In this document: positions 1-64,000 of the stretch, piece by piece | Layout: every line of letters starts with the position of its first letter | How positions within the stretch are numbered: the first letter of the stretch is position 1 | Assembly: GCA_026003335.1 (NCBI GenBank) | Contig: BPHB01000001.1 | Span: 1,076,591 to 1,140,590 of the forward strand | Source of the DNA: Chitinophagales bacterium | Lineage (GTDB): Bacteria > Bacteroidota > Bacteroidia > Chitinophagales > CAIOSU01 | Direction of reading: 5' to 3' | DNA length: 64,000 bases | Notes under the pieces: model-generated | What the model was told of the DNA's origin: nothing | Seen by the model: only the letters and a program-made list of their open reading frames with translations | The model's database searches: none | Translations under genes and position numbers: made by a program

Positions 1-312
1 CTCAGAGACACAGTCAATCTCACCGAACCCCGCGACACAGAAACCTGGAACGAACTAAGCCACGTGGTACTGCAAGCCCTCCGTGAGATTGCCGCAGAAA
101 TAAACCGGGATACCTCATTTGAAATAAAAATGCACCTCCTGAAAGAACTGCTGGAAGGTCATCACTTTAATCAGCGCGACTTTCTGCATGACTGTTGTGT
201 GTACGGTCTTTTCCGCATTTATAAATCACTGTGCGACATAAGCAGTGCCGAGATAAATAGTCTGCTGCTTCGTAAATATCCGGCAGACATGCAATACAAA
301 TATGTAAATTAA
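1..312 (+). CDS. C-terminal fragment of an unidentified protein (5' end outside window)
   Basis: The reading frame is open from base 1 to a TAA at 310-312, so about 103 residues of a longer protein are visible; the GTG at 64 is internal. The visible part is mostly alpha-helical and ends in a short basic tail. I recognise no domain. A stretch near its end (VYGLFRIYKSL followed by a short acidic/serine loop and a last helix) loosely resembles the end of the tail module carried by the radical SAM proteins downstream, so it may be the end of another protein of that set, but this rests on a few positions. The next gene starts 48 bp downstream on the same strand. Confidence 0.55.
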   Translation, partial: LRDTVNLTEPRDTETWNELSHVVLQALREIAAEINRDTSFEIKMHLLKELLEGHHFNQRDFLHDCCVYGLFRIYKSLCDISSAEINSLLLRKYPADMQYKYVN

Positions 313-360
313 CATTGCTTCACAGTATTCTGCGGGTACTTCCATGGTCAGACAGGAAGA

Positions 361-1434
361 ATGCCAGAGGAAAGATTTACTGCATGCATCGATATAATCC
401 AAACGGTGAAATGTCTTCTCTTTTCGGTTTTGTTTTTCATTTTCTTACTGGAAGCGGCTCTTCGCATCACGGGCAAATGGATTACCGCATCTGAAAAAAG
501 CACCGGGAGATTTTTTTATGAATGGGGCTATGAAACGCATCGCCACTACGCCTATCCGCCTAACGATACCTTTGTGATGGATATAGGTGAATACAGCTGG
601 GAGTACCACACCAACAGCCTGGGATATCGCGAGAGGGAAATGGATACCGCACCTCCACACGCAATCCGGGCATTGGTTATTGGCGATTCCTTTGCCGAAG
701 GTAATGGAACCTCCTACGATAGCTCATGGGCTCGTCATCTGGAACGCAGGCTGCAACAAAAACATCCGGATGCAGAAGTGTATGTATGCGGAATTTCCGG
801 ATTTGATCCTTTTTATGCATATGTTGCCCTGAAAGAGCGACTGCTGCCTTACCGCCCTACCCACGTTTTGATTTCTGTAAATGATTCAGACTTTGACGAC
901 TTCATTATACGGGGCGGCTTCAGCCGTTTTAAAGACGGGAATCGTGTGCAATATAAAGATCCTCCCTGGTTTCTGCCTGTTTATCGGTATAGTCATATCG
1001 CACGCATGATCGCTCACACGTTTTGCCACTACGACTATTACCTGATACAACGTGTACATACGGAAAAGGTACGCAGAGAAGCTGCCGATAGCATATCCGC
1101 CTGTTTACAAAACATATATCAACTATGCCGGGAAAATCATATCCGATTCCTGGCGGTTATTTATCCGGTTCCACACAAGGTTTGTTATGCCACCGATGAC
1201 CATATCTTGTCTGATGTGCCTGCGCTGGAAAAAACAACAGCAGCCTATCCCGCGCTGTTTCTGTATAACGACCTGAGCAAAAACCTCAAAGCAGGTGATT
1301 GCATGAGTTACTGTTGGAAAACAGACAGCCATTTCAACAACAAAGGATATGCACTACTGGCTCATCTGATTGACTCGGCTATACAGGCTCAACATCCGGA
1401 TTTCTGGAGCATACCTGATTCCCCGGGATACTGA
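361..1434 (+). CDS. SGNH-hydrolase-like membrane-anchored protein
   Basis: The 357-residue protein has one hydrophobic helix near residues 17-35 and then a soluble domain probably facing the periplasm. SGNH/GDSL blocks are visible: GDSF with the nucleophile Ser110 (block I), a Gly near 144 (block II), Asn174 (block III) and a D-x-H pair at Asp322/His324 (block V). This family includes carbohydrate esterases and acyltransferase-associated domains, so removal or transfer of an ester (for example acetyl) group on a glycan is a reasonable guess. It is a paralogue of the 3302-4579 product: both share the block I context, the phrase DFDDFIIRGG / DLDDLIMRGG and the C-terminal H-x(n)-GY pattern. The 3' end overlaps the convergent gene at 1389-3230 by 46 bp. 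Start ATG at 361 follows a purine-rich stretch directly, so an SD-independent start is likely. Confidence 0.8.
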   Translation: MPEERFTACIDIIQTVKCLLFSVLFFIFLLEAALRITGKWITASEKSTGRFFYEWGYETHRHYAYPPNDTFVMDIGEYSWEYHTNSLGYREREMDTAPPHAIRALVIGDSFAEGNGTSYDSSWARHLERRLQQKHPDAEVYVCGISGFDPFYAYVALKERLLPYRPTHVLISVNDSDFDDFIIRGGFSRFKDGNRVQYKDPPWFLPVYRYSHIARMIAHTFCHYDYYLIQRVHTEKVRREAADSISACLQNIYQLCRENHIRFLAVIYPVPHKVCYATDDHILSDVPALEKTTAAYPALFLYNDLSKNLKAGDCMSYCWKTDSHFNNKGYALLAHLIDSAIQAQHPDFWSIPDSPGY

Positions 1435-3230
1435 GGCGCCCCCTGTAATACATTTTTACCCGGATGTGTTATCCTTTCGGGAATGACCACTGTCTTTCCG
1501 CCTTTTTGAATCAAAATCTGCCAATTGCAATCCGCGCACAGGTTCACACCTTTTACAATCAATGTTTCTGCATATCCATTCGCTACATCAGCCATCAGCG
1601 GAAACAATCGTATTTTTTCTCTTTCGCCTTCCTGATAAAGTAACACATAGTGCAGGTTATTGCTGAATCCTGAATAGACGGGCGTTGGCCCGGTGTTGTA
1701 AAGATGTATCCTGAACGCAGCCTGCCGCCATCCGGCACAGTTCTCAACCCGACTAACCCGGGCAGACACATGTGCTTTCAGATATTCCCAATCATTTTCC
1801 TTTTCTTCATTCAGCAGGCAATATGCTGATGAAGAAAAAGGAAAAAAATGCGGATTTACCGGCTCCGAGATTTGGTGTATATGATTCAGCAACTCCTGCT
1901 GCATAGCTTCATTTACAGGAAAACGTTTTGACTTGCGGGCCGGATCAGAAGGCCCTTCACGGAGAGCAATCCCCTGCCGGTGCCACTCCAGCATTTCCCA
2001 TGCCCTTTCATATATCCGTAATTCCACAGGCGTGCCTTCCTCGGCAGAAAGCAGTAATATTTCCGGATAAATATCCGCTGATATCCATACCGAAGAAGTA
2101 TCCTTAAAATAATTGTATCCATTGACAATACACCGCTGCATACCGTGCATCCGGCAGTAATCTATAAGGGTTTGCATATTTTCCACCCTCTTGGTAAACA
2201 TGCAGGAAGTCTGATAAATCGGATAATAGCTGACCCCGGCAATAGCAAGTACCACGGCCGGCAAAACCACCTGCCGCATACGTGGATGAAGCTGTGATGC
2301 ATGGAAGAAGTCCAACAGCAGGGTGACGGCAACCAGACCACTGAAGGCAAGATAATACTGCTGAGTAGCTCCATCCAGCGGAAAGTACTGACCTATAACA
2401 AGCATAATCCCAAATATGCTGACTGCCGTCAGGATGAGCCAAAGCCATTTTTTTCTTACTGCCTGAATAGCGACTACGATGCCCATACACCAACTGAGCA
2501 CCGGGTGATTTTGCATCATCCCGTATATTTCATGCAAAGTAAATATCCGGATACCAACCTGCAGACGTTCGCGCAACAGACCACCATCATAGTCGGGGAA
2601 AAAAATAAACTTCACCGCGATAACTCCGGTAAACAATCCCAGCGTAAGCAGAGCTTTTCGGATATGCACCTGCAGCATAATCATGTACAACAAGGCATAG
2701 ATTGTAACAATATATATCAGCGGATGACTGCCTACGAGAAAAAAGCTCAGAAGCAGCAGAATTCCTGAATGATACCATTTCAGCTTTTGGTCTCTGCACA
2801 AAAAGAAAAGTAAGAACAGCAGCAGCCCGAGGCCATAAAGCACCTCTCCATAAGGCCAGGCAAAATAGGCAAAATTCACCCCCAACGTTTGTATCAGCAC
2901 ATACAGCACACCATCTTCACGCTGGCGCAAGAGAAAAAATCCGGCCAGGAAAAGCATATAGAAAAACAACACATGACCTACCGAATAACTTATCAAAATC
3001 AGTTTGAGGGGCAAGTTGAGGCACACGGCAGCCAGAGGCAACCACTGGGAAAGCATAAGGATATAGCGGCTTCGCTCCACATTGAAACACTCCCGATTGA
3101 TTACACCCAAAAGGTAGCTTCCCGCATCACCGTGCAGCCTTTCCCGGTAAAACCACCACGCTGAAAAAAACAGCAGGGCAAAAGCAACATGGGTGAGAAT
3201 AAACCACAATTTTCTGTAATGGGGGACCAT
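1389..3230 (-). CDS. Multipass membrane protein, GT-C glycosyltransferase-like
   Basis: 613 residues. The first 350 or so form about ten hydrophobic helices and the last 250 are soluble and probably periplasmic. An acidic HGDAGSY motif lies in the first extracytoplasmic loop, where GT-C glycosyltransferases carry their catalytic acid. That topology resembles lipid-linked sugar transferases or DUF-type O-antigen membrane proteins, but no specific family was recognised. It is paralogous to the product of 5647-7113: after the acidic motif both have the pattern N-R-x-I-x(6)-LP-x-LAV-x-LN. The gene is convergent with and overlaps the SGNH gene at 361-1434, and diverges from the second SGNH gene with only 71 bp between. 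Function inferred, not shown. Confidence 0.7.
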   Translation of the reverse strand: MVPHYRKLWFILTHVAFALLFFSAWWFYRERLHGDAGSYLLGVINRECFNVERSRYILMLSQWLPLAAVCLNLPLKLILISYSVGHVLFFYMLFLAGFFLLRQREDGVLYVLIQTLGVNFAYFAWPYGEVLYGLGLLLFLLFFLCRDQKLKWYHSGILLLLSFFLVGSHPLIYIVTIYALLYMIMLQVHIRKALLTLGLFTGVIAVKFIFFPDYDGGLLRERLQVGIRIFTLHEIYGMMQNHPVLSWCMGIVVAIQAVRKKWLWLILTAVSIFGIMLVIGQYFPLDGATQQYYLAFSGLVAVTLLLDFFHASQLHPRMRQVVLPAVVLAIAGVSYYPIYQTSCMFTKRVENMQTLIDYCRMHGMQRCIVNGYNYFKDTSSVWISADIYPEILLLSAEEGTPVELRIYERAWEMLEWHRQGIALREGPSDPARKSKRFPVNEAMQQELLNHIHQISEPVNPHFFPFSSSAYCLLNEEKENDWEYLKAHVSARVSRVENCAGWRQAAFRIHLYNTGPTPVYSGFSNNLHYVLLYQEGEREKIRLFPLMADVANGYAETLIVKGVNLCADCNWQILIQKGGKTVVIPERITHPGKNVLQGAPQYPGESGMLQKSGC

Positions 3231-3301
3231 CGGGACTATATTTTCATATTTGAGTAAAATTGCTGTGGATAAAACATTAGCTTATGTCGTAAAACCCGTT
3301 T

Positions 3302-4579
3302 ATGTCCGGCACTAAAGTAGTGAAGTTCTTATTCTTTGCCTGGCTGTTGGCTCTGGGTGTTTTGGCGCTCAGCGTGGTAGGGTTTCAGTATAAGAATCAG
3401 GCCTTCTCCTACGGACATGTATTTGTTACCACCCGTTTGAGCCTGCTGGTGCATTTGTTTATTTCAGGATGCCTGTTCATTGTTGTATGGCTGCTGCTGC
3501 GTGTGCTGCAAGTGTCCGTTTCGGCAAGAAGGAATATTCTCATGCTGCTGGGCTCCACACTTGTAACTATTCTGGTGCTGGAAACCCTCTTACGGTTAAC
3601 TGCGCTGGGTGAGTCTTTACAAAATTACGGGGAGCGTAGCCGGGGATATTATCTGCGCGTATATGAAAACCACGCACGGAGTGCTTACCATACCCATTCT
3701 CCTAACTCCACGATTACGCTGAAAAGTCTCTTTTTTAGTTATCCGCGCCAAACCAACTCTTTGGGAATCAGTTTTCCTGAAATTCCCATAGAAAAGGAGC
3801 CGGGAGAGATTCGCATCATGGCTCTGGGTGATTCCTTTACGGAGGGAGACGGTGCCCCGGCAGATTCTACCTGGATGAAAGCCCTTGAACGAGAGCTGCG
3901 GCAACGCTACCCGTATGTACGCTTTACCTTTATTAATGCGGGTGTCTGCGGCAGTGATCCGGTATTTGCCTTTCGCTTGTTTAAAGACAAGTTACTGGTG
4001 TACAGGCCGGATATAGTACTTGCTGCCACAAACCTCAGTGACCTGGATGATCTGATCATGCGGGGAGGAAGAGAACGGTTTTTCGGAAATGACAGTTGCC
4101 GCTTCCGCCGGGGACCGCGTTGGGAAAATATCTATGCATTCAGCTATCTGTTCAGGCTGTTTATTCATACACGCTATAATAAAATATTTCTCACTCCTGA
4201 GGAGGATCGTCAGAAAAGAAAGGAAGCCGTTGCCGAAATAGCGGCTACTTTCAATCAGTTTCATGACCTATGCGAAGCATCGGGCTGTCGTTTTATTGCC
4301 GTATTGATGCCCGTAACAGTGGATGTTACACAAGAAAAACTTGTTACCATCGGACAACTTGCTGACACTTTAGGTGCCGATCCCCCCTTTCCGGTAATCA
4401 ACTTGCTACCCTATTATTTAAACAAAGGCGGTATCAATAAGTACAACGTCCATGATTACTACTGGCCTATGGACGGTCATCATACAAGCCGGGGCTACGA
4501 AATATTCGGAAAGGGTGTAGCCGATTATCTGATTACTCACCGGATGGTAGCCGATTCACTGCAACAGTCTGAACAATAA
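3302..4579 (+). CDS. SGNH-hydrolase-like protein with three N-terminal membrane helices
   Basis: 425 residues. Hydrophobic segments near 8-26, 45-68 and 78-97 precede a periplasmic SGNH domain with GDSF (Ser178), an Asn-containing TNLSDLDD block III and a C-terminal D-G-H-H (Asp391/His393) block V. It is a longer paralogue of the product of 361-1434, which has a single helix. Such proteins act on O-acyl groups of cell-wall or surface polysaccharides in characterised relatives; the substrate here cannot be read from sequence. It starts 71 bp from the divergent membrane protein gene and is followed after 67 bp by a sulfotransferase-like gene on the same strand, which fits one transcription unit for glycan decoration. 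Confidence 0.8.
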   Translation: MSGTKVVKFLFFAWLLALGVLALSVVGFQYKNQAFSYGHVFVTTRLSLLVHLFISGCLFIVVWLLLRVLQVSVSARRNILMLLGSTLVTILVLETLLRLTALGESLQNYGERSRGYYLRVYENHARSAYHTHSPNSTITLKSLFFSYPRQTNSLGISFPEIPIEKEPGEIRIMALGDSFTEGDGAPADSTWMKALERELRQRYPYVRFTFINAGVCGSDPVFAFRLFKDKLLVYRPDIVLAATNLSDLDDLIMRGGRERFFGNDSCRFRRGPRWENIYAFSYLFRLFIHTRYNKIFLTPEEDRQKRKEAVAEIAATFNQFHDLCEASGCRFIAVLMPVTVDVTQEKLVTIGQLADTLGADPPFPVINLLPYYLNKGGINKYNVHDYYWPMDGHHTSRGYEIFGKGVADYLITHRMVADSLQQSEQ

Positions 4580-4594
4580 TTGCATTTTTGGAGG

Positions 4595-4602
4595 TATCTT
4601 TG
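4595..4602 (+). promoter_or_regulatory. Candidate -7 box (TATCTTTG)
   Basis: The octamer matches the Bacteroidota TAnnTTTG -7 consensus exactly and lies 45 bp before the sulfotransferase-like start codon. No good TTTG -33 element sits at the usual spacing (the nearest TTG at 4580-4582 is too close), so this may be a weak or activated promoter. Confidence 0.35.
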
Positions 4603-4646
4603 CGGCATCCTACCTCCGCCTTAAGAAGCCGATAGAATAAGAGTTT

Positions 4647-5540
4647 ATGTGCACACAAGACGAGGGTACACCCTTTGTCATGGTAGGTCTGGAGCGCAGC
4701 GGTAACACCGTGACGCATGCAGCCCTGAAAGCCCATCCTGAAGTAGCCACTTTTGATGACGAAGTAAAGTATTCGCCTTTCTACACTACGGGCATTTCTG
4801 TGTTCTCCTTTTCAAATGAACGCGATACAGTAAAGCAAGCCAGTCGCCCTGCTTTGCTGAAATTTCTGTCATTTCTCAATCACGGAAAATCCGGAAAGGC
4901 ATACGGAATCTATACAGTGCCAGCAGCAAAGGACGCTGCCGGTCTGGTTAAAGCAATTCAAACACATTATCCGGATGTGAAAATTATTCTGGTTAAGCGG
5001 CTCAACATTGTTGCCCAATATGCATCATCCCTGATAGCTAATCAGAGCAACTTGTGGATTGCTACCAAACCTTTGATAACACCGTATCCCGAAGTGCATT
5101 TTAACTATAAAAATCTGGTTACCTATGTAATCCTTACCCTGCATGCCCTCAACGAACTGGAAAAACTAAAATCCTCACATACCGTTTTAGAATGGATTTA
5201 TGAAGAACACCTGTTGTCTGACTCGCCCTCTTTTAATCCATTATTTGATTTCCTCGGTGTGAGCCGGCTTGATGTAGCCCCCTTTTTGCCTGCGAAACTT
5301 AATCCCCCGCCGGAGACCTATATCCGCAATTATTACTTCTGGATACAAGAGGTATGTAAAATAATAGAAAGAGCCGCCATTCAAACAGAGCTTAAACAGC
5401 AACTATATGCTTATCATACTTCCCTTCTGACCAACAAATCCATACATGAATCCTGGCTTTTTTATCTCAGCATTTTGCCCTCCCGGCTTTTAGCCTTTCT
5501 TCTTTTTAAAAAAGCGCTGCCCGCAGTGCATAATCCGTAA
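4647..5540 (+). CDS. Sulfotransferase-like protein
   Basis: 297 residues, cytosolic in appearance except for a hydrophobic C-terminal stretch. Near the N-terminus, GLERSGNT at 14-21 followed by a helix and H-P fits the 5'-phosphosulfate-binding loop of PAPS-dependent sulfotransferases. A second segment around Arg118 to Ser127 (VKRLNIVAQYASS) fits the 3'-phosphate-binding motif. Family members move a sulfate group from PAPS to a sugar, lipid or other hydroxyl group. Its position between SGNH-like and GT-C-like membrane genes suggests a glycan or glycolipid acceptor. The catalytic base is not obvious, so it could also be a degenerate P-loop relative. Confidence 0.7.
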   Translation: MCTQDEGTPFVMVGLERSGNTVTHAALKAHPEVATFDDEVKYSPFYTTGISVFSFSNERDTVKQASRPALLKFLSFLNHGKSGKAYGIYTVPAAKDAAGLVKAIQTHYPDVKIILVKRLNIVAQYASSLIANQSNLWIATKPLITPYPEVHFNYKNLVTYVILTLHALNELEKLKSSHTVLEWIYEEHLLSDSPSFNPLFDFLGVSRLDVAPFLPAKLNPPPETYIRNYYFWIQEVCKIIERAAIQTELKQQLYAYHTSLLTNKSIHESWLFYLSILPSRLLAFLLFKKALPAVHNP

Positions 5541-5646
5541 GGAAAGTAAGCTAAGGATGCGTTACTCTGGCATGCTGCTGCGCTTGTAATATACTCTGAT
5601 TATTGTTGCAGGAAAGCATTCCGTAAGGTATTTTTAAAGCATTGGA

Positions 5647-7113
5647 ATGTCACAGTGTTCAGGTACACGCTCGGGGTTCACCTTGCGGTTTATTGCCTAT
5701 GCCGGCTTTGCCTATCTGCTGGCGATTCTTCTTTTTTCGCTGCACCATTATCGCGAGATTCTGATTGCCGATGGTGCGTTTATGGTGTTTGAGATGTGTA
5801 ATACGGCTTGGTTTCCTCAGGCACAAAACAGGCTTATCATTTTAATTCTTGATGTGCTGCCAGTGTTGGCAGTGAATCTGAATTTTTCACTAAAGGCGGT
5901 CATCCTGTCCTGGATACTTAATTATTTTATTTTCTACACCATCTGCTTTGGGATTACGGCCCTTGTTCTGAAAGATTTTCTGGCAGCCGGTATTCTATTG
6001 GCCACTTATGCCTTTACATTAAGCGCATGTTTTTACAATGTGGCAAATGAAATTCAGCCTGCAGCAGTGTTGGCAGTTACAGCATTTTCGGCTATCCGAA
6101 ACCGGGGCATGCAGAGTATATGGCGCTATGTAATCTATGTGATGATTTTTTTTATTGCTTTTTCTCATCCCCTGGTGGGGGTAGCTCTGTTTCTGACAGC
6201 AATCTGGTTAACCCTTTGGGATTATTCTTCTGTTGTAGCTGCTCTTAAAAAATATTATCTGTTGGTGCTCGTATTCTCTTCCATGCTGGTGCTGCGCATG
6301 ATTCTGGCAACGCAAAATACCTATGAGAGCTTCCGGCTGCAGGTGAGTCCGGAAATGTTTACAGATTTTCTCACACACCTGAACTTTCATTACCTGCGGG
6401 CAACCGCACATTTTATGTTATCTGCATTTCCGACTCTGACAGTATTGCTTTTTTCTTTTATTGCTATTCAGCTTTACCGGCGGGCATGGCGTACACTTAC
6501 CGTGTGTTTAATCCTTACGTTTGCTTACACTGTGGTGTGGTTCTTTTATGTCAATCCGCAAACGCCCTGGCTGCTCAACCGCTACGATCATCTTACCATT
6601 CGCTGGTATTTCCCGGCCGCATTTCTTGTGGTTGTATCTTTTTTCAGAACTATAACTACCCTGCCGGAACAAACAGCCTTACGTAAAGGATTCAACCTGT
6701 TGCTTATCGTTTTACTGCTCTTTCAGCTCTACTGGTTGCATGGCACAGCCCTTTTAGCACAAAATACCGTCAGGCAATACGAGCTGCTCTTTGCCGCTGC
6801 CCGGCAACAGGAGGGCTCTAAATTCTATATTCCGGAAGAAGCTACCTGCAGATGGGTGTACCGCAGTCAGGTGTTTGTATCATCACTTGTTTACTCCGCG
6901 CTGGCAGCACCGGATTCGTCCCTGCATATAATCATAGCAAATACAGCGCATGAAAAACCGGTGCTACAAAACCCCTCTGATAAGATTCTTCTCAGCAGAA
7001 ATTACTCCGTCTCTGTGTACAAGCTGAACAAGAATTATTTCAAGCTTCATTCCGGGCCCTATCGCAGACTGGAGACCGACCTTTCGGAGTGTACAGGGAT
7101 GCCTCCACCTTAA
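5647..7113 (+). CDS. Multipass membrane protein, GT-C glycosyltransferase-like
   Basis: 488 residues with about ten hydrophobic helices over the first 380 and a shorter soluble tail. The acidic DGAF motif near residue 40 lies in the first large loop, as in GT-C enzymes. It is paralogous to the minus-strand protein at 1389-3230 (shared N-R-L/Y-I pattern, LP-x-LAV-x-LN, and a similar helix layout), but its soluble tail is about 130 residues shorter. Start ATG at 5647. It lies 106 bp after the sulfotransferase-like gene and probably belongs to the same unit. The enzymatic role is inferred from topology only. Confidence 0.7.
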   Translation: MSQCSGTRSGFTLRFIAYAGFAYLLAILLFSLHHYREILIADGAFMVFEMCNTAWFPQAQNRLIILILDVLPVLAVNLNFSLKAVILSWILNYFIFYTICFGITALVLKDFLAAGILLATYAFTLSACFYNVANEIQPAAVLAVTAFSAIRNRGMQSIWRYVIYVMIFFIAFSHPLVGVALFLTAIWLTLWDYSSVVAALKKYYLLVLVFSSMLVLRMILATQNTYESFRLQVSPEMFTDFLTHLNFHYLRATAHFMLSAFPTLTVLLFSFIAIQLYRRAWRTLTVCLILTFAYTVVWFFYVNPQTPWLLNRYDHLTIRWYFPAAFLVVVSFFRTITTLPEQTALRKGFNLLLIVLLLFQLYWLHGTALLAQNTVRQYELLFAAARQQEGSKFYIPEEATCRWVYRSQVFVSSLVYSALAAPDSSLHIIIANTAHEKPVLQNPSDKILLSRNYSVSVYKLNKNYFKLHSGPYRRLETDLSECTGMPPP

Positions 7114-7228
7114 AGAGCTCCCCTTTTCGTTTCTGAGCCGATGACATGAACCATACCGACATACCAAGCTCAGCCGGCCGCTTACTCTGACTTTAAGAAA
7201 ACAACCATTTTAATTAACTTTAAATCGT

Positions 7229-9901
7229 TTGTCCATACACCCAATCCTGAAAAAAGCATCTGCGATGAGAGACCCTAAAGCTTCCAACTTTTGCTATTAC
7301 CCGTTTTTCCAGATTTTGCTTTCCGCTGACGGCCACTATAAGCCTTGCAGCAAACACCGCGACATCATTACGCATAAGGGAAAAATCCTGAACACCTCCA
7401 ATGCTACATTACAGGATGCCTGGGAGTCGGACTACATGCAGCGGATGCGTGATGACTTTCTGAATAATCGTATGTTTCCCGGTTGCTCGGAGTGCTGGCG
7501 CATGCAAAAAATGGGACTACGATCCATGCGCTATGATTCCTATCAATACAATATTTCGGAGCAACAGGTAGCCAACCCCGTAAAACCGGTACGTGTGGAG
7601 CTGAACTCTTCCAATATCTGTAACCTGAAGTGCAGGTTGTGCTCTCCTAACGCATCTACCCAATGGCTGCCGGAGTTTAAGAAGTTTTACAACTCCAGAG
7701 AAACTACGCACATCAACCTTACACGCGAAAATCTGGAACAGGTAAAGGCATGGGCTGATAATCTGGAAGAAGTCTGCTTTTTTGGTGGGGAACCCCTCCT
7801 GTTTGCTGAAAATCTGGAGCTGATGAAGTTTCTTATCAGCAAGGGAAGGGCAAAGGATGTGGCTTTGCTTTTCAATACCAACGGTACCATCTTTAATGAT
7901 GAAATTGCCCTCATTCTTTCCGAGTTTAAGCGCGTCAGGATTTCTTTCAGCATTGATGACATTGGCAAACGCTTTGAATATCAGCGCTCCAATGCCAAAT
8001 GGGAGCAGGTGCTGGAAAACATCCACTTGGCTTATAACTACTGGAAAAGCCCGCTGTGGAAAAATGTGGAATTCAAAATCTGTCAGTCGTTTTCCATACT
8101 CAATGTATATTACCAGCCTGAATTTTTTGCGTTTTTCAACAAATACTTTCCCGGCCTGGTTGTTTACTGGAACATCATTTACCATCCGTGGGAGTACAAC
8201 GTGCAGATTCTTCCACGACCCGTTAAAGAAATTCTTAAAACACGCCTCAGACAAATCACCACTACATTCCCCTTATCTCATGACGAAACAAAAACCATTG
8301 ATGACCTGATCATATACATGGATCATGACGTTCCTCAGAATTTTGCTGAATTTTTCCGCTACATTAACCGCCACGATGTTTATCGCGGAGAACGCTTTGA
8401 CGAGGTATTTCCTGAGTTTTGGCAAGTTATTGAACCTTACAAACCTGACGACCTGATAATGGGGCAATATGACCCGATGGATGCCTGGATAAGACGAAAC
8501 GAGCCTTATCATCCGGATGTGGATTATATATCCAGGCTGGCTGACGGTGTGGAGACTTACCTGAAAAAGCATTATCCCGATCAGGAAGTTGCTACCAGAA
8601 AACAGCAGTTTTTCAGCAGGATAAACAAGTGCATGCCTGACAAAAACCTGCGTCATTTGCTGTATTATATTTTAACCCTTTCCCGACCCGGAGAGATTTA
8701 CGAAGACATCAATAATACAGATGACGCGCAACTGTCTTTGCTGATCAAACAATCCTTTGCCTATTACTTTGCTGACCATCCATACCCTTACAATCAGAAT
8801 GTGGATTATGCAGAAGCAGCCGGTCTGATTATGAAACGCTTTTTAGTAGAAAGCTATACCGAAACCCAGGCTGAAATTTTATCGCGGGAATTTGTGTCTA
8901 AAGCCCGTCAGAAAATACAAGCATATAATAGTATTGAAACAGAAAATCTCCTGTTCTATACGCTCTTGCATGAAGATTGTGCTACTTTGTATAATGCGGT
9001 AATAGATGCCGGGGATGAAGACTTTTTTATTCTTCTGGATGAAACCCTGACTCGCTATTACCGCAAGCTGAGGCAACCTTATGAGCCCCAACAGTCGTAT
9101 GTACAAGTAATTAAAGACGATCTGAAGTTTTACCTGCTTAAAAATAATCCGGACAGGGAGGCAGAGCAGCAGGTGGAAACATTGCTAAACCGCATTCAGT
9201 CGCTTATACATAAAACAGACAAGCATAACCAAAACAACATATACTACAAGCTATCTCATTTGCCAATACGCAAACTATATCGGCAAATGATTACCGGTTC
9301 CGATGAGCAATGGACAGCGTTTATGCACCAGTTGGTGTATCATCCGGAGGTGGATTATCGTGCAATGTTAGGCGCTGTTATCACCGGTTATCTGCGCAGC
9401 CGCGAAAATGGTCATTCTGTGCAGCTGAGTGAACGGTTTATCAGGCGCCTGGAGGAGAGGCTGCAGAGCTATCGCGGGATTGAGGCGAAAAACCTGCTAT
9501 TCTTTATCCTCATGCAGGCCAATCCGGAAAAGTTATGGAAGGCAGGGATGCAGGAAGACGCTCATCTTTTTTCCACCTTTCTGAATGAAGCCGTGCGCAA
9601 CTACTACTACCACAACCGAACTGTTTACGACCCGCACGCTAATTATGCGGAAAAATTATCAGCAGCCTTGCGCCTGTTGTTTCGCAAAAGCCATTCTGAG
9701 GCCGAAGCCTCCAGACTTTCAGATACCTTCTTCGCACGTTTGCAGGAAGCAGCCCGGGATTGCGGAATAGAGGATTTAAACAAGGTTTTTTACTTCATGA
9801 CCCACACTCCCATTCATCAGATTTATACAGAAATATCTTCCCTTAGCAACGAGGCACTGAGAGCTAAAATGCAGGAAAGCCTAAAAATGCCTGTAGCCTG
9901 A
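7229..9901 (+). CDS. Radical SAM protein, N-terminal twitch domain, five C-terminal repeats
   Basis: 890 residues in three parts. Residues 20-100 form a SPASM/twitch-like cysteine domain placed ahead of the core (Cys22, Cys40, Cys86, Cys89). Residues 120-345 are the radical SAM core with CNLKCRLC (Cys131, Cys135, Cys138) binding the SAM-cleaving 4Fe-4S cluster and GGEP at 186-189. Residues 427-890 hold five tandem helical modules of 86-97 residues, each opening with a Y-x(5)-Y heptad. The start used is TTG at 7229 because it places Cys22 at the same distance from the N-terminus as in the paralogues at 11580 and 12773; ATG at 7265 is the alternative. It belongs to the N-twitch radical SAM family (known only as a domain architecture; substrate unknown). 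Its TGA abuts the stop of the next, minus-strand, radical SAM gene. Confidence 0.88.
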   Translation: MSIHPILKKASAMRDPKASNFCYYPFFQILLSADGHYKPCSKHRDIITHKGKILNTSNATLQDAWESDYMQRMRDDFLNNRMFPGCSECWRMQKMGLRSMRYDSYQYNISEQQVANPVKPVRVELNSSNICNLKCRLCSPNASTQWLPEFKKFYNSRETTHINLTRENLEQVKAWADNLEEVCFFGGEPLLFAENLELMKFLISKGRAKDVALLFNTNGTIFNDEIALILSEFKRVRISFSIDDIGKRFEYQRSNAKWEQVLENIHLAYNYWKSPLWKNVEFKICQSFSILNVYYQPEFFAFFNKYFPGLVVYWNIIYHPWEYNVQILPRPVKEILKTRLRQITTTFPLSHDETKTIDDLIIYMDHDVPQNFAEFFRYINRHDVYRGERFDEVFPEFWQVIEPYKPDDLIMGQYDPMDAWIRRNEPYHPDVDYISRLADGVETYLKKHYPDQEVATRKQQFFSRINKCMPDKNLRHLLYYILTLSRPGEIYEDINNTDDAQLSLLIKQSFAYYFADHPYPYNQNVDYAEAAGLIMKRFLVESYTETQAEILSREFVSKARQKIQAYNSIETENLLFYTLLHEDCATLYNAVIDAGDEDFFILLDETLTRYYRKLRQPYEPQQSYVQVIKDDLKFYLLKNNPDREAEQQVETLLNRIQSLIHKTDKHNQNNIYYKLSHLPIRKLYRQMITGSDEQWTAFMHQLVYHPEVDYRAMLGAVITGYLRSRENGHSVQLSERFIRRLEERLQSYRGIEAKNLLFFILMQANPEKLWKAGMQEDAHLFSTFLNEAVRNYYYHNRTVYDPHANYAEKLSAALRLLFRKSHSEAEASRLSDTFFARLQEAARDCGIEDLNKVFYFMTHTPIHQIYTEISSLSNEALRAKMQESLKMPVA
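8507..9898 (+). repeat. Five tandem protein-level repeats in the radical SAM tail
   Basis: The modules begin at residues 427 (YHPDVDY), 521 (YNQNVDY), 618 (YEPQQSY), 704 (YHPEVDY) and 800 (YDPHANY). Each has a helix, a Phe/Leu-rich R-I or R-L position near the middle, an N-L-x-F/Y-x-I/L segment and an L/I-Y-x(n)-D/E ending. The repeats are diverged, so this is old duplication rather than a recent nucleotide repeat. A sixth copy forms the C-terminus (residues 433-518) of the neighbouring minus-strand radical SAM protein. Confidence 0.75.
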
Positions 9902-11458
9902 TCAGCGCCCGACTACTTTGTGTATGGCATTGCGTAGCTCTTCGTCCGAAAACCGCATAACGTCAGCATAAACCACATCTATCGGAGTACAACTGATGTG
10001 GAAGTAAAGTTTGTTTCTGTCTGCATCAGGAAAATGCAGCTCTAATATCCCACGGATGCGGCTGAAGAAGGCCTCGCAGTTTTCTTCATCACCGGGCTTA
10101 CCCTTCATAAAATTCTCCAAAGCGCTGCGCACCAAAGCTTCATAATCGATTTCCGGCTCAAAAGAGGGCAGCTTTACCGATGTAACGGTGGGTTCCGCTT
10201 CTGGCTCGCTTTCTTTCTGAACGTTTCGGCAGGAAGCAGGTTCCTCGGCACCAGACTGTCTTTCAGGAAATCGTTGCATCGGTATAATTTCATCACGCGG
10301 ACGGGTTAGATTGGTTATTCGGGCATTTTCCAGATACACGAGGAAATCATCAAAGCAGCGTTTATTATTTTGCTGAGCAAAAGTATGTACAGGAAAACTT
10401 TCGTTCTTTAGCTCATCCTGAATGGCGGCAAGCTCTTCGGAAGGCAGATTCCATAATCCAAACTGAGGCGGAGTTTTCAGATAACTGACGTAAAGAATGG
10501 CATCCAGGTCATTGCAAAAACGAATAATCTTTGGAAACTCGCGCCAGTTAATACGCATTAATGTGAAACTGATAACGAGATTTTTCTTTCTTCTCCGGCA
10601 ATAATCATTAAAGTACTCTATATTCTGCATTACTACTTCGTGCCGTGTATGAACACGTATGGACTCCAGTGGTTCCTTATCGGGTGAATCCATTGACACG
10701 GCAAGATCAAAGTTGCCCCGTTCAAGCATCGCTTTAATCCGGTCATCCAGAGTGGTGCCGTTGGTTATTACAAATATTTTGATACCCGGATTAAGACTAA
10801 GCATACGATCCCATATCTTGTAATAAATGGGAATAAGCAAAGGTTCACCGCCATAAAACTTGGCTTCTTTCAGGTGCGGTATAAATTCATCCAGTTGTTC
10901 CACAAATGCATCATCATAGGGGCTTTTTATGGGAGGCAGCTTATCACGGTTTTTGCGGATGGAAGAGGATACCTTGCCATTACACATCACACACTCCAGA
11001 TTGCAGGTATTACTCAGCTCAAATTCAAGCACTCGCGGATAGGTATAATCCTGAATATCACTGTACACATCAAAAACCAATGGCTTGAGACCCGAAAATT
11101 TTCTGTTTTCAAAAAAATATTTACAGTGCTTGCACCCATAAGAGAGGTCATTGTGCAACATATGTTCACGCAACCGCTTTCCCTCTTCGCTGTCAAACCA
11201 CATCTGCCGGATGCTCTGCTGCGGATAACGTCCCAGCACTACTTTCTGATTATAGGCACAGGCAAGCACCCGTCCTTCAAAAGAGAAGGACATGTTGCTG
11301 AACGGTACATAGCAGAACAATTTGCGTGGACCTGCAGGCCGAAACTGATTATATGCGCGATAGATTTCCGGATTCAGCGGCTGATAGCCGCTATCGGAAG
11401 CAGCTGACACTTCCGTGCCCGCGGCACCTCCAAACAGTCTTTTGATCCTGGTCAGCAT
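9902..11458 (-). CDS. Radical SAM protein with N-terminal twitch domain and one tail module
   Basis: 518 residues. The N-terminal cysteine domain (Cys49, Cys67, Cys109, Cys112) has the SPASM-like pattern of a first Cys, an E-G-x-V-x-A-C turn, LGRYP, a Trp and a closing C-x-x-C. The radical SAM motif is CNLECVMC at 152-159 (C-x3-C-x2-C), with GGEP further on. A low-complexity Glu/Ser/Pro-rich linker follows around 400-432. Residues 433-518 form one copy of the helical module found five times in the neighbouring 890-residue protein. The gene is convergent with that neighbour with no base between the stop codons, and diverges from the 11580 gene across 121 bp. Substrate unknown. Confidence 0.88.
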   Translation of the reverse strand: MLTRIKRLFGGAAGTEVSAASDSGYQPLNPEIYRAYNQFRPAGPRKLFCYVPFSNMSFSFEGRVLACAYNQKVVLGRYPQQSIRQMWFDSEEGKRLREHMLHNDLSYGCKHCKYFFENRKFSGLKPLVFDVYSDIQDYTYPRVLEFELSNTCNLECVMCNGKVSSSIRKNRDKLPPIKSPYDDAFVEQLDEFIPHLKEAKFYGGEPLLIPIYYKIWDRMLSLNPGIKIFVITNGTTLDDRIKAMLERGNFDLAVSMDSPDKEPLESIRVHTRHEVVMQNIEYFNDYCRRRKKNLVISFTLMRINWREFPKIIRFCNDLDAILYVSYLKTPPQFGLWNLPSEELAAIQDELKNESFPVHTFAQQNNKRCFDDFLVYLENARITNLTRPRDEIIPMQRFPERQSGAEEPASCRNVQKESEPEAEPTVTSVKLPSFEPEIDYEALVRSALENFMKGKPGDEENCEAFFSRIRGILELHFPDADRNKLYFHISCTPIDVVYADVMRFSDEELRNAIHKVVGR

Positions 11459-11507
11459 AAGAGCCCTGTCTTTATCAACACTTTACTAATTTAGCTAAAA
11501 CAGTTGA

Positions 11508-11548
11508 GCAGGTATTCCGGCCACTCATATTTTAAAATTAAAACCTGC
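11508..11548. promoter_or_regulatory. Inverted repeat between divergent radical SAM genes
   Basis: The 121-bp divergent intergenic region contains GCAGGTATT at 11508-11516 and AAAACCTGC at 11540-11548, inverted with one mismatch and a 23-bp spacer. The spacer contains a perfect palindrome, ATTTTAAAAT, at 11529-11538. This could be an operator controlling both genes; no regulator gene is adjacent. Confidence 0.3.
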
Positions 11549-11579
11549 CTTTCAGCCAAAGAAGCAAAAATTTTGTATT

Positions 11580-12761
11580 GTGGCAACACCAGAGCAAATA
11601 AGAAGTTTCAACGCTTCCAGACGCGCAGATACAAGCCAGCTCTGTTATGCGCCCTGGCTGGCACTGAACTTTGACCAGACAGGCAACGTGACCGCCTGCT
11701 GCTTCAATAGAAGACACATTTTAGGCCGCTATCCGGCCAATCGCCTTCGGGAAATCTGGGAGGGCGCAGAAGCCAATGCCCTTCGTCAGGCTATGGCAGA
11801 TTATCGGTTTGATCTGGGATGTCAGAGCTGCGAGCGCATGATTGAGGAAGGCAACTACCAGAGCGTGCTGATCAGTCATTTTGATGATTATTATCCGCTG
11901 ATAGCGCATCGTCTAAACGGCCATAAATCCTGGTTTGACAAATTGTTTAAAACAGCAGGCGCCAGGGCGCTGCCTGACCCTGTGGTTTTTGAATTTGAAA
12001 TCAGCAATACCTGCAATCTGGAGTGTATCATGTGCGGAGGTAAATGGTCATCTGCCATACGCAAAAACCGGGAAAAGAAACCTCAGCCCCCCAATCCGTA
12101 TGACCAGAATTTTGTGGAGGAAGTAAAACAGTTTCTTCCCAACCTAAAACGGGCCAATTTTCTGGGAGGCGAGCCTTTCCTCATAAGCCTGTACTATGAA
12201 CTATGGGAAGCCATTTTGGATATTAATCCTTCCATTGATGTGGCTATAACTTCCAATGGCACCGTGATGAACACACGGGCAAAACGTATTATTGAAAAAT
12301 TACCTCACTGCCGAATTACTCTTTCGGTAGACAGCCTGCAAAAAGAAACCTGGGAGACAATCCGTGTGAATGGCTCCTTTGAGCATCTGCAGGAAACCAT
12401 GGACTACCTTCTTAGAACCGGTAAACTGGTTTCTTTTTCCGTGTGTCCGATGATTCAAAACCGCATGGAAATTCCACACCTGATTCATTTCTGTGCAGAC
12501 AAGCATCTGGATATTTATTTTAATGTTGTTTATGAGCCTCTGGGCGGCAGAATAAAGGGCATTCATCAGGATAACGATGGTGATGGTTTTATTCCGGAAA
12601 CTTCATTGCAGGCGCTCTCTGCAGCAGAACTGGAAGCTCTGATTGCCTATTACCGTACGTTTCGGTTTTCGGGCAGATATCGCCAGCAGCTTGACCACCT
12701 GATTGCCCAATTGGAGGTGTGGATGCAGGCTAAAGCCGGACAACCCGCACCACAAAGCTGA
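11580..12761 (+). CDS. Radical SAM protein with N-terminal twitch domain
   Basis: 393 residues, the shortest of the four paralogues: the cysteine domain (Cys22, Cys40, Cys41, Cys81, Cys84) plus the radical SAM core with CNLECIMC at 145-152 and a GGEP motif, without the extra tail module. The start is GTG at 11580, supported by N-terminal alignment with the 12773 product (both have P-x-x-I/Q-x-x-x-N-A before the first Cys). It is followed after 11 bp by the next paralogue on the same strand, so the two are probably co-transcribed. The core matches the 518- and 531-residue proteins around the cluster site (S-N-T/V-C-N-L-E-C, then S-S-x-I-R-K-N-R). Reaction and substrate unknown. Confidence 0.87.
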   Translation: MATPEQIRSFNASRRADTSQLCYAPWLALNFDQTGNVTACCFNRRHILGRYPANRLREIWEGAEANALRQAMADYRFDLGCQSCERMIEEGNYQSVLISHFDDYYPLIAHRLNGHKSWFDKLFKTAGARALPDPVVFEFEISNTCNLECIMCGGKWSSAIRKNREKKPQPPNPYDQNFVEEVKQFLPNLKRANFLGGEPFLISLYYELWEAILDINPSIDVAITSNGTVMNTRAKRIIEKLPHCRITLSVDSLQKETWETIRVNGSFEHLQETMDYLLRTGKLVSFSVCPMIQNRMEIPHLIHFCADKHLDIYFNVVYEPLGGRIKGIHQDNDGDGFIPETSLQALSAAELEALIAYYRTFRFSGRYRQQLDHLIAQLEVWMQAKAGQPAPQS

Positions 12762-12772
12762 ACACAGATGGT

Positions 12773-14368
12773 ATGCTTTCGCCCGACATTATAAAAGCCT
12801 ATAACGCAGTCCGCAAAACACGCAACAAGTCGCTGTTGTGTCATGCTCCTTTTACCAATCTCAACTTTGAGCAAAACGGCAACGTCACGGCCTGCTGCTT
12901 CAACCGGAAAGAGATTTTAGGGCGCTATCCTGAAAATTCCATTGCTGAAATCTGGAACGGCAAACCCCTCCAATCCCTCAGAGAAAAAATTAAAAGTAAC
13001 GATCTGGATGGCGGATGCAAATTATGCCGCATTCTGCTGGAAAGCGGCAACTACAGCGGGACAAAGGCTATTTACTATGATGAGTATGCACACGAACAAA
13101 GTATAATTGACCGTCTTACTTCTGCGCTGGGCGGCACATTTGACTTTTATCCGAAGGTGTTTGAATTTGAAATCAGCAATGTATGCAATCTGGAATGTGA
13201 AATGTGCAGCGGATATTATTCTTCCGCCATCCGAAAAAACCGGGAAAAGCTGCCTCCCCTGCCTCAACCCTATGACGATGCCTTTGTAGAGCAGGTTGCT
13301 GCATTCATGCCACGCCTCACTGACCTGAAGTTTTTGGGAGGTGAACCTTTTCTCATTGATATTTACTATAAAATCTGGGACAAAGTCGCTGCAATCAACC
13401 CTCAGCTTCGGATACACATCACCACTAATGGAACGGTGTTCAACAATAGGGTGCAAAATCTGCTCAGCAGGCTAAAAGCCGGCTTTGTGATTTCCATTGA
13501 CTCTGTCAATCCGCAGCATTATGAGAAAATAAGGGCAGGGGCACGCTTTGAAAGGGTGATGGATAACTTTCAGAAGTTCCGGGAAATTGCTTTGAAAAAA
13601 AATACATACCTGACCATAGCTGCCTGCGTGATGTCCAATAACTGGCAAGATATTCCGGACATTGTGCGCTTTGCAAATACGCAAAACGTGGCCGTGCACT
13701 TCAACATGGTCTGGAATCCCGGTCATCTTTCCATACGTTTTCTCAGCTATGAAGAAATTGACCGTATCATTGCATACCTGAAAGGACAGCATCTGCATGC
13801 CACCACGCCCGTGGGTAAAAACAATCTGAACAATTTTCAGGAAGTCATTCACACACTGGAATACTGGAAAAAAGAACGCAGCTACACCCGCCTTACGGAC
13901 ATAGCAGGAAACTATCAATTGCATCCTGAATATTTAAGTACTCTACCGGATGCTCCTTCTTCCCGCAAGCTGGCAGCTTTATTGCTTCTGCACTTTCTGC
14001 AAGGTAAGAATGAACCCGTTGCAATAGAAAGCTTACGCGCATTTCTGGGCGAGGAACTCCCCTGTCCTACAGATATTCGTATTGTTTTGTTTGACTACTG
14101 GAGACAGAAAGGCGACCATGACTTTACAGTCATGCTTTTAGATCTTTATCCGCCCCTTTATGCAACACTGATGGGCTCCGATGGCCTGGATGAATTTACG
14201 GAGCGCGTCCGGGAATTGAAATCCCTGCTGATAGACTTCAAACAGCTTCAGGCTGTTGTCAGCGACACTATTGATGACATAGCAAGATATGGTATTCTCA
14301 GGCAGCTGAACATGGTAAAAAATAACGAGGTTGCTACTTTGCAAAAGCACCTGGAAGAAAGCTATTAA
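12773..14368 (+). CDS. Radical SAM protein with N-terminal twitch domain and distinct helical tail
   Basis: 531 residues. The cysteine domain (Cys23, Cys41, Cys42, Cys82, Cys85) is followed by a radical SAM core with CNLECEMC at 138-145 and GGEP. About 150 C-terminal residues (from about 385) are helical, but they do not show the Y-x(5)-Y heptad of the tail modules in the 890- and 518-residue paralogues, so this is either a very diverged copy or an unrelated tail. It starts 11 bp after the stop of the preceding paralogue and is convergent with the CBS gene, 9 bp away. The motif pattern supports a 4Fe-4S radical enzyme; nothing in the sequence fixes the substrate. Confidence 0.87.
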   Translation: MLSPDIIKAYNAVRKTRNKSLLCHAPFTNLNFEQNGNVTACCFNRKEILGRYPENSIAEIWNGKPLQSLREKIKSNDLDGGCKLCRILLESGNYSGTKAIYYDEYAHEQSIIDRLTSALGGTFDFYPKVFEFEISNVCNLECEMCSGYYSSAIRKNREKLPPLPQPYDDAFVEQVAAFMPRLTDLKFLGGEPFLIDIYYKIWDKVAAINPQLRIHITTNGTVFNNRVQNLLSRLKAGFVISIDSVNPQHYEKIRAGARFERVMDNFQKFREIALKKNTYLTIAACVMSNNWQDIPDIVRFANTQNVAVHFNMVWNPGHLSIRFLSYEEIDRIIAYLKGQHLHATTPVGKNNLNNFQEVIHTLEYWKKERSYTRLTDIAGNYQLHPEYLSTLPDAPSSRKLAALLLLHFLQGKNEPVAIESLRAFLGEELPCPTDIRIVLFDYWRQKGDHDFTVMLLDLYPPLYATLMGSDGLDEFTERVRELKSLLIDFKQLQAVVSDTIDDIARYGILRQLNMVKNNEVATLQKHLEESY

Positions 14369-14377
14369 AAGCTTGGT

Positions 14378-14794
14378 TCAGTCCAGAATAACCTTAATCA
14401 AATCATTGGAAGTAACCAAACCCACAAGACGCCCGTCTTCCACTACGGGCAATGCATGAAATTTATTCTGACCAAAAATCTCAGCCACTTTTAAAATAGT
14501 TTCTTTGGGACTGATTATCATAGGATTTTTTGTCATAATATCCTTGAGTTTGAGCTCATGATCCAGCACACGGTCATCAATAACCTTAATGCGCCTGGCC
14601 AGCTCTTCATAGCCCCGTAGAAGATCCTGGGAACTGATTATGCCCAAAACATGGTCATTTTTATCGGTAACCGGCAGATGATGGACATTGTACTTAAGAA
14701 ATAACCGTCTTACCTGTGAAAAGGTATGATTGTCAGCATTGGCAACCACCACCTTCCGCGTCATAATTTTGGCAACAGGTGTTTTTTTATCCAT
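14378..14794 (-). CDS. CBS-domain pair protein
   Basis: About 138 residues from the ATG at 14794 (MDKKTPVAKIM). Upstream in-frame codons continue to 14842, but the region before that ATG looks non-coding. Two tandem CBS motifs are visible: each starts with a K-I/D-I-M-T core, then a helix and an H-x-L-P-V segment, ending in a G-x-V/I-x-S-x-D-L box. Paired CBS domains bind adenosyl ligands such as AMP, ATP or SAM and regulate partner proteins. With no fused catalytic domain, its partner is unknown. Its position next to four SAM-dependent enzymes may be chance. Confidence 0.85.
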   Translation of the reverse strand: MDKKTPVAKIMTRKVVVANADNHTFSQVRRLFLKYNVHHLPVTDKNDHVLGIISSQDLLRGYEELARRIKVIDDRVLDHELKLKDIMTKNPMIISPKETILKVAEIFGQNKFHALPVVEDGRLVGLVTSNDLIKVILD

Positions 14795-14859
14795 AAGTGA
14801 TTTTAATTTTTCCTGTGTAAAGCAATAACAACCTGCCGGCATGATAAATGATAAATGTC

Positions 14860-14991
14860 ATGCCTTTTGCTCCTATTTTTAAAACACCGGCAATCCTGAT
14901 AGCCGGCAACGCTCTTTCCCTTGATAGTGAGGAAAGCCTGTTGTATCAGCAGTATGCCCTTTCAGATACCTCTACCCAACCATTTCAATAA
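14860..14991 (+). CDS. Possible small ORF (43 residues)
   Basis: An ATG-to-TAA frame of 43 residues lies in the 230-bp gap between the CBS gene (divergent) and the next plus-strand gene. The product would be neutral to acidic with a short hydrophobic segment near the start, and has no recognised motif. An inverted repeat (CCGGC...GCCGG) lies inside it. It is listed only because small peptides next to radical SAM genes can be substrates; no leader- or core-like features are seen. Confidence 0.2.
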   Translation: MPFAPIFKTPAILIAGNALSLDSEESLLYQQYALSDTSTQPFQ

Positions 14992-15024
14992 AAGATTATT
15001 CTATCTTGCAATTCCATAATTATT

Positions 15025-16515
15025 ATGAAAGGTAAAGTTCACCGGAGAGAATTTTCGGCTATAAAGGATTTTATTGCTTTCATGCAGGAACCCCTGCAAA
15101 AAACATCTCTGCTGATTGCTCTGGGTGCAGGAGCGCTTCTGTTTGTCATTTTGCATGCGTGTTATCCTTATCCGGACACATTTCCTGATACCGGAGCTTA
15201 CATTCAGCAGGCTGAAATTCTGAAATTCGGCAGCTTTCGGCCTATTGGTTTTTCTGTTTTTCTTGCCTGGACACATGCACTGTCCGAGTCTTTTTTGTTT
15301 TTCAGAGCCGCGCAATTCGTGCTGCACTTTATTACCGCACTGGCGTTGTTTTACTCTGTTGTTTTTTTCTTCCGCCCCTGCGGTGGTATCCTGTACTACG
15401 GGTTACTCATGGCAACCGTTATGCATCCGGCTGCTTTGTATTTGACGGGAGTAGTCATGAGCGATTCCCTGTTTATTTCCCTCACATACCTATACCTGGC
15501 ATCGCTCATCTGGATTGTTGGCCGGGCTAATGTTTTTTTTATCGTTCTGAATCTGGTATTGATTTATGCTATCACACAAGTAAGATATACAGGGTTGTTT
15601 TATCCGGTAATTTCTGCTTTGTCATTCTTTTTAGCTTATCGGGAAAAGGTTACTGCTGCTTTGTTAAGTCTGTTGCCGTTTGCGGTTATTGGGTTACTCA
15701 TTGTACAAACCCGCAATGGCACCGAGAAACACATCGGGGTGAAAATGTTTTCCGGATTCAGCGGTTGGCAGCTCGCCAACAACGCCCTTCATCTTATACC
15801 GCACATACAACTCAGTGCAAATGAAATCAGCGATCCGGAAATTCGATTTGTCCACCAACTGGTATTGATTACCCGCGATTCGGTTGACTATCCCAAAAAT
15901 GATGTCAGTTCAGATTTTATATGGAACAACAAAGGTCCGTTAAAAGCCGTGCTCTTCACCAGCATGCAATATACGCGCCAGCCCTATCTCACAGCATGGT
16001 ATCGGGTAAGCCCTATACTGGGGAAGTATGGTTCATTTCTCATTAAAAAATATCCGCTTGCATTTGCCCGCTGGTTTTTACTTATCAATTTCAGACGGCT
16101 GTTGTATCCTGACAACGAAATGTTCAAGCGTTTTGAATCCAACGTGCCTGAGATTGCCAAAGACTGGTTTCATTTAAAAGGGGAAGGCTTTCGTCCCGGC
16201 TTTGCCCCCTTTCACAAGACAGCTTTCCTGTTGCCTTTGCTTAACCTTATCGGATGGATTTTGTTCATCACCGCGGTTGGCTTTGCCGCTATTCGGTGGA
16301 AACGATTATCATTTGATCCACGTCAGGAAAAAATCTTTGCCATCCTGCTGGGTTTTGTTTTGCTGTATAGCGCTTTCAGTGTGTATGCCGGGCCCATTGT
16401 AACACGCTATCTTATACCGGTGCATACAACCCAGGCACTTCTTATCTATTCGTTGCTAAACACATGGCTTCTCCGCAGAAAAACCTTCCCGGCAAAAGAT
16501 ATACTACAAAAATAA
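15025..16515 (+). CDS. Multipass membrane protein, GT-C/ArnT-like glycosyltransferase candidate
   Basis: 496 residues with a cytosolic N-terminus and about ten hydrophobic helices, closing with a basic tail. The first loop contains the acidic PDTFPDTGAY motif (residues around 52-60), the place where dolichyl-phosphate-mannose- or ArnT-type enzymes have their catalytic Asp. A large soluble loop around 245-360 separates the early and late helices. Such enzymes take a sugar from a polyprenyl phosphate and transfer it to lipid, glycan or protein at the periplasmic face. It lies 156 bp or more from its neighbours and could serve the same envelope-modification role as the similar proteins at 1389 and 5647. 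Confidence 0.7.
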   Translation: MKGKVHRREFSAIKDFIAFMQEPLQKTSLLIALGAGALLFVILHACYPYPDTFPDTGAYIQQAEILKFGSFRPIGFSVFLAWTHALSESFLFFRAAQFVLHFITALALFYSVVFFFRPCGGILYYGLLMATVMHPAALYLTGVVMSDSLFISLTYLYLASLIWIVGRANVFFIVLNLVLIYAITQVRYTGLFYPVISALSFFLAYREKVTAALLSLLPFAVIGLLIVQTRNGTEKHIGVKMFSGFSGWQLANNALHLIPHIQLSANEISDPEIRFVHQLVLITRDSVDYPKNDVSSDFIWNNKGPLKAVLFTSMQYTRQPYLTAWYRVSPILGKYGSFLIKKYPLAFARWFLLINFRRLLYPDNEMFKRFESNVPEIAKDWFHLKGEGFRPGFAPFHKTAFLLPLLNLIGWILFITAVGFAAIRWKRLSFDPRQEKIFAILLGFVLLYSAFSVYAGPIVTRYLIPVHTTQALLIYSLLNTWLLRRKTFPAKDILQK

Positions 16516-16588
16516 TTTTTAATATAGTAGACAACTGCCAGATACCTTAACTTAGTAGGGGCATTACTTTGCTTTTTTAAAGTTTAAC

Positions 16589-16594
16589 AGGAGG
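16589..16594 (+). promoter_or_regulatory. Strong Shine-Dalgarno (AGGAGG) deciding a GTG start
   Basis: AGGAGG lies 9 bp before the GTG at 16604. A full SD is unusual here, since most genes in this window show none, and it supports GTG as the start of the OmpA-family gene. Confidence 0.6.
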
Positions 16595-16603
16595 AACCCC
16601 GCT

Positions 16604-17314
16604 GTGCAATCTGAATACTGTCGGGCCATAAATTTTTTACTGACATTAATTCCGGTGTTGCTATGCTTTCCTGTGAAAGGTCAGGAACTTCAGCCTACCC
16701 TTACGGATGCGCTTTTGCAAGTTTTAGTGATAGATGCTGCAAGAAAGCCTCAGGAAGGTGAAGTGGTTTCCTTTATCAACGTATCAGATACCACAAAAAA
16801 ATTTACGGGAATCACAGATGCGGAAGGCCGTTTTTCAATACTTATTCCCAAGGGACAGAAATACAAAGTACAATATAAAGTGTTTAGTACGGAACAAGAT
16901 TTTAAACCTCTGGATATACCTGCAGCCGAAGGGTTGCTCACCTTTGATTATACCATCACCGTGCTACCTCCCAAAGTGTACAGGCTGGATAATGTTTTTT
17001 TTGCGAGCGGGGAAGCAGCGCTGAGCCGTCAATCACTGCGGGAGCTGGATGAGCTGGCTGAATATATGAAAAGAAAAAAAACATTGATTATTGAAATTGC
17101 CGGGCACACTGATAACGTGGGTGATCCGACCTCCAATCAGAAACTATCTGAAGCTCGTGCCAACAGCGTTCGCAATTATTTGCTGAAAAAAGGAATAGCT
17201 CCGGAACGAGTCATCGCAAAAGGGTATGGTGATACGCAGCCCGTTGCTGATAATGGTACCCCTGAAGGGCGGCAGCAAAACAGACGCACCGAAGTCCGCA
17301 TAATCAGCCAATAA
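16604..17314 (+). CDS. OmpA-family outer-membrane/peptidoglycan-associated protein
   Basis: 236 residues. A signal peptide runs to about residue 26 (VKGQ). A carboxypeptidase-regulatory-like beta domain (about 35-125) has the I-T-D-A-E-G-R-F turn. The C-terminal OmpA domain starts near LDNVFF, with the peptidoglycan-binding GHTDNVG motif, the L-S-x-x-R-A-x-x-V helix and the closing N-R-R-T-E-V. It likely anchors the outer membrane to peptidoglycan. Start GTG with a good AGGAGG. Confidence 0.88.
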   Translation: MQSEYCRAINFLLTLIPVLLCFPVKGQELQPTLTDALLQVLVIDAARKPQEGEVVSFINVSDTTKKFTGITDAEGRFSILIPKGQKYKVQYKVFSTEQDFKPLDIPAAEGLLTFDYTITVLPPKVYRLDNVFFASGEAALSRQSLRELDELAEYMKRKKTLIIEIAGHTDNVGDPTSNQKLSEARANSVRNYLLKKGIAPERVIAKGYGDTQPVADNGTPEGRQQNRRTEVRIISQ

Positions 17315-17665
17315 CTCTCTTTACATAACTCAGTAGGGATGTAAGCACATTTTTTTATCGCCCAAGGGGTGCATATAATTTTTGTAAGGCTAACCCCGCT
17401 GGTAGCTTGCAGTACTGCAGTTATCTGTACTTTCGGAGGCACTCTCCTCTACCTGCGTTCTTTCCGGAGTCTCCGTTCAAACTCCCTTTCTTATTCTTTG
17501 CAATCGGTTAACCGGTGGAGCACAACTACTCCACATAGATATTCCCGCAACAAGTACCAGTCATGTGCATGCGTATGTACACTGGCAGATAGTGGTGCGC
17601 TTTACATAGCAAAGGAATGAACAGCTCACTTAGCGCTGATACCTGCTCAGATATCATTAAAATAA
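17315..17665. other. Intergenic region, no gene seen
   Basis: 351 bp between the convergent OmpA-family and Cys-rich lipoprotein genes. A short frame at 17369-17620 starts with GTG and has no recognisable protein character. An AT-rich stretch (TATAATTTTTG near 17379-17389) vaguely resembles a promoter but has no gene behind it. Confidence 0.5.
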
Positions 17666-18484
17666 TTATGGAGATGACCTGGGATAGTCATGTGTTACAG
17701 GTCTGACTTCCGAACAGGGGCGACAGATGCTGTTGGCAATGCCTGTGTTGCGCCTGGTACGACCTGCAACAGCTTTAAACACCGGGCCACTGATTTCTTC
17801 ATCGCGTTGCAAGCAACGCTTCAGCCGACCATCTTTTTTATTGTAGTGCATACTGAAAAGGCAGGCAAAGGTTAATTTACGCCTGGTTTGACGTGCATTA
17901 TAGGCCCATATCTGTGCACAAGGCTCGCTGAATCCTAATGACAGAATACAGTCATAGAGTTTGTCAAATGACCCGAACAGGTGTCTCATTACACAGCGCT
18001 TCACTGCCAGACCCAAATCAGGGTTAGAGGCATATACGGATAAATCCTGCAGGGTAGAACACAGACCGCAAGCATCATGATGAGTCAGAATGGCGCCAGC
18101 CGCCCGGGCCGACTCCTCGTCAGGGAAAGTGGCTAGATGATATTTTTTCTCCGCAAGATCTTCAATCACCACGGCACAAACGCCTTGGGGTCTTTCCGGC
18201 ACCGGCTGCTTATAAGGATTGCGCTGCAGCAAGGCGTAGGGCTGTGTGAGAGTCCATGAACGCAGGTCTTGCAACTCTTCTGCTGTAAAAATTCTGGAGT
18301 GAAAACCCAGTGACTCGCAATAAGGACGACACTGTTCACAGCAAACGCCCGTACGCTTGCCCGGAATACCAAACATAGGTTCTGCCGGAGCTGCAGGCGG
18401 TGGACCGACTGAACAGGACCACAGCAAGTTGCCCAGGATCACGGCAACAATCACTATCTGTATTTCTACTCTCAGCAAGCTCAT
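17666..18484 (-). CDS. Cys-rich putative lipoprotein, unknown function
   Basis: 272 residues with an N-terminal hydrophobic helix and a lipobox-like LLWSC at residues 20-24, so probably a lipoprotein. The mature part has many cysteines in pairs or close spacing (VCCEQC, CGLC, CRPC plus singles), enough for several disulfides or a metal site. After a Pro/Ala linker comes a compact domain with DACGLCSTLQDL as its most distinctive phrase. I do not recognise a family. The last 60 residues are basic and look disordered. The gene stands alone between non-coding stretches. Function open. Confidence 0.65.
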   Translation of the reverse strand: MSLLRVEIQIVIVAVILGNLLWSCSVGPPPAAPAEPMFGIPGKRTGVCCEQCRPYCESLGFHSRIFTAEELQDLRSWTLTQPYALLQRNPYKQPVPERPQGVCAVVIEDLAEKKYHLATFPDEESARAAGAILTHHDACGLCSTLQDLSVYASNPDLGLAVKRCVMRHLFGSFDKLYDCILSLGFSEPCAQIWAYNARQTRRKLTFACLFSMHYNKKDGRLKRCLQRDEEISGPVFKAVAGRTRRNTGIANSICRPCSEVRPVTHDYPRSSP

Positions 18485-18804
18485 TAAGTGTTGGTTGCTC
18501 TATTATAACAGCCCGCGATAATCCGTTTTAGCATTAGAGCACTTTCATAGCGCTGTGGCTCTCCATTTAAAATTAAGAGTGTAAGCAATTTTTGGGAAAG
18601 TTTCCAGACCACCATCCGTTATCATGCACTGCACATAGCCGAATGCGATATGTGAAACAGTTTCATCAAGGCAGATAACACCAGAAGCGGTTTAAGATTT
18701 CAGGCCGCTACTTGTTATAGACATGAAAGCCCCGCCCTTTTGTGTGCTTAGGGTTTCTAGAACTACAAAAATCTGTTTCTTCGGGGAATGAATGCTTTGT
18801 CTTT
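18485..18804. other. Intergenic region with one 13-bp palindrome
   Basis: 320 bp between the ettA stop and the Cys-rich lipoprotein start, both minus strand. The only structure noted is the palindrome TGAAACAGTTTCA at 18653-18665, about 170 bp upstream of the lipoprotein start. No gene or clear terminator is seen. Confidence 0.45.
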
Positions 18805-20469
18805 TTATCCTGCTACCAGTTTTTTATAGCGGAATCTTTTAACCTCATCGCCCTGCCGCATTCTTCTGTTTTCCTCATAGTCGCTGAAGCCTCCTTCGTA
18901 GAAATACACCACGCCCTCGCCTTCAAAAGCCAGGATGTGCGTACAAACACGGTCAAGGAACCAGCGGTCGTGGGAAATGATTACGGCACATCCTGCATAA
19001 TTCTCCAGCGCCTCTTCCAAGGCACGCATGGTATTTACGTCCAGGTCATTGGTGGGCTCGTCAAGCAGCAACACATTGGCTTCTTCCCGTAGGGTCAGCG
19101 CCAGGTGAAGGCGATTGCGTTCACCTCCGGAGAGTACTTTGACTTTTTTCTGCTGATCGGCACCGTTAAAATTAAAACGGGATACATACCCGCGGGAATT
19201 CAGTTTGAGTTTGCCTAACTCAATCCATTCGTTGCCGCTACTGATTGCTTCCCACACTGTTTTTTCCGGATCAATGTTTACGTGTTCCTGATCAACATAA
19301 GAAATTTTCACGGTAGGGCCGATTTCAAAGGAGCCGCTGTCCGGCTTGACCTCACCCATAATCATTCTGAATAAGGTTGTTTTACCAGCGCCATTGGGGC
19401 CAATCACACCCACTATGCCTCCCTGCGGAAGACTGAAGTTAAGGTTTTCAAACAGCAGTTTGTTACCGAAGCTCTTGGATACGTTTTTTGCCTCAATCAC
19501 CTTTGCTCCCAAACGAGGACCAGGCGGGATGTATATTTCCAGCTGTTCTTCTTTCTTTTTTACATCTTCGCTGAGCAGTTTTTCATAATTGGCCAAACGG
19601 GCTTTACCCTTTGCCTGTCGTCCTTTGGCTCCCATGCGCACCCACTCCAGTTCCCGTTGAAGCATTTTCTGCCGTCTTGATTCCGCTTTTTCTTCCTGCA
19701 ACAACCGCTGCTGTTTTTGTTCAAGCCAAGATGAATAGTTACCCTTCCAGGGAATGCCTTCGCCTCTATCCAGTTCAAGTATCCACCCCGCTACGTTGTC
19801 CAGAAAATACCGGTCATGAGTCACACAGATTACCGTTCCTTTGTATTGTTCCAGATGATGTTCCAGCCACAATACCGATTCCGCATCCAGGTGATTGGTG
19901 GGCTCATCCAGCAGCAGGATATCCGGTTCCTGCAGCAGCAGGCGACACAGGGCTACTCTGCGCTTTTCGCCTCCGCTGCAGCTTTTAATCAACGCATCCG
20001 GCTCCGGACATTGGAGGGCATCCATAGCCCGCTGTAGTACGGTGTCAATTTCCCATGCATCGGCTGCATCCATCTTGTCCTGTAGCTCACCCATGCGGGC
20101 CATCAGTTTGTCCTGATCGGCATTGGGGTCGCTGAATTGTTCGGTAATGGAGTTGTACTCACTGAGCATGTCAAAGATTTCTTTCTTGCCCTCACGGACA
20201 ATCTCAAGCACAGTTTTTTCGGGGTCCAGTTTAGGCTCTTGCTCCAGCAGACCTACAGTATAGTTTCTGCTCTTCTCTATTTTTCCCTGAAAATTATCAT
20301 CTACGCCTGCTATGATTTTCAGCAGCGTGGACTTCCCGGAGCCGTTCATACCAATGATACCGATTTTTGCTCCGTAAAAAAATGAGAGGTAGATATCCTT
20401 TAAAATCTGTCTGTTCGGAGGAACGGTTTTGCTGACTCCCAGCATGGAGAAAATGATTTCCTGTGACAT
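18805..20469 (-). CDS. ettA: Energy-dependent translational throttle protein EttA (ABC-F ATPase)
   Basis: 554 residues, normal EttA length, with two ABC cassettes and no membrane part. Cassette 1 has Walker A GMNGSGKST (near 39-47), signature SGGEKRR and Walker B LLLDEPTNHLD. The arm/linker follows with its K/R/E-rich helices. Cassette 2 has GPNGAGKTT, signature SGGERNR and LLLDEPTNDLD. EttA binds the ribosomal E site and gates the first peptide bond according to the ATP/ADP ratio. Both catalytic Glu and the H-loop segments (THDRYFLD, SHDRWFLD) are present. A -7 box lies just upstream. Confidence 0.95.
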   Translation of the reverse strand: MSQEIIFSMLGVSKTVPPNRQILKDIYLSFFYGAKIGIIGMNGSGKSTLLKIIAGVDDNFQGKIEKSRNYTVGLLEQEPKLDPEKTVLEIVREGKKEIFDMLSEYNSITEQFSDPNADQDKLMARMGELQDKMDAADAWEIDTVLQRAMDALQCPEPDALIKSCSGGEKRRVALCRLLLQEPDILLLDEPTNHLDAESVLWLEHHLEQYKGTVICVTHDRYFLDNVAGWILELDRGEGIPWKGNYSSWLEQKQQRLLQEEKAESRRQKMLQRELEWVRMGAKGRQAKGKARLANYEKLLSEDVKKKEEQLEIYIPPGPRLGAKVIEAKNVSKSFGNKLLFENLNFSLPQGGIVGVIGPNGAGKTTLFRMIMGEVKPDSGSFEIGPTVKISYVDQEHVNIDPEKTVWEAISSGNEWIELGKLKLNSRGYVSRFNFNGADQQKKVKVLSGGERNRLHLALTLREEANVLLLDEPTNDLDVNTMRALEEALENYAGCAVIISHDRWFLDRVCTHILAFEGEGVVYFYEGGFSDYEENRRMRQGDEVKRFRYKKLVAG

Positions 20470-20494
20470 GGTTTTTAAATCTGAAATTGAAGCG

Positions 20495-20502
20495 CAAAGA
20501 TA
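20495..20502 (-). promoter_or_regulatory. Candidate -7 box for ettA (TATCTTTG)
   Basis: On the minus strand this is an exact TAnnTTTG match whose 3' end is about 26 bp before the ettA ATG. No clear TTTG -33 element is found at the usual distance. Confidence 0.45.
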
Positions 20503-20577
20503 GAATTACTGTCCGGTATTCATGCACTACACAGGGACGGATGTGCTTTTTGAGTCTGGTTTACACAGGCCAGGTGC

Positions 20578-21669
20578 TTATATCCGGCAAATCATTAACG
20601 ACTGGCAGATGCCCAGACCGCTGATGATTTCCTCTACCTGCAGACCGGCATGATTGACGAAAGTTTTCATTTCGCTGCTGTTGTACATGCGGCTGTTGCC
20701 ATTGGCCATGACGGTGAAGTACAGGGAGGTCATTTCCAGCACAAACGCGGAAGCCTCAAAGCGCTGCAAGTCGGTGAATGGCTCAAGGATATAGACCCGC
20801 GTGTTCGTATTCATGATTTGCTTGCATTTTTTCAGTATCAGAATAATTTCATCCGGAGCAAAGCAATCCAGAAACTGACTCATCCAAATAGCATCAAAGC
20901 CCTCCGGCAGGTGTGATGATTCCTGCAGCATATCCGCTTCGTAGTAATGCACCCTTTCGGCCTCTGACCTTTGGGAGATTTCCTGTTTGGCAATTTGTAT
21001 TTGTCCGGGCAGGTCTACGATGGTAACCTCTACGGTCGGGGAATAGCTTACACATTGGGCTGCGAATTTGCCGGTATTGCCTCCGATATCCAGTAGTTTA
21101 CGTATGTCTTGTTTAAAAATTATCGGCAATACCTTATCAAACACATCATCAGAATAAAAATGGTCAAAGGCAAACCAGCTGCTCCTGACCCGTTCGGGCA
21201 GTTGGGAGAGCCCTTCATAAATGGTTTTCCAGGGGCCTAATTCGGTGAGCCCTGCAGGGCTTCCTTCCAGAAGGGCCCTTTCAATATGTGTAAATCCCCG
21301 GTAACAGACATCATTATTGAAATCCAGGTTTACGGTAGTCATCCTGTCATAAAGAATGAAATGGCCAGTTTTGGTGAGATGGAACCTGCCATCGGAGTCT
21401 TTGTACAGCACGCCTGCCTGCACACCCCCGTCTGTCATTACACGCAAAGCGTAAGGCGATAAGCCGGTTTGCTTCTGTAGCTCTTTGAGGGTAAAGCCGT
21501 TTTGAGCCTCTGCGATTTTTTCAAGTACCCCCAGATTGCGCAAGGCCAGGGTAACCTTAAAAATGATGGGGGCAAATGCAATAAACTGAGCCTTTTCCTT
21601 GGCTTCAATAGCTGAGCGTTCTTTTTCGCTGAAAAAGGTAATGCGCGTCTTTTCTTCCTGTTGAATCAT
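20578..21669 (-). CDS. SAM-dependent O-methyltransferase-like protein
   Basis: 363 residues from the ATG at 21669 (a TTG four codons upstream is the longest start). A winged-helix dimerisation-like domain (about 30-115) is followed by a Rossmann domain with motif I LLDIGGNTGK at about 192-201, then the acidic end of beta-2 (V-D-L-P) and a D-A-I-W-M motif. This layout is that of the plant-type O-methyltransferase/hydroxyneurosporene family, which methylates small hydroxylated molecules. The usual catalytic His is not obvious, so the substrate and even O- specificity are uncertain. It stands between ettA and a T9SS protein, with no biosynthetic neighbours. Confidence 0.75.
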   Translation of the reverse strand: MIQQEEKTRITFFSEKERSAIEAKEKAQFIAFAPIIFKVTLALRNLGVLEKIAEAQNGFTLKELQKQTGLSPYALRVMTDGGVQAGVLYKDSDGRFHLTKTGHFILYDRMTTVNLDFNNDVCYRGFTHIERALLEGSPAGLTELGPWKTIYEGLSQLPERVRSSWFAFDHFYSDDVFDKVLPIIFKQDIRKLLDIGGNTGKFAAQCVSYSPTVEVTIVDLPGQIQIAKQEISQRSEAERVHYYEADMLQESSHLPEGFDAIWMSQFLDCFAPDEIILILKKCKQIMNTNTRVYILEPFTDLQRFEASAFVLEMTSLYFTVMANGNSRMYNSSEMKTFVNHAGLQVEEIISGLGICQSLMICRI

Positions 21670-21705
21670 ACGAATGTACAAAGTAAAATGCTTTAAGCAA
21701 TAAGC

Positions 21706-22467
21706 TCAGGGCAAAACAATCATAACCTGCGAGTATATCTGCCCTTGATCGGTTATCCTCAGAAGATGTATCCCGGAAGAGAAACGAAACAACCGCTCAA
21801 GGAAGAGCGGCTGCCCTCCGTTGAAAGTGATTTGTTTATCTAAAACAACCCGGCCGGATATGTCATACATTTGTACCCGTAAGGAGTTCCTTTCTGGCTT
21901 TCCGCTCACCGTCAACCACAACATCTCCTGGCTGGCATAAACCCTAAAGCTATTTTGCCCCATTGCTGCCTGTGTCGTGGTTGTTAGCGCCTCACTCAGT
22001 GCCTTCTGAATGGCATCATCAAGATTAATAGTCTGGTAAGCCGAACTATCGCGGGGGCTGATGACATGATAAGTCGGGAATCCGGAGCCAACCCATTCAT
22101 CCTGATTATCAGTAAACTGGAAGATATGGTCCCAATGATAATCGTTATTCCATGCGGAAATATCCCCACAGGTAGGCAAAGCCTGTAAATAGCGGAAATT
22201 CATTGCGCCCCAGACCCTCACCTGGGTATGCTGTGCAGCAAAGGCCTCCACGTCAGGAGCTTCGTTGCGGCAAATCAAACAATCAAAGCCGGTGGAAACA
22301 ATCAGCAGGGATTTGCCTTGAGACAATACCTGATAGATACTTTCACTCAAACCGTTGCAATCCGTGTAGCTTCTGTCCGGAAAGGGCTGGGCTCCCGTAT
22401 GTAAAGGCACCCATAAAAGCGCACTCATGATAAGGTGAAAAAACTTTATCCTGTCATACATGTACAA
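21706..22467 (-). CDS. T9SS-exported thioredoxin-like protein
   Basis: 253 residues: a signal peptide (to about HTGAQ), a thioredoxin-like domain with a CLIC active-site motif (about residues 63-66) after a hydrophobic strand, a region with single cysteines (PTCGD) and a cis-Pro-like G-F-P-T segment, and a C-terminal T9SS sorting domain (about 170-253) with Y-D-I-S-G-R-V and a final L-L-R-I-T strand pattern. It would be carried across the outer membrane and anchored or released, an uncommon place for a redox protein. It diverges from the outer-membrane barrel gene at 22596. Confidence 0.78.
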   Translation of the reverse strand: MYMYDRIKFFHLIMSALLWVPLHTGAQPFPDRSYTDCNGLSESIYQVLSQGKSLLIVSTGFDCLICRNEAPDVEAFAAQHTQVRVWGAMNFRYLQALPTCGDISAWNNDYHWDHIFQFTDNQDEWVGSGFPTYHVISPRDSSAYQTINLDDAIQKALSEALTTTTQAAMGQNSFRVYASQEMLWLTVSGKPERNSLRVQMYDISGRVVLDKQITFNGGQPLFLERLFRFSSGIHLLRITDQGQIYSQVMIVLP

Positions 22468-22595
22468 CTTTCTTAAAGCAGGTTAACAATGCCATAAATT
22501 TAGTGGAATACATTCAATCAATCAGGAAATGATTTTTTGCAGAGAGGGTAAATCTTGCAAGCCTTAACTTTTACCCGGAAATACATAACATACAA

Positions 22596-23810
22596 GTGCA
22601 TAAACATGGCAATCCATTCGTCTTGTTGTGGGTAACGCTAAGCCTGCTATTGAGTGCTTCCGCTTTTGCCGGCAGCCCTGCCGGAAAAAACAACATCCTG
22701 TCCTCTAAGCTTCGCTTTAGCGGATACCTGAAGTTTCTTCAGACAACAACCTTTCTGGATGGCATAGATAACATTGTCACCAACAATCTGATTCACCATC
22801 GCCTGAACTTTCATTACTATCCGATAGCTGATTTACAAATTGCCTTGGAAGCCAGAAACCGTATCTTTTTCGGAGAGGTCGTAAAACTGACCAATGCAGC
22901 CAGTAGTTTAGGCCTGCTGCCGCGTTACAGCAAGCAGATTGAAAATGACGACCTCTACCCACTGACCCTGCTGGTGCTGGACCGCGAAGCCCTGGTATGG
23001 CAAATCATGCTGGATCGTGCTTATCTGCGATTCAGCCGCAACAAATTTGAACTTACAGCAGGGCGGCAACGCATCAACTGGGGCATGACGCTGGTATGGA
23101 ATCCCAATGACATTTTCAATGCATACTCTTTTTATGATTTTGATTATGAAGAGCGGCCTGGAAGTGATGCACTCAGATTGGTCTGTTATCCGAATACCAC
23201 TTCATCTCTGGAGCTGGCAGGCAAGATTGCCTATCGTAAAGCAGACATAGTAGCCGCGGCTCTGTACCGGTTTAACAAAAAGCGATATGACTTTCAGTTT
23301 TTCAGCGGAGTACATCAGACTGACTGGGTCGCGGGTGCTGGTTGGGCAGGCCATATCGGCAATGCCGGCTTCAAAGGTGAGCTATCCTATTTTCACCCCT
23401 ATGAGAAACTATCATCGCCTGAAGGGGTCTTTCTGGGGACATTCTCGTTTGATTACTCCTTTAAAAACAACCTGTATCTGAACGGCTCTTTTCTTTACTC
23501 CACGGCAGGCAGCATGCATACGGATTCCCTGCTGCAGGTATTTGATGTGTCTGTGAAAAATCTCTCTCCCTACAGGTACAATATTTTATCTCAGATTATG
23601 TATCCATTTACCCCCATTCTGAACGGAGCTCTGGCCGTTCAGTATAGCCCCGGTGATGACCACGCCCTGATCCTCCATCCAGTTTTAACTTATAACATTC
23701 GTGAAAACTGGGACCTGGATCTTGTTGCTCAAATCCTTCTGTCCGGTGCATCTGGACGCTATACAGATGTTGCCGAACTGCTCTTCTTCAGAATTCGCTG
23801 GAGCTATTAG
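22596..23810 (+). CDS. Outer-membrane beta-barrel protein, unknown function
   Basis: 404 residues. The signal peptide ends near ASAFA. The rest alternates hydrophobic/aromatic and polar residues in strand-length pieces and ends in R-W-S-Y, a terminal aromatic typical of barrels. The AGRQRINWG segment resembles the barrel signature seen in alginate-export/DUF1302-type porin families. The start is GTG at 22596; the ATG at 22606 is out of frame. It lies 102 bp before a TonB receptor on the same strand, but a promoter candidate between them suggests separate transcription. Confidence 0.7.
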   Translation: MHKHGNPFVLLWVTLSLLLSASAFAGSPAGKNNILSSKLRFSGYLKFLQTTTFLDGIDNIVTNNLIHHRLNFHYYPIADLQIALEARNRIFFGEVVKLTNAASSLGLLPRYSKQIENDDLYPLTLLVLDREALVWQIMLDRAYLRFSRNKFELTAGRQRINWGMTLVWNPNDIFNAYSFYDFDYEERPGSDALRLVCYPNTTSSLELAGKIAYRKADIVAAALYRFNKKRYDFQFFSGVHQTDWVAGAGWAGHIGNAGFKGELSYFHPYEKLSSPEGVFLGTFSFDYSFKNNLYLNGSFLYSTAGSMHTDSLLQVFDVSVKNLSPYRYNILSQIMYPFTPILNGALAVQYSPGDDHALILHPVLTYNIRENWDLDLVAQILLSGASGRYTDVAELLFFRIRWSY

Positions 23811-23861
23811 CAAAACCCTACGAAAAAAAGCTCAAAACACTCCATAAAGTCAATTGCATCC

Positions 23862-23892
23862 TTTTGCAAAAAGGATATTTTCCTGTATTTTG
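23862..23892 (+). promoter_or_regulatory. Candidate promoter of the TonB receptor gene
   Basis: TTTTG at 23862-23866 and TATTTTG at 23886-23892 are separated by 19 bp. That approximates the Bacteroidota -33/-7 pair (TTTG, TAnnTTTG), one T short in the -7 box. The start codon is about 20 bp downstream. Confidence 0.5.
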
Positions 23893-23912
23893 GCGCACCT
23901 AAAAAACACCAC

Positions 23913-26726
23913 ATGAAAGCATCTGCCCGTTATTTTTTCACTCTGGTTGTATTACATCTCCTTGGATCCCATGCATGGGGTCAGGTTACTATTTCTGGAA
24001 AAGTGATTGATGAGCTGAGCCGTGAACCGTTGATTTCAGCCAATGTCATAGTGAAGGGTACTACCATAGGGGCAGCTACCGACCTGGATGGGGTATTCAA
24101 GTTTGAAATTTCTGATACCGTAAACCAGGTAACACTCGTAGTTTCCTATATCGGATATGAAGACCGGGAAATCATACTGAAGAAGCCCTTTCAGTTTACA
24201 GAAATCCGATTGAAAAACTTTGTAATTAAAGGTGAGGAAGTGGTGATTTCGGGCTCCCGCATCAAGGAATCTGTAATGGAATCAGGGATTTCCATTGACA
24301 AGATAGATGCCCGGGAAATAAAAACCGCCCCCTCCGGCAACTTTTACTCAGGTCTGAATACACTTGCTGATATTGACGTGGTATCCTCCAGCGCTGCTTT
24401 CAACGTGGTGAACATGCGCGGTTTTAACACCACGCAGCCTGAGCGCTCGGTGCAATATATAGACGGTATAGACAATCAGGCTCCGGGATTGAATTTCGCT
24501 GTAGGAAATCTGATGGGAGCTAATGATCTTGACTTGTCCAGTGTGGAAATTATCCACGGCCCTTCTTCTGCTTTATATGGAGCCAACGCTTTTCAGGGCG
24601 TAATCAGCATGACCACCAAAGACCCTTTCAACTTTCCCGGACTCGGAATTCAAATTAAGGGTGGCAGCCGCAGCTATTTTGATGTGCAGGGCCGCTATGC
24701 ACGCACCTTCGGAAAAAATAACCAGTGGGGCTTCAAGCTGGCCGCAGCCTATATGCGCATTGACGACTGGCCGGCTGATGATGATTCAGCCAACGTTTAC
24801 GGTGACATTGAAGTGGAGGTCAATATGAGTGAAATTGTGCGGCAGCTACAATATAAGGAAGTTGGTTCGGTAGATGGCACAGACACCTTCACCCAAAGTG
24901 ACCTGGATGATGCCATCGCTCTGAACAACTGGCTGGATTTTAACCCCGAAGCCAACCCCGGCAAGAAAACTATTATCGCTCCCGGCATACCGGAATCAGC
25001 CGTGGCCGATTATAATTCCAATGCGTGGAGAATTAACCCCACCCTCTACTGGCGCTATAAAGAAGATCATGAAGTATCGCTGATGGCAAAATATGGAAGG
25101 GGCACAGCAGTCTATCAGGGAACCAATCGCTACAGCCTTAAGGATATCACCTTTCAGCAATACAAACTTGAATTCAAAGGCAAAAATTATCAGGCCAAAG
25201 CCTATGCTACTCTTGAAAATGCCGGGGATACCTACGATAATGTGTTTACCGCCATTAACATCTCCAAAGAAGGCATTGGTGAATATGTATCCGAATACAT
25301 AAGCACGTATTTTGATGCATTGGATTCCCTCGTGGGAGGCTTTTCCAACTGTCCGGACTGTGTGCGTCCCGATCAGATTGAAAGAGCAAAACAAATCGCT
25401 GAAGATTCCGCGAAAACCAAATGGATTTTACCGGGTTCTCCCAAGTTTGACTCTCTTTTTCAGATTATCACCAAAGACCCTGACCTGCAGACAGGCTCCA
25501 AGTTCCTGGACGAATCCAAGCTGATCAATATTGACGGCTACTACAATTTCCGCGACCTCTGGGATTGGATGGAAATATTGGCTGGCGCCTCGTATCGGGT
25601 CTATTTACCCAAATCCTACGGCACTATCTTCAGTGACTCACTGGTTAATCCTGCTGACACGCTGCCGGATGGTCGCAATGATCCGGATGCGGAATATCAT
25701 AAGATTGTAACTCATGAATTCGGATTATTTGCTCAGGCCATTAAGCGGCTGCTGGATAATAAGCTCAAACTGGAGTTTTCCATCCGCATGGATAAATACA
25801 CCAATTTTAAACCTCAGCTTTCTCCGCGCGGTTCCATTGTCTTCACCCATAATGACCACACCCTGCGACTATCCGCAGCTTCTGGCTATCGGTTGCCCAC
25901 CCTGCAGGATCAGTATATCCACCTGGATCTGGGCCCCATAACCCTCATCGGCAACCTGAATGGCTTTCAGGATTCTTACACCCTTCGTTCGGTAGAAGAT
26001 TTCTGGGATGGTTATGACACGATGACCGTAGTGCCTCCTGACACGGTCCTGGAAGTATATAAAATTAATCGCCTGCGTCCCGAAAAAGTGCGTACCGTGG
26101 AAGTGGGTTATCGTACCGTACACAACAAGGTACTGTATATTGACTTTAGTTTTTACCACAACTGGTACACCGATTTTATCGGAGATATCCGGGTAGCAGT
26201 ACCTCGTGATGGCATTGCCGGAGAAGAAACCGGCTACAACGATATCATCACCCGTAACTATGACCTGAGGCAAATTCCGGTGAATTCAAAATCTACCGTG
26301 CGCACATGGGGCTTCACAGTAGGGTTATCCTACTACTTTGGACGTGGCATCACCTTTAAAGGCAACTACACCTATTCAGATATCAATGAAAAAGATATAG
26401 ATGATGACCTGATTCCCGGCTTCAACACGCCCAAACACAAATTCAACCTGGGTCTGGAAGGAAAGCGGGTGTGGAAAGGCCTTGGCTTCAATTCCAACTT
26501 CCGCTGGTCCGATACTTATCTGTGGCAAGGCCCCTTCGGAGATGGCCAGATTCCGCCCTTCTTCACGCTGGATGCCCAGCTGAATTACGAGTTTAAGGAA
26601 TACTATACCACTATAGCTGTAGGGGGATCCAATCTGCTCAACCGGAAGTATCGTACCGCTTATGGTTCGCCTCTCATCGGACGGATGCTTTATGCTTCGC
26701 TGATTTTTGAAATCAACAAATTATAG
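23913..26726 (+). CDS. TonB-dependent outer-membrane receptor with CarboxypepD-reg-like domain
   Basis: 937 residues. The signal peptide runs to about 23. The carboxypeptidase-regulatory-like beta domain (about 24-110) has the typical G-x-V-I-D-x-x-S-x-x-P-L-I-S-A-N-V phrase. The plug domain (about 120-240) includes R-G-F-N and Y-I-D-G-I-D. A 22-strand-type barrel fills the rest to the C-terminus. It imports a ligand using TonB/ExbBD energy; no SusD partner follows, so this is not a SusCD pair and the ligand is unknown. The insertion around 290-320 and the long loop near 430-510 with a C-x-x-C pair (NCPDC) are the least conserved parts. A hairpin follows the gene. Confidence 0.9.
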   Translation: MKASARYFFTLVVLHLLGSHAWGQVTISGKVIDELSREPLISANVIVKGTTIGAATDLDGVFKFEISDTVNQVTLVVSYIGYEDREIILKKPFQFTEIRLKNFVIKGEEVVISGSRIKESVMESGISIDKIDAREIKTAPSGNFYSGLNTLADIDVVSSSAAFNVVNMRGFNTTQPERSVQYIDGIDNQAPGLNFAVGNLMGANDLDLSSVEIIHGPSSALYGANAFQGVISMTTKDPFNFPGLGIQIKGGSRSYFDVQGRYARTFGKNNQWGFKLAAAYMRIDDWPADDDSANVYGDIEVEVNMSEIVRQLQYKEVGSVDGTDTFTQSDLDDAIALNNWLDFNPEANPGKKTIIAPGIPESAVADYNSNAWRINPTLYWRYKEDHEVSLMAKYGRGTAVYQGTNRYSLKDITFQQYKLEFKGKNYQAKAYATLENAGDTYDNVFTAINISKEGIGEYVSEYISTYFDALDSLVGGFSNCPDCVRPDQIERAKQIAEDSAKTKWILPGSPKFDSLFQIITKDPDLQTGSKFLDESKLINIDGYYNFRDLWDWMEILAGASYRVYLPKSYGTIFSDSLVNPADTLPDGRNDPDAEYHKIVTHEFGLFAQAIKRLLDNKLKLEFSIRMDKYTNFKPQLSPRGSIVFTHNDHTLRLSAASGYRLPTLQDQYIHLDLGPITLIGNLNGFQDSYTLRSVEDFWDGYDTMTVVPPDTVLEVYKINRLRPEKVRTVEVGYRTVHNKVLYIDFSFYHNWYTDFIGDIRVAVPRDGIAGEETGYNDIITRNYDLRQIPVNSKSTVRTWGFTVGLSYYFGRGITFKGNYTYSDINEKDIDDDLIPGFNTPKHKFNLGLEGKRVWKGLGFNSNFRWSDTYLWQGPFGDGQIPPFFTLDAQLNYEFKEYYTTIAVGGSNLLNRKYRTAYGSPLIGRMLYASLIFEINKL

Positions 26727-26731
26727 TCTTC

Positions 26732-26760
26732 CTCATCTGTAATTACAATGTACAGATGGG
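26732..26760 (+). terminator. Hairpin after the TonB receptor gene
   Basis: CATCTGTA at 26734-26741 and TACAGATG at 26751-26758 form a perfect 8-bp stem, extendable by two pairs, with a 9-base loop, six bases after the stop. There is no T tract, so it may be a weak terminator or an mRNA-end stabiliser. Confidence 0.4.
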
Positions 26761-26787
26761 TGCGATATTGTGTAACTTAACCCTCCC

Positions 26788-28434
26788 ATGTGGAAGGCTG
26801 TCATTATTCTCTGGTTTCTGCAGGCATCCCCCATTTGGGCGCAGCAGTTTCAATGGGTGAAAACCGGCAGCAGCATCGGACAAGATGCCGGTCAAAGCAT
26901 AACTGTTGGTCCTTCGGGAGCAATTTACGCCACAGGCTCTTTTTCCGACAAAGCTATCTTTTCCGGCCGGGAATACTCCGGTCAAGGTATCTTTGAAATT
27001 TACATTGCCAAGTATTCCCCTGAGGGTGATTTGCTATGGCTAAAAACCGCAGGCAGCTATCAGAACGATGAAGGATTGGGCATAGCAACAGATTCGGACG
27101 AAAATATCTATGTGGCGGGATATTTCAGCCAAACATGTCTTTTCGGTAGTGGCTCCCATACAGTAACGCTCGTTTCAGAGGGTAACACAGATATTTTTCT
27201 TGCCAAATACACCGCAAACGGTGACCTCGTGTGGGCACAAAGAGCCGGAGGACCGAAAGAAGATCGCGCTACCAACCTAAAAATTGACAATTACAACAAT
27301 ATCTACATCACCGGTTATTTTTCTGACCATAGCTTTTTCGGCACTCATACTCTTACGGCACAGGGAAGCACGGACGCTTTTACAGCCCGATATGACGGCT
27401 CAGGCTTTTGCATTTGGGCACACGGCCTGGGAGGGGTTGGCCTGGATAAAGCTCTTGGCCTGGCCGTGGATACGTTTGGCAATGTGTATGCTACCGGCTT
27501 TTTTTACTATGGTGCTTTCCTGAGCAACGCCCCTGCTACCCTGCTTGCAGACGGCAACAGCTCCGACATCTTTGTTGTGGCGTACAATTTCTCGGGCGAC
27601 AACATCCTGGCAGAAAGATTAGGCGGCCCGTTTAATGACGCTGCATATGCGCTGGCCGTTGACCATCAAAAAAACATTTATATCACCGGATACTTCCTGG
27701 ATGAAATTACCTTCGGCTCCTTCTATATGAATTCTTATGGCTATGATGACATCTTCATTGTCAAATACGATTCCACATTCACCGCAGAATGGGCTATTCA
27801 CGAAGGGAGCGTACATCTAGACATCGGCATGGGCATTACCGTAGATCAGCAGGGAAACATATATGTTGCCGGCATGTTTGACAGTGTAGGTTACTTTGGC
27901 CAGGATACCTTGTTCAGTCAGGCTTACTATGATGTTTTTATATCCAAATACAACAGCAAGGGCATCTTGCTATGGGTGCGCCATGCCGGAGGACCGGAAG
28001 GCGATTTCGCGCGCTCGCTGTGCATAGCCCCTGATGGTTCATTATATTTAACCGGTTACTACCGAAACATCGCATATTTTGATATGCACGCCACTCCTTT
28101 CAGCAGAGAAAACGATATTTTCATTGCAAAGCTTTCTCAACCTTTCACATCTTCTGCGGTCGCTACCTCCCCGCCGGAGCCTTTTTCATTTTCTGTTTAT
28201 CCTAATCCCTCATCCGGACAGTTTTATATCTCCCCGGCATCATACCATCGCGAAAGCGAAGTATTCTCCCTTAGAATGTTTGACATAAGCGGTAAGTTAA
28301 TCCTGCAGCAGAAGGTAAAATATGAAGGGCAGGCAGCTTACCTGATTTCTGTGAGCCCCTTTTCTCCTGGCACGTATCAACTGCAGTTGCAGAATTCCGC
28401 AATTAGCCATACGCAGAAAATAGTATTGTTCTGA
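26788..28434 (+). CDS. T9SS-exported SBBP-repeat beta-propeller-like protein
   Basis: 548 residues. The signal peptide ends near IWAQ. At least seven repeats of about 55 residues follow, each with a D-x-x-G-N-I-Y-x-A/T-G-Y/F-F core, an F/Y-G strand, D-I/A-F-x-x-K/R-Y and an L-x-W-A/V-x-x-A-G-G end. This is the SBBP pattern that folds as propeller-like blades. The last 85 residues are a T9SS sorting domain with V-Y-P-N-P-S-S-G-Q-F. It should be a surface or released protein, probably for binding; no catalytic site is seen. Confidence 0.85.
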   Translation: MWKAVIILWFLQASPIWAQQFQWVKTGSSIGQDAGQSITVGPSGAIYATGSFSDKAIFSGREYSGQGIFEIYIAKYSPEGDLLWLKTAGSYQNDEGLGIATDSDENIYVAGYFSQTCLFGSGSHTVTLVSEGNTDIFLAKYTANGDLVWAQRAGGPKEDRATNLKIDNYNNIYITGYFSDHSFFGTHTLTAQGSTDAFTARYDGSGFCIWAHGLGGVGLDKALGLAVDTFGNVYATGFFYYGAFLSNAPATLLADGNSSDIFVVAYNFSGDNILAERLGGPFNDAAYALAVDHQKNIYITGYFLDEITFGSFYMNSYGYDDIFIVKYDSTFTAEWAIHEGSVHLDIGMGITVDQQGNIYVAGMFDSVGYFGQDTLFSQAYYDVFISKYNSKGILLWVRHAGGPEGDFARSLCIAPDGSLYLTGYYRNIAYFDMHATPFSRENDIFIAKLSQPFTSSAVATSPPEPFSFSVYPNPSSGQFYISPASYHRESEVFSLRMFDISGKLILQQKVKYEGQAAYLISVSPFSPGTYQLQLQNSAISHTQKIVLF

Positions 28435-28892
28435 CCAACTCATTCTTTGCTCATCAGGCGGCTATTAGGGCATTGTCCACATGTCCTACGGTCTGCCCCT
28501 GTCTCTATATACGCTTTCAGGTAATCCGCCCACCAACACCTGCCAACAGGGAAGTAGTCTTAAAATAATTTCACTCTTTTACACACATCTTCACATCATC
28601 CTATCGCACACAATTTAAAGCCTGCAGAATGATAGTTCTTCAGTTTTCCGAAACCCTACATGCATGGACACCCATCAGATACCGATATGCAGACAGCGCC
28701 ACCAATGCATTTTAAGCTCATCATACAACGGGCAAAGAGACCACGAATGGATTTGATAATGTGCAGCCGTTTTCACAGGTGAACTAAGCGAGAATAAAAG
28801 GTATTTTTTTGGAAATTCAATGAAAATTTTCGCATACCTTTATAAAGCTTTTGCAATCGGCAACAATCACCTATTTACCTCTTGTTTGTGTT
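28435..28892. other. Intergenic region before the SPOR gene
   Basis: 458 bp without a convincing gene. A possible promoter near its end has T-rich TTTG-like sequence at 28803-28811 and TACCTTTA at 28835-28842, but the 23-bp spacing is longer than usual. The TTG at 28851 in frame with the next gene is not favoured as a start. Confidence 0.4.
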
Positions 28893-30059
28893 ATGGATTA
28901 TCGTAAGGCATTGATAGAATTTTATGAAAAACACAATCCGGCCAAATTGCCCGAAGTAGATTTATTGTTGAAAAAATACAAGGGCAGAGAAGCCGAATTG
29001 TTGCATGCCCTGAAAATTAAATACGGAGTTAAGGACACTGCTCCGGGGAGCACCTCCACATCTGCGACAGCGCCCAACAGACCTGAAACTCCACCAGCCC
29101 CCTCCCCAAAAGTCACGCAACAGCCTGCCGCAAAAGCAAACGAGCCGCAAAGCACAACAATACAAGAGCCCCAGAAAACCACAACTACCGAAACAAAACA
29201 AACAATGCAAAACGACCTGGGGAAAAAAGAACCCGAAAAAAAAGAATCAGTATCCTCCACGCAAGGACAAAAACAGGAAACAGGAAAACCAGACTTGCGA
29301 GGTAAAACAGCAGCCGAACGGGCTGAATATTGGAAAAAAGAGCTGGAACGCAGACAGCAAGAGCGACAGAAACAGGCAACACCAACCAACTCAGGGAAAA
29401 AATCAACCCCAACCACTCCATCTTCAGGAGCAGATGCGGGAGGAGGGAAAAAATCAGGTGTATCCGGATGGATAAAATGGGCTGTCGTGCTCATTGTGCT
29501 ACTCGTAGCCGGAGTTGGAGCAACATTATGGTTCAACAAAGACCTGCGCACTGCTGTAAGCCAGAAGCTTGGGCTATCTTCCGACACTCCCGGAAGTGAA
29601 AAGACCAAAAAAGAGGCTATTGATCCCAGCTTGATTACGCAGGAAGAAACCAGCACTGAAGATAATAATTCACCGCAGGAGGAAAATACGGAGGAAGGAA
29701 CTCGCGTGCCTACCGTGGAAGACCTGGAAGAACCGCCTGCTCCTACCGATCAAACTACGCAAAAACCGGCTTCTTCCACACCGGTTGATGCATCCGATGG
29801 AGGCACTCCGGTGAGAGGGAAATGGTATGTAAGCTATTACACCCTTAGCAGTAAGGAAGCAGCCGCCCAGGCAGTCAATGAGCTAAAAGCTCAGGGCATC
29901 AGCAACTGCGGCTATTACTACATGCCTGATTACACTCCAGGGGCTAAACCTCTTTATAAAGTGTACGTAGGCCCGTTTTCCACGCTTGAAGAAGCCGAAG
30001 AAACCAGGCTCGGGTTTGCCTCTGAAAAGCCTGATGCTTATCCCTATCGCTTAAGGTAA
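28893..30059 (+). CDS. SPOR-domain membrane protein with N-terminal helical module
   Basis: 388 residues from ATG 28893 (chosen over in-frame TTG 28851, because the conserved-looking part begins at MDYRKAL). Residues 1-47 form a compact helical module with FYEKHNPAKLPEVD followed by KYKGREAELL and KYG. A Pro/Thr/Lys/Gln-rich disordered stretch covers about 48-195, a single membrane helix about 200-222 (WIKWAVVLIVLLVAG), a second acidic disordered stretch, and a C-terminal SPOR domain (about 308-388) with the G-x-W-Y-V-S-Y-Y and V-Y-V-G-P-F strands. SPOR domains bind denuded septal peptidoglycan, so a role near division sites is plausible. The convergent neighbour overlaps by 9 bp. Confidence 0.85.
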   Translation: MDYRKALIEFYEKHNPAKLPEVDLLLKKYKGREAELLHALKIKYGVKDTAPGSTSTSATAPNRPETPPAPSPKVTQQPAAKANEPQSTTIQEPQKTTTTETKQTMQNDLGKKEPEKKESVSSTQGQKQETGKPDLRGKTAAERAEYWKKELERRQQERQKQATPTNSGKKSTPTTPSSGADAGGGKKSGVSGWIKWAVVLIVLLVAGVGATLWFNKDLRTAVSQKLGLSSDTPGSEKTKKEAIDPSLITQEETSTEDNNSPQEENTEEGTRVPTVEDLEEPPAPTDQTTQKPASSTPVDASDGGTPVRGKWYVSYYTLSSKEAAAQAVNELKAQGISNCGYYYMPDYTPGAKPLYKVYVGPFSTLEEAEETRLGFASEKPDAYPYRLR

Positions 30060-30764
30060 CCCATAGCTTTTTTTCCAGCTGCGCACGCCAAGCCACAATA
30101 ATCCTGCTGAAGAAACAATAACGAGAATTACCGGGACAATTGCCGTAAAACCCTCCAGGGTGGGATCCATCAGAAATGCCCATATCTCCTTGACGTTCAT
30201 TCCGGCATAAAAAAAGATAAACGTCCTGGGAAACATACCCAGGAGACTGCCCACCAGATAGCTTTTCAAAGGTACCTTGATAGAGGCAAAAGCTATGTTC
30301 ATCATGGAAAAAGGCAGTACCGGTGAAAGACGGCCGAAAATGACCATCAGCAGGGTATTCTCTTTAAGCCGGGAAAAAAAAAGTTGCAGCTTTTCATCTT
30401 CACCCAGAAAACCGCCTACAAACCATGTATTGATTTTTTTACCAAACCATAAACCAAGCAGACTGGCTACCAGATAGGCAAGCACTACACCTATTATCCC
30501 CAACCAGCTGAAAAAATAACCGCTTAATATGGCTATGAAGGTGGTCGGTGTAAGAGCGAAGGCCATAGTGAAGGTGGCAAAAGAAAAAAATATTACAAAG
30601 CCTTCACCCCCCTGCAACAGGTGCTCATATTCACGTACCAACAGTATCACATAAGCAGAAAAAAATGTGGGCACCACGGCAAACACCAGCATGACTATGC
30701 CCAGCCTTCCGGATTTATTGTTTATAAAACGTTCCACTCCTGCGATAATAAGCTTATCCCGCAA
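30051..30764 (-). CDS. TVP38/TMEM64-family (VTT domain) membrane protein
   Basis: 237 residues with about six hydrophobic helices. The VTT/DedA core is visible: an F-x(n)-P-T-T-F-I-A-I-L-x-G-Y-F-F segment, then G-R-L-S-P-V-L-P-F-S-M-M-N with the conserved Arg, Pro and Asn, and a later G-x-L-L-G-M-F-P-R. Family members flip or move phospholipids and polyprenyl phosphates in the inner membrane. Its 3' end overlaps the SPOR gene by 9 bp. Confidence 0.82.
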   Translation of the reverse strand: MRDKLIIAGVERFINNKSGRLGIVMLVFAVVPTFFSAYVILLVREYEHLLQGGEGFVIFFSFATFTMAFALTPTTFIAILSGYFFSWLGIIGVVLAYLVASLLGLWFGKKINTWFVGGFLGEDEKLQLFFSRLKENTLLMVIFGRLSPVLPFSMMNIAFASIKVPLKSYLVGSLLGMFPRTFIFFYAGMNVKEIWAFLMDPTLEGFTAIVPVILVIVSSAGLLWLGVRSWKKSYGLP

Positions 30765-30928
30765 TATTATTTGGCTCGGTAAACTTCATATTCCTTGTGG
30801 CGAAACCTCTATATTTGTTCCTTAACTCTGCTGATTTGCATGTCTGCCTATGACGTCTTTGTATACTGCTGTGCTACTTCCCATGCCGGTTCCCATTTTC
30901 AACCGCCCTGTTTGCCTTAGCCCCCGTG

Positions 30929-31801
30929 ATGGATTCCGTAACGCTGCTGACCCGATTTATGCCCGTAGCCCTCGGAGTAATTATGCTGGGGCTGGGACTC
31001 ACCTTACATGTGCAGGATTTTACACGTATCCTGAAATATCCCAAAGCAGCAATTGTAGGACTGACATGCCAGATGATTTTGCTTCCCATTCTTTGCTTCG
31101 CCATTGCAAAGGCTTCAGGTCTGCCTCCCGAGCTGGCCGTAGGCCTAATGCTGCTGGCGGCTTCTCCCGGTGGCGCAACAGCTAATCTGTATAGCCATTT
31201 GGCCCATGGCGATGTAGCCCTTAACATCACCCTCACTGCCGTCAACAGCGTGCTGAGTCTTTTTACACTTCCTCTGATCGTCAATTTCTCTCTGGAATAT
31301 TTCATGGACCAAGGTCAGTTTATACCGATGCAATTTCAGAAGGTGGTGGAAGTATTTGCAGTGGTGTTAATACCGGTTACTCTGGGCATGGCCATAAAAA
31401 ACTTCTTCCCGGCTATTGCCCACAGGCTTTCCAGGCCGGTGAAAATTTCTTCAGCCCTGCTGCTGGCAGTTATCATCTTGATTGTTACCCTGCAGGAGTT
31501 GAATAATCTGAAAATTTATTTCTTTCAGGTAGGTATCCCTGCTCTGATTTTCAATGTACTCAGCATGCTGATAGGCTACATTGTTCCGCTTCTGGTGCGT
31601 CTGGGCAAACCGCAAGCCATAGCCATAAGCATGGAGATCGGTATCCATAACGGGGCATTGGCAATTTTCGTAGCACTGAACGTGCTGCATAACAGCACCA
31701 TGTCCATGCCGGCCGCCCTCTATAGCCTGATTATGTTTTTTACTGCCGCAGCTTTCGGAGTTTTTATTAATCTGGGGAGTAAAAAGAAACAGAAGATTTA
31801 G
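30929..31801 (+). CDS. Bile acid:sodium symporter family (BASS) carrier
   Basis: 290 residues from ATG 30929 (GTG 30926 directly precedes it). Ten hydrophobic segments are visible. The family signatures are M-x-L-x-L-L-A-A-S-P-G-G-A-T-A-N in the first crossing-over helix and E-I-G-I-H-N-G-A-L-A-I in the second. The family moves organic acids with sodium; bacterial members carry bile acids, pyruvate, pantoate or others, and the ligand cannot be read here. It is followed 36 bp later by a lipoprotein gene. Confidence 0.88.
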   Translation: MDSVTLLTRFMPVALGVIMLGLGLTLHVQDFTRILKYPKAAIVGLTCQMILLPILCFAIAKASGLPPELAVGLMLLAASPGGATANLYSHLAHGDVALNITLTAVNSVLSLFTLPLIVNFSLEYFMDQGQFIPMQFQKVVEVFAVVLIPVTLGMAIKNFFPAIAHRLSRPVKISSALLLAVIILIVTLQELNNLKIYFFQVGIPALIFNVLSMLIGYIVPLLVRLGKPQAIAISMEIGIHNGALAIFVALNVLHNSTMSMPAALYSLIMFFTAAAFGVFINLGSKKKQKI

Positions 31802-31837
31802 CTTCAGCTCTGATGGCACAATGCTATTTTTACGCGT

Positions 31838-32842
31838 ATGAAAAATCTCTTTCCTCTGGCCTGTTTCCTGCTGGGCATGGCCGCATGTTCCAATGAGTTG
31901 GATATCGCTGCTGACTACCGGGAAATACCGGTCATCTATGGCTTGCTGAATGATGCGGAAAATACGCACTATATCCAGGTACTGCGAGGATTTATGGATG
32001 ACAAATCCAACGCGCTGCGGATTGCCCGAAACCCGGATTCGCTGTTTTACTCTGAAAGTGTCGTTTTGAAAGTAGAGCGCAACGGGCAGCCGGTAACCAT
32101 TAGTCGTATTGATGCAGCCACCATCGGTCTGGCGCGGCAGCCAGGAGTCTTCATTGACAGCCCCAACTATGTGTATACTTTCCAGGAAAACCTCCTGGAA
32201 AATCACACCTACCGCCTTACTTTCACCAACCAGGAAACCGGAACCACCGTAACAGCTGAAACCCGTATTGTCAAAGACTTTGACATCACTTATCCATTGA
32301 CGGCACTTGAAGTCAATCTGGTAAAAGACCTGAACATCACATGGAACGCAGCAGAAAACGGCAAGATTTACCAACTCCTTTTCCGCTTCCACTTCCTGCA
32401 GTGGAAAGCCGATGACCCGCTGAACAAAGACACCCTGTTTGCTGACATACCGATTTTCAATGGTCTGACCTCCTCAGGCACTACCGGAGGCGAAAGGATG
32501 AATTTTAATCTGGAGGGCAATGCTTTTTTCTCTTCCCTGCGCAATGCCCTGACGGTTGATCAAAATATCAGACGCAGAGCCCTTGACGCACCCTTGGAGC
32601 TTATCTTTTATGTGGGGTCCGAAGAACTCTTTAATTACATAAGCATCAACTCCGTTCAAAGTGGCATCACCTCCCTGCAGGTAAAACCCGAATACACCAA
32701 CATTCAGGGGGGACTAGGAATATTCGGCAGTCGTCTGGTGAAATCTGTTAAAGGATATCGGCTCACCAACGCCTCCCTGGACAGCCTCTCCTGTGGACAG
32801 TATACCCGCGCGCTTTACTTTACCAACTGGAGCTGTAACTAA
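31838..32842 (+). CDS. Lipoprotein, DUF4249-like
   Basis: 334 residues. The signal and lipobox GMAAC at about 13-17 predict a lipoprotein. The body is beta-rich with segments such as I-P-V-I-Y-G-L-L-N, H-Y-I-Q-V-x-R and Y-R-L-T-F-T-N, like the DUF4249 lipoproteins of Bacteroidota that accompany surface proteins. The assignment is by general pattern only. There is no TonB receptor alongside; dnaK follows after 154 bp. Confidence 0.65.
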   Translation: MKNLFPLACFLLGMAACSNELDIAADYREIPVIYGLLNDAENTHYIQVLRGFMDDKSNALRIARNPDSLFYSESVVLKVERNGQPVTISRIDAATIGLARQPGVFIDSPNYVYTFQENLLENHTYRLTFTNQETGTTVTAETRIVKDFDITYPLTALEVNLVKDLNITWNAAENGKIYQLLFRFHFLQWKADDPLNKDTLFADIPIFNGLTSSGTTGGERMNFNLEGNAFFSSLRNALTVDQNIRRRALDAPLELIFYVGSEELFNYISINSVQSGITSLQVKPEYTNIQGGLGIFGSRLVKSVKGYRLTNASLDSLSCGQYTRALYFTNWSCN

Positions 32843-32996
32843 ACCTAACCGCTACATCTTAATATTACATAATGACACATTGACAAACAGCACCCTATAT
32901 GCTGTTTAAACTATGTCAATTTTTCGCTAAAACACCTAAGGGCATATTGATTGATGTACTTAGCTCAGTTTTTAACAACTCAAAAAATATTTACCA

Positions 32997-34916
32997 ATGG
33001 GAAAAATAATAGGAATTGACTTGGGAACTACCAACTCCTGTGTAGCCGTCATTGAAGGCAACGAGCCGGTAGTAATACCCAATGACGAAGGCAGACGGAC
33101 CACACCATCTGTAGTTGCCTTTATGCCTAACGGGGAAAGAAAAATCGGAGACCCTGCCAAACGGCAGGCTATTACCAATCCGCAGAATACCGTCTCTTCA
33201 GTAAAGCGCTTTATGGGGCGCAGATATGACGAAGTACTGGATGAGATCAAAAGAGTATCCTATAAAGTTGTAAAAGGTGAAAACAACACCGTACGCATAG
33301 ACATCAATGGTCGTCTTTACACTCCCCAGGAAATTTCCGCAATGATTCTTCAGAAAATGAAAAAAATCGCAGAAGATTACTTAGGGCATGAAGTAACCGA
33401 AGCTGTCATTACCGTGCCTGCTTATTTCAACGACTCTCAAAGACAAGCCACCAAAGAAGCCGGTGAAATTGCTGGCCTGAAAGTAAAACGTATCCTCAAC
33501 GAGCCCACCGCAGCGGCTTTAGCCTACGGTCTCGACAAAAAGCACAAAAAAGACATGAAGATTGCCGTGTTTGACCTCGGAGGCGGCACCTTTGATATCT
33601 CCATCCTGGAAATGGGAGAAGGAGTCTTTGAAGTAAAATCTACTAATGGAGATACGCATCTGGGGGGTGATGACTTTGACCATGTGCTGATCGACTGGCT
33701 TGCCGAAGAGTTCAAAAAAGATGAAAATGTGGATCTGAGAAAAGATCCGATGGCTCTGCAGCGCCTGAAAGAAGCTGCTGAAAAAGCAAAAATTGAGCTA
33801 TCCTCCTCCATAGAGACAGAAATCAACCTGCCTTACATCACGGCTATAGATGGCGTTCCCAAACATCTGGTTAAAAAACTTACCCGCGCCAAGTTTGAAC
33901 AGCTATGCGATCATCTGATTGAGCGCACTCTGGAACCCTGTCGTGCTGCACTAAAAGACGCTGGCTACAAAGCCTCCGATATTGATGAAGTAATTCTGGT
34001 AGGGGGTTCCACCCGCATTCCGAAAATACAGGAAGTGGTAGAAAAATTCTTCGGAAGAAAACCCTCCAAAGGCGTCAACCCAGATGAAGTGGTAGCTATC
34101 GGTGCTGCCATACAAGGTGGCATACTGAGTGGAGATGTGAATGACGACATCGTGCTGGTAGACGTTACCCCGCTTTCGTTGGGTATTGAAACAATGGGAG
34201 GAGTTTTCACAAAAATCATTGAAGCCAACTCCACCATACCCAAGAAGGAGTCGCAGATATTTACTACAGCTACTGACAATCAGCCATCCGTTGAAATTCA
34301 TGTGCTGCAGGGTGAGCGTCCGCTGGCCAAAGACAACCGCACCATCGGAAGATTTCATCTGGATGGCATACCCCCGGCACCAAGAGGAGTTCCCCAAATT
34401 GAAGTAACTTTTGACATTGATGCCAACGGCATTCTCCACGTGAGCGCCAAAGATAAAGGCACTGGTAAGGAGCAGAGCATCCGCATTGAGGCTTCCACAG
34501 GCCTGACTAAGGAAGAGATAGAAAGAATGAAACGCGAAGCCAAGGCCAATGAAGAAGCCGACAGAAGAGAGCGCGAAAAAATTGACAAGCTCAATGCAGC
34601 TGATTCGCTCATCTTCCAGACCGAGAAACAGCTTAAAGAATTTGAAAGTAAGCTGCCCTCTCATCACAAAACAGCTATTGAAGAAGCCCTTAAGGAGCTC
34701 AAAAAGGCTCATGGCGACAAAGACCTCAGCGCCATTGACACAGCTACCAAAAAACTCAATGACGCATGGGCTGCCGCTTCACAGGATCTCTACAAAGCCA
34801 CACAGGGACAACCCGGTGGATCAACAGGTGCCGGAGCTGACGGAGGAAGCACTTCGTCCGGCACAGATGACGTAACGGACGTGGAATTTGAAGAAGTAGG
34901 AAAGGATAAGAAGTAA
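32997..34916 (+). CDS. dnaK: Chaperone DnaK (Hsp70)
   Basis: 639 residues, full length. The nucleotide-binding domain has GIDLGTTNS at 5-13, the D-L-G-G-G-T-F-D motif and the V-G-G-S-T-R-I-P motif. The substrate-binding beta domain has the [10 protein letters not shown] linker start, the helical lid follows, and the acidic D-V-E-F-E-E-V tail is present. It folds and refolds proteins with ATP together with DnaJ and GrpE, which are not next to it here. A strong terminator follows. Confidence 0.98.
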
Positions 34917-34950
34917 TTCCCTTCCCGCTTCACTGACACAATCCTTTAAA

Positions 34951-34983
34951 AAACCGCCTTGCCCATGTAAGGCGGTTTTTTTA
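34951..34983 (+). terminator. Rho-independent terminator of dnaK
   Basis: A 10-bp perfect stem, AAACCGCCTT at 34951-34960 with AAGGCGGTTT at 34969-34978, an 8-base loop and a T tract through 34982, starting 34 bp after the dnaK stop. The A-rich left flank makes it usable on either strand. Confidence 0.88.
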
Positions 34984-35069
34984 TTTACTATGCTCTGAAA
35001 GGCTACACATAGCCGGCTATTAACCAGCTTTTGTATCTTGCATATAAACTCTTTCCTAAAAGCAAACCC

Positions 35070-36734
35070 ATGCGCAGGCTTATTGAATGTGTTCCTAACT
35101 TCAGTGAGGGAAATGACCTTTCGGTTATCGGCCAGATAACCAATGCCATTGAAAGCGTGAAAGATGTCAAACTGCTGGATGTAGATCCGGGTAAGAGTAC
35201 TAACCGCACAGTGGTAACCTTTGTTGGTGCCCCCGAAGCCGTTATGGAAGCAGCATTTCGCGCGATAAAAAAAGCCAGCGAGCTGATTGATATGCGATAT
35301 CACAAAGGCGAGCACCCTCGCATGGGTGCGACAGACGTGTGTCCTTTAATACCAATTGCAGGAGTTACTATGGAAGAAACCGTGCAATATGCCCAAAAAC
35401 TTGCCCGCAGGGTTGGTGAAGAACTACAAATACCGGTGTATCTTTACGAATATGCGGCCAGCGAGCCATACCGCAAAAACCTGGCAGATATCCGTTCGGG
35501 AGAATATGAAGGGTTTGCTGAAAAAATCAAGCGCCCTGAATGGAAGCCTGACTTCGGACCCGCAGTATTTAATGAAAAAAGTGGTTGCACCGCCATCGGG
35601 GCCCGCGACTTTCTGGTAGCCTACAATGTAAATCTGAATACCACCTCCGTAAAACTGGCCAACGCTGTTGCTTTTGATGTGAGAGAAAATGGACGCGTGA
35701 AAAGAAATGCCAGAGGAGAAATTGTCCGGGACAAAAATGGAAATGCCCAGCGCATCCCCGGCAAATGCAAGAGTGTCAAAGGCATTGGATGGTTCATTGA
35801 AGAATATGGCATTGCTCAGGTTTCCATGAACCTGACAAATCTGAATCTCACCCCATTACACATGGCTTTTGAAGCCTGCTGCGAAAGCGCTGCACAACGG
35901 GGCCTCCGCGTAACCGGTTCAGAGCTGGTTGGTCTTATCCCTCTTAAGGCTATGCTGGATGCCGGAAAATATTTTCTGCGCAAACAGAAACGCTCCACCG
36001 GCATTGCTGAAGAAGAAATTATTCACATCGCTATCAAATCACTGGGACTAAATGAACTAAAACCCTTTGACCCTCGCAAAAGAATTATTGAATACCTGCT
36101 GGAGGAAGAAACCCCTACACTGCTCAGTATGTCTTTGCGGGCATTTGCCAATGAAACAGCTTCCGAGTCACCTGCTCCCGGAGGTGGATCCGTAGCAGCC
36201 TATTGTGCCGCACTTGCTGCCGCTCTGGGAACGATGGTGGCAAACCTCTCTGCCGCCAAAAAAGGATGGGAAGATAAACTGGAATTGTTTTCCTCTTGGG
36301 CTGAAAAAGGACAAACACTGAAAGACCGATTGCTAAAACTGGTAGATGAAGATACCGAAGCGTTTCAGGCTGTAATGGCCGCACACAAGCTTCCTAAAAA
36401 TTCGGCTGAGCACACAACTGCGTTGGAGCAAGCCACGCGTAAGGCTATTGAAGTGCCTCTGGAAGTGATGAAAACAGCGGCCGCCACCTTTGCATTATTA
36501 AAAACCATGGCCAGGGAAGGCAACCCTAACTCGGTGTCTGACACCGGAGTAGCTGCTGTTTGTGCACGAAGTGGAATTCTGGGAGCGTGGTTAAACGTCA
36601 GAATTAATGCTCCCTCACTGCAGGATAAAAAGTTAAAATCCCGCTTACTGAAGGAAGCGGCTTCTCTGGCAAGGCAAGCCCAGGCAATGGAAAAGGAAGT
36701 ATTAAAGCTGGTGCATGAAAAACTAACAGCATGA
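35070..36734 (+). CDS. ftcD: Fused glutamate formiminotransferase / formiminotetrahydrofolate cyclodeaminase
   Basis: 554 residues from ATG 35070 (MRRLIECVPNFSEG; an in-frame TTG at 35031 is less likely). The N-terminal half is the formiminotransferase, with the E-C-V-P-N-F-S-E-G start and H-K-G-E-H-P-R-M-G-A-T-D, whose second His (His82) occupies the family's catalytic position. The C-terminal 200 residues are the cyclodeaminase, starting near S-E-S-P-A-P-G-G-G-S-V-A-A-Y. The enzyme moves the formimino group from formiminoglutamate (histidine degradation) to tetrahydrofolate and then deaminates it. The hut genes are not in the window. The fusion is a known architecture. Confidence 0.93.
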   Translation: MRRLIECVPNFSEGNDLSVIGQITNAIESVKDVKLLDVDPGKSTNRTVVTFVGAPEAVMEAAFRAIKKASELIDMRYHKGEHPRMGATDVCPLIPIAGVTMEETVQYAQKLARRVGEELQIPVYLYEYAASEPYRKNLADIRSGEYEGFAEKIKRPEWKPDFGPAVFNEKSGCTAIGARDFLVAYNVNLNTTSVKLANAVAFDVRENGRVKRNARGEIVRDKNGNAQRIPGKCKSVKGIGWFIEEYGIAQVSMNLTNLNLTPLHMAFEACCESAAQRGLRVTGSELVGLIPLKAMLDAGKYFLRKQKRSTGIAEEEIIHIAIKSLGLNELKPFDPRKRIIEYLLEEETPTLLSMSLRAFANETASESPAPGGGSVAAYCAALAAALGTMVANLSAAKKGWEDKLELFSSWAEKGQTLKDRLLKLVDEDTEAFQAVMAAHKLPKNSAEHTTALEQATRKAIEVPLEVMKTAAATFALLKTMAREGNPNSVSDTGVAAVCARSGILGAWLNVRINAPSLQDKKLKSRLLKEAASLARQAQAMEKEVLKLVHEKLTA

Positions 36735-36756
36735 ACAGCATTAAACCGGCTTCTGC

Positions 36757-37422
36757 TCAACTATATATTACCAGCACTTCCTCCTTGCTTTTTCGCTTCA
36801 GATCAGGCACCTTTACCCCATCAGCCGGATAGCCTACCGGAATCAATAAGAATGGCTTCTCGTTTTCAGAGCGGTTGAGTATGCGACCCAGAAATTGCAT
36901 CGGACTGGGAGTATGAGTCAGGGCAACGAGTCCGGCATAATGGATAGCTGCAAGAAGCATCCCTGTAGCGATACCAACCGATTCATTCACGTAATAGTTA
37001 TTCGCTTTTGTATTTCCCTTTATTTCATAAATCCTGCGAAACACCACAATAAGCCAGGGTGCAGTTTCCAAAAAAGGCTTTTTCCAATCAGTACAAAAAG
37101 GCGCCAGTGCATCCAGCCACTCCTTAGGCATTCGGCCGTGATAATTTTCATATTCTTCGGCCTCAGCCGCCTTTCGTATTTCCCTCTTCAATGCGGCATC
37201 TGCTACGGCACAAAAGGTCCACGGCTGCCGGTGGGCACCACTGGGTGCGGTAGATGCTGTCATTATGATATTTTCAATGATTGCTGCCGGCACAGGCTTA
37301 TCGGAAAATTCCCGAATGCTCCTACGGGCATTTAACAATGCGTAAAACTCCTTTGCCCTGGAAAGCATTTCTTCTTCGGAATAGGCTTTATGCCGGTATG
37401 GAATAAATCGAAAATCACTCAT
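36757..37422 (-). CDS. Iodotyrosine-deiodinase-like nitroreductase-family flavoprotein
   Basis: 221 residues. The FMN-binding start R-R-S-I-R-E-F-S and T-A-P-S-G-A-H-R-Q-P-W-T-F are present, as are E-S-V-G-I-A-T-G and the late V-G-Y-P-A with V-P-D-L-x-R-K. The residues that hold the zwitterion of halotyrosine in iodotyrosine deiodinases (Glu, Tyr, Lys spaced +4 and +21) are matched by Glu90, Tyr94 and Lys115. Deiodinases of this subgroup reductively remove iodide, bromide or chloride from halotyrosines using FMN; a Bacteroidota homologue (Haliscomenobacter) has been studied. General nitroreductases lack this lid triad. The gene stands alone, convergent with ftcD. Confidence 0.85.
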   Translation of the reverse strand: MSDFRFIPYRHKAYSEEEMLSRAKEFYALLNARRSIREFSDKPVPAAIIENIIMTASTAPSGAHRQPWTFCAVADAALKREIRKAAEAEEYENYHGRMPKEWLDALAPFCTDWKKPFLETAPWLIVVFRRIYEIKGNTKANNYYVNESVGIATGMLLAAIHYAGLVALTHTPSPMQFLGRILNRSENEKPFLLIPVGYPADGVKVPDLKRKSKEEVLVIYS

Positions 37423-37558
37423 TTTATTTTACATCTTTTTTTAATGTCTTCTGCTGCCATGACAATGAATAACCATATTACACACAACCTTAGTACATGA
37501 TCAGCGCAGCCCATTGAAAAGGTGACAACAGGTATTGACCCGGCAAGATGCCTACAAG

Positions 37559-37682
37559 CTGTCTCAAAAATAAAAATCTGTGTACAACTGTGTCCATCTG
37601 TGGAGAAATTTCCCGCTGATTCCATTGTTCCCGGCAGAATGGATTGGCGGAATATATTGCAATTAGAGGATTTTTGAGATAG
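37559..37682. repeat. 124-bp inverted-repeat (MITE-like) element
   Basis: CTGTCTCAAAAAT at 37559-37571 and ATTTTTGAGATAG at 37670-37682 are inverted, 12 of 13 matching. The left arm resembles termini of some IS families (the CTGTCTCAAAA type, from memory). The inside has no gene but contains a 10-bp tandem repeat. It fits a non-autonomous element or its remnant in the 263-bp gap between two minus-strand genes. Confidence 0.45.
37578..37603. repeat. Ten-base tandem repeat (CTGTGTacaa, CTGTGTccat, CTGTGG)
   Basis: Three CTGTG units start exactly ten bases apart at 37578, 37588 and 37598. On the other strand this reads CCACAGATGGACACAG..., a pattern I remember as dispersed in intergenic DNA of environmental bacteria. 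The ten-base period equals about one helix turn. Confidence 0.6.
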
Positions 37683-37685
37683 GTT

Positions 37686-38597
37686 CTATATTTTCCCCTC
37701 CGGCTTTCCAACCCATATAGGTTGCTTTAAATGAAGCTTACAAACTGCATTCATCCTGCGTACAAGATAGGCTGATAGCTCGGGAGAATAGCGTTCATCA
37801 TGGTGATGTAAAAAAAAGTATACCACCTGCAACCCCTGCTGCAGCCAGTCACGACACCTTTCAACCCAGGCATCCAAACGGCTATAATCTGAAGGATGAA
37901 GACTATTTCCCACAAAGCGGATAAAAGCCACAGGAGTCGTCAGCCGTTGGTGCAGTACATCCCTGCGCCCTGCAGCATCGGTGATGACGGCACTAATGCC
38001 CAGCTCAGTGAGCAGATGGAAAGTCTCTTCGTGGATTGCAGAAGGTTTAAACCAATCAGGATGACGAAACTCCACTGCAAAACTAAAACGGTGGAGAGGA
38101 AGTGCGCGCAGGTAAGAGGCGAGGTTTGGAAATTCCCGGGGACTGAAATTCGGGGGAAGCTGCAGAAAGATCATACCCAGATTCTTTTCCAGTAAACTCA
38201 TCCGTTCAAGAAATATTTCTGTAATCCTTTCAGCATTTCTCAACCTGCGGATATGACTGATTTGTTGATAGATTTTGGGGCAAAAATGAAAATCTCTTCC
38301 GGCAAGGCTTTTCCACCGGATGAGCCAAGATGCTGGGGGAATGCGGTAATGCACAGCATTCAGCTCAATACTATTATAACTTTTCACGTAGTATTTCAGA
38401 TAGTCCTTTTCCTGTGTGCCCGTTGGATAGATTTTCCCCACCCATTCCTTTCTTCCCCACTTGGCACATCCCACGTAAACTTTTGGTACTTGGCTATTGC
38501 TTTTTCTGGCTGTATGTAGAACCCCGGCAGTGGCAGGATGATCGGCCGGAAGGGTAAAGTCAACAGCCTCCAGATTATCTACTCTGCCAAATTCCAC
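37686..38597 (-). CDS. DUF72 (YecE-family) protein
   Basis: 303 residues, TIM-barrel type by family. The core is clear: V-G-C-A-K-W-G, then Y-x-x-x-F/Y-N-S-I-E-L-N-A-V-H-Y, P-K-I-Y at the next strand, Q-L-P-P-N-F, and V-E-F-R-H-P-D-W. Members are widespread and of uncertain biochemical role; some are thought to act in nucleic-acid or metal-related repair, but none of that is visible here. An N-terminal extension of about 37 residues precedes the domain. Confidence 0.85.
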   Translation of the reverse strand: MEFGRVDNLEAVDFTLPADHPATAGVLHTARKSNSQVPKVYVGCAKWGRKEWVGKIYPTGTQEKDYLKYYVKSYNSIELNAVHYRIPPASWLIRWKSLAGRDFHFCPKIYQQISHIRRLRNAERITEIFLERMSLLEKNLGMIFLQLPPNFSPREFPNLASYLRALPLHRFSFAVEFRHPDWFKPSAIHEETFHLLTELGISAVITDAAGRRDVLHQRLTTPVAFIRFVGNSLHPSDYSRLDAWVERCRDWLQQGLQVVYFFLHHHDERYSPELSAYLVRRMNAVCKLHLKQPIWVGKPEGKI

Positions 38598-38607
38598 AAT
38601 GTAAACA

Positions 38608-40497
38608 TTAGCGAGTCAGAACCACTGGCACGCGATAAATCTGTCCTTCGGCACTAATCGTGAGCCAATAGATTCCGGCAGATAAAGCCGACAGGTCCAA
38701 AACGGTTAAGTGCCCATCATTGCGTTTTGAAAGTATTAATCTGCCATAGGAATCAAACACACGATAAAATGCAGGAGTATTATTTTTTAACCAGTACACC
38801 TGTAGCATACCGGCAGACGGATTCGGTGAAATATGTATAAATAGATTCAGGTCGCTGTGCATACCATTTACTAGTGTGTCCACTGCGATAGTAATGCAAG
38901 TAGTGTCCGTACCTACGGGATTAATTGCAATCAGACACACTGTATAATTACCGGGAGCGCTGTAGATGTGTAGTGGGTTATCTTCTAAAGAAGTATTGCC
39001 GTCACCGAAAATCCAGTACACGCTATCGGCATCAGTTGACTGATTGGTGAATTGTACGGCCAATCCATTTATGCTGGTGTCCATACCAGCAACAGGCAGC
39101 GGCAATTCCCGAATCTGCGCATCATCCAGCGCCAGATAAAACTGGTCAGGATCGCTATAGGCATGAAAACCCACATAATAAACTCCTGAAGTTATTACGG
39201 AAAATCGTGTTGTATGGTTCTGATAGAAGTCATTGTTGATACTACCCAGATCTTCCACAACGGTCATTGCTGAAGACGAAGGGGCTGTTCCTAAGCCGAT
39301 TTCCAGTTTTTCCGGATAAACAGTTCCCTGAAAATTACCTACACTGTAGTAAAAAGATAGTTCATAAACCTTTCCGGCCGTCAAATCCATGCAGGTAGAA
39401 AACAGCCAATCATCGGCCGGAGTGATGGCATCGTAATTATATTCATAAATGAAAAATACATCACCGCTGTGTGCACCTCCTATAGCAGGATACCAGGTAA
39501 AATTATCCTGATTGACATCCTCATAAGACCATCCCAGCATTTCAAGAGAGGTCTCAAAGCTGGTGAAGTATGGCACCGAAGGATCATGGGGATTAATATG
39601 CACAATTGTCACTGCATCACTGGTATTGTTAGACATATCGGCATCGTTGGATGCTGTAACAAAAGCAAAAATGCTAAAACTTGTGCCCGTCGCAGATAAA
39701 TCGGCCCCGGTGTTAAAAGTGTAATGGAAAGTACCATTAGGAGGCAGGGATACAGTTACGTTTTCAGTAACAGTGTCATAAGTCGCTCCATCATAAACCA
39801 CATAAGAGATGTCAAAAGCAGTCAGCGTATCGCGGCCAAAATTGATAATGATTGCCGTAACGTCTTCATTGCTGGAAAGCTGACAGGAAGAACGGGGTAC
39901 TTCAATGCCTGCTAATGCAACATCTACAGGGGGTAATTTCCGTACCACAATGTCATCCACATACAACTGATTTTGATCAAAAGAGTTGTTTCTGAAAGCC
40001 AGATACACGGATTGATTAATAAGTCCCAAATCAGGGAGATACACAGAACGGGATGTCCACGAGGTATTTTCCGCTGAGGTGCTGAACAATACGGTTGTGA
40101 AAGAAGTCAACGCTGTATCCGTAATAGAAAGACGTACTTCATAACCATCGGGGAAAGACTCATCATAAGCACGTGCGCGCCATTGCAGCAGGCTGAACGA
40201 ATCCAGTTGAATCAACGGGGTAATCATCCAGTCATCGGCCTGTGCAGGTGTATCGTACCAAGATGTGCTCACAGCGAGGTAGTTGCCCGTATCCTGATCA
40301 TCCCTAATGACCACCCATGCATCATTAATAAATGACACCGGTGAAGCTGGCGTATTACCATCATTGTCAACCAAAGTAAAACCGGAAGGCATCGCCCCAC
40401 CCTGGAAGTCTTCGGAAAACAAGACCTGAGCAGATAATCGGTATGCAGCGCATACCCAAAGAAGCACTGCAATGAAAAAGAAGACATAAGTACGCAT
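38608..40497 (-). CDS. Large T9SS-exported adhesin-like protein
   Basis: About 629 residues from ATG 40497 (MRTYVFFF), where a signal peptide ending in RLSAQ begins; the upstream in-frame stretch to 40575 is not signal-like. In order: a cleaved-adhesin/choice-of-anchor-J type jelly roll (E-D-F-Q-G-G-A-M-P-S-G-F), a CARDB-like beta domain, a second jelly roll with a long aromatic-rich part, a PKD domain (F-G-D-G-N-T-S) and a T9SS sorting domain with I-S-P-N-P-S-A-G. It probably works at the cell surface in adhesion or substrate binding. No protease or glycosidase site is seen. Confidence 0.83.
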   Translation of the reverse strand: MRTYVFFFIAVLLWVCAAYRLSAQVLFSEDFQGGAMPSGFTLVDNDGNTPASPVSFINDAWVVIRDDQDTGNYLAVSTSWYDTPAQADDWMITPLIQLDSFSLLQWRARAYDESFPDGYEVRLSITDTALTSFTTVLFSTSAENTSWTSRSVYLPDLGLINQSVYLAFRNNSFDQNQLYVDDIVVRKLPPVDVALAGIEVPRSSCQLSSNEDVTAIIINFGRDTLTAFDISYVVYDGATYDTVTENVTVSLPPNGTFHYTFNTGADLSATGTSFSIFAFVTASNDADMSNNTSDAVTIVHINPHDPSVPYFTSFETSLEMLGWSYEDVNQDNFTWYPAIGGAHSGDVFFIYEYNYDAITPADDWLFSTCMDLTAGKVYELSFYYSVGNFQGTVYPEKLEIGLGTAPSSSAMTVVEDLGSINNDFYQNHTTRFSVITSGVYYVGFHAYSDPDQFYLALDDAQIRELPLPVAGMDTSINGLAVQFTNQSTDADSVYWIFGDGNTSLEDNPLHIYSAPGNYTVCLIAINPVGTDTTCITIAVDTLVNGMHSDLNLFIHISPNPSAGMLQVYWLKNNTPAFYRVFDSYGRLILSKRNDGHLTVLDLSALSAGIYWLTISAEGQIYRVPVVLTR

Positions 40498-40580
40498 AAT
40501 GTGGATTTTGACCGTTATGAAATCTGATTTTTTCGGGCAGATGAAGATAAGGAATAACCTAAGAAAAAAACGCACCTGTT

Positions 40581-40877
40581 TCAGACAAAATGGACGTCTA
40601 TAATGCTTCGTATAGGAATAACAACCCCTTTTTTGAGTACGATGCTCTCTTCAGTAGTAGCCCAGATGGTCGTTTCCACTTGTTTCGGTCCGTGAATGTC
40701 ACGGAAAATGATACATACCTTTGTATGATTCAGGTTGCCGAGGGCGGTAGCTTTTTCCAGATTCTGCTGGCGCAGCTTCCTTTGCTCAGCAGAAGGCAAT
40801 ACGTCTTCTTTCGGGAAATGCAGAAATGGGATTAACTCCTTTTGTATGGGTGCGGCAAAAAAGGCAGTACCGGCCAT
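40581..40877 (-). CDS. Small conserved-looking hypothetical protein
   Basis: 98 residues, no signal or membrane segment. The last 50 residues form strand-like pieces (K-V-C-I-I-F-R-D-I-H-G, V-E-T-T-I-W-A-T, I-V-L-K-K-G-V-V-I-P-I-R-S-I) resembling the small PH-like proteins common in Bacteroidota. It starts with ATG at 40877, 84 bp before the T9SS adhesin gene. Function unknown. Confidence 0.6.
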   Translation of the reverse strand: MAGTAFFAAPIQKELIPFLHFPKEDVLPSAEQRKLRQQNLEKATALGNLNHTKVCIIFRDIHGPKQVETTIWATTEESIVLKKGVVIPIRSIIDVHFV

Positions 40878-40938
40878 AACGCACGTTTTTACTTAAGGTA
40901 AGATAAAAAAATTGCCGCATAAAAAAAATAAAGCCGAC

Positions 40939-41511
40939 TCAGTTTCCGAGCATACCGTTCTTCAGGGAGGTGCTCACCGGCTGATCTCCCAGCCAGATAC
41001 CAAACAGGGCTTTTTTGAAATCTAACCCTCTGATAACCGATTTGTAAGCACCGTTCTTATAAATTTTTACCCCTGTATCCGGTATATATACCAGCTCAAA
41101 GACATCTTTTTGCTTTATCGGCTCGCTGAAAACCCCTATAAAGGCATCAATTCTATCCTTCAGCGGAGAGGTGTTGCCACGGGTAGACTTCTCAAATCCT
41201 TCACGTACAGCCTCGCTCATGTTATCGCTGTTCACCATTGAGGAAACAATCTCCAAACGCACAGCCATGGGCTGATCAGCTTCTATGATTTTCCGCGGAT
41301 CTTTGTTCTTTTCAAGCAGATAAAGGGCGGCAACATATACATCTATCCAGAGTTTTTCCCGCACACCCCCGCCATTTATTACCAGCTCCCCTTTTTCGGT
41401 CTTAAGAACAGAAGGAAAGTTGACCCCGGCAATGGTGGTCTGAGCCGCCAGCCAGGTTGGTATGAGCAACCAACCGGCAATCCACCCCAGGATAATCGCT
41501 GTTTTGTTCAT
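40939..41511 (-). CDS. Chalcone-isomerase-like periplasmic protein
   Basis: 190 residues from ATG 41511 (MNKTAIILG), which begins a signal peptide ending LAAQ; the ORF continues upstream to 41544 without adding sense. The mature part has the chalcone-isomerase-like fold markers: F-P-S-V-L, G-G-G-V-R-E-K, W-I-D-V-Y-V-A-A-L-Y-L and a late F-K-K-A-L-F-G-I-W-L-G. Bacterial members of this fold usually lack flavonoid isomerase activity and may bind fatty acids. The gene diverges from yceI. Confidence 0.8.
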   Translation of the reverse strand: MNKTAIILGWIAGWLLIPTWLAAQTTIAGVNFPSVLKTEKGELVINGGGVREKLWIDVYVAALYLLEKNKDPRKIIEADQPMAVRLEIVSSMVNSDNMSEAVREGFEKSTRGNTSPLKDRIDAFIGVFSEPIKQKDVFELVYIPDTGVKIYKNGAYKSVIRGLDFKKALFGIWLGDQPVSTSLKNGMLGN

Positions 41512-41604
41512 GTTGTTTTTTTGTTTAAGGAATTTTTTCGGCATAAAGTTGTTAACATAAGTTCAGATTACAAATCTATTTTTTAACCAAAAATCCAATA
41601 AGCT

Positions 41605-42192
41605 ATGAAACAGGTATTTTTTTATTTAGCGCTCTTTTGCGGTCTGACAGGTGTAATGCAGGCCCAGTCTACAAAATGGGTGTTTGACAAGTCCCATTCC
41701 AAGATTGGTTTTGAAGCTACACACATGGTTATTTCAAAAGTACAGGGCAACTTTACCTCGTATGAGGGCACAGTTTTATCAGACAAACCCGACTTTACGG
41801 ATGCCAAAATTGATTTCACCATAGATGTTGCCAGCATCAATACAGAAAACGAGCAGCGGGACAACCACCTGCGGTCTGATGATTTTTTCAATGCCGAAAA
41901 ATATCCCAAAATCACCTTCAAGGGAAAAAGCCTGAAGAAGGTAAGCGACAATCAGTATAAGCTCAGCGGTGACCTTACCATCAGAGATGTAACCAAACCC
42001 GTTGAACTGGATGTGACCTATGGAGGTACAGTGAAAGATCCGTGGGGCAATACCCGCGCTGGATTTCATGTTAAGGGCGTGATTGATCGCTTTGACTATA
42101 ACTTAAAATGGAATGCGGCCCTTGAAACCGGTGGTCTGGTTGTAGGACGCGAAATAGTTATTAACTGCCCTATAGAACTGATTAGGCAATAA
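41605..42192 (+). CDS. YceI-family periplasmic protein
   Basis: 195 residues. The signal peptide ends near MQAQ. The lipocalin-like YceI barrel is evident: W-x-F-D-K-S-H-S-K-I-G-F, a D-A-x-I-D-F-T-I-D-V-A-S-I strand, H-L-R-S-D-D-F-F-N-A-E-K-Y-P-K-I-T-F and a late P-W-G-N-T-R-A-G-F. The family binds isoprenoid or lipid chains in the periplasm. A bidirectional terminator follows, shared with the convergent alkane hydroxylase gene. Confidence 0.9.
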   Translation: MKQVFFYLALFCGLTGVMQAQSTKWVFDKSHSKIGFEATHMVISKVQGNFTSYEGTVLSDKPDFTDAKIDFTIDVASINTENEQRDNHLRSDDFFNAEKYPKITFKGKSLKKVSDNQYKLSGDLTIRDVTKPVELDVTYGGTVKDPWGNTRAGFHVKGVIDRFDYNLKWNAALETGGLVVGREIVINCPIELIRQ

Positions 42193-42217
42193 ACCCTTTT
42201 GAAAGTAAAAAAAACAG

Positions 42218-42253
42218 AAGGCTGTCTTCGCAATGCGAAGACAGCCTTTTTTA
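42218..42253. terminator. Bidirectional terminator between yceI and alkB
   Basis: A 14-bp perfect stem, 42218-42231 with 42235-42248, and a 3-base loop, ending in TTTTTT on the plus strand. An A-rich flank at 42208-42216 serves the minus strand. The plus-strand T tract overlaps the alkB stop at 42251-42253. Confidence 0.88.
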
Positions 42254-43315
42254 TGCTGCTACTGCGGCAGGATGCATTGCCTGCACTTTACGTATTTGCC
42301 TGTGCATGATATACATCCATAACGGAGGAATCAAAGCCAGGACAATCATGGCAGGATAGCCGGCTGGCATCTGAGGCACATCCTCATAATGTCTTAATAC
42401 CTGGTATTTGCGGGAGGCTTTATAATGGTGGTCAGAGTGCCGGGTCAGCTCAAACAACATGACCCTGCCTATCCAGTGATTGGAATTCCATGAATGGACA
42501 GGCAACACGCGCTCGTAACCGTGTTGTGTCTTTTTTCTGGATAAACCATAATGCTCAATATAATTGATAGTTTCCAGCAATAACTTGGCGATAAGGGCTG
42601 CGAAGACAAAATACAACGCAATCATCCATCCGGCAACAAGTCCCAGACCAATCACCCAGGCAGCCTGAATCAGTTCAAACCAGATCATCTCATTGCGAAG
42701 TGAAAATGCCGGCAGGCCCTTTCTGCGTAAACGTTCAGCCTCCAGCTTCCATGCAGAAATGTAACCTCCGATCCATGAACGGAACCAAAAGCTATACAAC
42801 CATTCCCCATATCTTGCCGTTGCCGGATCTTCTCCTGTTGCCACCCTTTTATGATGACCCCGATTGTGCTCAATGATAAAATGCAGCTGCAATGAAGGAA
42901 GCAAAAGCATCTTAGCCAGAAAACGCTCCAACGCTTTCTGACGGTGGCCAAGCTCATGGCCGATATTAATGCCGATAGATACCATAGCTACCCCCAGAGA
43001 AAACACACGCCCTGCTATTTCTCCCGCTGAAAGTCCCGGCTCGCACAGCGAGAACACTCCAAACAAGAGAAAGCCATATAAAAGCGGCACCATAGCATAA
43101 AGCACATAGTCATACCACGGGTTGTTTAGGGCTTTCTTTTCCTCTTCTTCAGTAAGATTGCGTCCTGTTGCGGGTAAAAGCAACTCCAGCACCGGAATAA
43201 TCACAAAAGCATATACAGGCAAAGCATAAGTCCAGATTCCGCGACCGGTGAGCGAGATGATTCCGAAAAACAGACCACTGAGCACAAATGTGTAGCGCAA
43301 AGGCTTGAGATCCAT
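42251..43315 (-). CDS. alkB: AlkB-type alkane 1-monooxygenase
   Basis: 354 residues from ATG 43315 (MDLKPLRYTF); an upstream frame to 43405 precedes it but looks like promoter DNA. Membrane diiron family with all the histidine boxes: HELGH at 120-124, EHNRGHH at 149-155 and RHSDHH at 292-297, plus the NYIEHYGL segment near 251-258 that marks the alkane hydroxylase subgroup. It hydroxylates the terminal carbon of medium-chain alkanes or similar chains using O2 and rubredoxin electrons. No rubredoxin gene is adjacent or fused. A divergent TetR gene and an inverted repeat lie upstream. Confidence 0.88.
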   Translation of the reverse strand: MDLKPLRYTFVLSGLFFGIISLTGRGIWTYALPVYAFVIIPVLELLLPATGRNLTEEEEKKALNNPWYDYVLYAMVPLLYGFLLFGVFSLCEPGLSAGEIAGRVFSLGVAMVSIGINIGHELGHRQKALERFLAKMLLLPSLQLHFIIEHNRGHHKRVATGEDPATARYGEWLYSFWFRSWIGGYISAWKLEAERLRRKGLPAFSLRNEMIWFELIQAAWVIGLGLVAGWMIALYFVFAALIAKLLLETINYIEHYGLSRKKTQHGYERVLPVHSWNSNHWIGRVMLFELTRHSDHHYKASRKYQVLRHYEDVPQMPAGYPAMIVLALIPPLWMYIMHRQIRKVQAMHPAAVAA

Positions 43316-43359
43316 GATAAGCTGTTTTTTATCAAATGTAAGCATTCCGGATGAAAAAA

Positions 43360-43387
43360 GTAAACTATAATGATAAAAAAAGTTTAC
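43360..43387. promoter_or_regulatory. Candidate TetR operator between alkB and the regulator
   Basis: GTAAACT at 43360-43366 and AGTTTAC at 43381-43387 form a perfect 7-bp inverted repeat with a 14-bp AT-rich spacer, 45 bp before the alkB ATG and 21 bp before the TetR ATG. Position and symmetry fit a site that controls both genes. Confidence 0.5.
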
Positions 43388-43407
43388 CTTAATTTTGATG
43401 CACACCT

Positions 43408-44028
43408 ATGGGCAGAAAACCTCTCAAAAAAAGCCGCAGAGATGCCCCTGAAAAAAAAGAACAATGGGCAAGGAAGCTCATCCCTCATTTCCAAAAAAAA
43501 GGTCTGCGTAGTTCTACCATGGATGAGGTTGCCCGCCTGCTGCACATCAGTAAGGCAACGCTCTATAAATATTTCAGTTCGCGGGAGGAAATCGTTGCCC
43601 TCTGTGTAGCACAAAAACTGCAGGACATCGGACGTTTCCGCGACATTCTCACCGACAAAAACAAGCCTTTTCTTGAACGATACTTTCAAAGCATTGAATA
43701 CCTGTCGCAGCAACTGGCCGATATTTCCAGCACCTTTCTTGCTGATTTGAAATCCATCTTTCCAGACACATGGGCCACTGTAGATGCATTTATTGAATCA
43801 GCTCTGGAAATAATCCTAAACTATTATGAGGAAGGCATTCGCATAGGCGCACTGCAGAAAGCCAACCCGCATCTGATGGTGATGACCGATCGTTTTTTCC
43901 TGATGGCTCTTTCTGATCCGCGTTTTCTGAACGCATCCGGTCTCAGCCTGCAGGAAGCCTTCAGGCAGTATTTTAAAATGAAATTTTTTGGTATTGTGAA
44001 AAAGCCTGAGCAGTCATCGCAAAAGTGA
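43408..44028 (+). CDS. TetR-family transcriptional regulator
   Basis: 206 residues. A basic N-terminus is followed by the HTH: M-D-E-V-A-R-L-L-H-I-S-K-A-T-L-Y-K-Y-F-S-S-R-E-E at about 38-61. The C-terminal helical ligand domain is unrelated to well-known members. Divergent from alkB with 92 bp between the starts, so it probably represses or senses chain compounds for alkB and itself. Its TGA directly abuts the stop of the convergent copper-monooxygenase-like gene. Confidence 0.88.
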   Translation: MGRKPLKKSRRDAPEKKEQWARKLIPHFQKKGLRSSTMDEVARLLHISKATLYKYFSSREEIVALCVAQKLQDIGRFRDILTDKNKPFLERYFQSIEYLSQQLADISSTFLADLKSIFPDTWATVDAFIESALEIILNYYEEGIRIGALQKANPHLMVMTDRFFLMALSDPRFLNASGLSLQEAFRQYFKMKFFGIVKKPEQSSQK

Positions 44029-45681
44029 TTACTGAATAACCACTTTTACCGTAGATGCATGCTTCCCACCCGTCAGCTTGATCCAATAGAGTCCAGGGAT
44101 CAGCCGGCCATCCTGATTCAGTGTTAAAAAATGCCTTCCGGGTGTTTGATACGCAGCATGTAAAAGTGTCTCTTGCCGACCATCCATATGGATTAACTCT
44201 ATGTTTACCCGATCGGCTTCCTGCAATGCATATTCCAAAACTGCCCAGCCTTCCGATGGATTGGGTTTTACCTGCAAGGCAACGGGTTCACCGGCTGAAG
44301 GTATGCCGGTAACCGGCAGCGCCTTGGTGTAATGCATGTAGGTAATAAACATTTCATCATTAGTGGTAATGCCAAAGCCCACATCTGAGGGGCCGTCATT
44401 GAAATAGGTAGCCTCATGAATTAAACCTTCCCGCATGTCTACCTCCAGCAAGGGTGCAAATTCACGCACCGGGGGATGTGCCCAGTCATAATAACCGCGG
44501 TCAAAGCCGGCTTCATAATCCATCGTTCCTTCATATATCTTTACTCCCCGGGAACCATCTGCATTACGCAAATAGATGTCATAATCCACGCCCAGCTTAT
44601 GTGTATGCGCCTGCAATATCCAGATATACCACGTTTCGTTTGCTGTCTGTTCAAAAGAGAGTGTATGATTGGCTCCGGTGTTCGGGATATGCAATGCAAA
44701 AGGATTTAGCAGCCCTCCGTACACCGCCAAACGGGAGAACATCTCTACCGCTCCGCTGCCACGCGGCCGGGTATATACATTCAAATAGGCGTGGGCAGCA
44801 AGAATAGAATCGTCATCATAGTTTTTAATATGAAAATTAGAATTCAATATGGTACTTGCTTCCCAGAAATATGCTGTTCCTTCAGGCAGCTCATGGGGCC
44901 GGCTGTACTGCCAGGTAGCTATAGTGCTTGCATTAATCTGTACATCAGCCTGTCCTGCTACGCTGGTAATCCGTTGATGCCCTTCGGCCACATTACTCCC
45001 GTAACCCGGATGGTATTTGTATAAAATGTAGTGGTGCGACTGCGGACTCATGACCACCTCTACTTTTGTCACTTCCACATCCTCCGGAAGCAGGGTGTTG
45101 TATTTCCACTGGTATTCACGCTCCTGACCGGGAAGTAAAAACAAAGGACCATCATGCACCTGAAAGCCTTCTCCGGGAGGTGGAGGGGGCGGTGCGTCAA
45201 TTTCGGGCAAAGCCTTCCCGCTGTAGTAATCTATCAGGGTAGCTTCGCTGATAACGGTTCCGCTTTTGGGAGCGCCAAACATGATCCACTGCCGTACCAG
45301 CTCTTTTTCCACAGCGGTAAGTACTCCGTTTTTCGGACAAGGGGTCCCCTCCCCCGTTTCCAGCACCAGCTCATTACCCATGTCGCTTGCGATTTTGCGA
45401 AGCAGAAAGCTCCTGTGCGGATAGCCCGGGGATATCAGTACATGAGACTTTTGGGATGCAACAGGATTGGCAACCGCTCCATTTACGATTTGATTATAGA
45501 CATCGTTCTGGCTACCGGCTAAGCTGAAAGATTCATAAGGGGATACACCATGACAACCGGCATCTGCACAATGCGTTTGAAGTATCGTATACACACGTGC
45601 ATACGTACTCTGACAATATGTGTTTGAATTGGGGAAAAGGAACAGCATTCCGATTACTGCACCCGCAATTTGTTTAATCAT
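44029..45681 (-). CDS. T9SS-exported copper type II monooxygenase-like protein with CX4CH motif
   Basis: 550 residues from ATG 45681 (MIKQIAGA), the start of a signal peptide ending near NTYCQ. A cytochrome-like N-terminal region has Cys38-x4-Cys43-His44. A Pro-rich linker (P164-P169) follows, then a two-domain beta fold with the copper ligands of the PHM/DBM family: His216-His217 and His284 for one site, and His359-x-His361 with Met444 for the other. A T9SS sorting domain (about 465-550, V-K-P-N-P-S-E-G) ends it. Family enzymes hydroxylate C-H bonds with O2 and a reductant. It sits beside alkB and its regulator. Confidence 0.78.
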   Translation of the reverse strand: MIKQIAGAVIGMLFLFPNSNTYCQSTYARVYTILQTHCADAGCHGVSPYESFSLAGSQNDVYNQIVNGAVANPVASQKSHVLISPGYPHRSFLLRKIASDMGNELVLETGEGTPCPKNGVLTAVEKELVRQWIMFGAPKSGTVISEATLIDYYSGKALPEIDAPPPPPPGEGFQVHDGPLFLLPGQEREYQWKYNTLLPEDVEVTKVEVVMSPQSHHYILYKYHPGYGSNVAEGHQRITSVAGQADVQINASTIATWQYSRPHELPEGTAYFWEASTILNSNFHIKNYDDDSILAAHAYLNVYTRPRGSGAVEMFSRLAVYGGLLNPFALHIPNTGANHTLSFEQTANETWYIWILQAHTHKLGVDYDIYLRNADGSRGVKIYEGTMDYEAGFDRGYYDWAHPPVREFAPLLEVDMREGLIHEATYFNDGPSDVGFGITTNDEMFITYMHYTKALPVTGIPSAGEPVALQVKPNPSEGWAVLEYALQEADRVNIELIHMDGRQETLLHAAYQTPGRHFLTLNQDGRLIPGLYWIKLTGGKHASTVKVVIQ

Positions 45682-45804
45682 CCCTTCGGTTTTTATACAG
45701 ATAAAGCTGACAAATTTATAATGATGCTTCTTTGATTTTCGGAAGCATTTTACAATAAAAGTATAAAACTTCAAGCCGGCACTGAAGCACCATCGCCCGC
45801 CAGT

Positions 45805-46179
45805 TTACTTCTTAAAAGTAAAGTACACGGCTAAAATGAGAAATGCAAAGCCCAGTAAATGATTAAGCCGGAATGTTTCCGTTTTAAAAAACACCAGCGA
45901 AAAAACAATAAAAACAGCCAGTGTAATGGCCTCCTGAATTACTTTCAGCTCCACCAGCGCAAAAGGACCACCATTGCCCTGATAGCCGATACGATTGGCC
46001 GGCACCTGAAAACAATATTCAAAAAAGGCAATTGCCCAGCTTATTACAATAACACCTAACAAACCCAGACCCTCAAGCCATTTTATCTCGCGAAACTTTA
46101 AGTGCCCATACCAAGCAAAAGTCATAAAAGTGTTGGATAAGACCAAAAGCAGAATGGTCAGGAGCGCTTTATTTTGCAT
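45805..46179 (-). CDS. DUF486 small membrane protein
   Basis: 124 residues with four hydrophobic helices. The DUF486 pattern is clear: S-N-T-F-M-T-F-A-W-Y-G-H-L-K, E-Y-C-F-Q-V-P-A-N-R-I-G-Y and L-K-V-I-Q-E. The fold resembles small drug/metabolite transporters, but the function is unknown. It is preceded by 125 bp of non-coding sequence and stands alone. Confidence 0.85.
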   Translation of the reverse strand: MQNKALLTILLLVLSNTFMTFAWYGHLKFREIKWLEGLGLLGVIVISWAIAFFEYCFQVPANRIGYQGNGGPFALVELKVIQEAITLAVFIVFSLVFFKTETFRLNHLLGFAFLILAVYFTFKK

Positions 46180-46263
46180 ATATCAATTTTGTCGCGAAAA
46201 TAAGCTTCGGGAAGATAGCAGAATACAGCGATCTCTTTTTAATACAAAAAACACTACGATCCT

Positions 46264-46831
46264 ATGATGGCCTTAACACACAGACTTACCGCCAGCCAGC
46301 AAAAAAACCTTCTGGATGTGTTAAAAGACCGTTTTGAGAAATATCCCCAAAGACACAGCGCCATCGCATGGGTGGACGTGCAGGAAAAATTGCTGGCGAA
46401 CCCTGTCAGGCTCTGGTCTCTGCATGAAATGGAACGCACCGGAGGCGAACCTGATGTAACCGGCATGGATGCAGCTAACCGGAGAATACATTTTCTGCGA
46501 CTGCTCACCGGAAAGTCCTTCGGGACGCAGAGGACTCTGCTACGATCACCAGGCTTTTGAGGCCCGTAAACAACACAAGCCCCCCAACAGTGCAATGGCA
46601 ATGGCCACTGCCATGGGAGCTGAATTACTAAACGAAGAACAATATTGCCGTTTGCAGGAATCTGTCAGGATGGATAGTCGCACTTCCAGTTGGATTAAAA
46701 CCCCGGAAGCTATCCGCAAACTGGGAGGCGCTTTGTTTGGTGATTATCGCTACGGACGGGTTTTTATTTACCACAACAGCGCTGAATCTTACTATGCCTC
46801 GCGCGGATTTCGCTGCATGCTGAAAGTATAA
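46264..46831 (+). pseudogene. DUF4256 protein, interrupted by a one-base frameshift
   Basis: Two overlapping frames carry the two halves of a DUF4256 protein. The first (from ATG 46264) ends its sense part at E-R-T-G-G-E-P-D-V-T-G-M-D-A-A. The second continues T-G-E-Y-I-F-C-D-C-S-P-E-S-P-S-G-R-R and runs to V at 46831. Moving from frame one to frame two at about 46474-46480 by skipping a single base (near 46477) restores a full-length protein of about 188 residues. No slippery heptamer is seen, so it is a pseudogene or an assembly error. Confidence 0.75.
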
Positions 46832-46895
46832 GGGTGTATTGTTTCACAACGATACAAATCTTTACAAGCTGCCCGGGACTGTTTCTACTACACGC

Positions 46896-49800
46896 TCAGA
46901 ATATTGCCCTGACTGCTGCCCTGCCAATATGCACAGGTTTTAAGCTTCCCGTTTTTCTTCCCTCATAGGAAAGACTGAATTGTATATTGGCAGCCAGATA
47001 GCGTTCAAATGAAGCCGACCACTGGTAATTTCTCCCGTCTTTAAGTCCCTGCAGCATATTAAATTCCAGCACCTCATTAGTGTTCCCCGTGTAATCAACA
47101 TGAGTAAATGAAAATCGGGCATTCACTACCGTTTTGGAAATAACGCTATACCGGGCGTCCACAGAAGACTCATGCATCACGGCTTTTTCCCCATCAGGCT
47201 TATCTATGTTATTGCGCAGAGCAAATTTATACAGCAGAGTAACCCTGAATTTGGAGCCATACAGATAAGCCAGCTGCGGTTCGGCTTCATGGCCTTCAAT
47301 AAAATAATTCTTATCCCCATAAACGGCTGACCTGTAGCTACGCTGGGAGAAAGTATATTTCACGATGACACTTATCGGTCGTATAACATTCCACCTCACC
47401 CGTCCAAGATGTTCACGCACACTGCTGGACTCAACCCCGTTGACCAGATTTACCTTGCGTGCATTATCCATAAAAGTATATTCCAGACTGTATACCGGAC
47501 TGATGCGATTAAAAAAGACCGTATGCCTTGCCAGCCTGTTAAAAGCGACCAGATCTTGTTCTTCAGGATTCAGCACAAAGGGGTTAAACGGTGACTGGTC
47601 CGAGCCACGGAATAATTTTCGTTCTGCCTGCAGGGAGGTAACCGTGGAAAAACGGGCTATAAATGCCTTGAGTTTTTTCTTGTTATTCCATACCGCTGCC
47701 GGATTCAGCGACAGGGAAAAGTTGAACTGCGAAGAATTTACGTCATCATAATCCAGCGTAGGGTTCAGCACACGAATGTAAATGCCCTTATCCGGTTGAT
47801 CAGCCGGTACGTATTTGCTTTCATCCCTCGGGTTATCGTTAGGGTCGCCCAGATATTGATAAGTACCCTGCCCGGGCTCCACCTGTATGTAGGAGTAGGA
47901 AATACGGGGCTCTTTACCCGACCCCAGTTCATAAAGAGTATTAAAGTTGAGGGCGCCCCTGAGTACGTTCAGGCTGTACTCTACCCTTCCCAGGTAATAA
48001 TCCTGTGGCTCCTTTTGTGCTGTAATGCTATCAGCAGTTTCCAGTCTGCGATAGGTAAGCAGCCATCCCAGACGCTGATTCTTAAAACTTGCCACCGTAC
48101 CCCTGAAGCCCGCTGTATGACTGGCGTTGACCAGACGCAGGATGTTTTGTTCCGGGAAAAATTCCAACCGCCTGATATATTCTACCCTCATTTGATTTAC
48201 AGCCGTATCCGGTGAGGCTATGTACAACCGCCAGTCAGTAAAAACAAAACTTCTGCCGAGGAGTGTATCGGTGTCTTTATCCCATATTTTATTATCTTCC
48301 AGCTCGTAGCGTCCGCCCAACTTCCATCCCCGCAAATTCAAAAACGATTTTGACGCCTCTACCACCGGACGTATGAAGCGGGAATACTGTGTTGGAGCAT
48401 CCGTAGTCAGGTGGCTAATAGTGGCATCCAAATAATACCCCCTTATATTCAGATATGAAGATACCCGATGCCGCAACCCACGATAAGCCGGAAGAGCAAG
48501 AAATGAGAAAAGCTGATAACCGAGCTTCAGCCAATCACCGAGCACATACCGCAGTTCACCGCGCACTCCGTGTTCATCAGTGGTATCTTCACGGCTGTAA
48601 TTCCAGTCGCGTGTGAACTCCACAGGGCGATATCGTTCTAACGCCTGAAAGTTTCGTCCGGCAAATTCATAGTCTAAATCAGCGAGAATATATTGTTTGC
48701 GGGATGCGCTCCCGATACGAAACTGCCGGTTATAGGCAACCCGCGTTGCCACGCCCACATTATCCTGGTTGCCTTTATCCGAAAAAGTATTACCGTCATG
48801 ATTGCTGAGTGCTGCTTCTGCAGTAAACCGGTCATTTTTTGAAGGGTTAAAATCCAAACCCAGCGTAATCATTTGTTTGCGTGCCGGAGGCACCAGAATT
48901 CTATATGGAATATAGCTCCCCTTTTTTTGCCCATTTGCAGGAGGCACATATTCAAATACGCGTCCGTTGGGAGTAGTGAAGGAAGCCACATAATCTCCTT
49001 GCCCCGGGCCTACATAAGTAAAAATGACCCGATATCGGGCGCTGTCAGGGTGGGTGGAATAAACAAATACCGTGTCAAACTTGGAGTTTGTGGTGTCAAA
49101 GTCTATAAGCTTGTATAACACCTTGTCAGGGCTGAAGTCCTGCTCGGTATAACCGGGAAAAAGAATGCCGGAAGGATTGTCACCAGCGGCCCGCAGCGCA
49201 TCCCTCTGCCCGGGTCCCAGATCCGCTTCAAGCGGCTGGTTTTTGCTGTCCTGCTCAGAAAAAAAATTAACCCGCAATTTCAGTTTTTCGCGCTCATAAG
49301 CAGCATCCCATGCGATGAGATAGCGGAAATAGCTGTTTTCGGAATATTCAAATTCCACTACTACCCGCAAATCGGAAGTAATGAGTTGTTTAGGGGTAAA
49401 AGTAATTTCGCCCAGGTTGTAATCCATGATATAATCATTTTCCGCTCCACGCTGCATCAGTTTGCCATTGATATAGACACGCTCAGTTCCGGCCAGTACA
49501 ATGATAAAAGTTTCACCGTTGGCGCCAATCAGCTTATAGGGACCCTGATTGCCTTCGGTAACCGGCAACGGATATCGCTGGTATTTGCCTTTGGCAACAG
49601 CCAAACTGGCACGGGCAGCAATCCTGTTTTTTTGTCGGATATCAAAACTACCCGAGTAGCTGCCTCCCTGCAGCCTCTTATAATATTTCATAAAGTAGCT
49701 TTCCGGAGCCGTCAGCTCATAATCGCCTACTATCATACTGTGCGCATTTTTTCTAATCTGAATGTATACTTTGTCAAACTCCTGCAGCTGTTGTGTGGTG

Positions 49801-50366
49801 CCGTCTGGCTGTATGGGAATATTGTTGTCCGTTATTGCCGCAGTAACCTCCACATCCCTGCCTAAATCTCCGGAGAGCTGCAGATTAAAGCTGGAGCTGA
49901 GCACCACATCCTGATTTGTGCCGAATGATATACCGCGGGCAAAGCTTCCGCTGTATTGCAGTGTACCGAAGTCAATTAATTTGTCTGCCGTGGAAGGCAT
50001 ATAGTTAAAGGGATTGACACCAGCGGTATTTTTTGCCGTTATCATGGACCGGTCTTTTCTGTAATACGTACGACTGAAGCTAAACGGATAGGTTCGGTAT
50101 AACACCCATACACTATCCACGGCAGGGATTTTTTTCCATCGCAAAAGGGCTTTTAAATAGTCTGCTTCATACCAAGACGAGTCAATATACCGGTTGTCTG
50201 CATCTCTGATTACCAGAGACCCCTCTACAATGCTTAAGGTATCCAATACAAGCGTATCTCCTGATACGGCAAATGCCTTGTATCGCAAACGGGATAGCTC
50301 CTGCCCTGTCAGCAGATTTGCCGAAATCAAAAAAAACATTAACCCGATTGATCGCAGGGGCATCAC
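46896..50366 (-). CDS. Very large conserved Bacteroidota outer-membrane protein
   Basis: 1156 residues with a signal peptide (to about LLTGQ). The N-terminal quarter has a distinctive block with F-A-R-G-I-S-F-G-T-N-Q-D-V-V and A-A-I-T-D-N-N-I-P-I-Q-P-D-G-T-T-Q-Q-L-Q-E-F-D-K-V, which I recall from large uncharacterised surface proteins of the phylum (also reminiscent of SprA fragments, but this is not SprA, which is about twice as long). The rest is beta-strand-rich with many aromatic ends, consistent with a barrel. It is probably outer-membrane; function unknown. Confidence 0.75.
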   Translation of the reverse strand: MMPLRSIGLMFFLISANLLTGQELSRLRYKAFAVSGDTLVLDTLSIVEGSLVIRDADNRYIDSSWYEADYLKALLRWKKIPAVDSVWVLYRTYPFSFSRTYYRKDRSMITAKNTAGVNPFNYMPSTADKLIDFGTLQYSGSFARGISFGTNQDVVLSSSFNLQLSGDLGRDVEVTAAITDNNIPIQPDGTTQQLQEFDKVYIQIRKNAHSMIVGDYELTAPESYFMKYYKRLQGGSYSGSFDIRQKNRIAARASLAVAKGKYQRYPLPVTEGNQGPYKLIGANGETFIIVLAGTERVYINGKLMQRGAENDYIMDYNLGEITFTPKQLITSDLRVVVEFEYSENSYFRYLIAWDAAYEREKLKLRVNFFSEQDSKNQPLEADLGPGQRDALRAAGDNPSGILFPGYTEQDFSPDKVLYKLIDFDTTNSKFDTVFVYSTHPDSARYRVIFTYVGPGQGDYVASFTTPNGRVFEYVPPANGQKKGSYIPYRILVPPARKQMITLGLDFNPSKNDRFTAEAALSNHDGNTFSDKGNQDNVGVATRVAYNRQFRIGSASRKQYILADLDYEFAGRNFQALERYRPVEFTRDWNYSREDTTDEHGVRGELRYVLGDWLKLGYQLFSFLALPAYRGLRHRVSSYLNIRGYYLDATISHLTTDAPTQYSRFIRPVVEASKSFLNLRGWKLGGRYELEDNKIWDKDTDTLLGRSFVFTDWRLYIASPDTAVNQMRVEYIRRLEFFPEQNILRLVNASHTAGFRGTVASFKNQRLGWLLTYRRLETADSITAQKEPQDYYLGRVEYSLNVLRGALNFNTLYELGSGKEPRISYSYIQVEPGQGTYQYLGDPNDNPRDESKYVPADQPDKGIYIRVLNPTLDYDDVNSSQFNFSLSLNPAAVWNNKKKLKAFIARFSTVTSLQAERKLFRGSDQSPFNPFVLNPEEQDLVAFNRLARHTVFFNRISPVYSLEYTFMDNARKVNLVNGVESSSVREHLGRVRWNVIRPISVIVKYTFSQRSYRSAVYGDKNYFIEGHEAEPQLAYLYGSKFRVTLLYKFALRNNIDKPDGEKAVMHESSVDARYSVISKTVVNARFSFTHVDYTGNTNEVLEFNMLQGLKDGRNYQWSASFERYLAANIQFSLSYEGRKTGSLKPVHIGRAAVRAIF

Positions 50367-50527
50367 AGCAAAAACAGCAATGGATATAAGGACTAAAATT
50401 AGAGTTTATTGCCCCGGAGAATAACTGCACTCCGGACAGAATGTGGAAATACGCACAAGCAACCTTCCGTCCGCAATTAGGATACTGACTGTAAGATGAT
50501 TTATACTTATCTTCATCGCCCTGAAAA

Positions 50528-52159
50528 ATGATTACCTTAGGCATTAATGGAGGTTTTCGTCCGGTTTATCAGGATGTCAGTGCCTGCCTTGTTGTAGACG
50601 GCAAGGTAGCGGCAGCCGTTGAGGAGGAGCGGCTCAACCGGATCAAGTTTTCACCCGGACGGTTGCCCTACCAGTCAGTAAAAGAAGTGTTGCAGATAGC
50701 TGGACTTTCCATCAAGGATATAGAGCTTATAGGGTTTCATGGCAGCACCTGGGAACCAGAGACAGAGCTACGAGTAAAAGAATATTTTCAGAATTATTTC
50801 GGCTATGCCCCTCCGCTGATGCGTTACCATCATCACGATTGCCACTGTGCCAGTGCATACTACGCTTCCGGCTTTGATGAGGCGCTGGTGATTTCCATGG
50901 ACAATTCGGGTGATGGCATATCCGTTCAGATCAGTACCGGTAAAAACGGCAAGCTCACTTTGATAGAGCGTTTTGCCCGGCCCAATAGCCTGGGTTTGTT
51001 TTACTCCTTGATTACACAATATTGCGGATTCCTGAAAGACAGCGATGAATATAAAGTGATGGGCCTCGCTTCGTATGGGGATCGTAACCGTTTTGACTTT
51101 GACTGGCTGATTGATTTTTCTGAAGGTGTCCTGCGCATAAACACGGACTATATCATTTCATTGCCTCCGGGGGCACCCTCACCGTTGCGTGATGAAATGA
51201 TTTTCAATAAAAAATTTCCTGAACGCATGGGTGCTCCCAGACGCATACCCGGCACAGCCTATACTCAGTTTTACAAAGACGTTGCTGCCTCAGCCCAACG
51301 TCATCTGGAAAACACGGTACTGAAAATGCTTAGCTACTATAGCGAAAAGACCGGTTTGCGCAACCTTTGCATGGCTGGCGGTGTAGCACTTAATTGTGTG
51401 ATGAATCAGAAAATTATGAATGCCGGTTTTGTGGATGCGCTGTTTATTCAGCCCGCTGCCGGAGATGCAGGCATATCCCTCGGAGCGGCATGGTTAGCTG
51501 CTCTGCAAGCCGGGGATATTCCGGTAAAGCCCGACCATACTTTCCATGGTAGTGCATTTAGCAAAGAACACATACAATCCGTGCTGGATGCATGTCATCT
51601 TACTTACCGACACACGGATGACCCGGCTGATGCCGCTGCAGCGCTCATAGCAGACCGTAAAGTAATTGGCTGGTTTCAGGGACAGATGGAATTTGGACCC
51701 AGGGCACTGGGAAGCCGCAGCATTCTCGCCCATCCCGGATATGCTGAAATGAAAGACATCGTTAACAGAAAAATAAAATTCAGAGAGGCCTTTCGTCCGT
51801 TTTGCCCCAGTGTGCTGGAAGAAGATGCCGGAAAATATTTTTCCGGTAAACAGCCCATCGCCCCATACATGACTATTACTTATGATGTCAGAAAAGAAAT
51901 GCAGGCTTGCATTCCGGCTGTTACCCATGTGGATGGCACAGCCAGAATTCAAACCGTAAATGCTGTCCAGCATCCGCTCTACTATCGCCTGCTGAAAAAA
52001 TTGAAAGAAAAAACTGGTCATGGAGTGGTACTCAACACTTCATTTAATTTATCGCACGAACCCATAGTATGCACTCCACGTAATGCCATAGCTACTTTCT
52101 TTTCCAGCGGACTTGATGCTCTGGTAATAGATAATTTTATTGTGGAAAAACCACTCTGA
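50528..52159 (+). CDS. NodU/TobZ-family O-carbamoyltransferase
   Basis: 543 residues. The N-terminal kinase-like fold has G-I-N at 5-7 and a His-rich metal site, HHHDCHCASA at 101-110. The C-terminal Sua5-like half has M-A-G-G-V-A-L-N-C, F-G-P-R-A-L-G-S-R-S-I and N-T-S-F-N-L-S-H-E-P. Such enzymes transfer a carbamoyl group from carbamoyl phosphate via an adenylate to a hydroxyl on a sugar or natural product. FkbM and glycosyltransferase genes follow, so a carbamoylated glycan or glycolipid is a reasonable product. Confidence 0.9.
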   Translation: MITLGINGGFRPVYQDVSACLVVDGKVAAAVEEERLNRIKFSPGRLPYQSVKEVLQIAGLSIKDIELIGFHGSTWEPETELRVKEYFQNYFGYAPPLMRYHHHDCHCASAYYASGFDEALVISMDNSGDGISVQISTGKNGKLTLIERFARPNSLGLFYSLITQYCGFLKDSDEYKVMGLASYGDRNRFDFDWLIDFSEGVLRINTDYIISLPPGAPSPLRDEMIFNKKFPERMGAPRRIPGTAYTQFYKDVAASAQRHLENTVLKMLSYYSEKTGLRNLCMAGGVALNCVMNQKIMNAGFVDALFIQPAAGDAGISLGAAWLAALQAGDIPVKPDHTFHGSAFSKEHIQSVLDACHLTYRHTDDPADAAAALIADRKVIGWFQGQMEFGPRALGSRSILAHPGYAEMKDIVNRKIKFREAFRPFCPSVLEEDAGKYFSGKQPIAPYMTITYDVRKEMQACIPAVTHVDGTARIQTVNAVQHPLYYRLLKKLKEKTGHGVVLNTSFNLSHEPIVCTPRNAIATFFSSGLDALVIDNFIVEKPL

Positions 52160-52589
52160 TTATCCACAGTCCTTAAATATTATTTCTCTAAAAAATTGTA
52201 TGGCTTCGCTTATTTCAATCTCGCCTGTTCCCCAATCACATCGGGTAGAAAAAAATCGGTTTTTAACAGACTGCCGATTTACCCGTAATGAGACAACAGG
52301 TAAATTTTATCTATGAGCCCCTTCTGGTTTTCTCATTACATACCGAACCCCGTTTTCCCCATTATGTCAATACGGATGCTGCTACTGCGCCCAATATCGG
52401 TTACCACGAAAACATAGCTGCCGATATTTGACGATGACATAGCAAAAGCTATAGGTAACCTAAACCTTGGGTTGATTTTCTGAACAGGCGCTGAAAAGGC
52501 TAATACCGCACTTTAGCAGCTTGTAAAGGCATTTGAATTCAGGTTGCTAACTTAGCGGGTGCCTACCCCCTTATGCCCCTTTCTATTGT
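52160..52589. other. Intergenic region, no clear gene
   Basis: 430 bp between the carbamoyltransferase and FkbM genes. A 47-residue frame at 52288-52431 is open but has no motif. No terminator hairpin with a T tract is seen directly after the carbamoyltransferase stop. Confidence 0.45.
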
Positions 52590-53564
52590 ATGCCGATGAG
52601 ATTCTTTCTGGAGACCCTCCTTCATGTGGGGAAGCTGCAAGGAAAAACACCCCGACTTCTGTTCCGGGCTTTGCATGCGCAAAGAAAACTTATCGGTAAG
52701 GTATATGATCCGATAGTGGAACTAAGCAGCAAATACATCACCGGCACAACAAGTCCCGAATTGCCGGATTCTATATCCATCCCTTTTTCACACGAGCTTC
52801 CTTTTTATATATTAAAATATCCCGGCTACTCCTCCAATGTTGGCCGGATAGCAGCGGCAGTACATCAAAAATATCCGGCATTCACCTTTATTGATACAGG
52901 CGCCAATATAGGTGACACTATTTACATGCTGAGAAAGTATGCCAGCTTCCCCGTGCTTTGTATCGAGGGAGATGATTACTATTATCACATCCTGAAGCGC
53001 AATGCCTCGCGATTCGGACAGGTAAAAACCGTCAAATCTTTTGTCGGGGCAGAGAATACCATTCTGGAAGCATCAAGCAGCCGACAGGGTGGAACCGCAC
53101 ACCTGCAGGTTACCGGCAAAGACCATATTCATCTGAAAACGATTCCGGCTATTCTGCAAGAGCATCCCGAGTTTACAAACTCAAAAATGATAAAAATTGA
53201 TACGGACGGTCATGACGGCAAAATTATTCGGGGCGCGGCAAGCTATCTGACAAAGGTTAAGCCCATTATTTTTTTTGAATATGACCCCTATTTTTTATCC
53301 CTCTGCAACGACAACGGATTGTCTATCCTGCACTTTCTGCTCCGACATGGATATCAATCGGCATTGATATACGACAACTTCGGATTTCTGCAGGACGCTG
53401 TAGACCTGCATGATTTTAAAAAACTTGAATACCTGGACAGTAAGGTTCAGTATAAAATGGGATGCTTTTATTATGATATCTGCGCCTTTCCTGCCGAAGA
53501 GCATGACCTGTACACTACCATTTGGAAAACCGAAGCATTCTATTCCAGAAACGGTCTCTCATGA
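52590..53564 (+). CDS. FkbM-family methyltransferase
   Basis: 324 residues. SAM-binding motif I is D-T-G-A-N-I-G at 102-108, the next acidic position is C-I-E-G-D at about 123-127, and the FkbM-type I-K-I-D-T-D-G-H-D-G block lies near 195-205 with F-F-E-Y-D-P beyond. FkbM enzymes O-methylate sugars or polyketides. Its TGA overlaps the ATG of the next gene (ATGA), so the two are translationally coupled. Confidence 0.9.
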   Translation: MPMRFFLETLLHVGKLQGKTPRLLFRALHAQRKLIGKVYDPIVELSSKYITGTTSPELPDSISIPFSHELPFYILKYPGYSSNVGRIAAAVHQKYPAFTFIDTGANIGDTIYMLRKYASFPVLCIEGDDYYYHILKRNASRFGQVKTVKSFVGAENTILEASSSRQGGTAHLQVTGKDHIHLKTIPAILQEHPEFTNSKMIKIDTDGHDGKIIRGAASYLTKVKPIIFFEYDPYFLSLCNDNGLSILHFLLRHGYQSALIYDNFGFLQDAVDLHDFKKLEYLDSKVQYKMGCFYYDICAFPAEEHDLYTTIWKTEAFYSRNGLS

Positions 53565-54692
53565 AAGTGCTTTATGACCATCAGGCTTTTTGTATGCAGG
53601 ATACCGGAGGTATCTCCCGCTATTATCATGAGCTTATGCAGCATTTTCATAACCATCCTCTTATCCGCTTTGAGCTCGCAATAAAATACTCCAGTAATAC
53701 TTACCTGAGGGAAGCGATGTACGCCAGGCCTCATCACCAGTGGCTACCTGACACTACTTTTCGCGGCAAAAAACATATTCTTGACATTCTAAACCGACCG
53801 TTGAGCAAAAAGCGTATTGCCCGTAGAGACTTTGACCTTTTTCATCCTACCTACTACCATCCTTATTTCCTTAACGTAATAGGCAACAGGCCTTTCGTGC
53901 TCACTATTCACGATATGATTCATGAATTATTCCCCTCTGAGTTCAAGCCGGATAAAAAAGTAATCCTCAACAAAATGCTGCTGGCACAAAAGGCCTCTTT
54001 GATTATAACGATATCCGAGCAGTCAAAGAAGGATATCATGCGTTTTTACAACACTCCCGGCCGAACGCATACAGGTAATTTATCATGGCTGTTCATTTAA
54101 GCTGCCCCCTACAGATTACACGCCTGCCTTCCATCATCCTGAACATTATATCCTTTATGTAGGCCAGCGTTACGGCTACAAAAATTTTAACCGTTTTATT
54201 GCTGCTATCAGCCCTCTGCTTAAAACAGACAGGCGTCTTTATTGCCTGTGTATTGGTGGAAAGCCGTTTACATCTATAGAGCTAAATATGTTCAAAAAAC
54301 TTGGAATAGAACAAAAGATTCTACATTACCGGACAGATGACGTCATGCTCGCTTATCTGTATCAACATGCCTGTGCACTGGTTAATCCATCGCTATATGA
54401 AGGGTTCGGCTTGCCCCTTCTTGAAGCATTTAGCTGCGGATGTCCGGTTGCTGCAAGCCAGGCCAGTTGTTTTCCGGAAATTGCCGGAGAAGCCGCTCTT
54501 TATTTTAACCCTCTCAGTGAAGACTCCATTCGCGAGGTGGTTGCCCGTGTTATATATGATGACGATTTGAAAGAAAAACTGATTTATAAGGGCTACAAAC
54601 GTCTGGCGATGTTTTCGTGGAGTAAAACGGCTGAGGAAACATTAAAGGCATACAACCGTTGTCTTGAACTGCATGAAACCATAAAACGGTAA
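53561..54692 (+). pseudogene. Family 4-type glycosyltransferase with one-base frameshift
   Basis: The first frame, from ATG 53561 (MKVLYDHQAF), gives an N-terminal GT-B domain with T-G-G-I-S-R-Y and ends at the TAA at 54098-54100. The second frame continues E-R-I-Q-V-I-Y-H-G-C from 54063 and gives the C-terminal domain with Y-V-G-Q-R-Y-G-Y-K-N, V-N-P-S-L-Y-E-G-F-G-L-P-L-L-E-A and F-S-W. Removing one base in CCCGGCC at 54056-54062 would join them into a normal protein of about 377 residues. Either a recent inactivating mutation or a sequence error. Confidence 0.8.
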
Positions 54693-54705
54693 ATCAAATA
54701 AACAC

Positions 54706-55497
54706 TCAGAAGTCTTTTTTACCGGTTGTGCGCACAATGCCGAGGACAGGCACTACGGCCCATACCATCATAGCCAGGGCAGTAATCAACATGCCCTGTC
54801 GCTCTCCGAAAAATTTTTTAAAAACCGCACCGGTATAACCCAACAGGGCGGCCACATCCAGATTTAGCATGATAAGCACACGTGACAAATCAATGGGGTT
54901 CAATATGGTTAAGGCAATAGCTGCTTTTTCCATCGGATATTCCTGCAGAGCTACCAGGGCCATAAGAAAAATGCCATCATATAACACAGCCATGTATAGC
55001 CACAAAACGATGACCATTCCAAACCCTTTTGTACGATCAGCAATTAACAAAGAAATCCAGTAAGCCAAGGCAGAAAAAATAAAGGTCAGCAACACGCCCA
55101 CGCTCATCATAATTAAAAAAGAGGTCATATCAGGACTGCGGGTGATACCATAGATTAAAAAAGGCAGACCCAGCCCGAATAAAAAAGCCAGGGAAAGTGA
55201 AAATGCCACTCCGAGATACCCGCCAAGGAAGACCTGTTGCCGTTGGATGGGTTGTGCAAGCAATAACTCAGCAAACTCCCGGGAGTTATAGAACTGTATA
55301 GTTCCAAGCATACAGCTAATCAAGGGGATAAAGATGAGTATGATATTCATCAGACTGACAATAGCACGGGAAAAATCATCATTGAAATACAGCAAAACGA
55401 AACCGGTAACGAGAAAAAACAGGGTATAGATTATTATCCATTTGCTGCGGAGCATATCAAAAAAAGAATACCGCAACAGTTTTATCGTCTTCATCAT
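54706..55497 (-). CDS. nosY: NosY, ABC-2 permease of the nos system
   Basis: 263 residues with six hydrophobic helices. It has the layout of NosY and related ABC-2 permeases, including the R-E-F-A-E-L-L-L-A-Q-P segment. It forms the membrane channel of the NosDFY exporter that helps supply the sulfur and/or copper of the CuZ centre of N2O reductase. The start overlaps the nosF stop by 4 bp (translational coupling). It is the last gene of the nos operon; 13 bp separate it from the convergent glycosyltransferase. Confidence 0.88.
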   Translation of the reverse strand: MMKTIKLLRYSFFDMLRSKWIIIYTLFFLVTGFVLLYFNDDFSRAIVSLMNIILIFIPLISCMLGTIQFYNSREFAELLLAQPIQRQQVFLGGYLGVAFSLSLAFLFGLGLPFLIYGITRSPDMTSFLIMMSVGVLLTFIFSALAYWISLLIADRTKGFGMVIVLWLYMAVLYDGIFLMALVALQEYPMEKAAIALTILNPIDLSRVLIMLNLDVAALLGYTGAVFKKFFGERQGMLITALAMMVWAVVPVLGIVRTTGKKDF

Positions 55498-56201
55498 ATC
55501 GCCTGCTGAATAATTTTTGCAATTGCCCGCTCTACACGTTGTTCCTGATAATCGTCAAGCAGGCGGGTAACACTACCCTGAAAATAAATTTTCCCTTCCA
55601 GCAGGAATACGATTTCTTCAGCCAGCTCTTCCACCAATCCCATAATATGTGTGGTGAGCAAAATGGTTTTGCCTTTCTTTCTTTCTGCTGAAATCAGTTC
55701 CTTCAGATGAATAAGAGAAACCGGATCCAATCCACTTGTGGGTTCATCCAGAATGAGCATGGGGGCATCAAACATCAGGGCAAGCACGGCATTGACCTTT
55801 TGACGGGTGCCTCCCGAGAGGTTGCGCAGCTTTTGTGGTAAAACATTCTGCAATCCGAATGTTTGCAACAGATTGGATTCCATGCTACCGTTCATCCCGC
55901 GTATATCTTTAATCATATCCATTAATTCCTGTACTGTAAGATTTTCGGGAAAGCGCGCTATCTGCGGCATATAACCGATATTCCTGCGATAGCTCCAGTT
56001 GCGTTTCACGGATGTACCATTAAATTTTATTTCCCCCGCATCGGGCATCACCATACCCAACATGCTTTTAATCAACGTGGTTTTCCCGGAAGCATTGGGC
56101 CCTAAAATAGCCGTTAAAATGCCGGGACGCAGTGTGAACGTAACGCCCCGAAGCACTTTCAGCGTGCCATATGATTTTTCAAGACCTATAATCTCTACCA
56201 T
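55494..56201 (-). CDS. nosF: NosF, ATPase of the nos ABC transporter
   Basis: 235 residues. Walker A is G-P-N-A-S-G-K-T-T (about 34-42), the signature is L-S-G-G-T-R-Q-K, Walker B is M-L-I-L-D-E-P-T-S-G-L-D-P and an H-loop is in T-T-H. The order nosD-nosF-nosY and overlaps at both ends identify it as the ATPase of the Nos maturation transporter rather than a general ABC protein. Confidence 0.92.
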   Translation of the reverse strand: MVEIIGLEKSYGTLKVLRGVTFTLRPGILTAILGPNASGKTTLIKSMLGMVMPDAGEIKFNGTSVKRNWSYRRNIGYMPQIARFPENLTVQELMDMIKDIRGMNGSMESNLLQTFGLQNVLPQKLRNLSGGTRQKVNAVLALMFDAPMLILDEPTSGLDPVSLIHLKELISAERKKGKTILLTTHIMGLVEELAEEIVFLLEGKIYFQGSVTRLLDDYQEQRVERAIAKIIQQAI

Positions 56202-57439
56202 GTTGCGGGTTTCATTAAGGGCTTATCATCTTTCAGTGCTGACGGGGTAAGCATCGGATTGATACGTTCGGAAAGGTTGAGTAGGTCAATAAACAAACTG
56301 CGCATTAAAATGATGGAGCAGGGTTGCCGCTCCACCAGAAAGGTAAATAAATCTACCGGATTATGAGGAACATCTCCCACTCCGTCTTTGTTCAGATCAT
56401 ACCCCTGATATTTGCTCCAGAAATTCCGTTCATAGCGATTGTAGTTGGTATTGCTGTTGGTCGTCAGTTCAAAGGAATTGGAAATAAAATTGTTTTCCGT
56501 GAGCAGCATCTGCTCACAGTTTGACATAATCTTCATAGCCCATCCGTTTTTGATAAAGTTGTTTGCGCGAATATGCAAACGGGCTGTTCCTTCGGCAAAA
56601 ATGCCAACTGTATTACCGGAAAAGACATTGTGGTGAATGTTTGAATCACGGATATCTTTCAGCAAAAGGCCATAAGAAGCTGCCCCCCAGTTGTCCATAA
56701 AGCGATTGCCCGTCATCAGAATAAAAGAAGAATACATAACTGCCACTCCGGCATGGTTGCTCCGGAAAGTGTTGTTCCGGTATTCATTATTATCGGAAAA
56801 CATAAAGTGCAATCCATACCGGATATTGCCTTCTACATAATTTTCTTCCATGCATGAATTGCTCACGAATTCCAGGTATATACCATCCCGGTGTCCTCGG
56901 GATATATTTCTTTCTACATGCATATTCCGACAATACCAAAGATGTATGGCATTGCCGGAATTGTGTTCAGCCCGGGGAGTTCCGGAAATCTGATTGCCTG
57001 AAATAATGGCATCCGATGCGTTGGCAAGGTAGATACCAAAAAATGTATTTATCAGTTTGTTGTTGGCAATAATAACCCTGCTGGATTTATTTATTTTGAT
57101 AGCAGCCCAGTCTGCCGTATAGCTGACTCCAACATTCTGAATTTGCAGGCCTGCTATTTTTACATCATCTGCAGTAACATAAAAAATTTCGCCCCGGTTG
57201 TCTCCATCCACAATTGGAAAGTTCTTCCCAATGATATCCAGGGGTTTGTCCACCCGTATGTTGTTTTCATAATAGGTGCCCGGCAAAACGGAAATGTGAT
57301 CGTAAGGAAGAGCTGCAGCCACGGCATCTGCAATGCGGTGAAAAGAGCAGGTGCTGCATACCTCCAATACTGCAGCGTGTACAGCATGAGACAGGCAACA
57401 AAATACAAGCAGAAGGGCTTTAAGCAGATCTTTCATCAT
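56195..57439 (-). CDS. nosD: NosD, periplasmic copper-site maturation protein
   Basis: 414 residues. The signal peptide ends near VHAA. A right-handed parallel beta-helix (CASH-type) of N/D-rich coils such as N-x-F-x-N-N-x-x-G-I, typical of NosD, follows from about 60 to 360, with Cys23 and Cys26 just after the signal. NosD works with NosF and NosY in building the CuZ cluster of NosZ. It overlaps nosF by 7 bp and starts 11 bp after nosL. Confidence 0.9.
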   Translation of the reverse strand: MMKDLLKALLLVFCCLSHAVHAAVLEVCSTCSFHRIADAVAAALPYDHISVLPGTYYENNIRVDKPLDIIGKNFPIVDGDNRGEIFYVTADDVKIAGLQIQNVGVSYTADWAAIKINKSSRVIIANNKLINTFFGIYLANASDAIISGNQISGTPRAEHNSGNAIHLWYCRNMHVERNISRGHRDGIYLEFVSNSCMEENYVEGNIRYGLHFMFSDNNEYRNNTFRSNHAGVAVMYSSFILMTGNRFMDNWGAASYGLLLKDIRDSNIHHNVFSGNTVGIFAEGTARLHIRANNFIKNGWAMKIMSNCEQMLLTENNFISNSFELTTNSNTNYNRYERNFWSKYQGYDLNKDGVGDVPHNPVDLFTFLVERQPCSIILMRSLFIDLLNLSERINPMLTPSALKDDKPLMKPATW

Positions 57440-57450
57440 ACGGGCATGAA

Positions 57451-57927
57451 TTACTGCTGAGAAGGAACTTTAGATTGCCTTATAAATGCTGCAACTTCCT
57501 CCCAGCGTAGCTGGCGGCTTTCTTCATCGCTGGGGTCAAGCATGGAGAGAGCAGCCTCCGGAGAAGAAAAAGCCGTGATAAACATACCCATCGGGCTGGG
57601 CAGATGTTTTGCACGCAAATATGTGGCATCCAATGCAGGCACAAGCTTTCCGGGTGAATGGAAATCTACAACCAGCAGGAGATGCGTCTTTTCCTGCAAA
57701 TCGGGGTTTTCTTCCAAATGCCACAACAGGCACTCCACTGAATCAAACTTATAGACCTTACCTTTTTTTGTAACGAGCTCAGCCCCGTACCGTTCGTCAG
57801 ATATGAGCATTTTACAATGCTGACACACATCCCGGCCAAAGTCAATAGGCTCAGGTTGCGGACTACATGCCATTATGCTTAAAAGGGGAAAGCACCCAAT
57901 CAGGTAATGGAAAAGGGAGTTATTCAT
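57451..57927 (-). CDS. nosL: NosL, copper chaperone lipoprotein
   Basis: 158 residues. A signal with lipobox (L-S-I-M-A-C, Cys21) precedes the NosL motif D-V-C-Q-H-C-K-M (about 34-41), the Cu(I) site, then the K-F-D-S-V-E-C-L-L motif. It delivers copper for NosZ assembly in the periplasm. It overlaps the preceding membrane-protein gene by 8 bp. Confidence 0.9.
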   Translation of the reverse strand: MNNSLFHYLIGCFPLLSIMACSPQPEPIDFGRDVCQHCKMLISDERYGAELVTKKGKVYKFDSVECLLWHLEENPDLQEKTHLLLVVDFHSPGKLVPALDATYLRAKHLPSPMGMFITAFSSPEAALSMLDPSDEESRQLRWEEVAAFIRQSKVPSQQ

Positions 57928-58507
57928 TTTGCTTTTTTCTTTTTACACGATCATACAAAATGCCGCCCAGAGCCAGCAGTACAGAAATGCCCAGCAGTAT
58001 TGTGCCCGAAGCAGGATAAGAAACAGATCTGAAATTAAGAAGCCATTTGGAACCGAAAAGAGGCGGCTGATAAGCCATTCCGGGCACTTTGATGGGCGCC
58101 CGAGGGTCAAGATTATGTCCATAGTCATAGAGCCAGGTGTAAAAATCATAAATGCCAATAATGCCTGCCAGAATGAGTAATGCTATCCATGTCATCATGA
58201 GAGCGCGATTACCAAGCACCGCAGCAAGTAACCCCAGCACAAGAAAACCTATCAGCACCACAGGGATTATTTTCAACTCCGGGATAGAGTTGGGCTCTAT
58301 TTTTTTCATACCAATATAATGATTCAGGATATTGACATTCTGAAGTATGTTTTCACTGCTTCCCCCTATCTTATTTACATAGATACACATTTTCAGTCCT
58401 TCGGGAAACTGGGGAGCCTCCAGTTTGATGGACCATATCGGCAGAAAAAAAACTCCGATAATCAGCAAAGCAGCCCCTGCCATTAATATTCTGGAACAGA
58501 TGTTCAT
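57920..58507 (-). CDS. nos-cluster membrane protein, unknown function
   Basis: 195 residues. The first hydrophobic helix (to about 29) precedes a periplasmic stretch with the N-H-Y-I-G-M-K-K-I segment, then three further helices. Its place between nosZ and nosL, with an 8-bp overlap into nosL, marks it as part of NosZ assembly or electron transfer. I recall similar proteins in Bacteroidota nos clusters but no named function. Not NosR or NosX: no flavin or 4Fe-4S motifs. Confidence 0.78.
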   Translation of the reverse strand: MNICSRILMAGAALLIIGVFFLPIWSIKLEAPQFPEGLKMCIYVNKIGGSSENILQNVNILNHYIGMKKIEPNSIPELKIIPVVLIGFLVLGLLAAVLGNRALMMTWIALLILAGIIGIYDFYTWLYDYGHNLDPRAPIKVPGMAYQPPLFGSKWLLNFRSVSYPASGTILLGISVLLALGGILYDRVKRKKQNE

Positions 58508-58528
58508 ATTAATTATTTCATGTCATAC

Positions 58529-58573
58529 AAAAAACAGGAAGCAACCTCTGCAATGCAATGAGGTTGCTTCCTG
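58529..58573 (-). terminator. Strong hairpin with T tract between nosZ and the rest of the operon
   Basis: CAGGAAGCAACCTC and its complement form a perfect 14-bp stem (58560-58573 with 58535-58548) with an 11-base loop. On the minus strand it is followed by six T (58534-58529). It begins 32 bp after the nosZ stop, and fits an intrinsic terminator or attenuator. Confidence 0.85.
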
Positions 58574-58604
58574 AAGATTCTGTCTCATTGGAGTTCGGTT
58601 TTGC

Positions 58605-60584
58605 TTATAAAGCATTATCAGAACCCGTCCACCATTTGAGCGGCTTATTGGAACCTTGCGGAGAAACCACTACGTATCCCTGCATTTCCTGATGCAAAGC
58701 AGAGCAGAAATCCGTGCAGTAGAAGGGATATACGCCTGTATTTTGAGGTATCCATTTAAGTGTTCTGGTTTGACCTGGCATGATCAGCAGTTCGGCATTC
58801 TGTGCTCCCATGATCGCGAAGCCATGCGGCACATCCCAGTCCTGCTCCATGTTAGTGACGTGAAAATACACCTCATCGCCCACTCTGATGCCCTCAATAT
58901 TGTCGGGTGTAAAGTGGCTGCGGATGGATGCCATGTACACATGCACGATTTTGCCATCCCGCACCACTTTGGCTTCATCTTCAGATTTAATGGCATGAGG
59001 ATGCTTGTTTTCTTCCAGCTTATAGAATTTCTTTGTCCTGGGCATTACTTTATCAGCGGGTATAGCTTGGGCATAATGCGGTTCTCCCACAGTCGGGAAA
59101 TCCAGCAACAATTGCATTTTTTCCCCGCTGATATCAATGAGTTGTGCAGATTGAGTCAGCTCAGGACCTGTGGGCAGATAGCGGTCTTTGGTAATCTTGT
59201 TTAAGGCAATGACGTACTTACCCCACGGTTTTCTGGAATCCCCTCCAGGCACACACAGATGGCCAATGGAGTAATAAGTCGGGATACGGTCCAGTATTTC
59301 CCAGGTACCCAGTTTCCATTTTACTATTTCAGACGAAATAAAGAAGGAAGTGTAGGCATTGCCTTTTTCATCAAATTCGGTATGCAGCGGCCCCAGTCCG
59401 GGTTGTTTTACTACACCGGCTACTATTTCATCATATTTTAATACGGGAATGCCGTCAATTACCTTTTCGTAGGCTTTATTTTCTATGGCTTTGAGCATAC
59501 GTGTTGTGGAGTGTACGGTCAGGTCGGTGGAAAGCTTGCCATTACCTACAATGTATTCTCCGGAGGGATCTACGTCAACCCCATGTGGTGATTTGGGCGT
59601 GGGCAGATAATATATTATGCCTTCATATTTCAACGGATCAAGCACTTTAACACTTTTAATCACCCTGGAAGTAGCCGTTTGTGTTGCCTCATCCATAATA
59701 TTGTGATAATAGGTTACGGTCATTTCCTCTCCTTTGCCGGCATCTATATATTCGGCAGCCTTCTTCCAGTTTACTGCCGCTATGTAATCCTTGTCATTTT
59801 GTGAGGCTTCAATTTCCTTGAGTGTGCCGGCCTGTTCGGTATTATAGGAAGTGAAAAATGCCCATCCGTGAGAGGGACCTTTCCCGCAATGTGCCTTGTC
59901 GTAATCAAAACCAGGACACAAAATCTGAAAATGAATACTCATCTCTCCGGTATTGGGATCTACCTTCAGCATGGTAATGGTGCCCTTGTATCTGGTAGCA
60001 AAGTCTTTTGTAGATATATCTGCCTGTGGTATGGGCACGCTAAAGCGTGTAGAGGCAATAACATACTCGGTGTTTTGTGTGGTAAAAGGAGAACCGTGAT
60101 TGCCGGCACTATTGGGAATTTCTATTGTTTCTACCGTTTCAAAGGTGCTTAAGTCAATGCGGGCAATACGGGGCGTGTTGTTTCCATTAATAAAAATCCA
60201 GCGGCCATCGGTGATTCCATCGGTTTGTGACAACTCCGGATGATGGGCATCATCCCAAGGCATAAAGCCATAAGAGGTCATCAGCAAAGACTTGGTTTCT
60301 TCCGAAAAGCCATAACCTTTCTCTGCATCTACAGAAAAAACGGGAATCACCCGGAAAAGCCTTCCTGACGGCAATCCGTAAACTCCCATCTGACCATTAA
60401 ATCCACCCGAGGTAAACAGGTAAAACTCATCGTACTTTCCGGGAGGCACATACACTTTTGAGGCGGCATCCGCCACACCGGATATAGCCTGAGGCCCTCC
60501 TTTGGAACCTGTATATTCACTGCAAGAGGTGATGAAAAACAGAAGGGGAAGTGCAAGCAGCAGGGGCAACATTTTTTTATACAT
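58605..60584 (-). CDS. nosZ: Nitrous oxide reductase NosZ, clade II (Sec type)
   Basis: 659 residues. The signal ends in a lipobox-like F-I-T-S-C (Cys21), not a twin-arginine signal, as in clade II. The seven-bladed propeller carries the CuZ histidines, among them His114-His115 (D-D-A-H-H), His163 (G-N-H-G-S), S-P-H-G-V-D, G-P-L-H-T and G-E-P-H-Y. The C-terminal cupredoxin has the CuA ligands His587, Cys623, Cys627, His631 and Met634 (C-T-D-F-C-S-A-L-H-Q-E-M). It reduces N2O to N2 in the periplasm. The cytochrome c gene is 33 bp upstream. Confidence 0.97.
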   Translation of the reverse strand: MYKKMLPLLLALPLLFFITSCSEYTGSKGGPQAISGVADAASKVYVPPGKYDEFYLFTSGGFNGQMGVYGLPSGRLFRVIPVFSVDAEKGYGFSEETKSLLMTSYGFMPWDDAHHPELSQTDGITDGRWIFINGNNTPRIARIDLSTFETVETIEIPNSAGNHGSPFTTQNTEYVIASTRFSVPIPQADISTKDFATRYKGTITMLKVDPNTGEMSIHFQILCPGFDYDKAHCGKGPSHGWAFFTSYNTEQAGTLKEIEASQNDKDYIAAVNWKKAAEYIDAGKGEEMTVTYYHNIMDEATQTATSRVIKSVKVLDPLKYEGIIYYLPTPKSPHGVDVDPSGEYIVGNGKLSTDLTVHSTTRMLKAIENKAYEKVIDGIPVLKYDEIVAGVVKQPGLGPLHTEFDEKGNAYTSFFISSEIVKWKLGTWEILDRIPTYYSIGHLCVPGGDSRKPWGKYVIALNKITKDRYLPTGPELTQSAQLIDISGEKMQLLLDFPTVGEPHYAQAIPADKVMPRTKKFYKLEENKHPHAIKSEDEAKVVRDGKIVHVYMASIRSHFTPDNIEGIRVGDEVYFHVTNMEQDWDVPHGFAIMGAQNAELLIMPGQTRTLKWIPQNTGVYPFYCTDFCSALHQEMQGYVVVSPQGSNKPLKWWTGSDNAL

Positions 60585-60617
60585 ATAAGAGCAGTTTTAA
60601 GGATAAACAAAAAGGCT

Positions 60618-61178
60618 TCACAGGGTTCTGAAGTATTCCAGTACTTTTCGGGCTTCCTCCTCGGTCAGGTTCTGATTGGCCATAGGAGAAAGGTTGTAAT
60701 CCAATAGCAATTGTTTGGCGATAGGATCCTCCTTCACCATTTTTTCAGGATTCAAAATCATATTCATAACCCACTCCGGAGTACGCCTTTCCAGAACGCC
60801 TTTAGGTGCGGGTCCGATAAATCGCTTATCCGGCTTGTGGCAGGAAGTGCATTTTTCCTTGAAAATTTTTTCACCTTCTGCAGCTAAAGCTTGGTCAATT
60901 TCTGCGGACAGAGTAAGATTTTTTACCGGGCCTATGCCTTTGTTAGTATACCAGTTGTCATATACACTTGCACCCGCCGTTTCGGTGGCTTTTCCGGTGC
61001 TATGGGTTTCTTCTTCCTCCTCATCCTCTGCGACAGCGGCTGGCGCCTGTAACTTTTGGGTTGGGGATTCATTATTGCCCCCGCAACCGTTGAAGAAAGC
61101 AGAGGCCATTAGCATCAAGCCTAACGAGCTTATAAAAGTGAAAGTTGATTGAATATGCATGGTTTTCAGATTTTTCAT
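60618..61178 (-). CDS. c-type cytochrome lipoprotein, likely electron donor to NosZ
   Basis: 186 residues. A signal ends in a lipobox-like F-F-N-G-C (Cys32), followed by an acidic Glu-rich linker (about 51-57). The single heme site is Cys110-x-x-Cys113-His114, with Met166 as the likely sixth ligand (S-P-M-A-N-Q-N). First gene of the nos operon. Known clade II clusters often include such cytochromes; a donor role is inferred from position. Confidence 0.85.
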   Translation of the reverse strand: MKNLKTMHIQSTFTFISSLGLMLMASAFFNGCGGNNESPTQKLQAPAAVAEDEEEEETHSTGKATETAGASVYDNWYTNKGIGPVKNLTLSAEIDQALAAEGEKIFKEKCTSCHKPDKRFIGPAPKGVLERRTPEWVMNMILNPEKMVKEDPIAKQLLLDYNLSPMANQNLTEEEARKVLEYFRTL

Positions 61179-61246
61179 TGCTTAAATCGCCTGACAAAAG
61201 TGCATAGAGAATAGAAGTACGTTTATGACATTTGTTGTACCTGATA

Positions 61247-61260
61247 ATGACTTTTATCAT
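61247..61260 (-). promoter_or_regulatory. FNR/DNR-like box upstream of the nos operon
   Basis: ATGAC-TTTT-ATCAT is close to the FNR/DNR consensus (TTGAT-N4-ATCAA), keeping TGA and ATCA of the half-sites. It lies 69-82 bp upstream of the cytochrome start, allowing a class II position with a short leader. It would explain induction under oxygen limitation or nitric oxide. No regulator gene is present. Confidence 0.5.
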
Positions 61261-61298
61261 AACCGATAAGATAGGGAATAAAGATGAGCGGGGGCTTC

Positions 61299-61333
61299 AA
61301 AAAAATACAGGCTCCCTGATTGCAGGGAGCCTG
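61299..61333 (-). terminator. Terminator of the tRNA operon
   Basis: An 11-bp perfect stem (61323-61333 with 61308-61318) and a 4-base loop, followed on the minus strand by T-rich sequence (61299-61305 gives seven T after TA). It begins 8 bp after the tRNA-Leu 3' end and separates the tRNAs from the nos operon. Confidence 0.88.
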
Positions 61334-61340
61334 CTGACCG

Positions 61341-61422
61341 TGCCCAGGGCGGGACTCGAACCCGCAAGCCTTGCGGCATACGCCCCTCAAACGTACGTGT
61401 ATACCAGTTCCACCACCTGGGC
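61341..61422 (-). tRNA. tRNA-Leu (anticodon GAG)
   Basis: 82 nt. The acceptor GCCCAGG pairs with CCTGGGC with discriminator A at 61341. The anticodon stem is TACGT/GCGTA with the 7-base loop TTGAGGG, so the anticodon is GAG. A long variable arm typical of Leu (around GCCGCAAGGC) and a T arm with GGTTCGAGTCC are present. CCA is not encoded. Confidence 0.95.
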
Positions 61423-61476
61423 CTACGTAACCAATTTTTAGCCTGAATATCTACTTTGCAACGATGACCGACCGGC

Positions 61477-61553
<77 letters not shown>

Positions 61554-62009
61554 TTTATAGCAGGGCTGCAAATTTATAAAAAAAGTCGGTATGTAGATTG
61601 CAGGGCTTGGGACTCAACAACAAAGACTTGCGGCAATTGTCATCGGCAAAGGGGGGTAATGATAGGACACAGAAACAGAAATTGACCGGCATGCAGATCA
61701 GCAAATATTATCCTGCAGGACATTTGTTCCATAAGGCAGAGATACCGGAATGCTTCGGGGCTATCCTTTGTATGTAAAACTGATTAGCCTCTATCCCGAA
61801 AATGCTCTAATTGCAACATGATGCAGCAATCCATTCTGTAAAGAAAATCAGCAGAATCAGAGGGAAACTTCTCCTGCAAATGACACCGTTAAGTGCAGAT
61901 TTTAATTTTTTAGATAGCTTGTAGTATTTCTTTCCCCGTCTGGAAGCATTTTATGTATAGAGAGTGCTCGTGGGCTCATGCTCTACTAATGTACACCGAT
62001 GGGAGTAAG
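61554..62009. other. Intergenic region upstream of the tRNA operon
   Basis: 456 bp between the tRNA-Ala start and the lpxB stop. Apart from the promoter box at 61569-61576 no gene, repeat or RNA could be supported. Short frames here have no protein character. Confidence 0.5.
61569..61576 (-). promoter_or_regulatory. Candidate -7 box of the tRNA operon (TAAATTTG)
   Basis: On the minus strand this is an exact TAnnTTTG match ending 16 bp before the first base of tRNA-Ala, giving a leader of about 9 bases. No clear -33 TTTG is present. Confidence 0.5.
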
Positions 62010-63137
62010 TCAATCTCTCTGCGGTAGTTGATTAAAGTAGTGCAGAATCAGGCTTGCTGCCCGCTGAGAGGCGCCCGGTTGTCCCAGCTTTTCACGCAAC
62101 AGTCTATAGTCGGCAAATATCCGTTCCCTGGTTTTATTTTCCAGAATAGCCTGCAGCGCCTTCCTGAGATTGCTTTCATTTAAATCATATTGAATCAATT
62201 CGGTAACCACCTGCTTTCCGCAAATCAAATTGACCAATGAAATAAACTGAACCTGTATCACAAAATACCCGATCACGTAAGAAATGAAGTTAGCGCAGTA
62301 GCAAACTACCTGCGGAACATCAAAGAGAGCTGTTTCTAAAGTAGCGGTACCTGAAGTGACAAGGGCTGCAAAAGAATGGCTCAGCAGATCATAAGTCTGA
62401 TCTATAACCAGCTTAACATTAGGATGATGTATATAGCTCTGATAAAAAGGTGCCCCGATGTGGCTTAACCCGGCCACTACAAACTGATAACCCGGAAAGT
62501 GGTGTACCATCCTCAGCATAACCGGCAACATACGCTGTATTTCCTGCCTACGGCTGCCCGGTAAAAGGGCAATTATGCGTTTTTGCTCCAGATTGTTTTG
62601 AATGAAAAAATTTTCATTCTGAGTATATGCAGACAGAGCATCCAGCAACGGATGACCGACAAAATCTACCCGATAGCCGTACTTCTGATAGAAGTCTTTC
62701 TCAAAGGGAAGAATAACAAACATATGATCCACCCACTCTTTTATTTTTTTCACCCGGCTGATATTCCATGCCCAGACCTTCGGAGAGATGTAATAAAAAC
62801 ATGGGATGCGCATTTTTCTCAGATAACGCGCCATGCGCATATTAAAACCCGGATAATCCACAAGAATGACTGCATGGGGCCTGAAAGCTGCAATATCTTC
62901 CTTGCAATAGCGCAGATTCCTGCTAATGGTATGCAGATTGGTTAATACTTCCCAGAAACCCATAAAAGCCAACTCGCGATAATGGCGCACTATCTGAGCA
63001 CCTGCCTGTTGCATTTTGTCTCCGCCAAACCCACGAAAGACAATGCTCTTATCAGCCTTTTTTATTTCCCGGATGAGATTAGATGCATGTAAATCACCGG
63101 AAGCTTCTCCGACTATTATGTAAAAGCGCTTTTCCAC
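62010..63137 (-). CDS. lpxB: Lipid-A-disaccharide synthase LpxB
   Basis: 375 residues, normal length. The family start G-E-A-S-G-D is at 10-15, with F-M-G-F-W-E-V, V-D-Y-P-G-F-N, Y-Y-I-S-P-K-V-W-A-W, F-V-G-H-P-L-L-D and L-L-P-G-S-R-R-Q-E-I following. It joins UDP-2,3-diacylglucosamine and lipid X to form the lipid A disaccharide at the inner membrane. It is separated by 3 bp from the small membrane gene, so surE, the small gene and lpxB are probably one operon. Confidence 0.97.
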   Translation of the reverse strand: MEKRFYIIVGEASGDLHASNLIREIKKADKSIVFRGFGGDKMQQAGAQIVRHYRELAFMGFWEVLTNLHTISRNLRYCKEDIAAFRPHAVILVDYPGFNMRMARYLRKMRIPCFYYISPKVWAWNISRVKKIKEWVDHMFVILPFEKDFYQKYGYRVDFVGHPLLDALSAYTQNENFFIQNNLEQKRIIALLPGSRRQEIQRMLPVMLRMVHHFPGYQFVVAGLSHIGAPFYQSYIHHPNVKLVIDQTYDLLSHSFAALVTSGTATLETALFDVPQVVCYCANFISYVIGYFVIQVQFISLVNLICGKQVVTELIQYDLNESNLRKALQAILENKTRERIFADYRLLREKLGQPGASQRAASLILHYFNQLPQRD

Positions 63138-63140
63138 CGT

Positions 63141-63437
63141 TCACCCACCTGTAAGAAATTCTCTCCAAAAATAGGCAATGACTGCTGCGGTGAGCAGCAG
63201 CGTGGCGGTCATGACGCCACGCATAGCACGGGTGTTTCGACTCTGGTTGGCAATCAACAGGGGGATCAGGTTGGAGGCGATACTTAATATGCTGAGAAAT
63301 TTCAGGGATAGGCCGGGAGGACGGCCGAAGTAGTAGCGAATAAGTATCTGGTTAATTTCCTGCAGGATAAAAAAGAAAAGTACCGGGAACAGAAATCCCT
63401 GCAGAATACCGAAAAAAACCGTATTTCGCTTAAACAT
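63141..63437 (-). CDS. Small membrane protein between surE and lpxB
   Basis: 98 residues with three hydrophobic segments (about 8-28, 45-62 and 75-92), basic loops and no motif that I recognise. It overlaps the surE stop by 8 bp and ends 3 bp before lpxB, so it is translated with both. Function unknown; the location suggests an envelope role. Confidence 0.7.
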   Translation of the reverse strand: MFKRNTVFFGILQGFLFPVLFFFILQEINQILIRYYFGRPPGLSLKFLSILSIASNLIPLLIANQSRNTRAMRGVMTATLLLTAAVIAYFWREFLTGG

Positions 63438-64000
63438 GTAAATCCCATTTTTGATGCATGTGCTCCATAGCGTGAAAAGCTGTCAGGTCAAACTGCACCG
63501 GCACGATGGAAACATAGCCTTCTTTTAAAGCCCATTCATCGGTATCCTCGCGCTGATCATAGCTGACGAATTTACCTGTAAGCCAGTAGTATTTATGTCC
63601 GCGCGGGTCAACCCGTTCATCATAGTCTTCCTCCCATTTTGCATGTGCCTGCCTGCATACCTTCATACCTTTAATTTTTTCCAGCGGAAGCCTGGGTATG
63701 TTCACATTGAGCAATGTCCCCTGCGGAAGACCCTTCTCAAGCATCTGCCTGGCAATGATGTGGGCATAATGTTTAGATGCCGTAAAGTCGGCTTCAAAGG
63801 AATAGTCCAGCAACGAGAAGCCGATAGCTTTTATTCCCTCAATGCTGGCTTCTACCGCTGCTGACATAGTGCCGGAATAAATCACATTAATAGAAGAATT
63901 AGAACCATGATTGATGCCGGATACACACAGATCAGGGTTCTTACGCAATATCTTATCCTTAGCCAGCTTCACACAATCCACCGGTGTTCCGGAGCATTGA
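63430..64000 (-). CDS. surE: 5'-nucleotidase SurE (N-terminus cut by window end)
   Basis: The frame runs through the window edge: upstream of the GTG at 63981 it continues as Q-C-S-G-T-P, which is the normal SurE sequence before V-D-C-V-K-L. About 189 residues are visible; the N-terminal metal-binding part with its D-D motif is missing. The S-G-I-N-H-G-S-N, Y-S-G-T-M-S-A-A-V-E-A and N-V-N-I-P motifs are present. SurE dephosphorylates 5'- and 3'-nucleotides and polyphosphate, using a divalent metal. Confidence 0.93.
   Translation of the reverse strand, partial: QCSGTPVDCVKLAKDKILRKNPDLCVSGINHGSNSSINVIYSGTMSAAVEASIEGIKAIGFSLLDYSFEADFTASKHYAHIIARQMLEKGLPQGTLLNVNIPRLPLEKIKGMKVCRQAHAKWEEDYDERVDPRGHKYYWLTGKFVSYDQREDTDEWALKEGYVSIVPVQFDLTAFHAMEHMHQKWDLHV

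Follow-up and report, generated by a model that had tools for sequence, protein, structure and literature searches.

Within the window, the whole stretch of 64,000 nucleotides analysed here from a Chitinophagales bacterium (contig BPHB01000001.1), four genes for radical SAM (rSAM) proteins lie together among SGNH-like, sulfotransferase-like and polytopic membrane protein genes (Table 1). The first-pass annotation had reported such a group from the letters of the DNA, and the observation of clustered N-twitch rSAMs is confirmed: the four open reading frames (ORFs), of 890, 518, 393 and 531 aa, are present at the positions claimed, with the 518-aa gene on the minus strand, which corrects the earlier reading. 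The described order of a twitch/SPASM domain ahead of the core was also found in 4/4 proteins by Pfam, with SPASM (PF13186) N-terminal and Radical_SAM (PF04055) behind it; in all four, the four twitch cysteines (CX17C...CX2C) stand before the core, whose motif is CX3CX2C. The true start of the 890-aa ORF (7229-9901) is more likely the ATG at 7265, giving a protein of 878 aa, because this is in line with the start of the 530-aa paralogue described below.

The N_Twi_rSAM model (NCBIfam NF033640, curated cut-off 170 bits) is the top NCBIfam match for all four proteins, two of which exceed the cut-off while the other two fall just under it. Over the cluster as a whole, all three class-A members (classes and types are explained below) score above 300 bits, and the N, T and 393-aa C types score 148-165 bits, just under the cut-off. 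The earlier statement that the architecture is known as a domain family is correct, as domain order and cysteines are identical to those of the NF033640 family; the description of that model names no function, and a cassette of several types is outside the family definition.

Table 1. Features of the N-twitch rSAM cluster and its surroundings in the window (positions count from the first letter of the window).
Feature	Position	Strand	Remarks
3' end of 530-aa class-A N-twitch rSAM (82-aa ORF)	64..312	+	gene starts left of the window, L010 17311-18903
SGNH/GDSL protein, 357 aa	361..1434	+	PF13472 38.7 bits; GDSF motif; one hydrophobic N-terminal segment
Polytopic membrane protein, 613 aa, GT-C-like by general look alone	1389..3230	-	about 10 hydrophobic segments; paralogue of 5647-7113
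SGNH/GDSL-like protein, 425 aa	3302..4579	+	PF13472 26.7 bits (under cut-off); GDSF and DGHH motifs
Sulfotransferase-like protein, 297 aa	4647..5540	+	PF13469 27.8 bits (cut-off 27); paralogue L010 13692-14504
Polytopic membrane protein, 488 aa, GT-C-like by general look alone	5647..7113	+	paralogue of the 613-aa protein
Class-A N-twitch rSAM part of the 890-aa ORF	7265..8506	+	NF033640 316 bits; four twitch Cys, CX3CX2C
Five tandem helical-domain copies, C-terminal part of the 890-aa ORF	8507..9901	+	86-97 aa each, 16-28% identical to each other
Class-B N-twitch rSAM, T type, 518 aa	9902..11458	-	NF033640 157 bits; single helical-domain copy at C-terminus (9905-10162)
Class-B N-twitch rSAM, C type, 393 aa	11580..12761	+	NF033640 165 bits; without helical tail
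Class-B N-twitch rSAM, C type, 531 aa	12773..14368	+	NF033640 198 bits
Polytopic membrane protein, 496 aa, possibly a cluster member	15025..16515	+	about 9 hydrophobic segments; without family match

Extent of the cluster and its neighbouring genes

The cluster is real, larger and more conserved than first reported. Four genes in 7 kb had been counted, and these four are real, but the count was too low, as the full cluster comprises seven N-twitch genes in approximately 18 kb and is split by the window edge. Three further N-twitch genes, together with another sulfotransferase-like gene, are found no more than 4.9 kb to the left; in a search of the genome with the N_Twi_rSAM model, these left-hand ORFs, of 457, 416 and 530 aa, were found behind a 270-aa protein (L010 13692-14504), which groups by BLAST with the sulfotransferase-like protein of the window and has a Sulfotransfer_3 match. 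Further left are ORFs that we take to be bioB, bioF and bioD. An eighth N-twitch copy is located on contig C3, where it adjoins an SGNH gene and a gene of fatty-acid-hydroxylase type.

The neighbours named in the first-pass annotation hold to different degrees. One of the two SGNH-like proteins exceeds the Pfam cut-off for PF13472 (32.9 bits), while the 425-aa one remains under it; the latter belongs to a BLAST group of 28 proteins, every one of them from N-twitch loci (among the proteins of the fetched loci). The sulfotransferase-like protein passes its Pfam cut-off narrowly. As for the GT-C-like genes, the 613- and 488-aa proteins are paralogous (E 1e-10) and by a rough hydropathy count the membrane proteins have 9-10 hydrophobic segments, but no Pfam or NCBIfam family was matched by those of 613, 488 and 496 aa, so that GT-C identity of the first two is no more than plausible. 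UbiA, AsnB, sugar-nucleotide enzymes and an export system were absent from the Pfam matches of the ten window proteins scanned, and the sole UbiA match of the genome is a distant one on another contig. SGNH and sulfotransferase matches adjoin N-twitch genes beyond chance: 3/7 Lipase_GDSL_2 matches of the genome (binomial 1.5e-5) and 2/5 Sulfotransfer_3 matches (binomial 5.6e-4) fall in the zone of 3 kb around N-twitch genes, which makes up 0.75% of the genome, with the distance set after seeing the map.

The tails of the four proteins differ, as had been noted: that of the 890-aa protein consists of five diverged copies of a helical domain of about 90 aa, which occurs once in the 518-aa protein. 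A profile of the five copies finds three more proteins among 1299 (211 of them N-twitch), in each case at the C-terminus of an N-twitch rSAM, namely the 518-aa protein (E 2e-9), one in locus L088 (E 1e-5) and, weakly, one in L099 (E 0.002); a search of the 59 other genomes gives no match to the five-copy tail. A helical tail on the 530-aa protein was also considered and is unsupported, as BLAST returns nothing. The tail region of the predicted 890-aa model is of low confidence, and a docking role for it is a guess.

Enzyme types, the convergent trio and their distribution

In a tree of 49 N-twitch proteins (locus L013 was excluded from the trees), the family splits into class A and class B, and the seven cluster genes represent six types. 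For each, the nearest row from outside the genome (by path) comes from one and the same cluster of G037, a genome from another family of the same order. The pairs between the two clusters (G000/G037) of 457/460, 416/411, 518/484 and 393/396 aa are well supported, while 531/547 and 530 or 890/542 are nearest by path, yet stand inside unresolved forks; in a larger tree, from the 206-protein alignment, 531/547 fall within a six-row clade with an SH-aLRT of 80. Type order is identical in both clusters, and orientation matches for 5/6. The proposal of a local family expansion is therefore mostly wrong, since each of the six types has its counterpart in G037, and recent local expansion as the main origin is rejected because of these common types. 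The sole pair that looks like a local duplicate is that of 530 and 890 aa (64% identity), between whose genes the SGNH, membrane-protein and sulfotransferase genes sit.

The types are also marked by a single residue. In an alignment of 206 N-twitch proteins (210 before four rows with identical cores were dropped), the column of residue 285 in the 531-aa protein holds N in 30/30 rows of one class-B clade (SH-aLRT 100) and T in 30/30 rows of a second (SH-aLRT 95). The 120 rows outside these two clades and class A comprise 100 with C, 15 gaps, two with L, two with V and one with T, and the C rows are not one clade; class A has T in 17 and S in nine (n = 26). Because residue 285 would lie near the end of a predicted barrel strand, we infer that it is in the active site; in the AlphaFold model of the 518-aa protein, the type residue T299 belongs to a predicted strand (295-300).

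Related loci were collected by a genome scan seeded with class-B patterns, from which the best 80 of 236 gave 72 loci; class B is over-represented in them for this reason, contig ends interrupt many of their clusters, and they are non-independent (several per MAG, several being contigs of the G genomes, some near relatives). A full-length N-twitch gene is present in 71/72 of these loci and at least two in 42/72. All three types are present in 19 loci, and in 16 of these the C, N and T genes form a convergent trio in the order C>, <N, <T, with gaps of at most 21 bases or overlaps in all 16 except L072 (571 bases between C and N). The N type is present in 22/23 loci with T, and a gene from two DXD glycosyltransferase-type families is located upstream of the trio in all 15 that have an upstream gene. 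Profiles for typing were built from clades to which the typed rows themselves belong, a choice that has no bearing on order and orientation; a first typing by the single residue gave 10 trios, because duplicate rows and gaps were left untyped.

A frequent order of these loci is methyltransferase, UbiA, asparagine-synthase-like protein, glycosyltransferase, trio and SGNH. Counted by family over the 72 loci, glycosyltransferase-type genes occur in 53, SGNH-type in 33, UbiA in 33, AsnB-like in 24, methyltransferase in 20, Wzt-like in 10 and ABC-2 permease in eight, the family names being taken from one representative each, some with weak Pfam matches. PhyH, B12-rSAM, carbamoyltransferase and Wzt/Wzm-like genes are also recurrent. 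Locus L118, from Taishania pollutisoli CZZ-1, carries a single N-twitch gene in the vicinity of AsnB-like, UbiA and methyltransferase genes, with no trio in the stretch covered. The UbiA motif NDxxDxxxD is kept in 11/12 rows, with NE in the twelfth, and two UbiA proteins compared with NCBIfam show a weak likeness to prenyl and geranylgeranylglycerol-phosphate transferases; their identity as decaprenyl-phosphate phosphoribosyltransferase is unsupported, as the few weak matches of the same two proteins are other prenyltransferases. Types N and T plus two C types are also present in the cluster of the window itself, but their order differs and UbiA does not adjoin them.

Clustering is the usual state in relatives. 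In a set of 60 genomes that includes our own (as does the set used for the tail search), full-length N-twitch matches were found in 12 of the 59 others, with at least two on one contig in 10 of these 12; the remaining two are G044, with two genes on separate contigs, and G005, with one gene and fragments. Among 295 genomes drawn evenly from the class (own included), 16 have a match to the class-B profile at E<=1e-30, four of them weak (E above 1e-40); of the other 11 besides our own, seven have at least two N-twitch genes within 10 kb on one contig, three have a single match and one has two on separate contigs. In the clusters fetched from relatives, N-twitch genes stand among glycosyltransferase, SGNH, methyltransferase, UbiA and amidotransferase genes, joined in some clusters by export genes. 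Genes scattered singly in relatives had been named as the outcome that would sink the idea of a pathway; that outcome did not occur, because relatives mostly cluster these genes and the enzyme types correspond across families, as the comparison of gene neighbourhoods shows.

Domain permutation and structural relatives

A profile of class B has BtrN (4m7s, 4m7t) as its top match in the PDB (E 4e-12), with the core and the twitch of BtrN matched in swapped order, which displays the domain permutation directly at the level of sequence profiles. In BtrN, a 2-deoxy-scyllo-inosamine dehydrogenase, the twitch is C-terminal, after the core, while in the cluster enzymes it is N-terminal; cysteines and spacing (CX17C...CX2C) are the same in the alignment, and the likeness noted here is limited to these. 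With the profile of the N-twitch alone, BtrN is the sole PDB match under E 0.2 (E 3e-10). For the class-A profile other rSAM cores outrank BtrN, though its N-terminal part still aligns to the BtrN twitch. The N-twitch is a permuted copy of a common four-cysteine twitch, with BtrN as its only close solved relative found.

As a control, an ordinary rSAM of the same genome with a C-terminal twitch (L013 6389-7405) was compared, and it also matches BtrN (E 3e-15). Its domain order is normal, unlike that of the cluster enzymes, positions 5-70 of the N_Twi_rSAM model match its C-terminal domain, and its best NCBIfam models are tungsten-cofactor and metalloenzyme maturase ones, both far under cut-off. 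Because the control matches as well, the BtrN match supports the type of the auxiliary cluster and not the substrate; as substrate evidence it was dropped, with the control matching BtrN at least equally.

AlphaFold models of the 518- and 878-aa proteins have a mean pLDDT of 88.7 and 73.9, respectively, and for both the structural matches by VIA, which mainly cover residues 59-383 and 21-355 of the two models, tie around Z 13. The 518-aa model matches BlsE (13.5, 3.4 A, 221 residues), tied with SuiB, MoaA, SkfB and viperin-like enzymes; the 878-aa model matches anSME, DesII and a thioether-forming peptide maturase. These matches agree with an rSAM barrel in the predicted structures and select no substrate.

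Proposed function and competing readings

Our best reading, to which we assign a probability of approximately one half, is that most of an N-twitch rSAM module of seven enzymes, set within a cluster of surface-glycan or glycolipid type, lies in the window, and that these enzymes would edit a single glycan or glycolipid by radical steps that are not redundant. The CX3CX2C motif of each enzyme should bind the SAM-cleaving cluster, and, because of the cysteines and the BtrN match, the four twitch cysteines are expected to ligate a single auxiliary [4Fe-4S] cluster fully. The auxiliary cluster of BtrN is described as having four cysteine ligands and a low potential, and it is proposed, with direct proof missing, to be the acceptor of the second electron in the oxidation of a sugar-like alcohol (PMC9012708). 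By likely analogy, a 5'-deoxyadenosyl radical would abstract hydrogen from a sugar or cyclitol carbon and the auxiliary cluster would accept the second electron, so that the carbon would end up as a ketone or in another redox-edited state. Because the types stay together across families and differ in the type-fixed residue (T or S in class A, otherwise C, N or T), the enzymes probably carry out distinct, non-redundant steps on the same kind of substrate; the surrounding genes would build the substrate, sulfate or acylate it, and move it. The suggestion of a multi-step pathway made in the first-pass annotation is supported by the clustering in relatives and by types corresponding across families; action on several substrates of one kind, the other option named there, may apply instead.

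By association, a glycan or glycolipid is favoured over a peptide as the substrate class, because of the neighbours in related loci, the enrichment of SGNH and sulfotransferase genes, and no obvious precursor gene. Against this best reading, the structural matches tie among the sugar-acting BlsE and DesII, peptide maturases, MoaA and viperin-like enzymes; the window cluster is without UbiA and AsnB among its scanned proteins and differs in the order of the trio; and its GT-C-like genes match no family, with 0/10 scanned proteins being sugar-nucleotide enzymes.

It is somewhat unlikely that the enzymes are sugar epimerases, mutases or dehydratases and not oxidases, with the C/N/T residue deciding whether the radical is quenched by hydrogen donation or goes on to rearrangement. 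Such chemistry is favoured by the cysteine that the C types conserve close to where a barrel strand ends, and by the presence of the rSAM epimerase EpeE and of DesII among the structural matches; however, the C-type cysteine is not the positional equivalent of Cys223 of EpeE, because EpeE aligns only to residue ~195.

Maturation of RiPPs or proteins, in which each enzyme would modify a peptide or protein and the glycan-type neighbours would be incidental or decorate the product, is improbable in our view. Many papers on SPASM/twitch rSAMs among the matches listed concern peptide maturases, the tied structural matches include SuiB, SkfB and anSME, and six short ATG ORFs (17-47 aa) are present in the gaps of our own cluster. 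In these 14 gaps, however, no ATG ORF exceeds 47 aa, the longest stands beyond the last rSAM gene, and a clear precursor-peptide gene was not seen; the trio genes are near-abutting in the 16 trios apart from L072, and the recurrent neighbours are glycosyltransferases, UbiA, amidotransferase and SGNH.

An action on the lipid or polyprenyl part, where UbiA, a CMAS/UbiE-like methyltransferase and the rSAMs would produce an unusual lipid or isoprenoid anchor for subsequent glycosylation, is equally doubtful, since the window and G037 clusters have the same rSAM types without a close UbiA, although UbiA and the methyltransferase stand alongside in 33/72 and 20/72 loci (best 80 of 236), the UbiA keeps its motif and its weak prenyltransferase likeness, and the lipid-forming rSAM GDGT-MAS is among the structural matches.

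The residue-marked trio beside glycosyltransferase, UbiA and amidotransferase genes provides a named family, whose model carries no function, with a concrete pathway context, with enzymes open to testing and with the prediction that several non-redundant radical reactions act on a single glycan or glycolipid. If the glycan or glycolipid reading is true, multi-step radical editing joins the chemistry of bacterial surface sugars. To go further, and this is an unlikely extension, at least three non-redundant N-twitch rSAMs may act in series on one sugar-bearing intermediate to give a sugar not known from bacteria, which would be the radical counterpart to the editing of nucleotide sugars, with the 890-aa protein as a docking scaffold keeping the other enzymes in place.

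As far as the literature matches listed go, the context of the trio is undescribed: by titles and abstract starts, no description of the trio cassette or of the N-twitch family was found among them. The matches listed for the twitch term concern pili, twitching motility, muscle innervation and axons, and in the parts consulted of PMC10456417 and PMC10470005 the searched phrase is present only inside a citation. KVP40-like Vibrio phages encode distant homologues, N-twitch-like rSAMs with 22-26% identity at the best places. Neither of the two phage stretches examined, from QD01 and K566, has an annotated UbiA/AsnB operon. The phage genes are also grouped, as a convergent pair in QD01 and as several radical SAM genes in one K566 stretch, and their neighbours are annotated as NAD- and deazaguanine-type, with a note of an RfaF-type heptosyltransferase in QD01.

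Class-A genes beside the class-B trio

Additional class-A N-twitch genes lie at most about 5 kb from the trio (the convergent class-B order C>, <N, <T) in several of the related loci that carry it, and because of this proximity the class A and class B enzymes may be parts of one system.

Coordinates of the N-twitch loci
Feature	Locus	Positions
Trio locus with class-A N-twitch genes	L074	15874-19395
Trio locus with class-A N-twitch genes	L093	15765-18450
Eighth N-twitch gene of the genome, with neighbours	L012	9512-13595
Phage N-twitch locus	L139, Vibrio phage QD01	135270-137376 of record
Phage N-twitch locus	L140, Vibrio phage K566	

SGNH proteins and other neighbours

The 357-aa SGNH protein of the window (361-1434) carries a TDSH block close to its C-terminal end, while inspection of its sequence revealed no DxxH motif, a combination which we take to be closer to AlgX/AlgJ-type acyltransferases than to hydrolases. 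ALGX was matched weakly by one protein of a related neighbour family.

Beside the genome's eighth N-twitch gene are a gene of fatty-acid-hydroxylase type and one for an SGNH protein; a ThiF-like gene lies within a few genes of it. At a single locus of a Bacteroidota MAG (L128), four N-twitch genes adjoin five that belong to the B12-binding radical SAM group, a label taken from one representative.

Homologues in Vibrio phages

Distant N-twitch homologues are grouped in KVP40-like Vibrio phages, with a convergent pair among them. Annotations close to these genes in the QD01 and K566 stretches include a nicotinamide phosphoribosyltransferase and a deazaguanine-type synthase, together with an RfaF-type heptosyltransferase in QD01 and PagP in K566.
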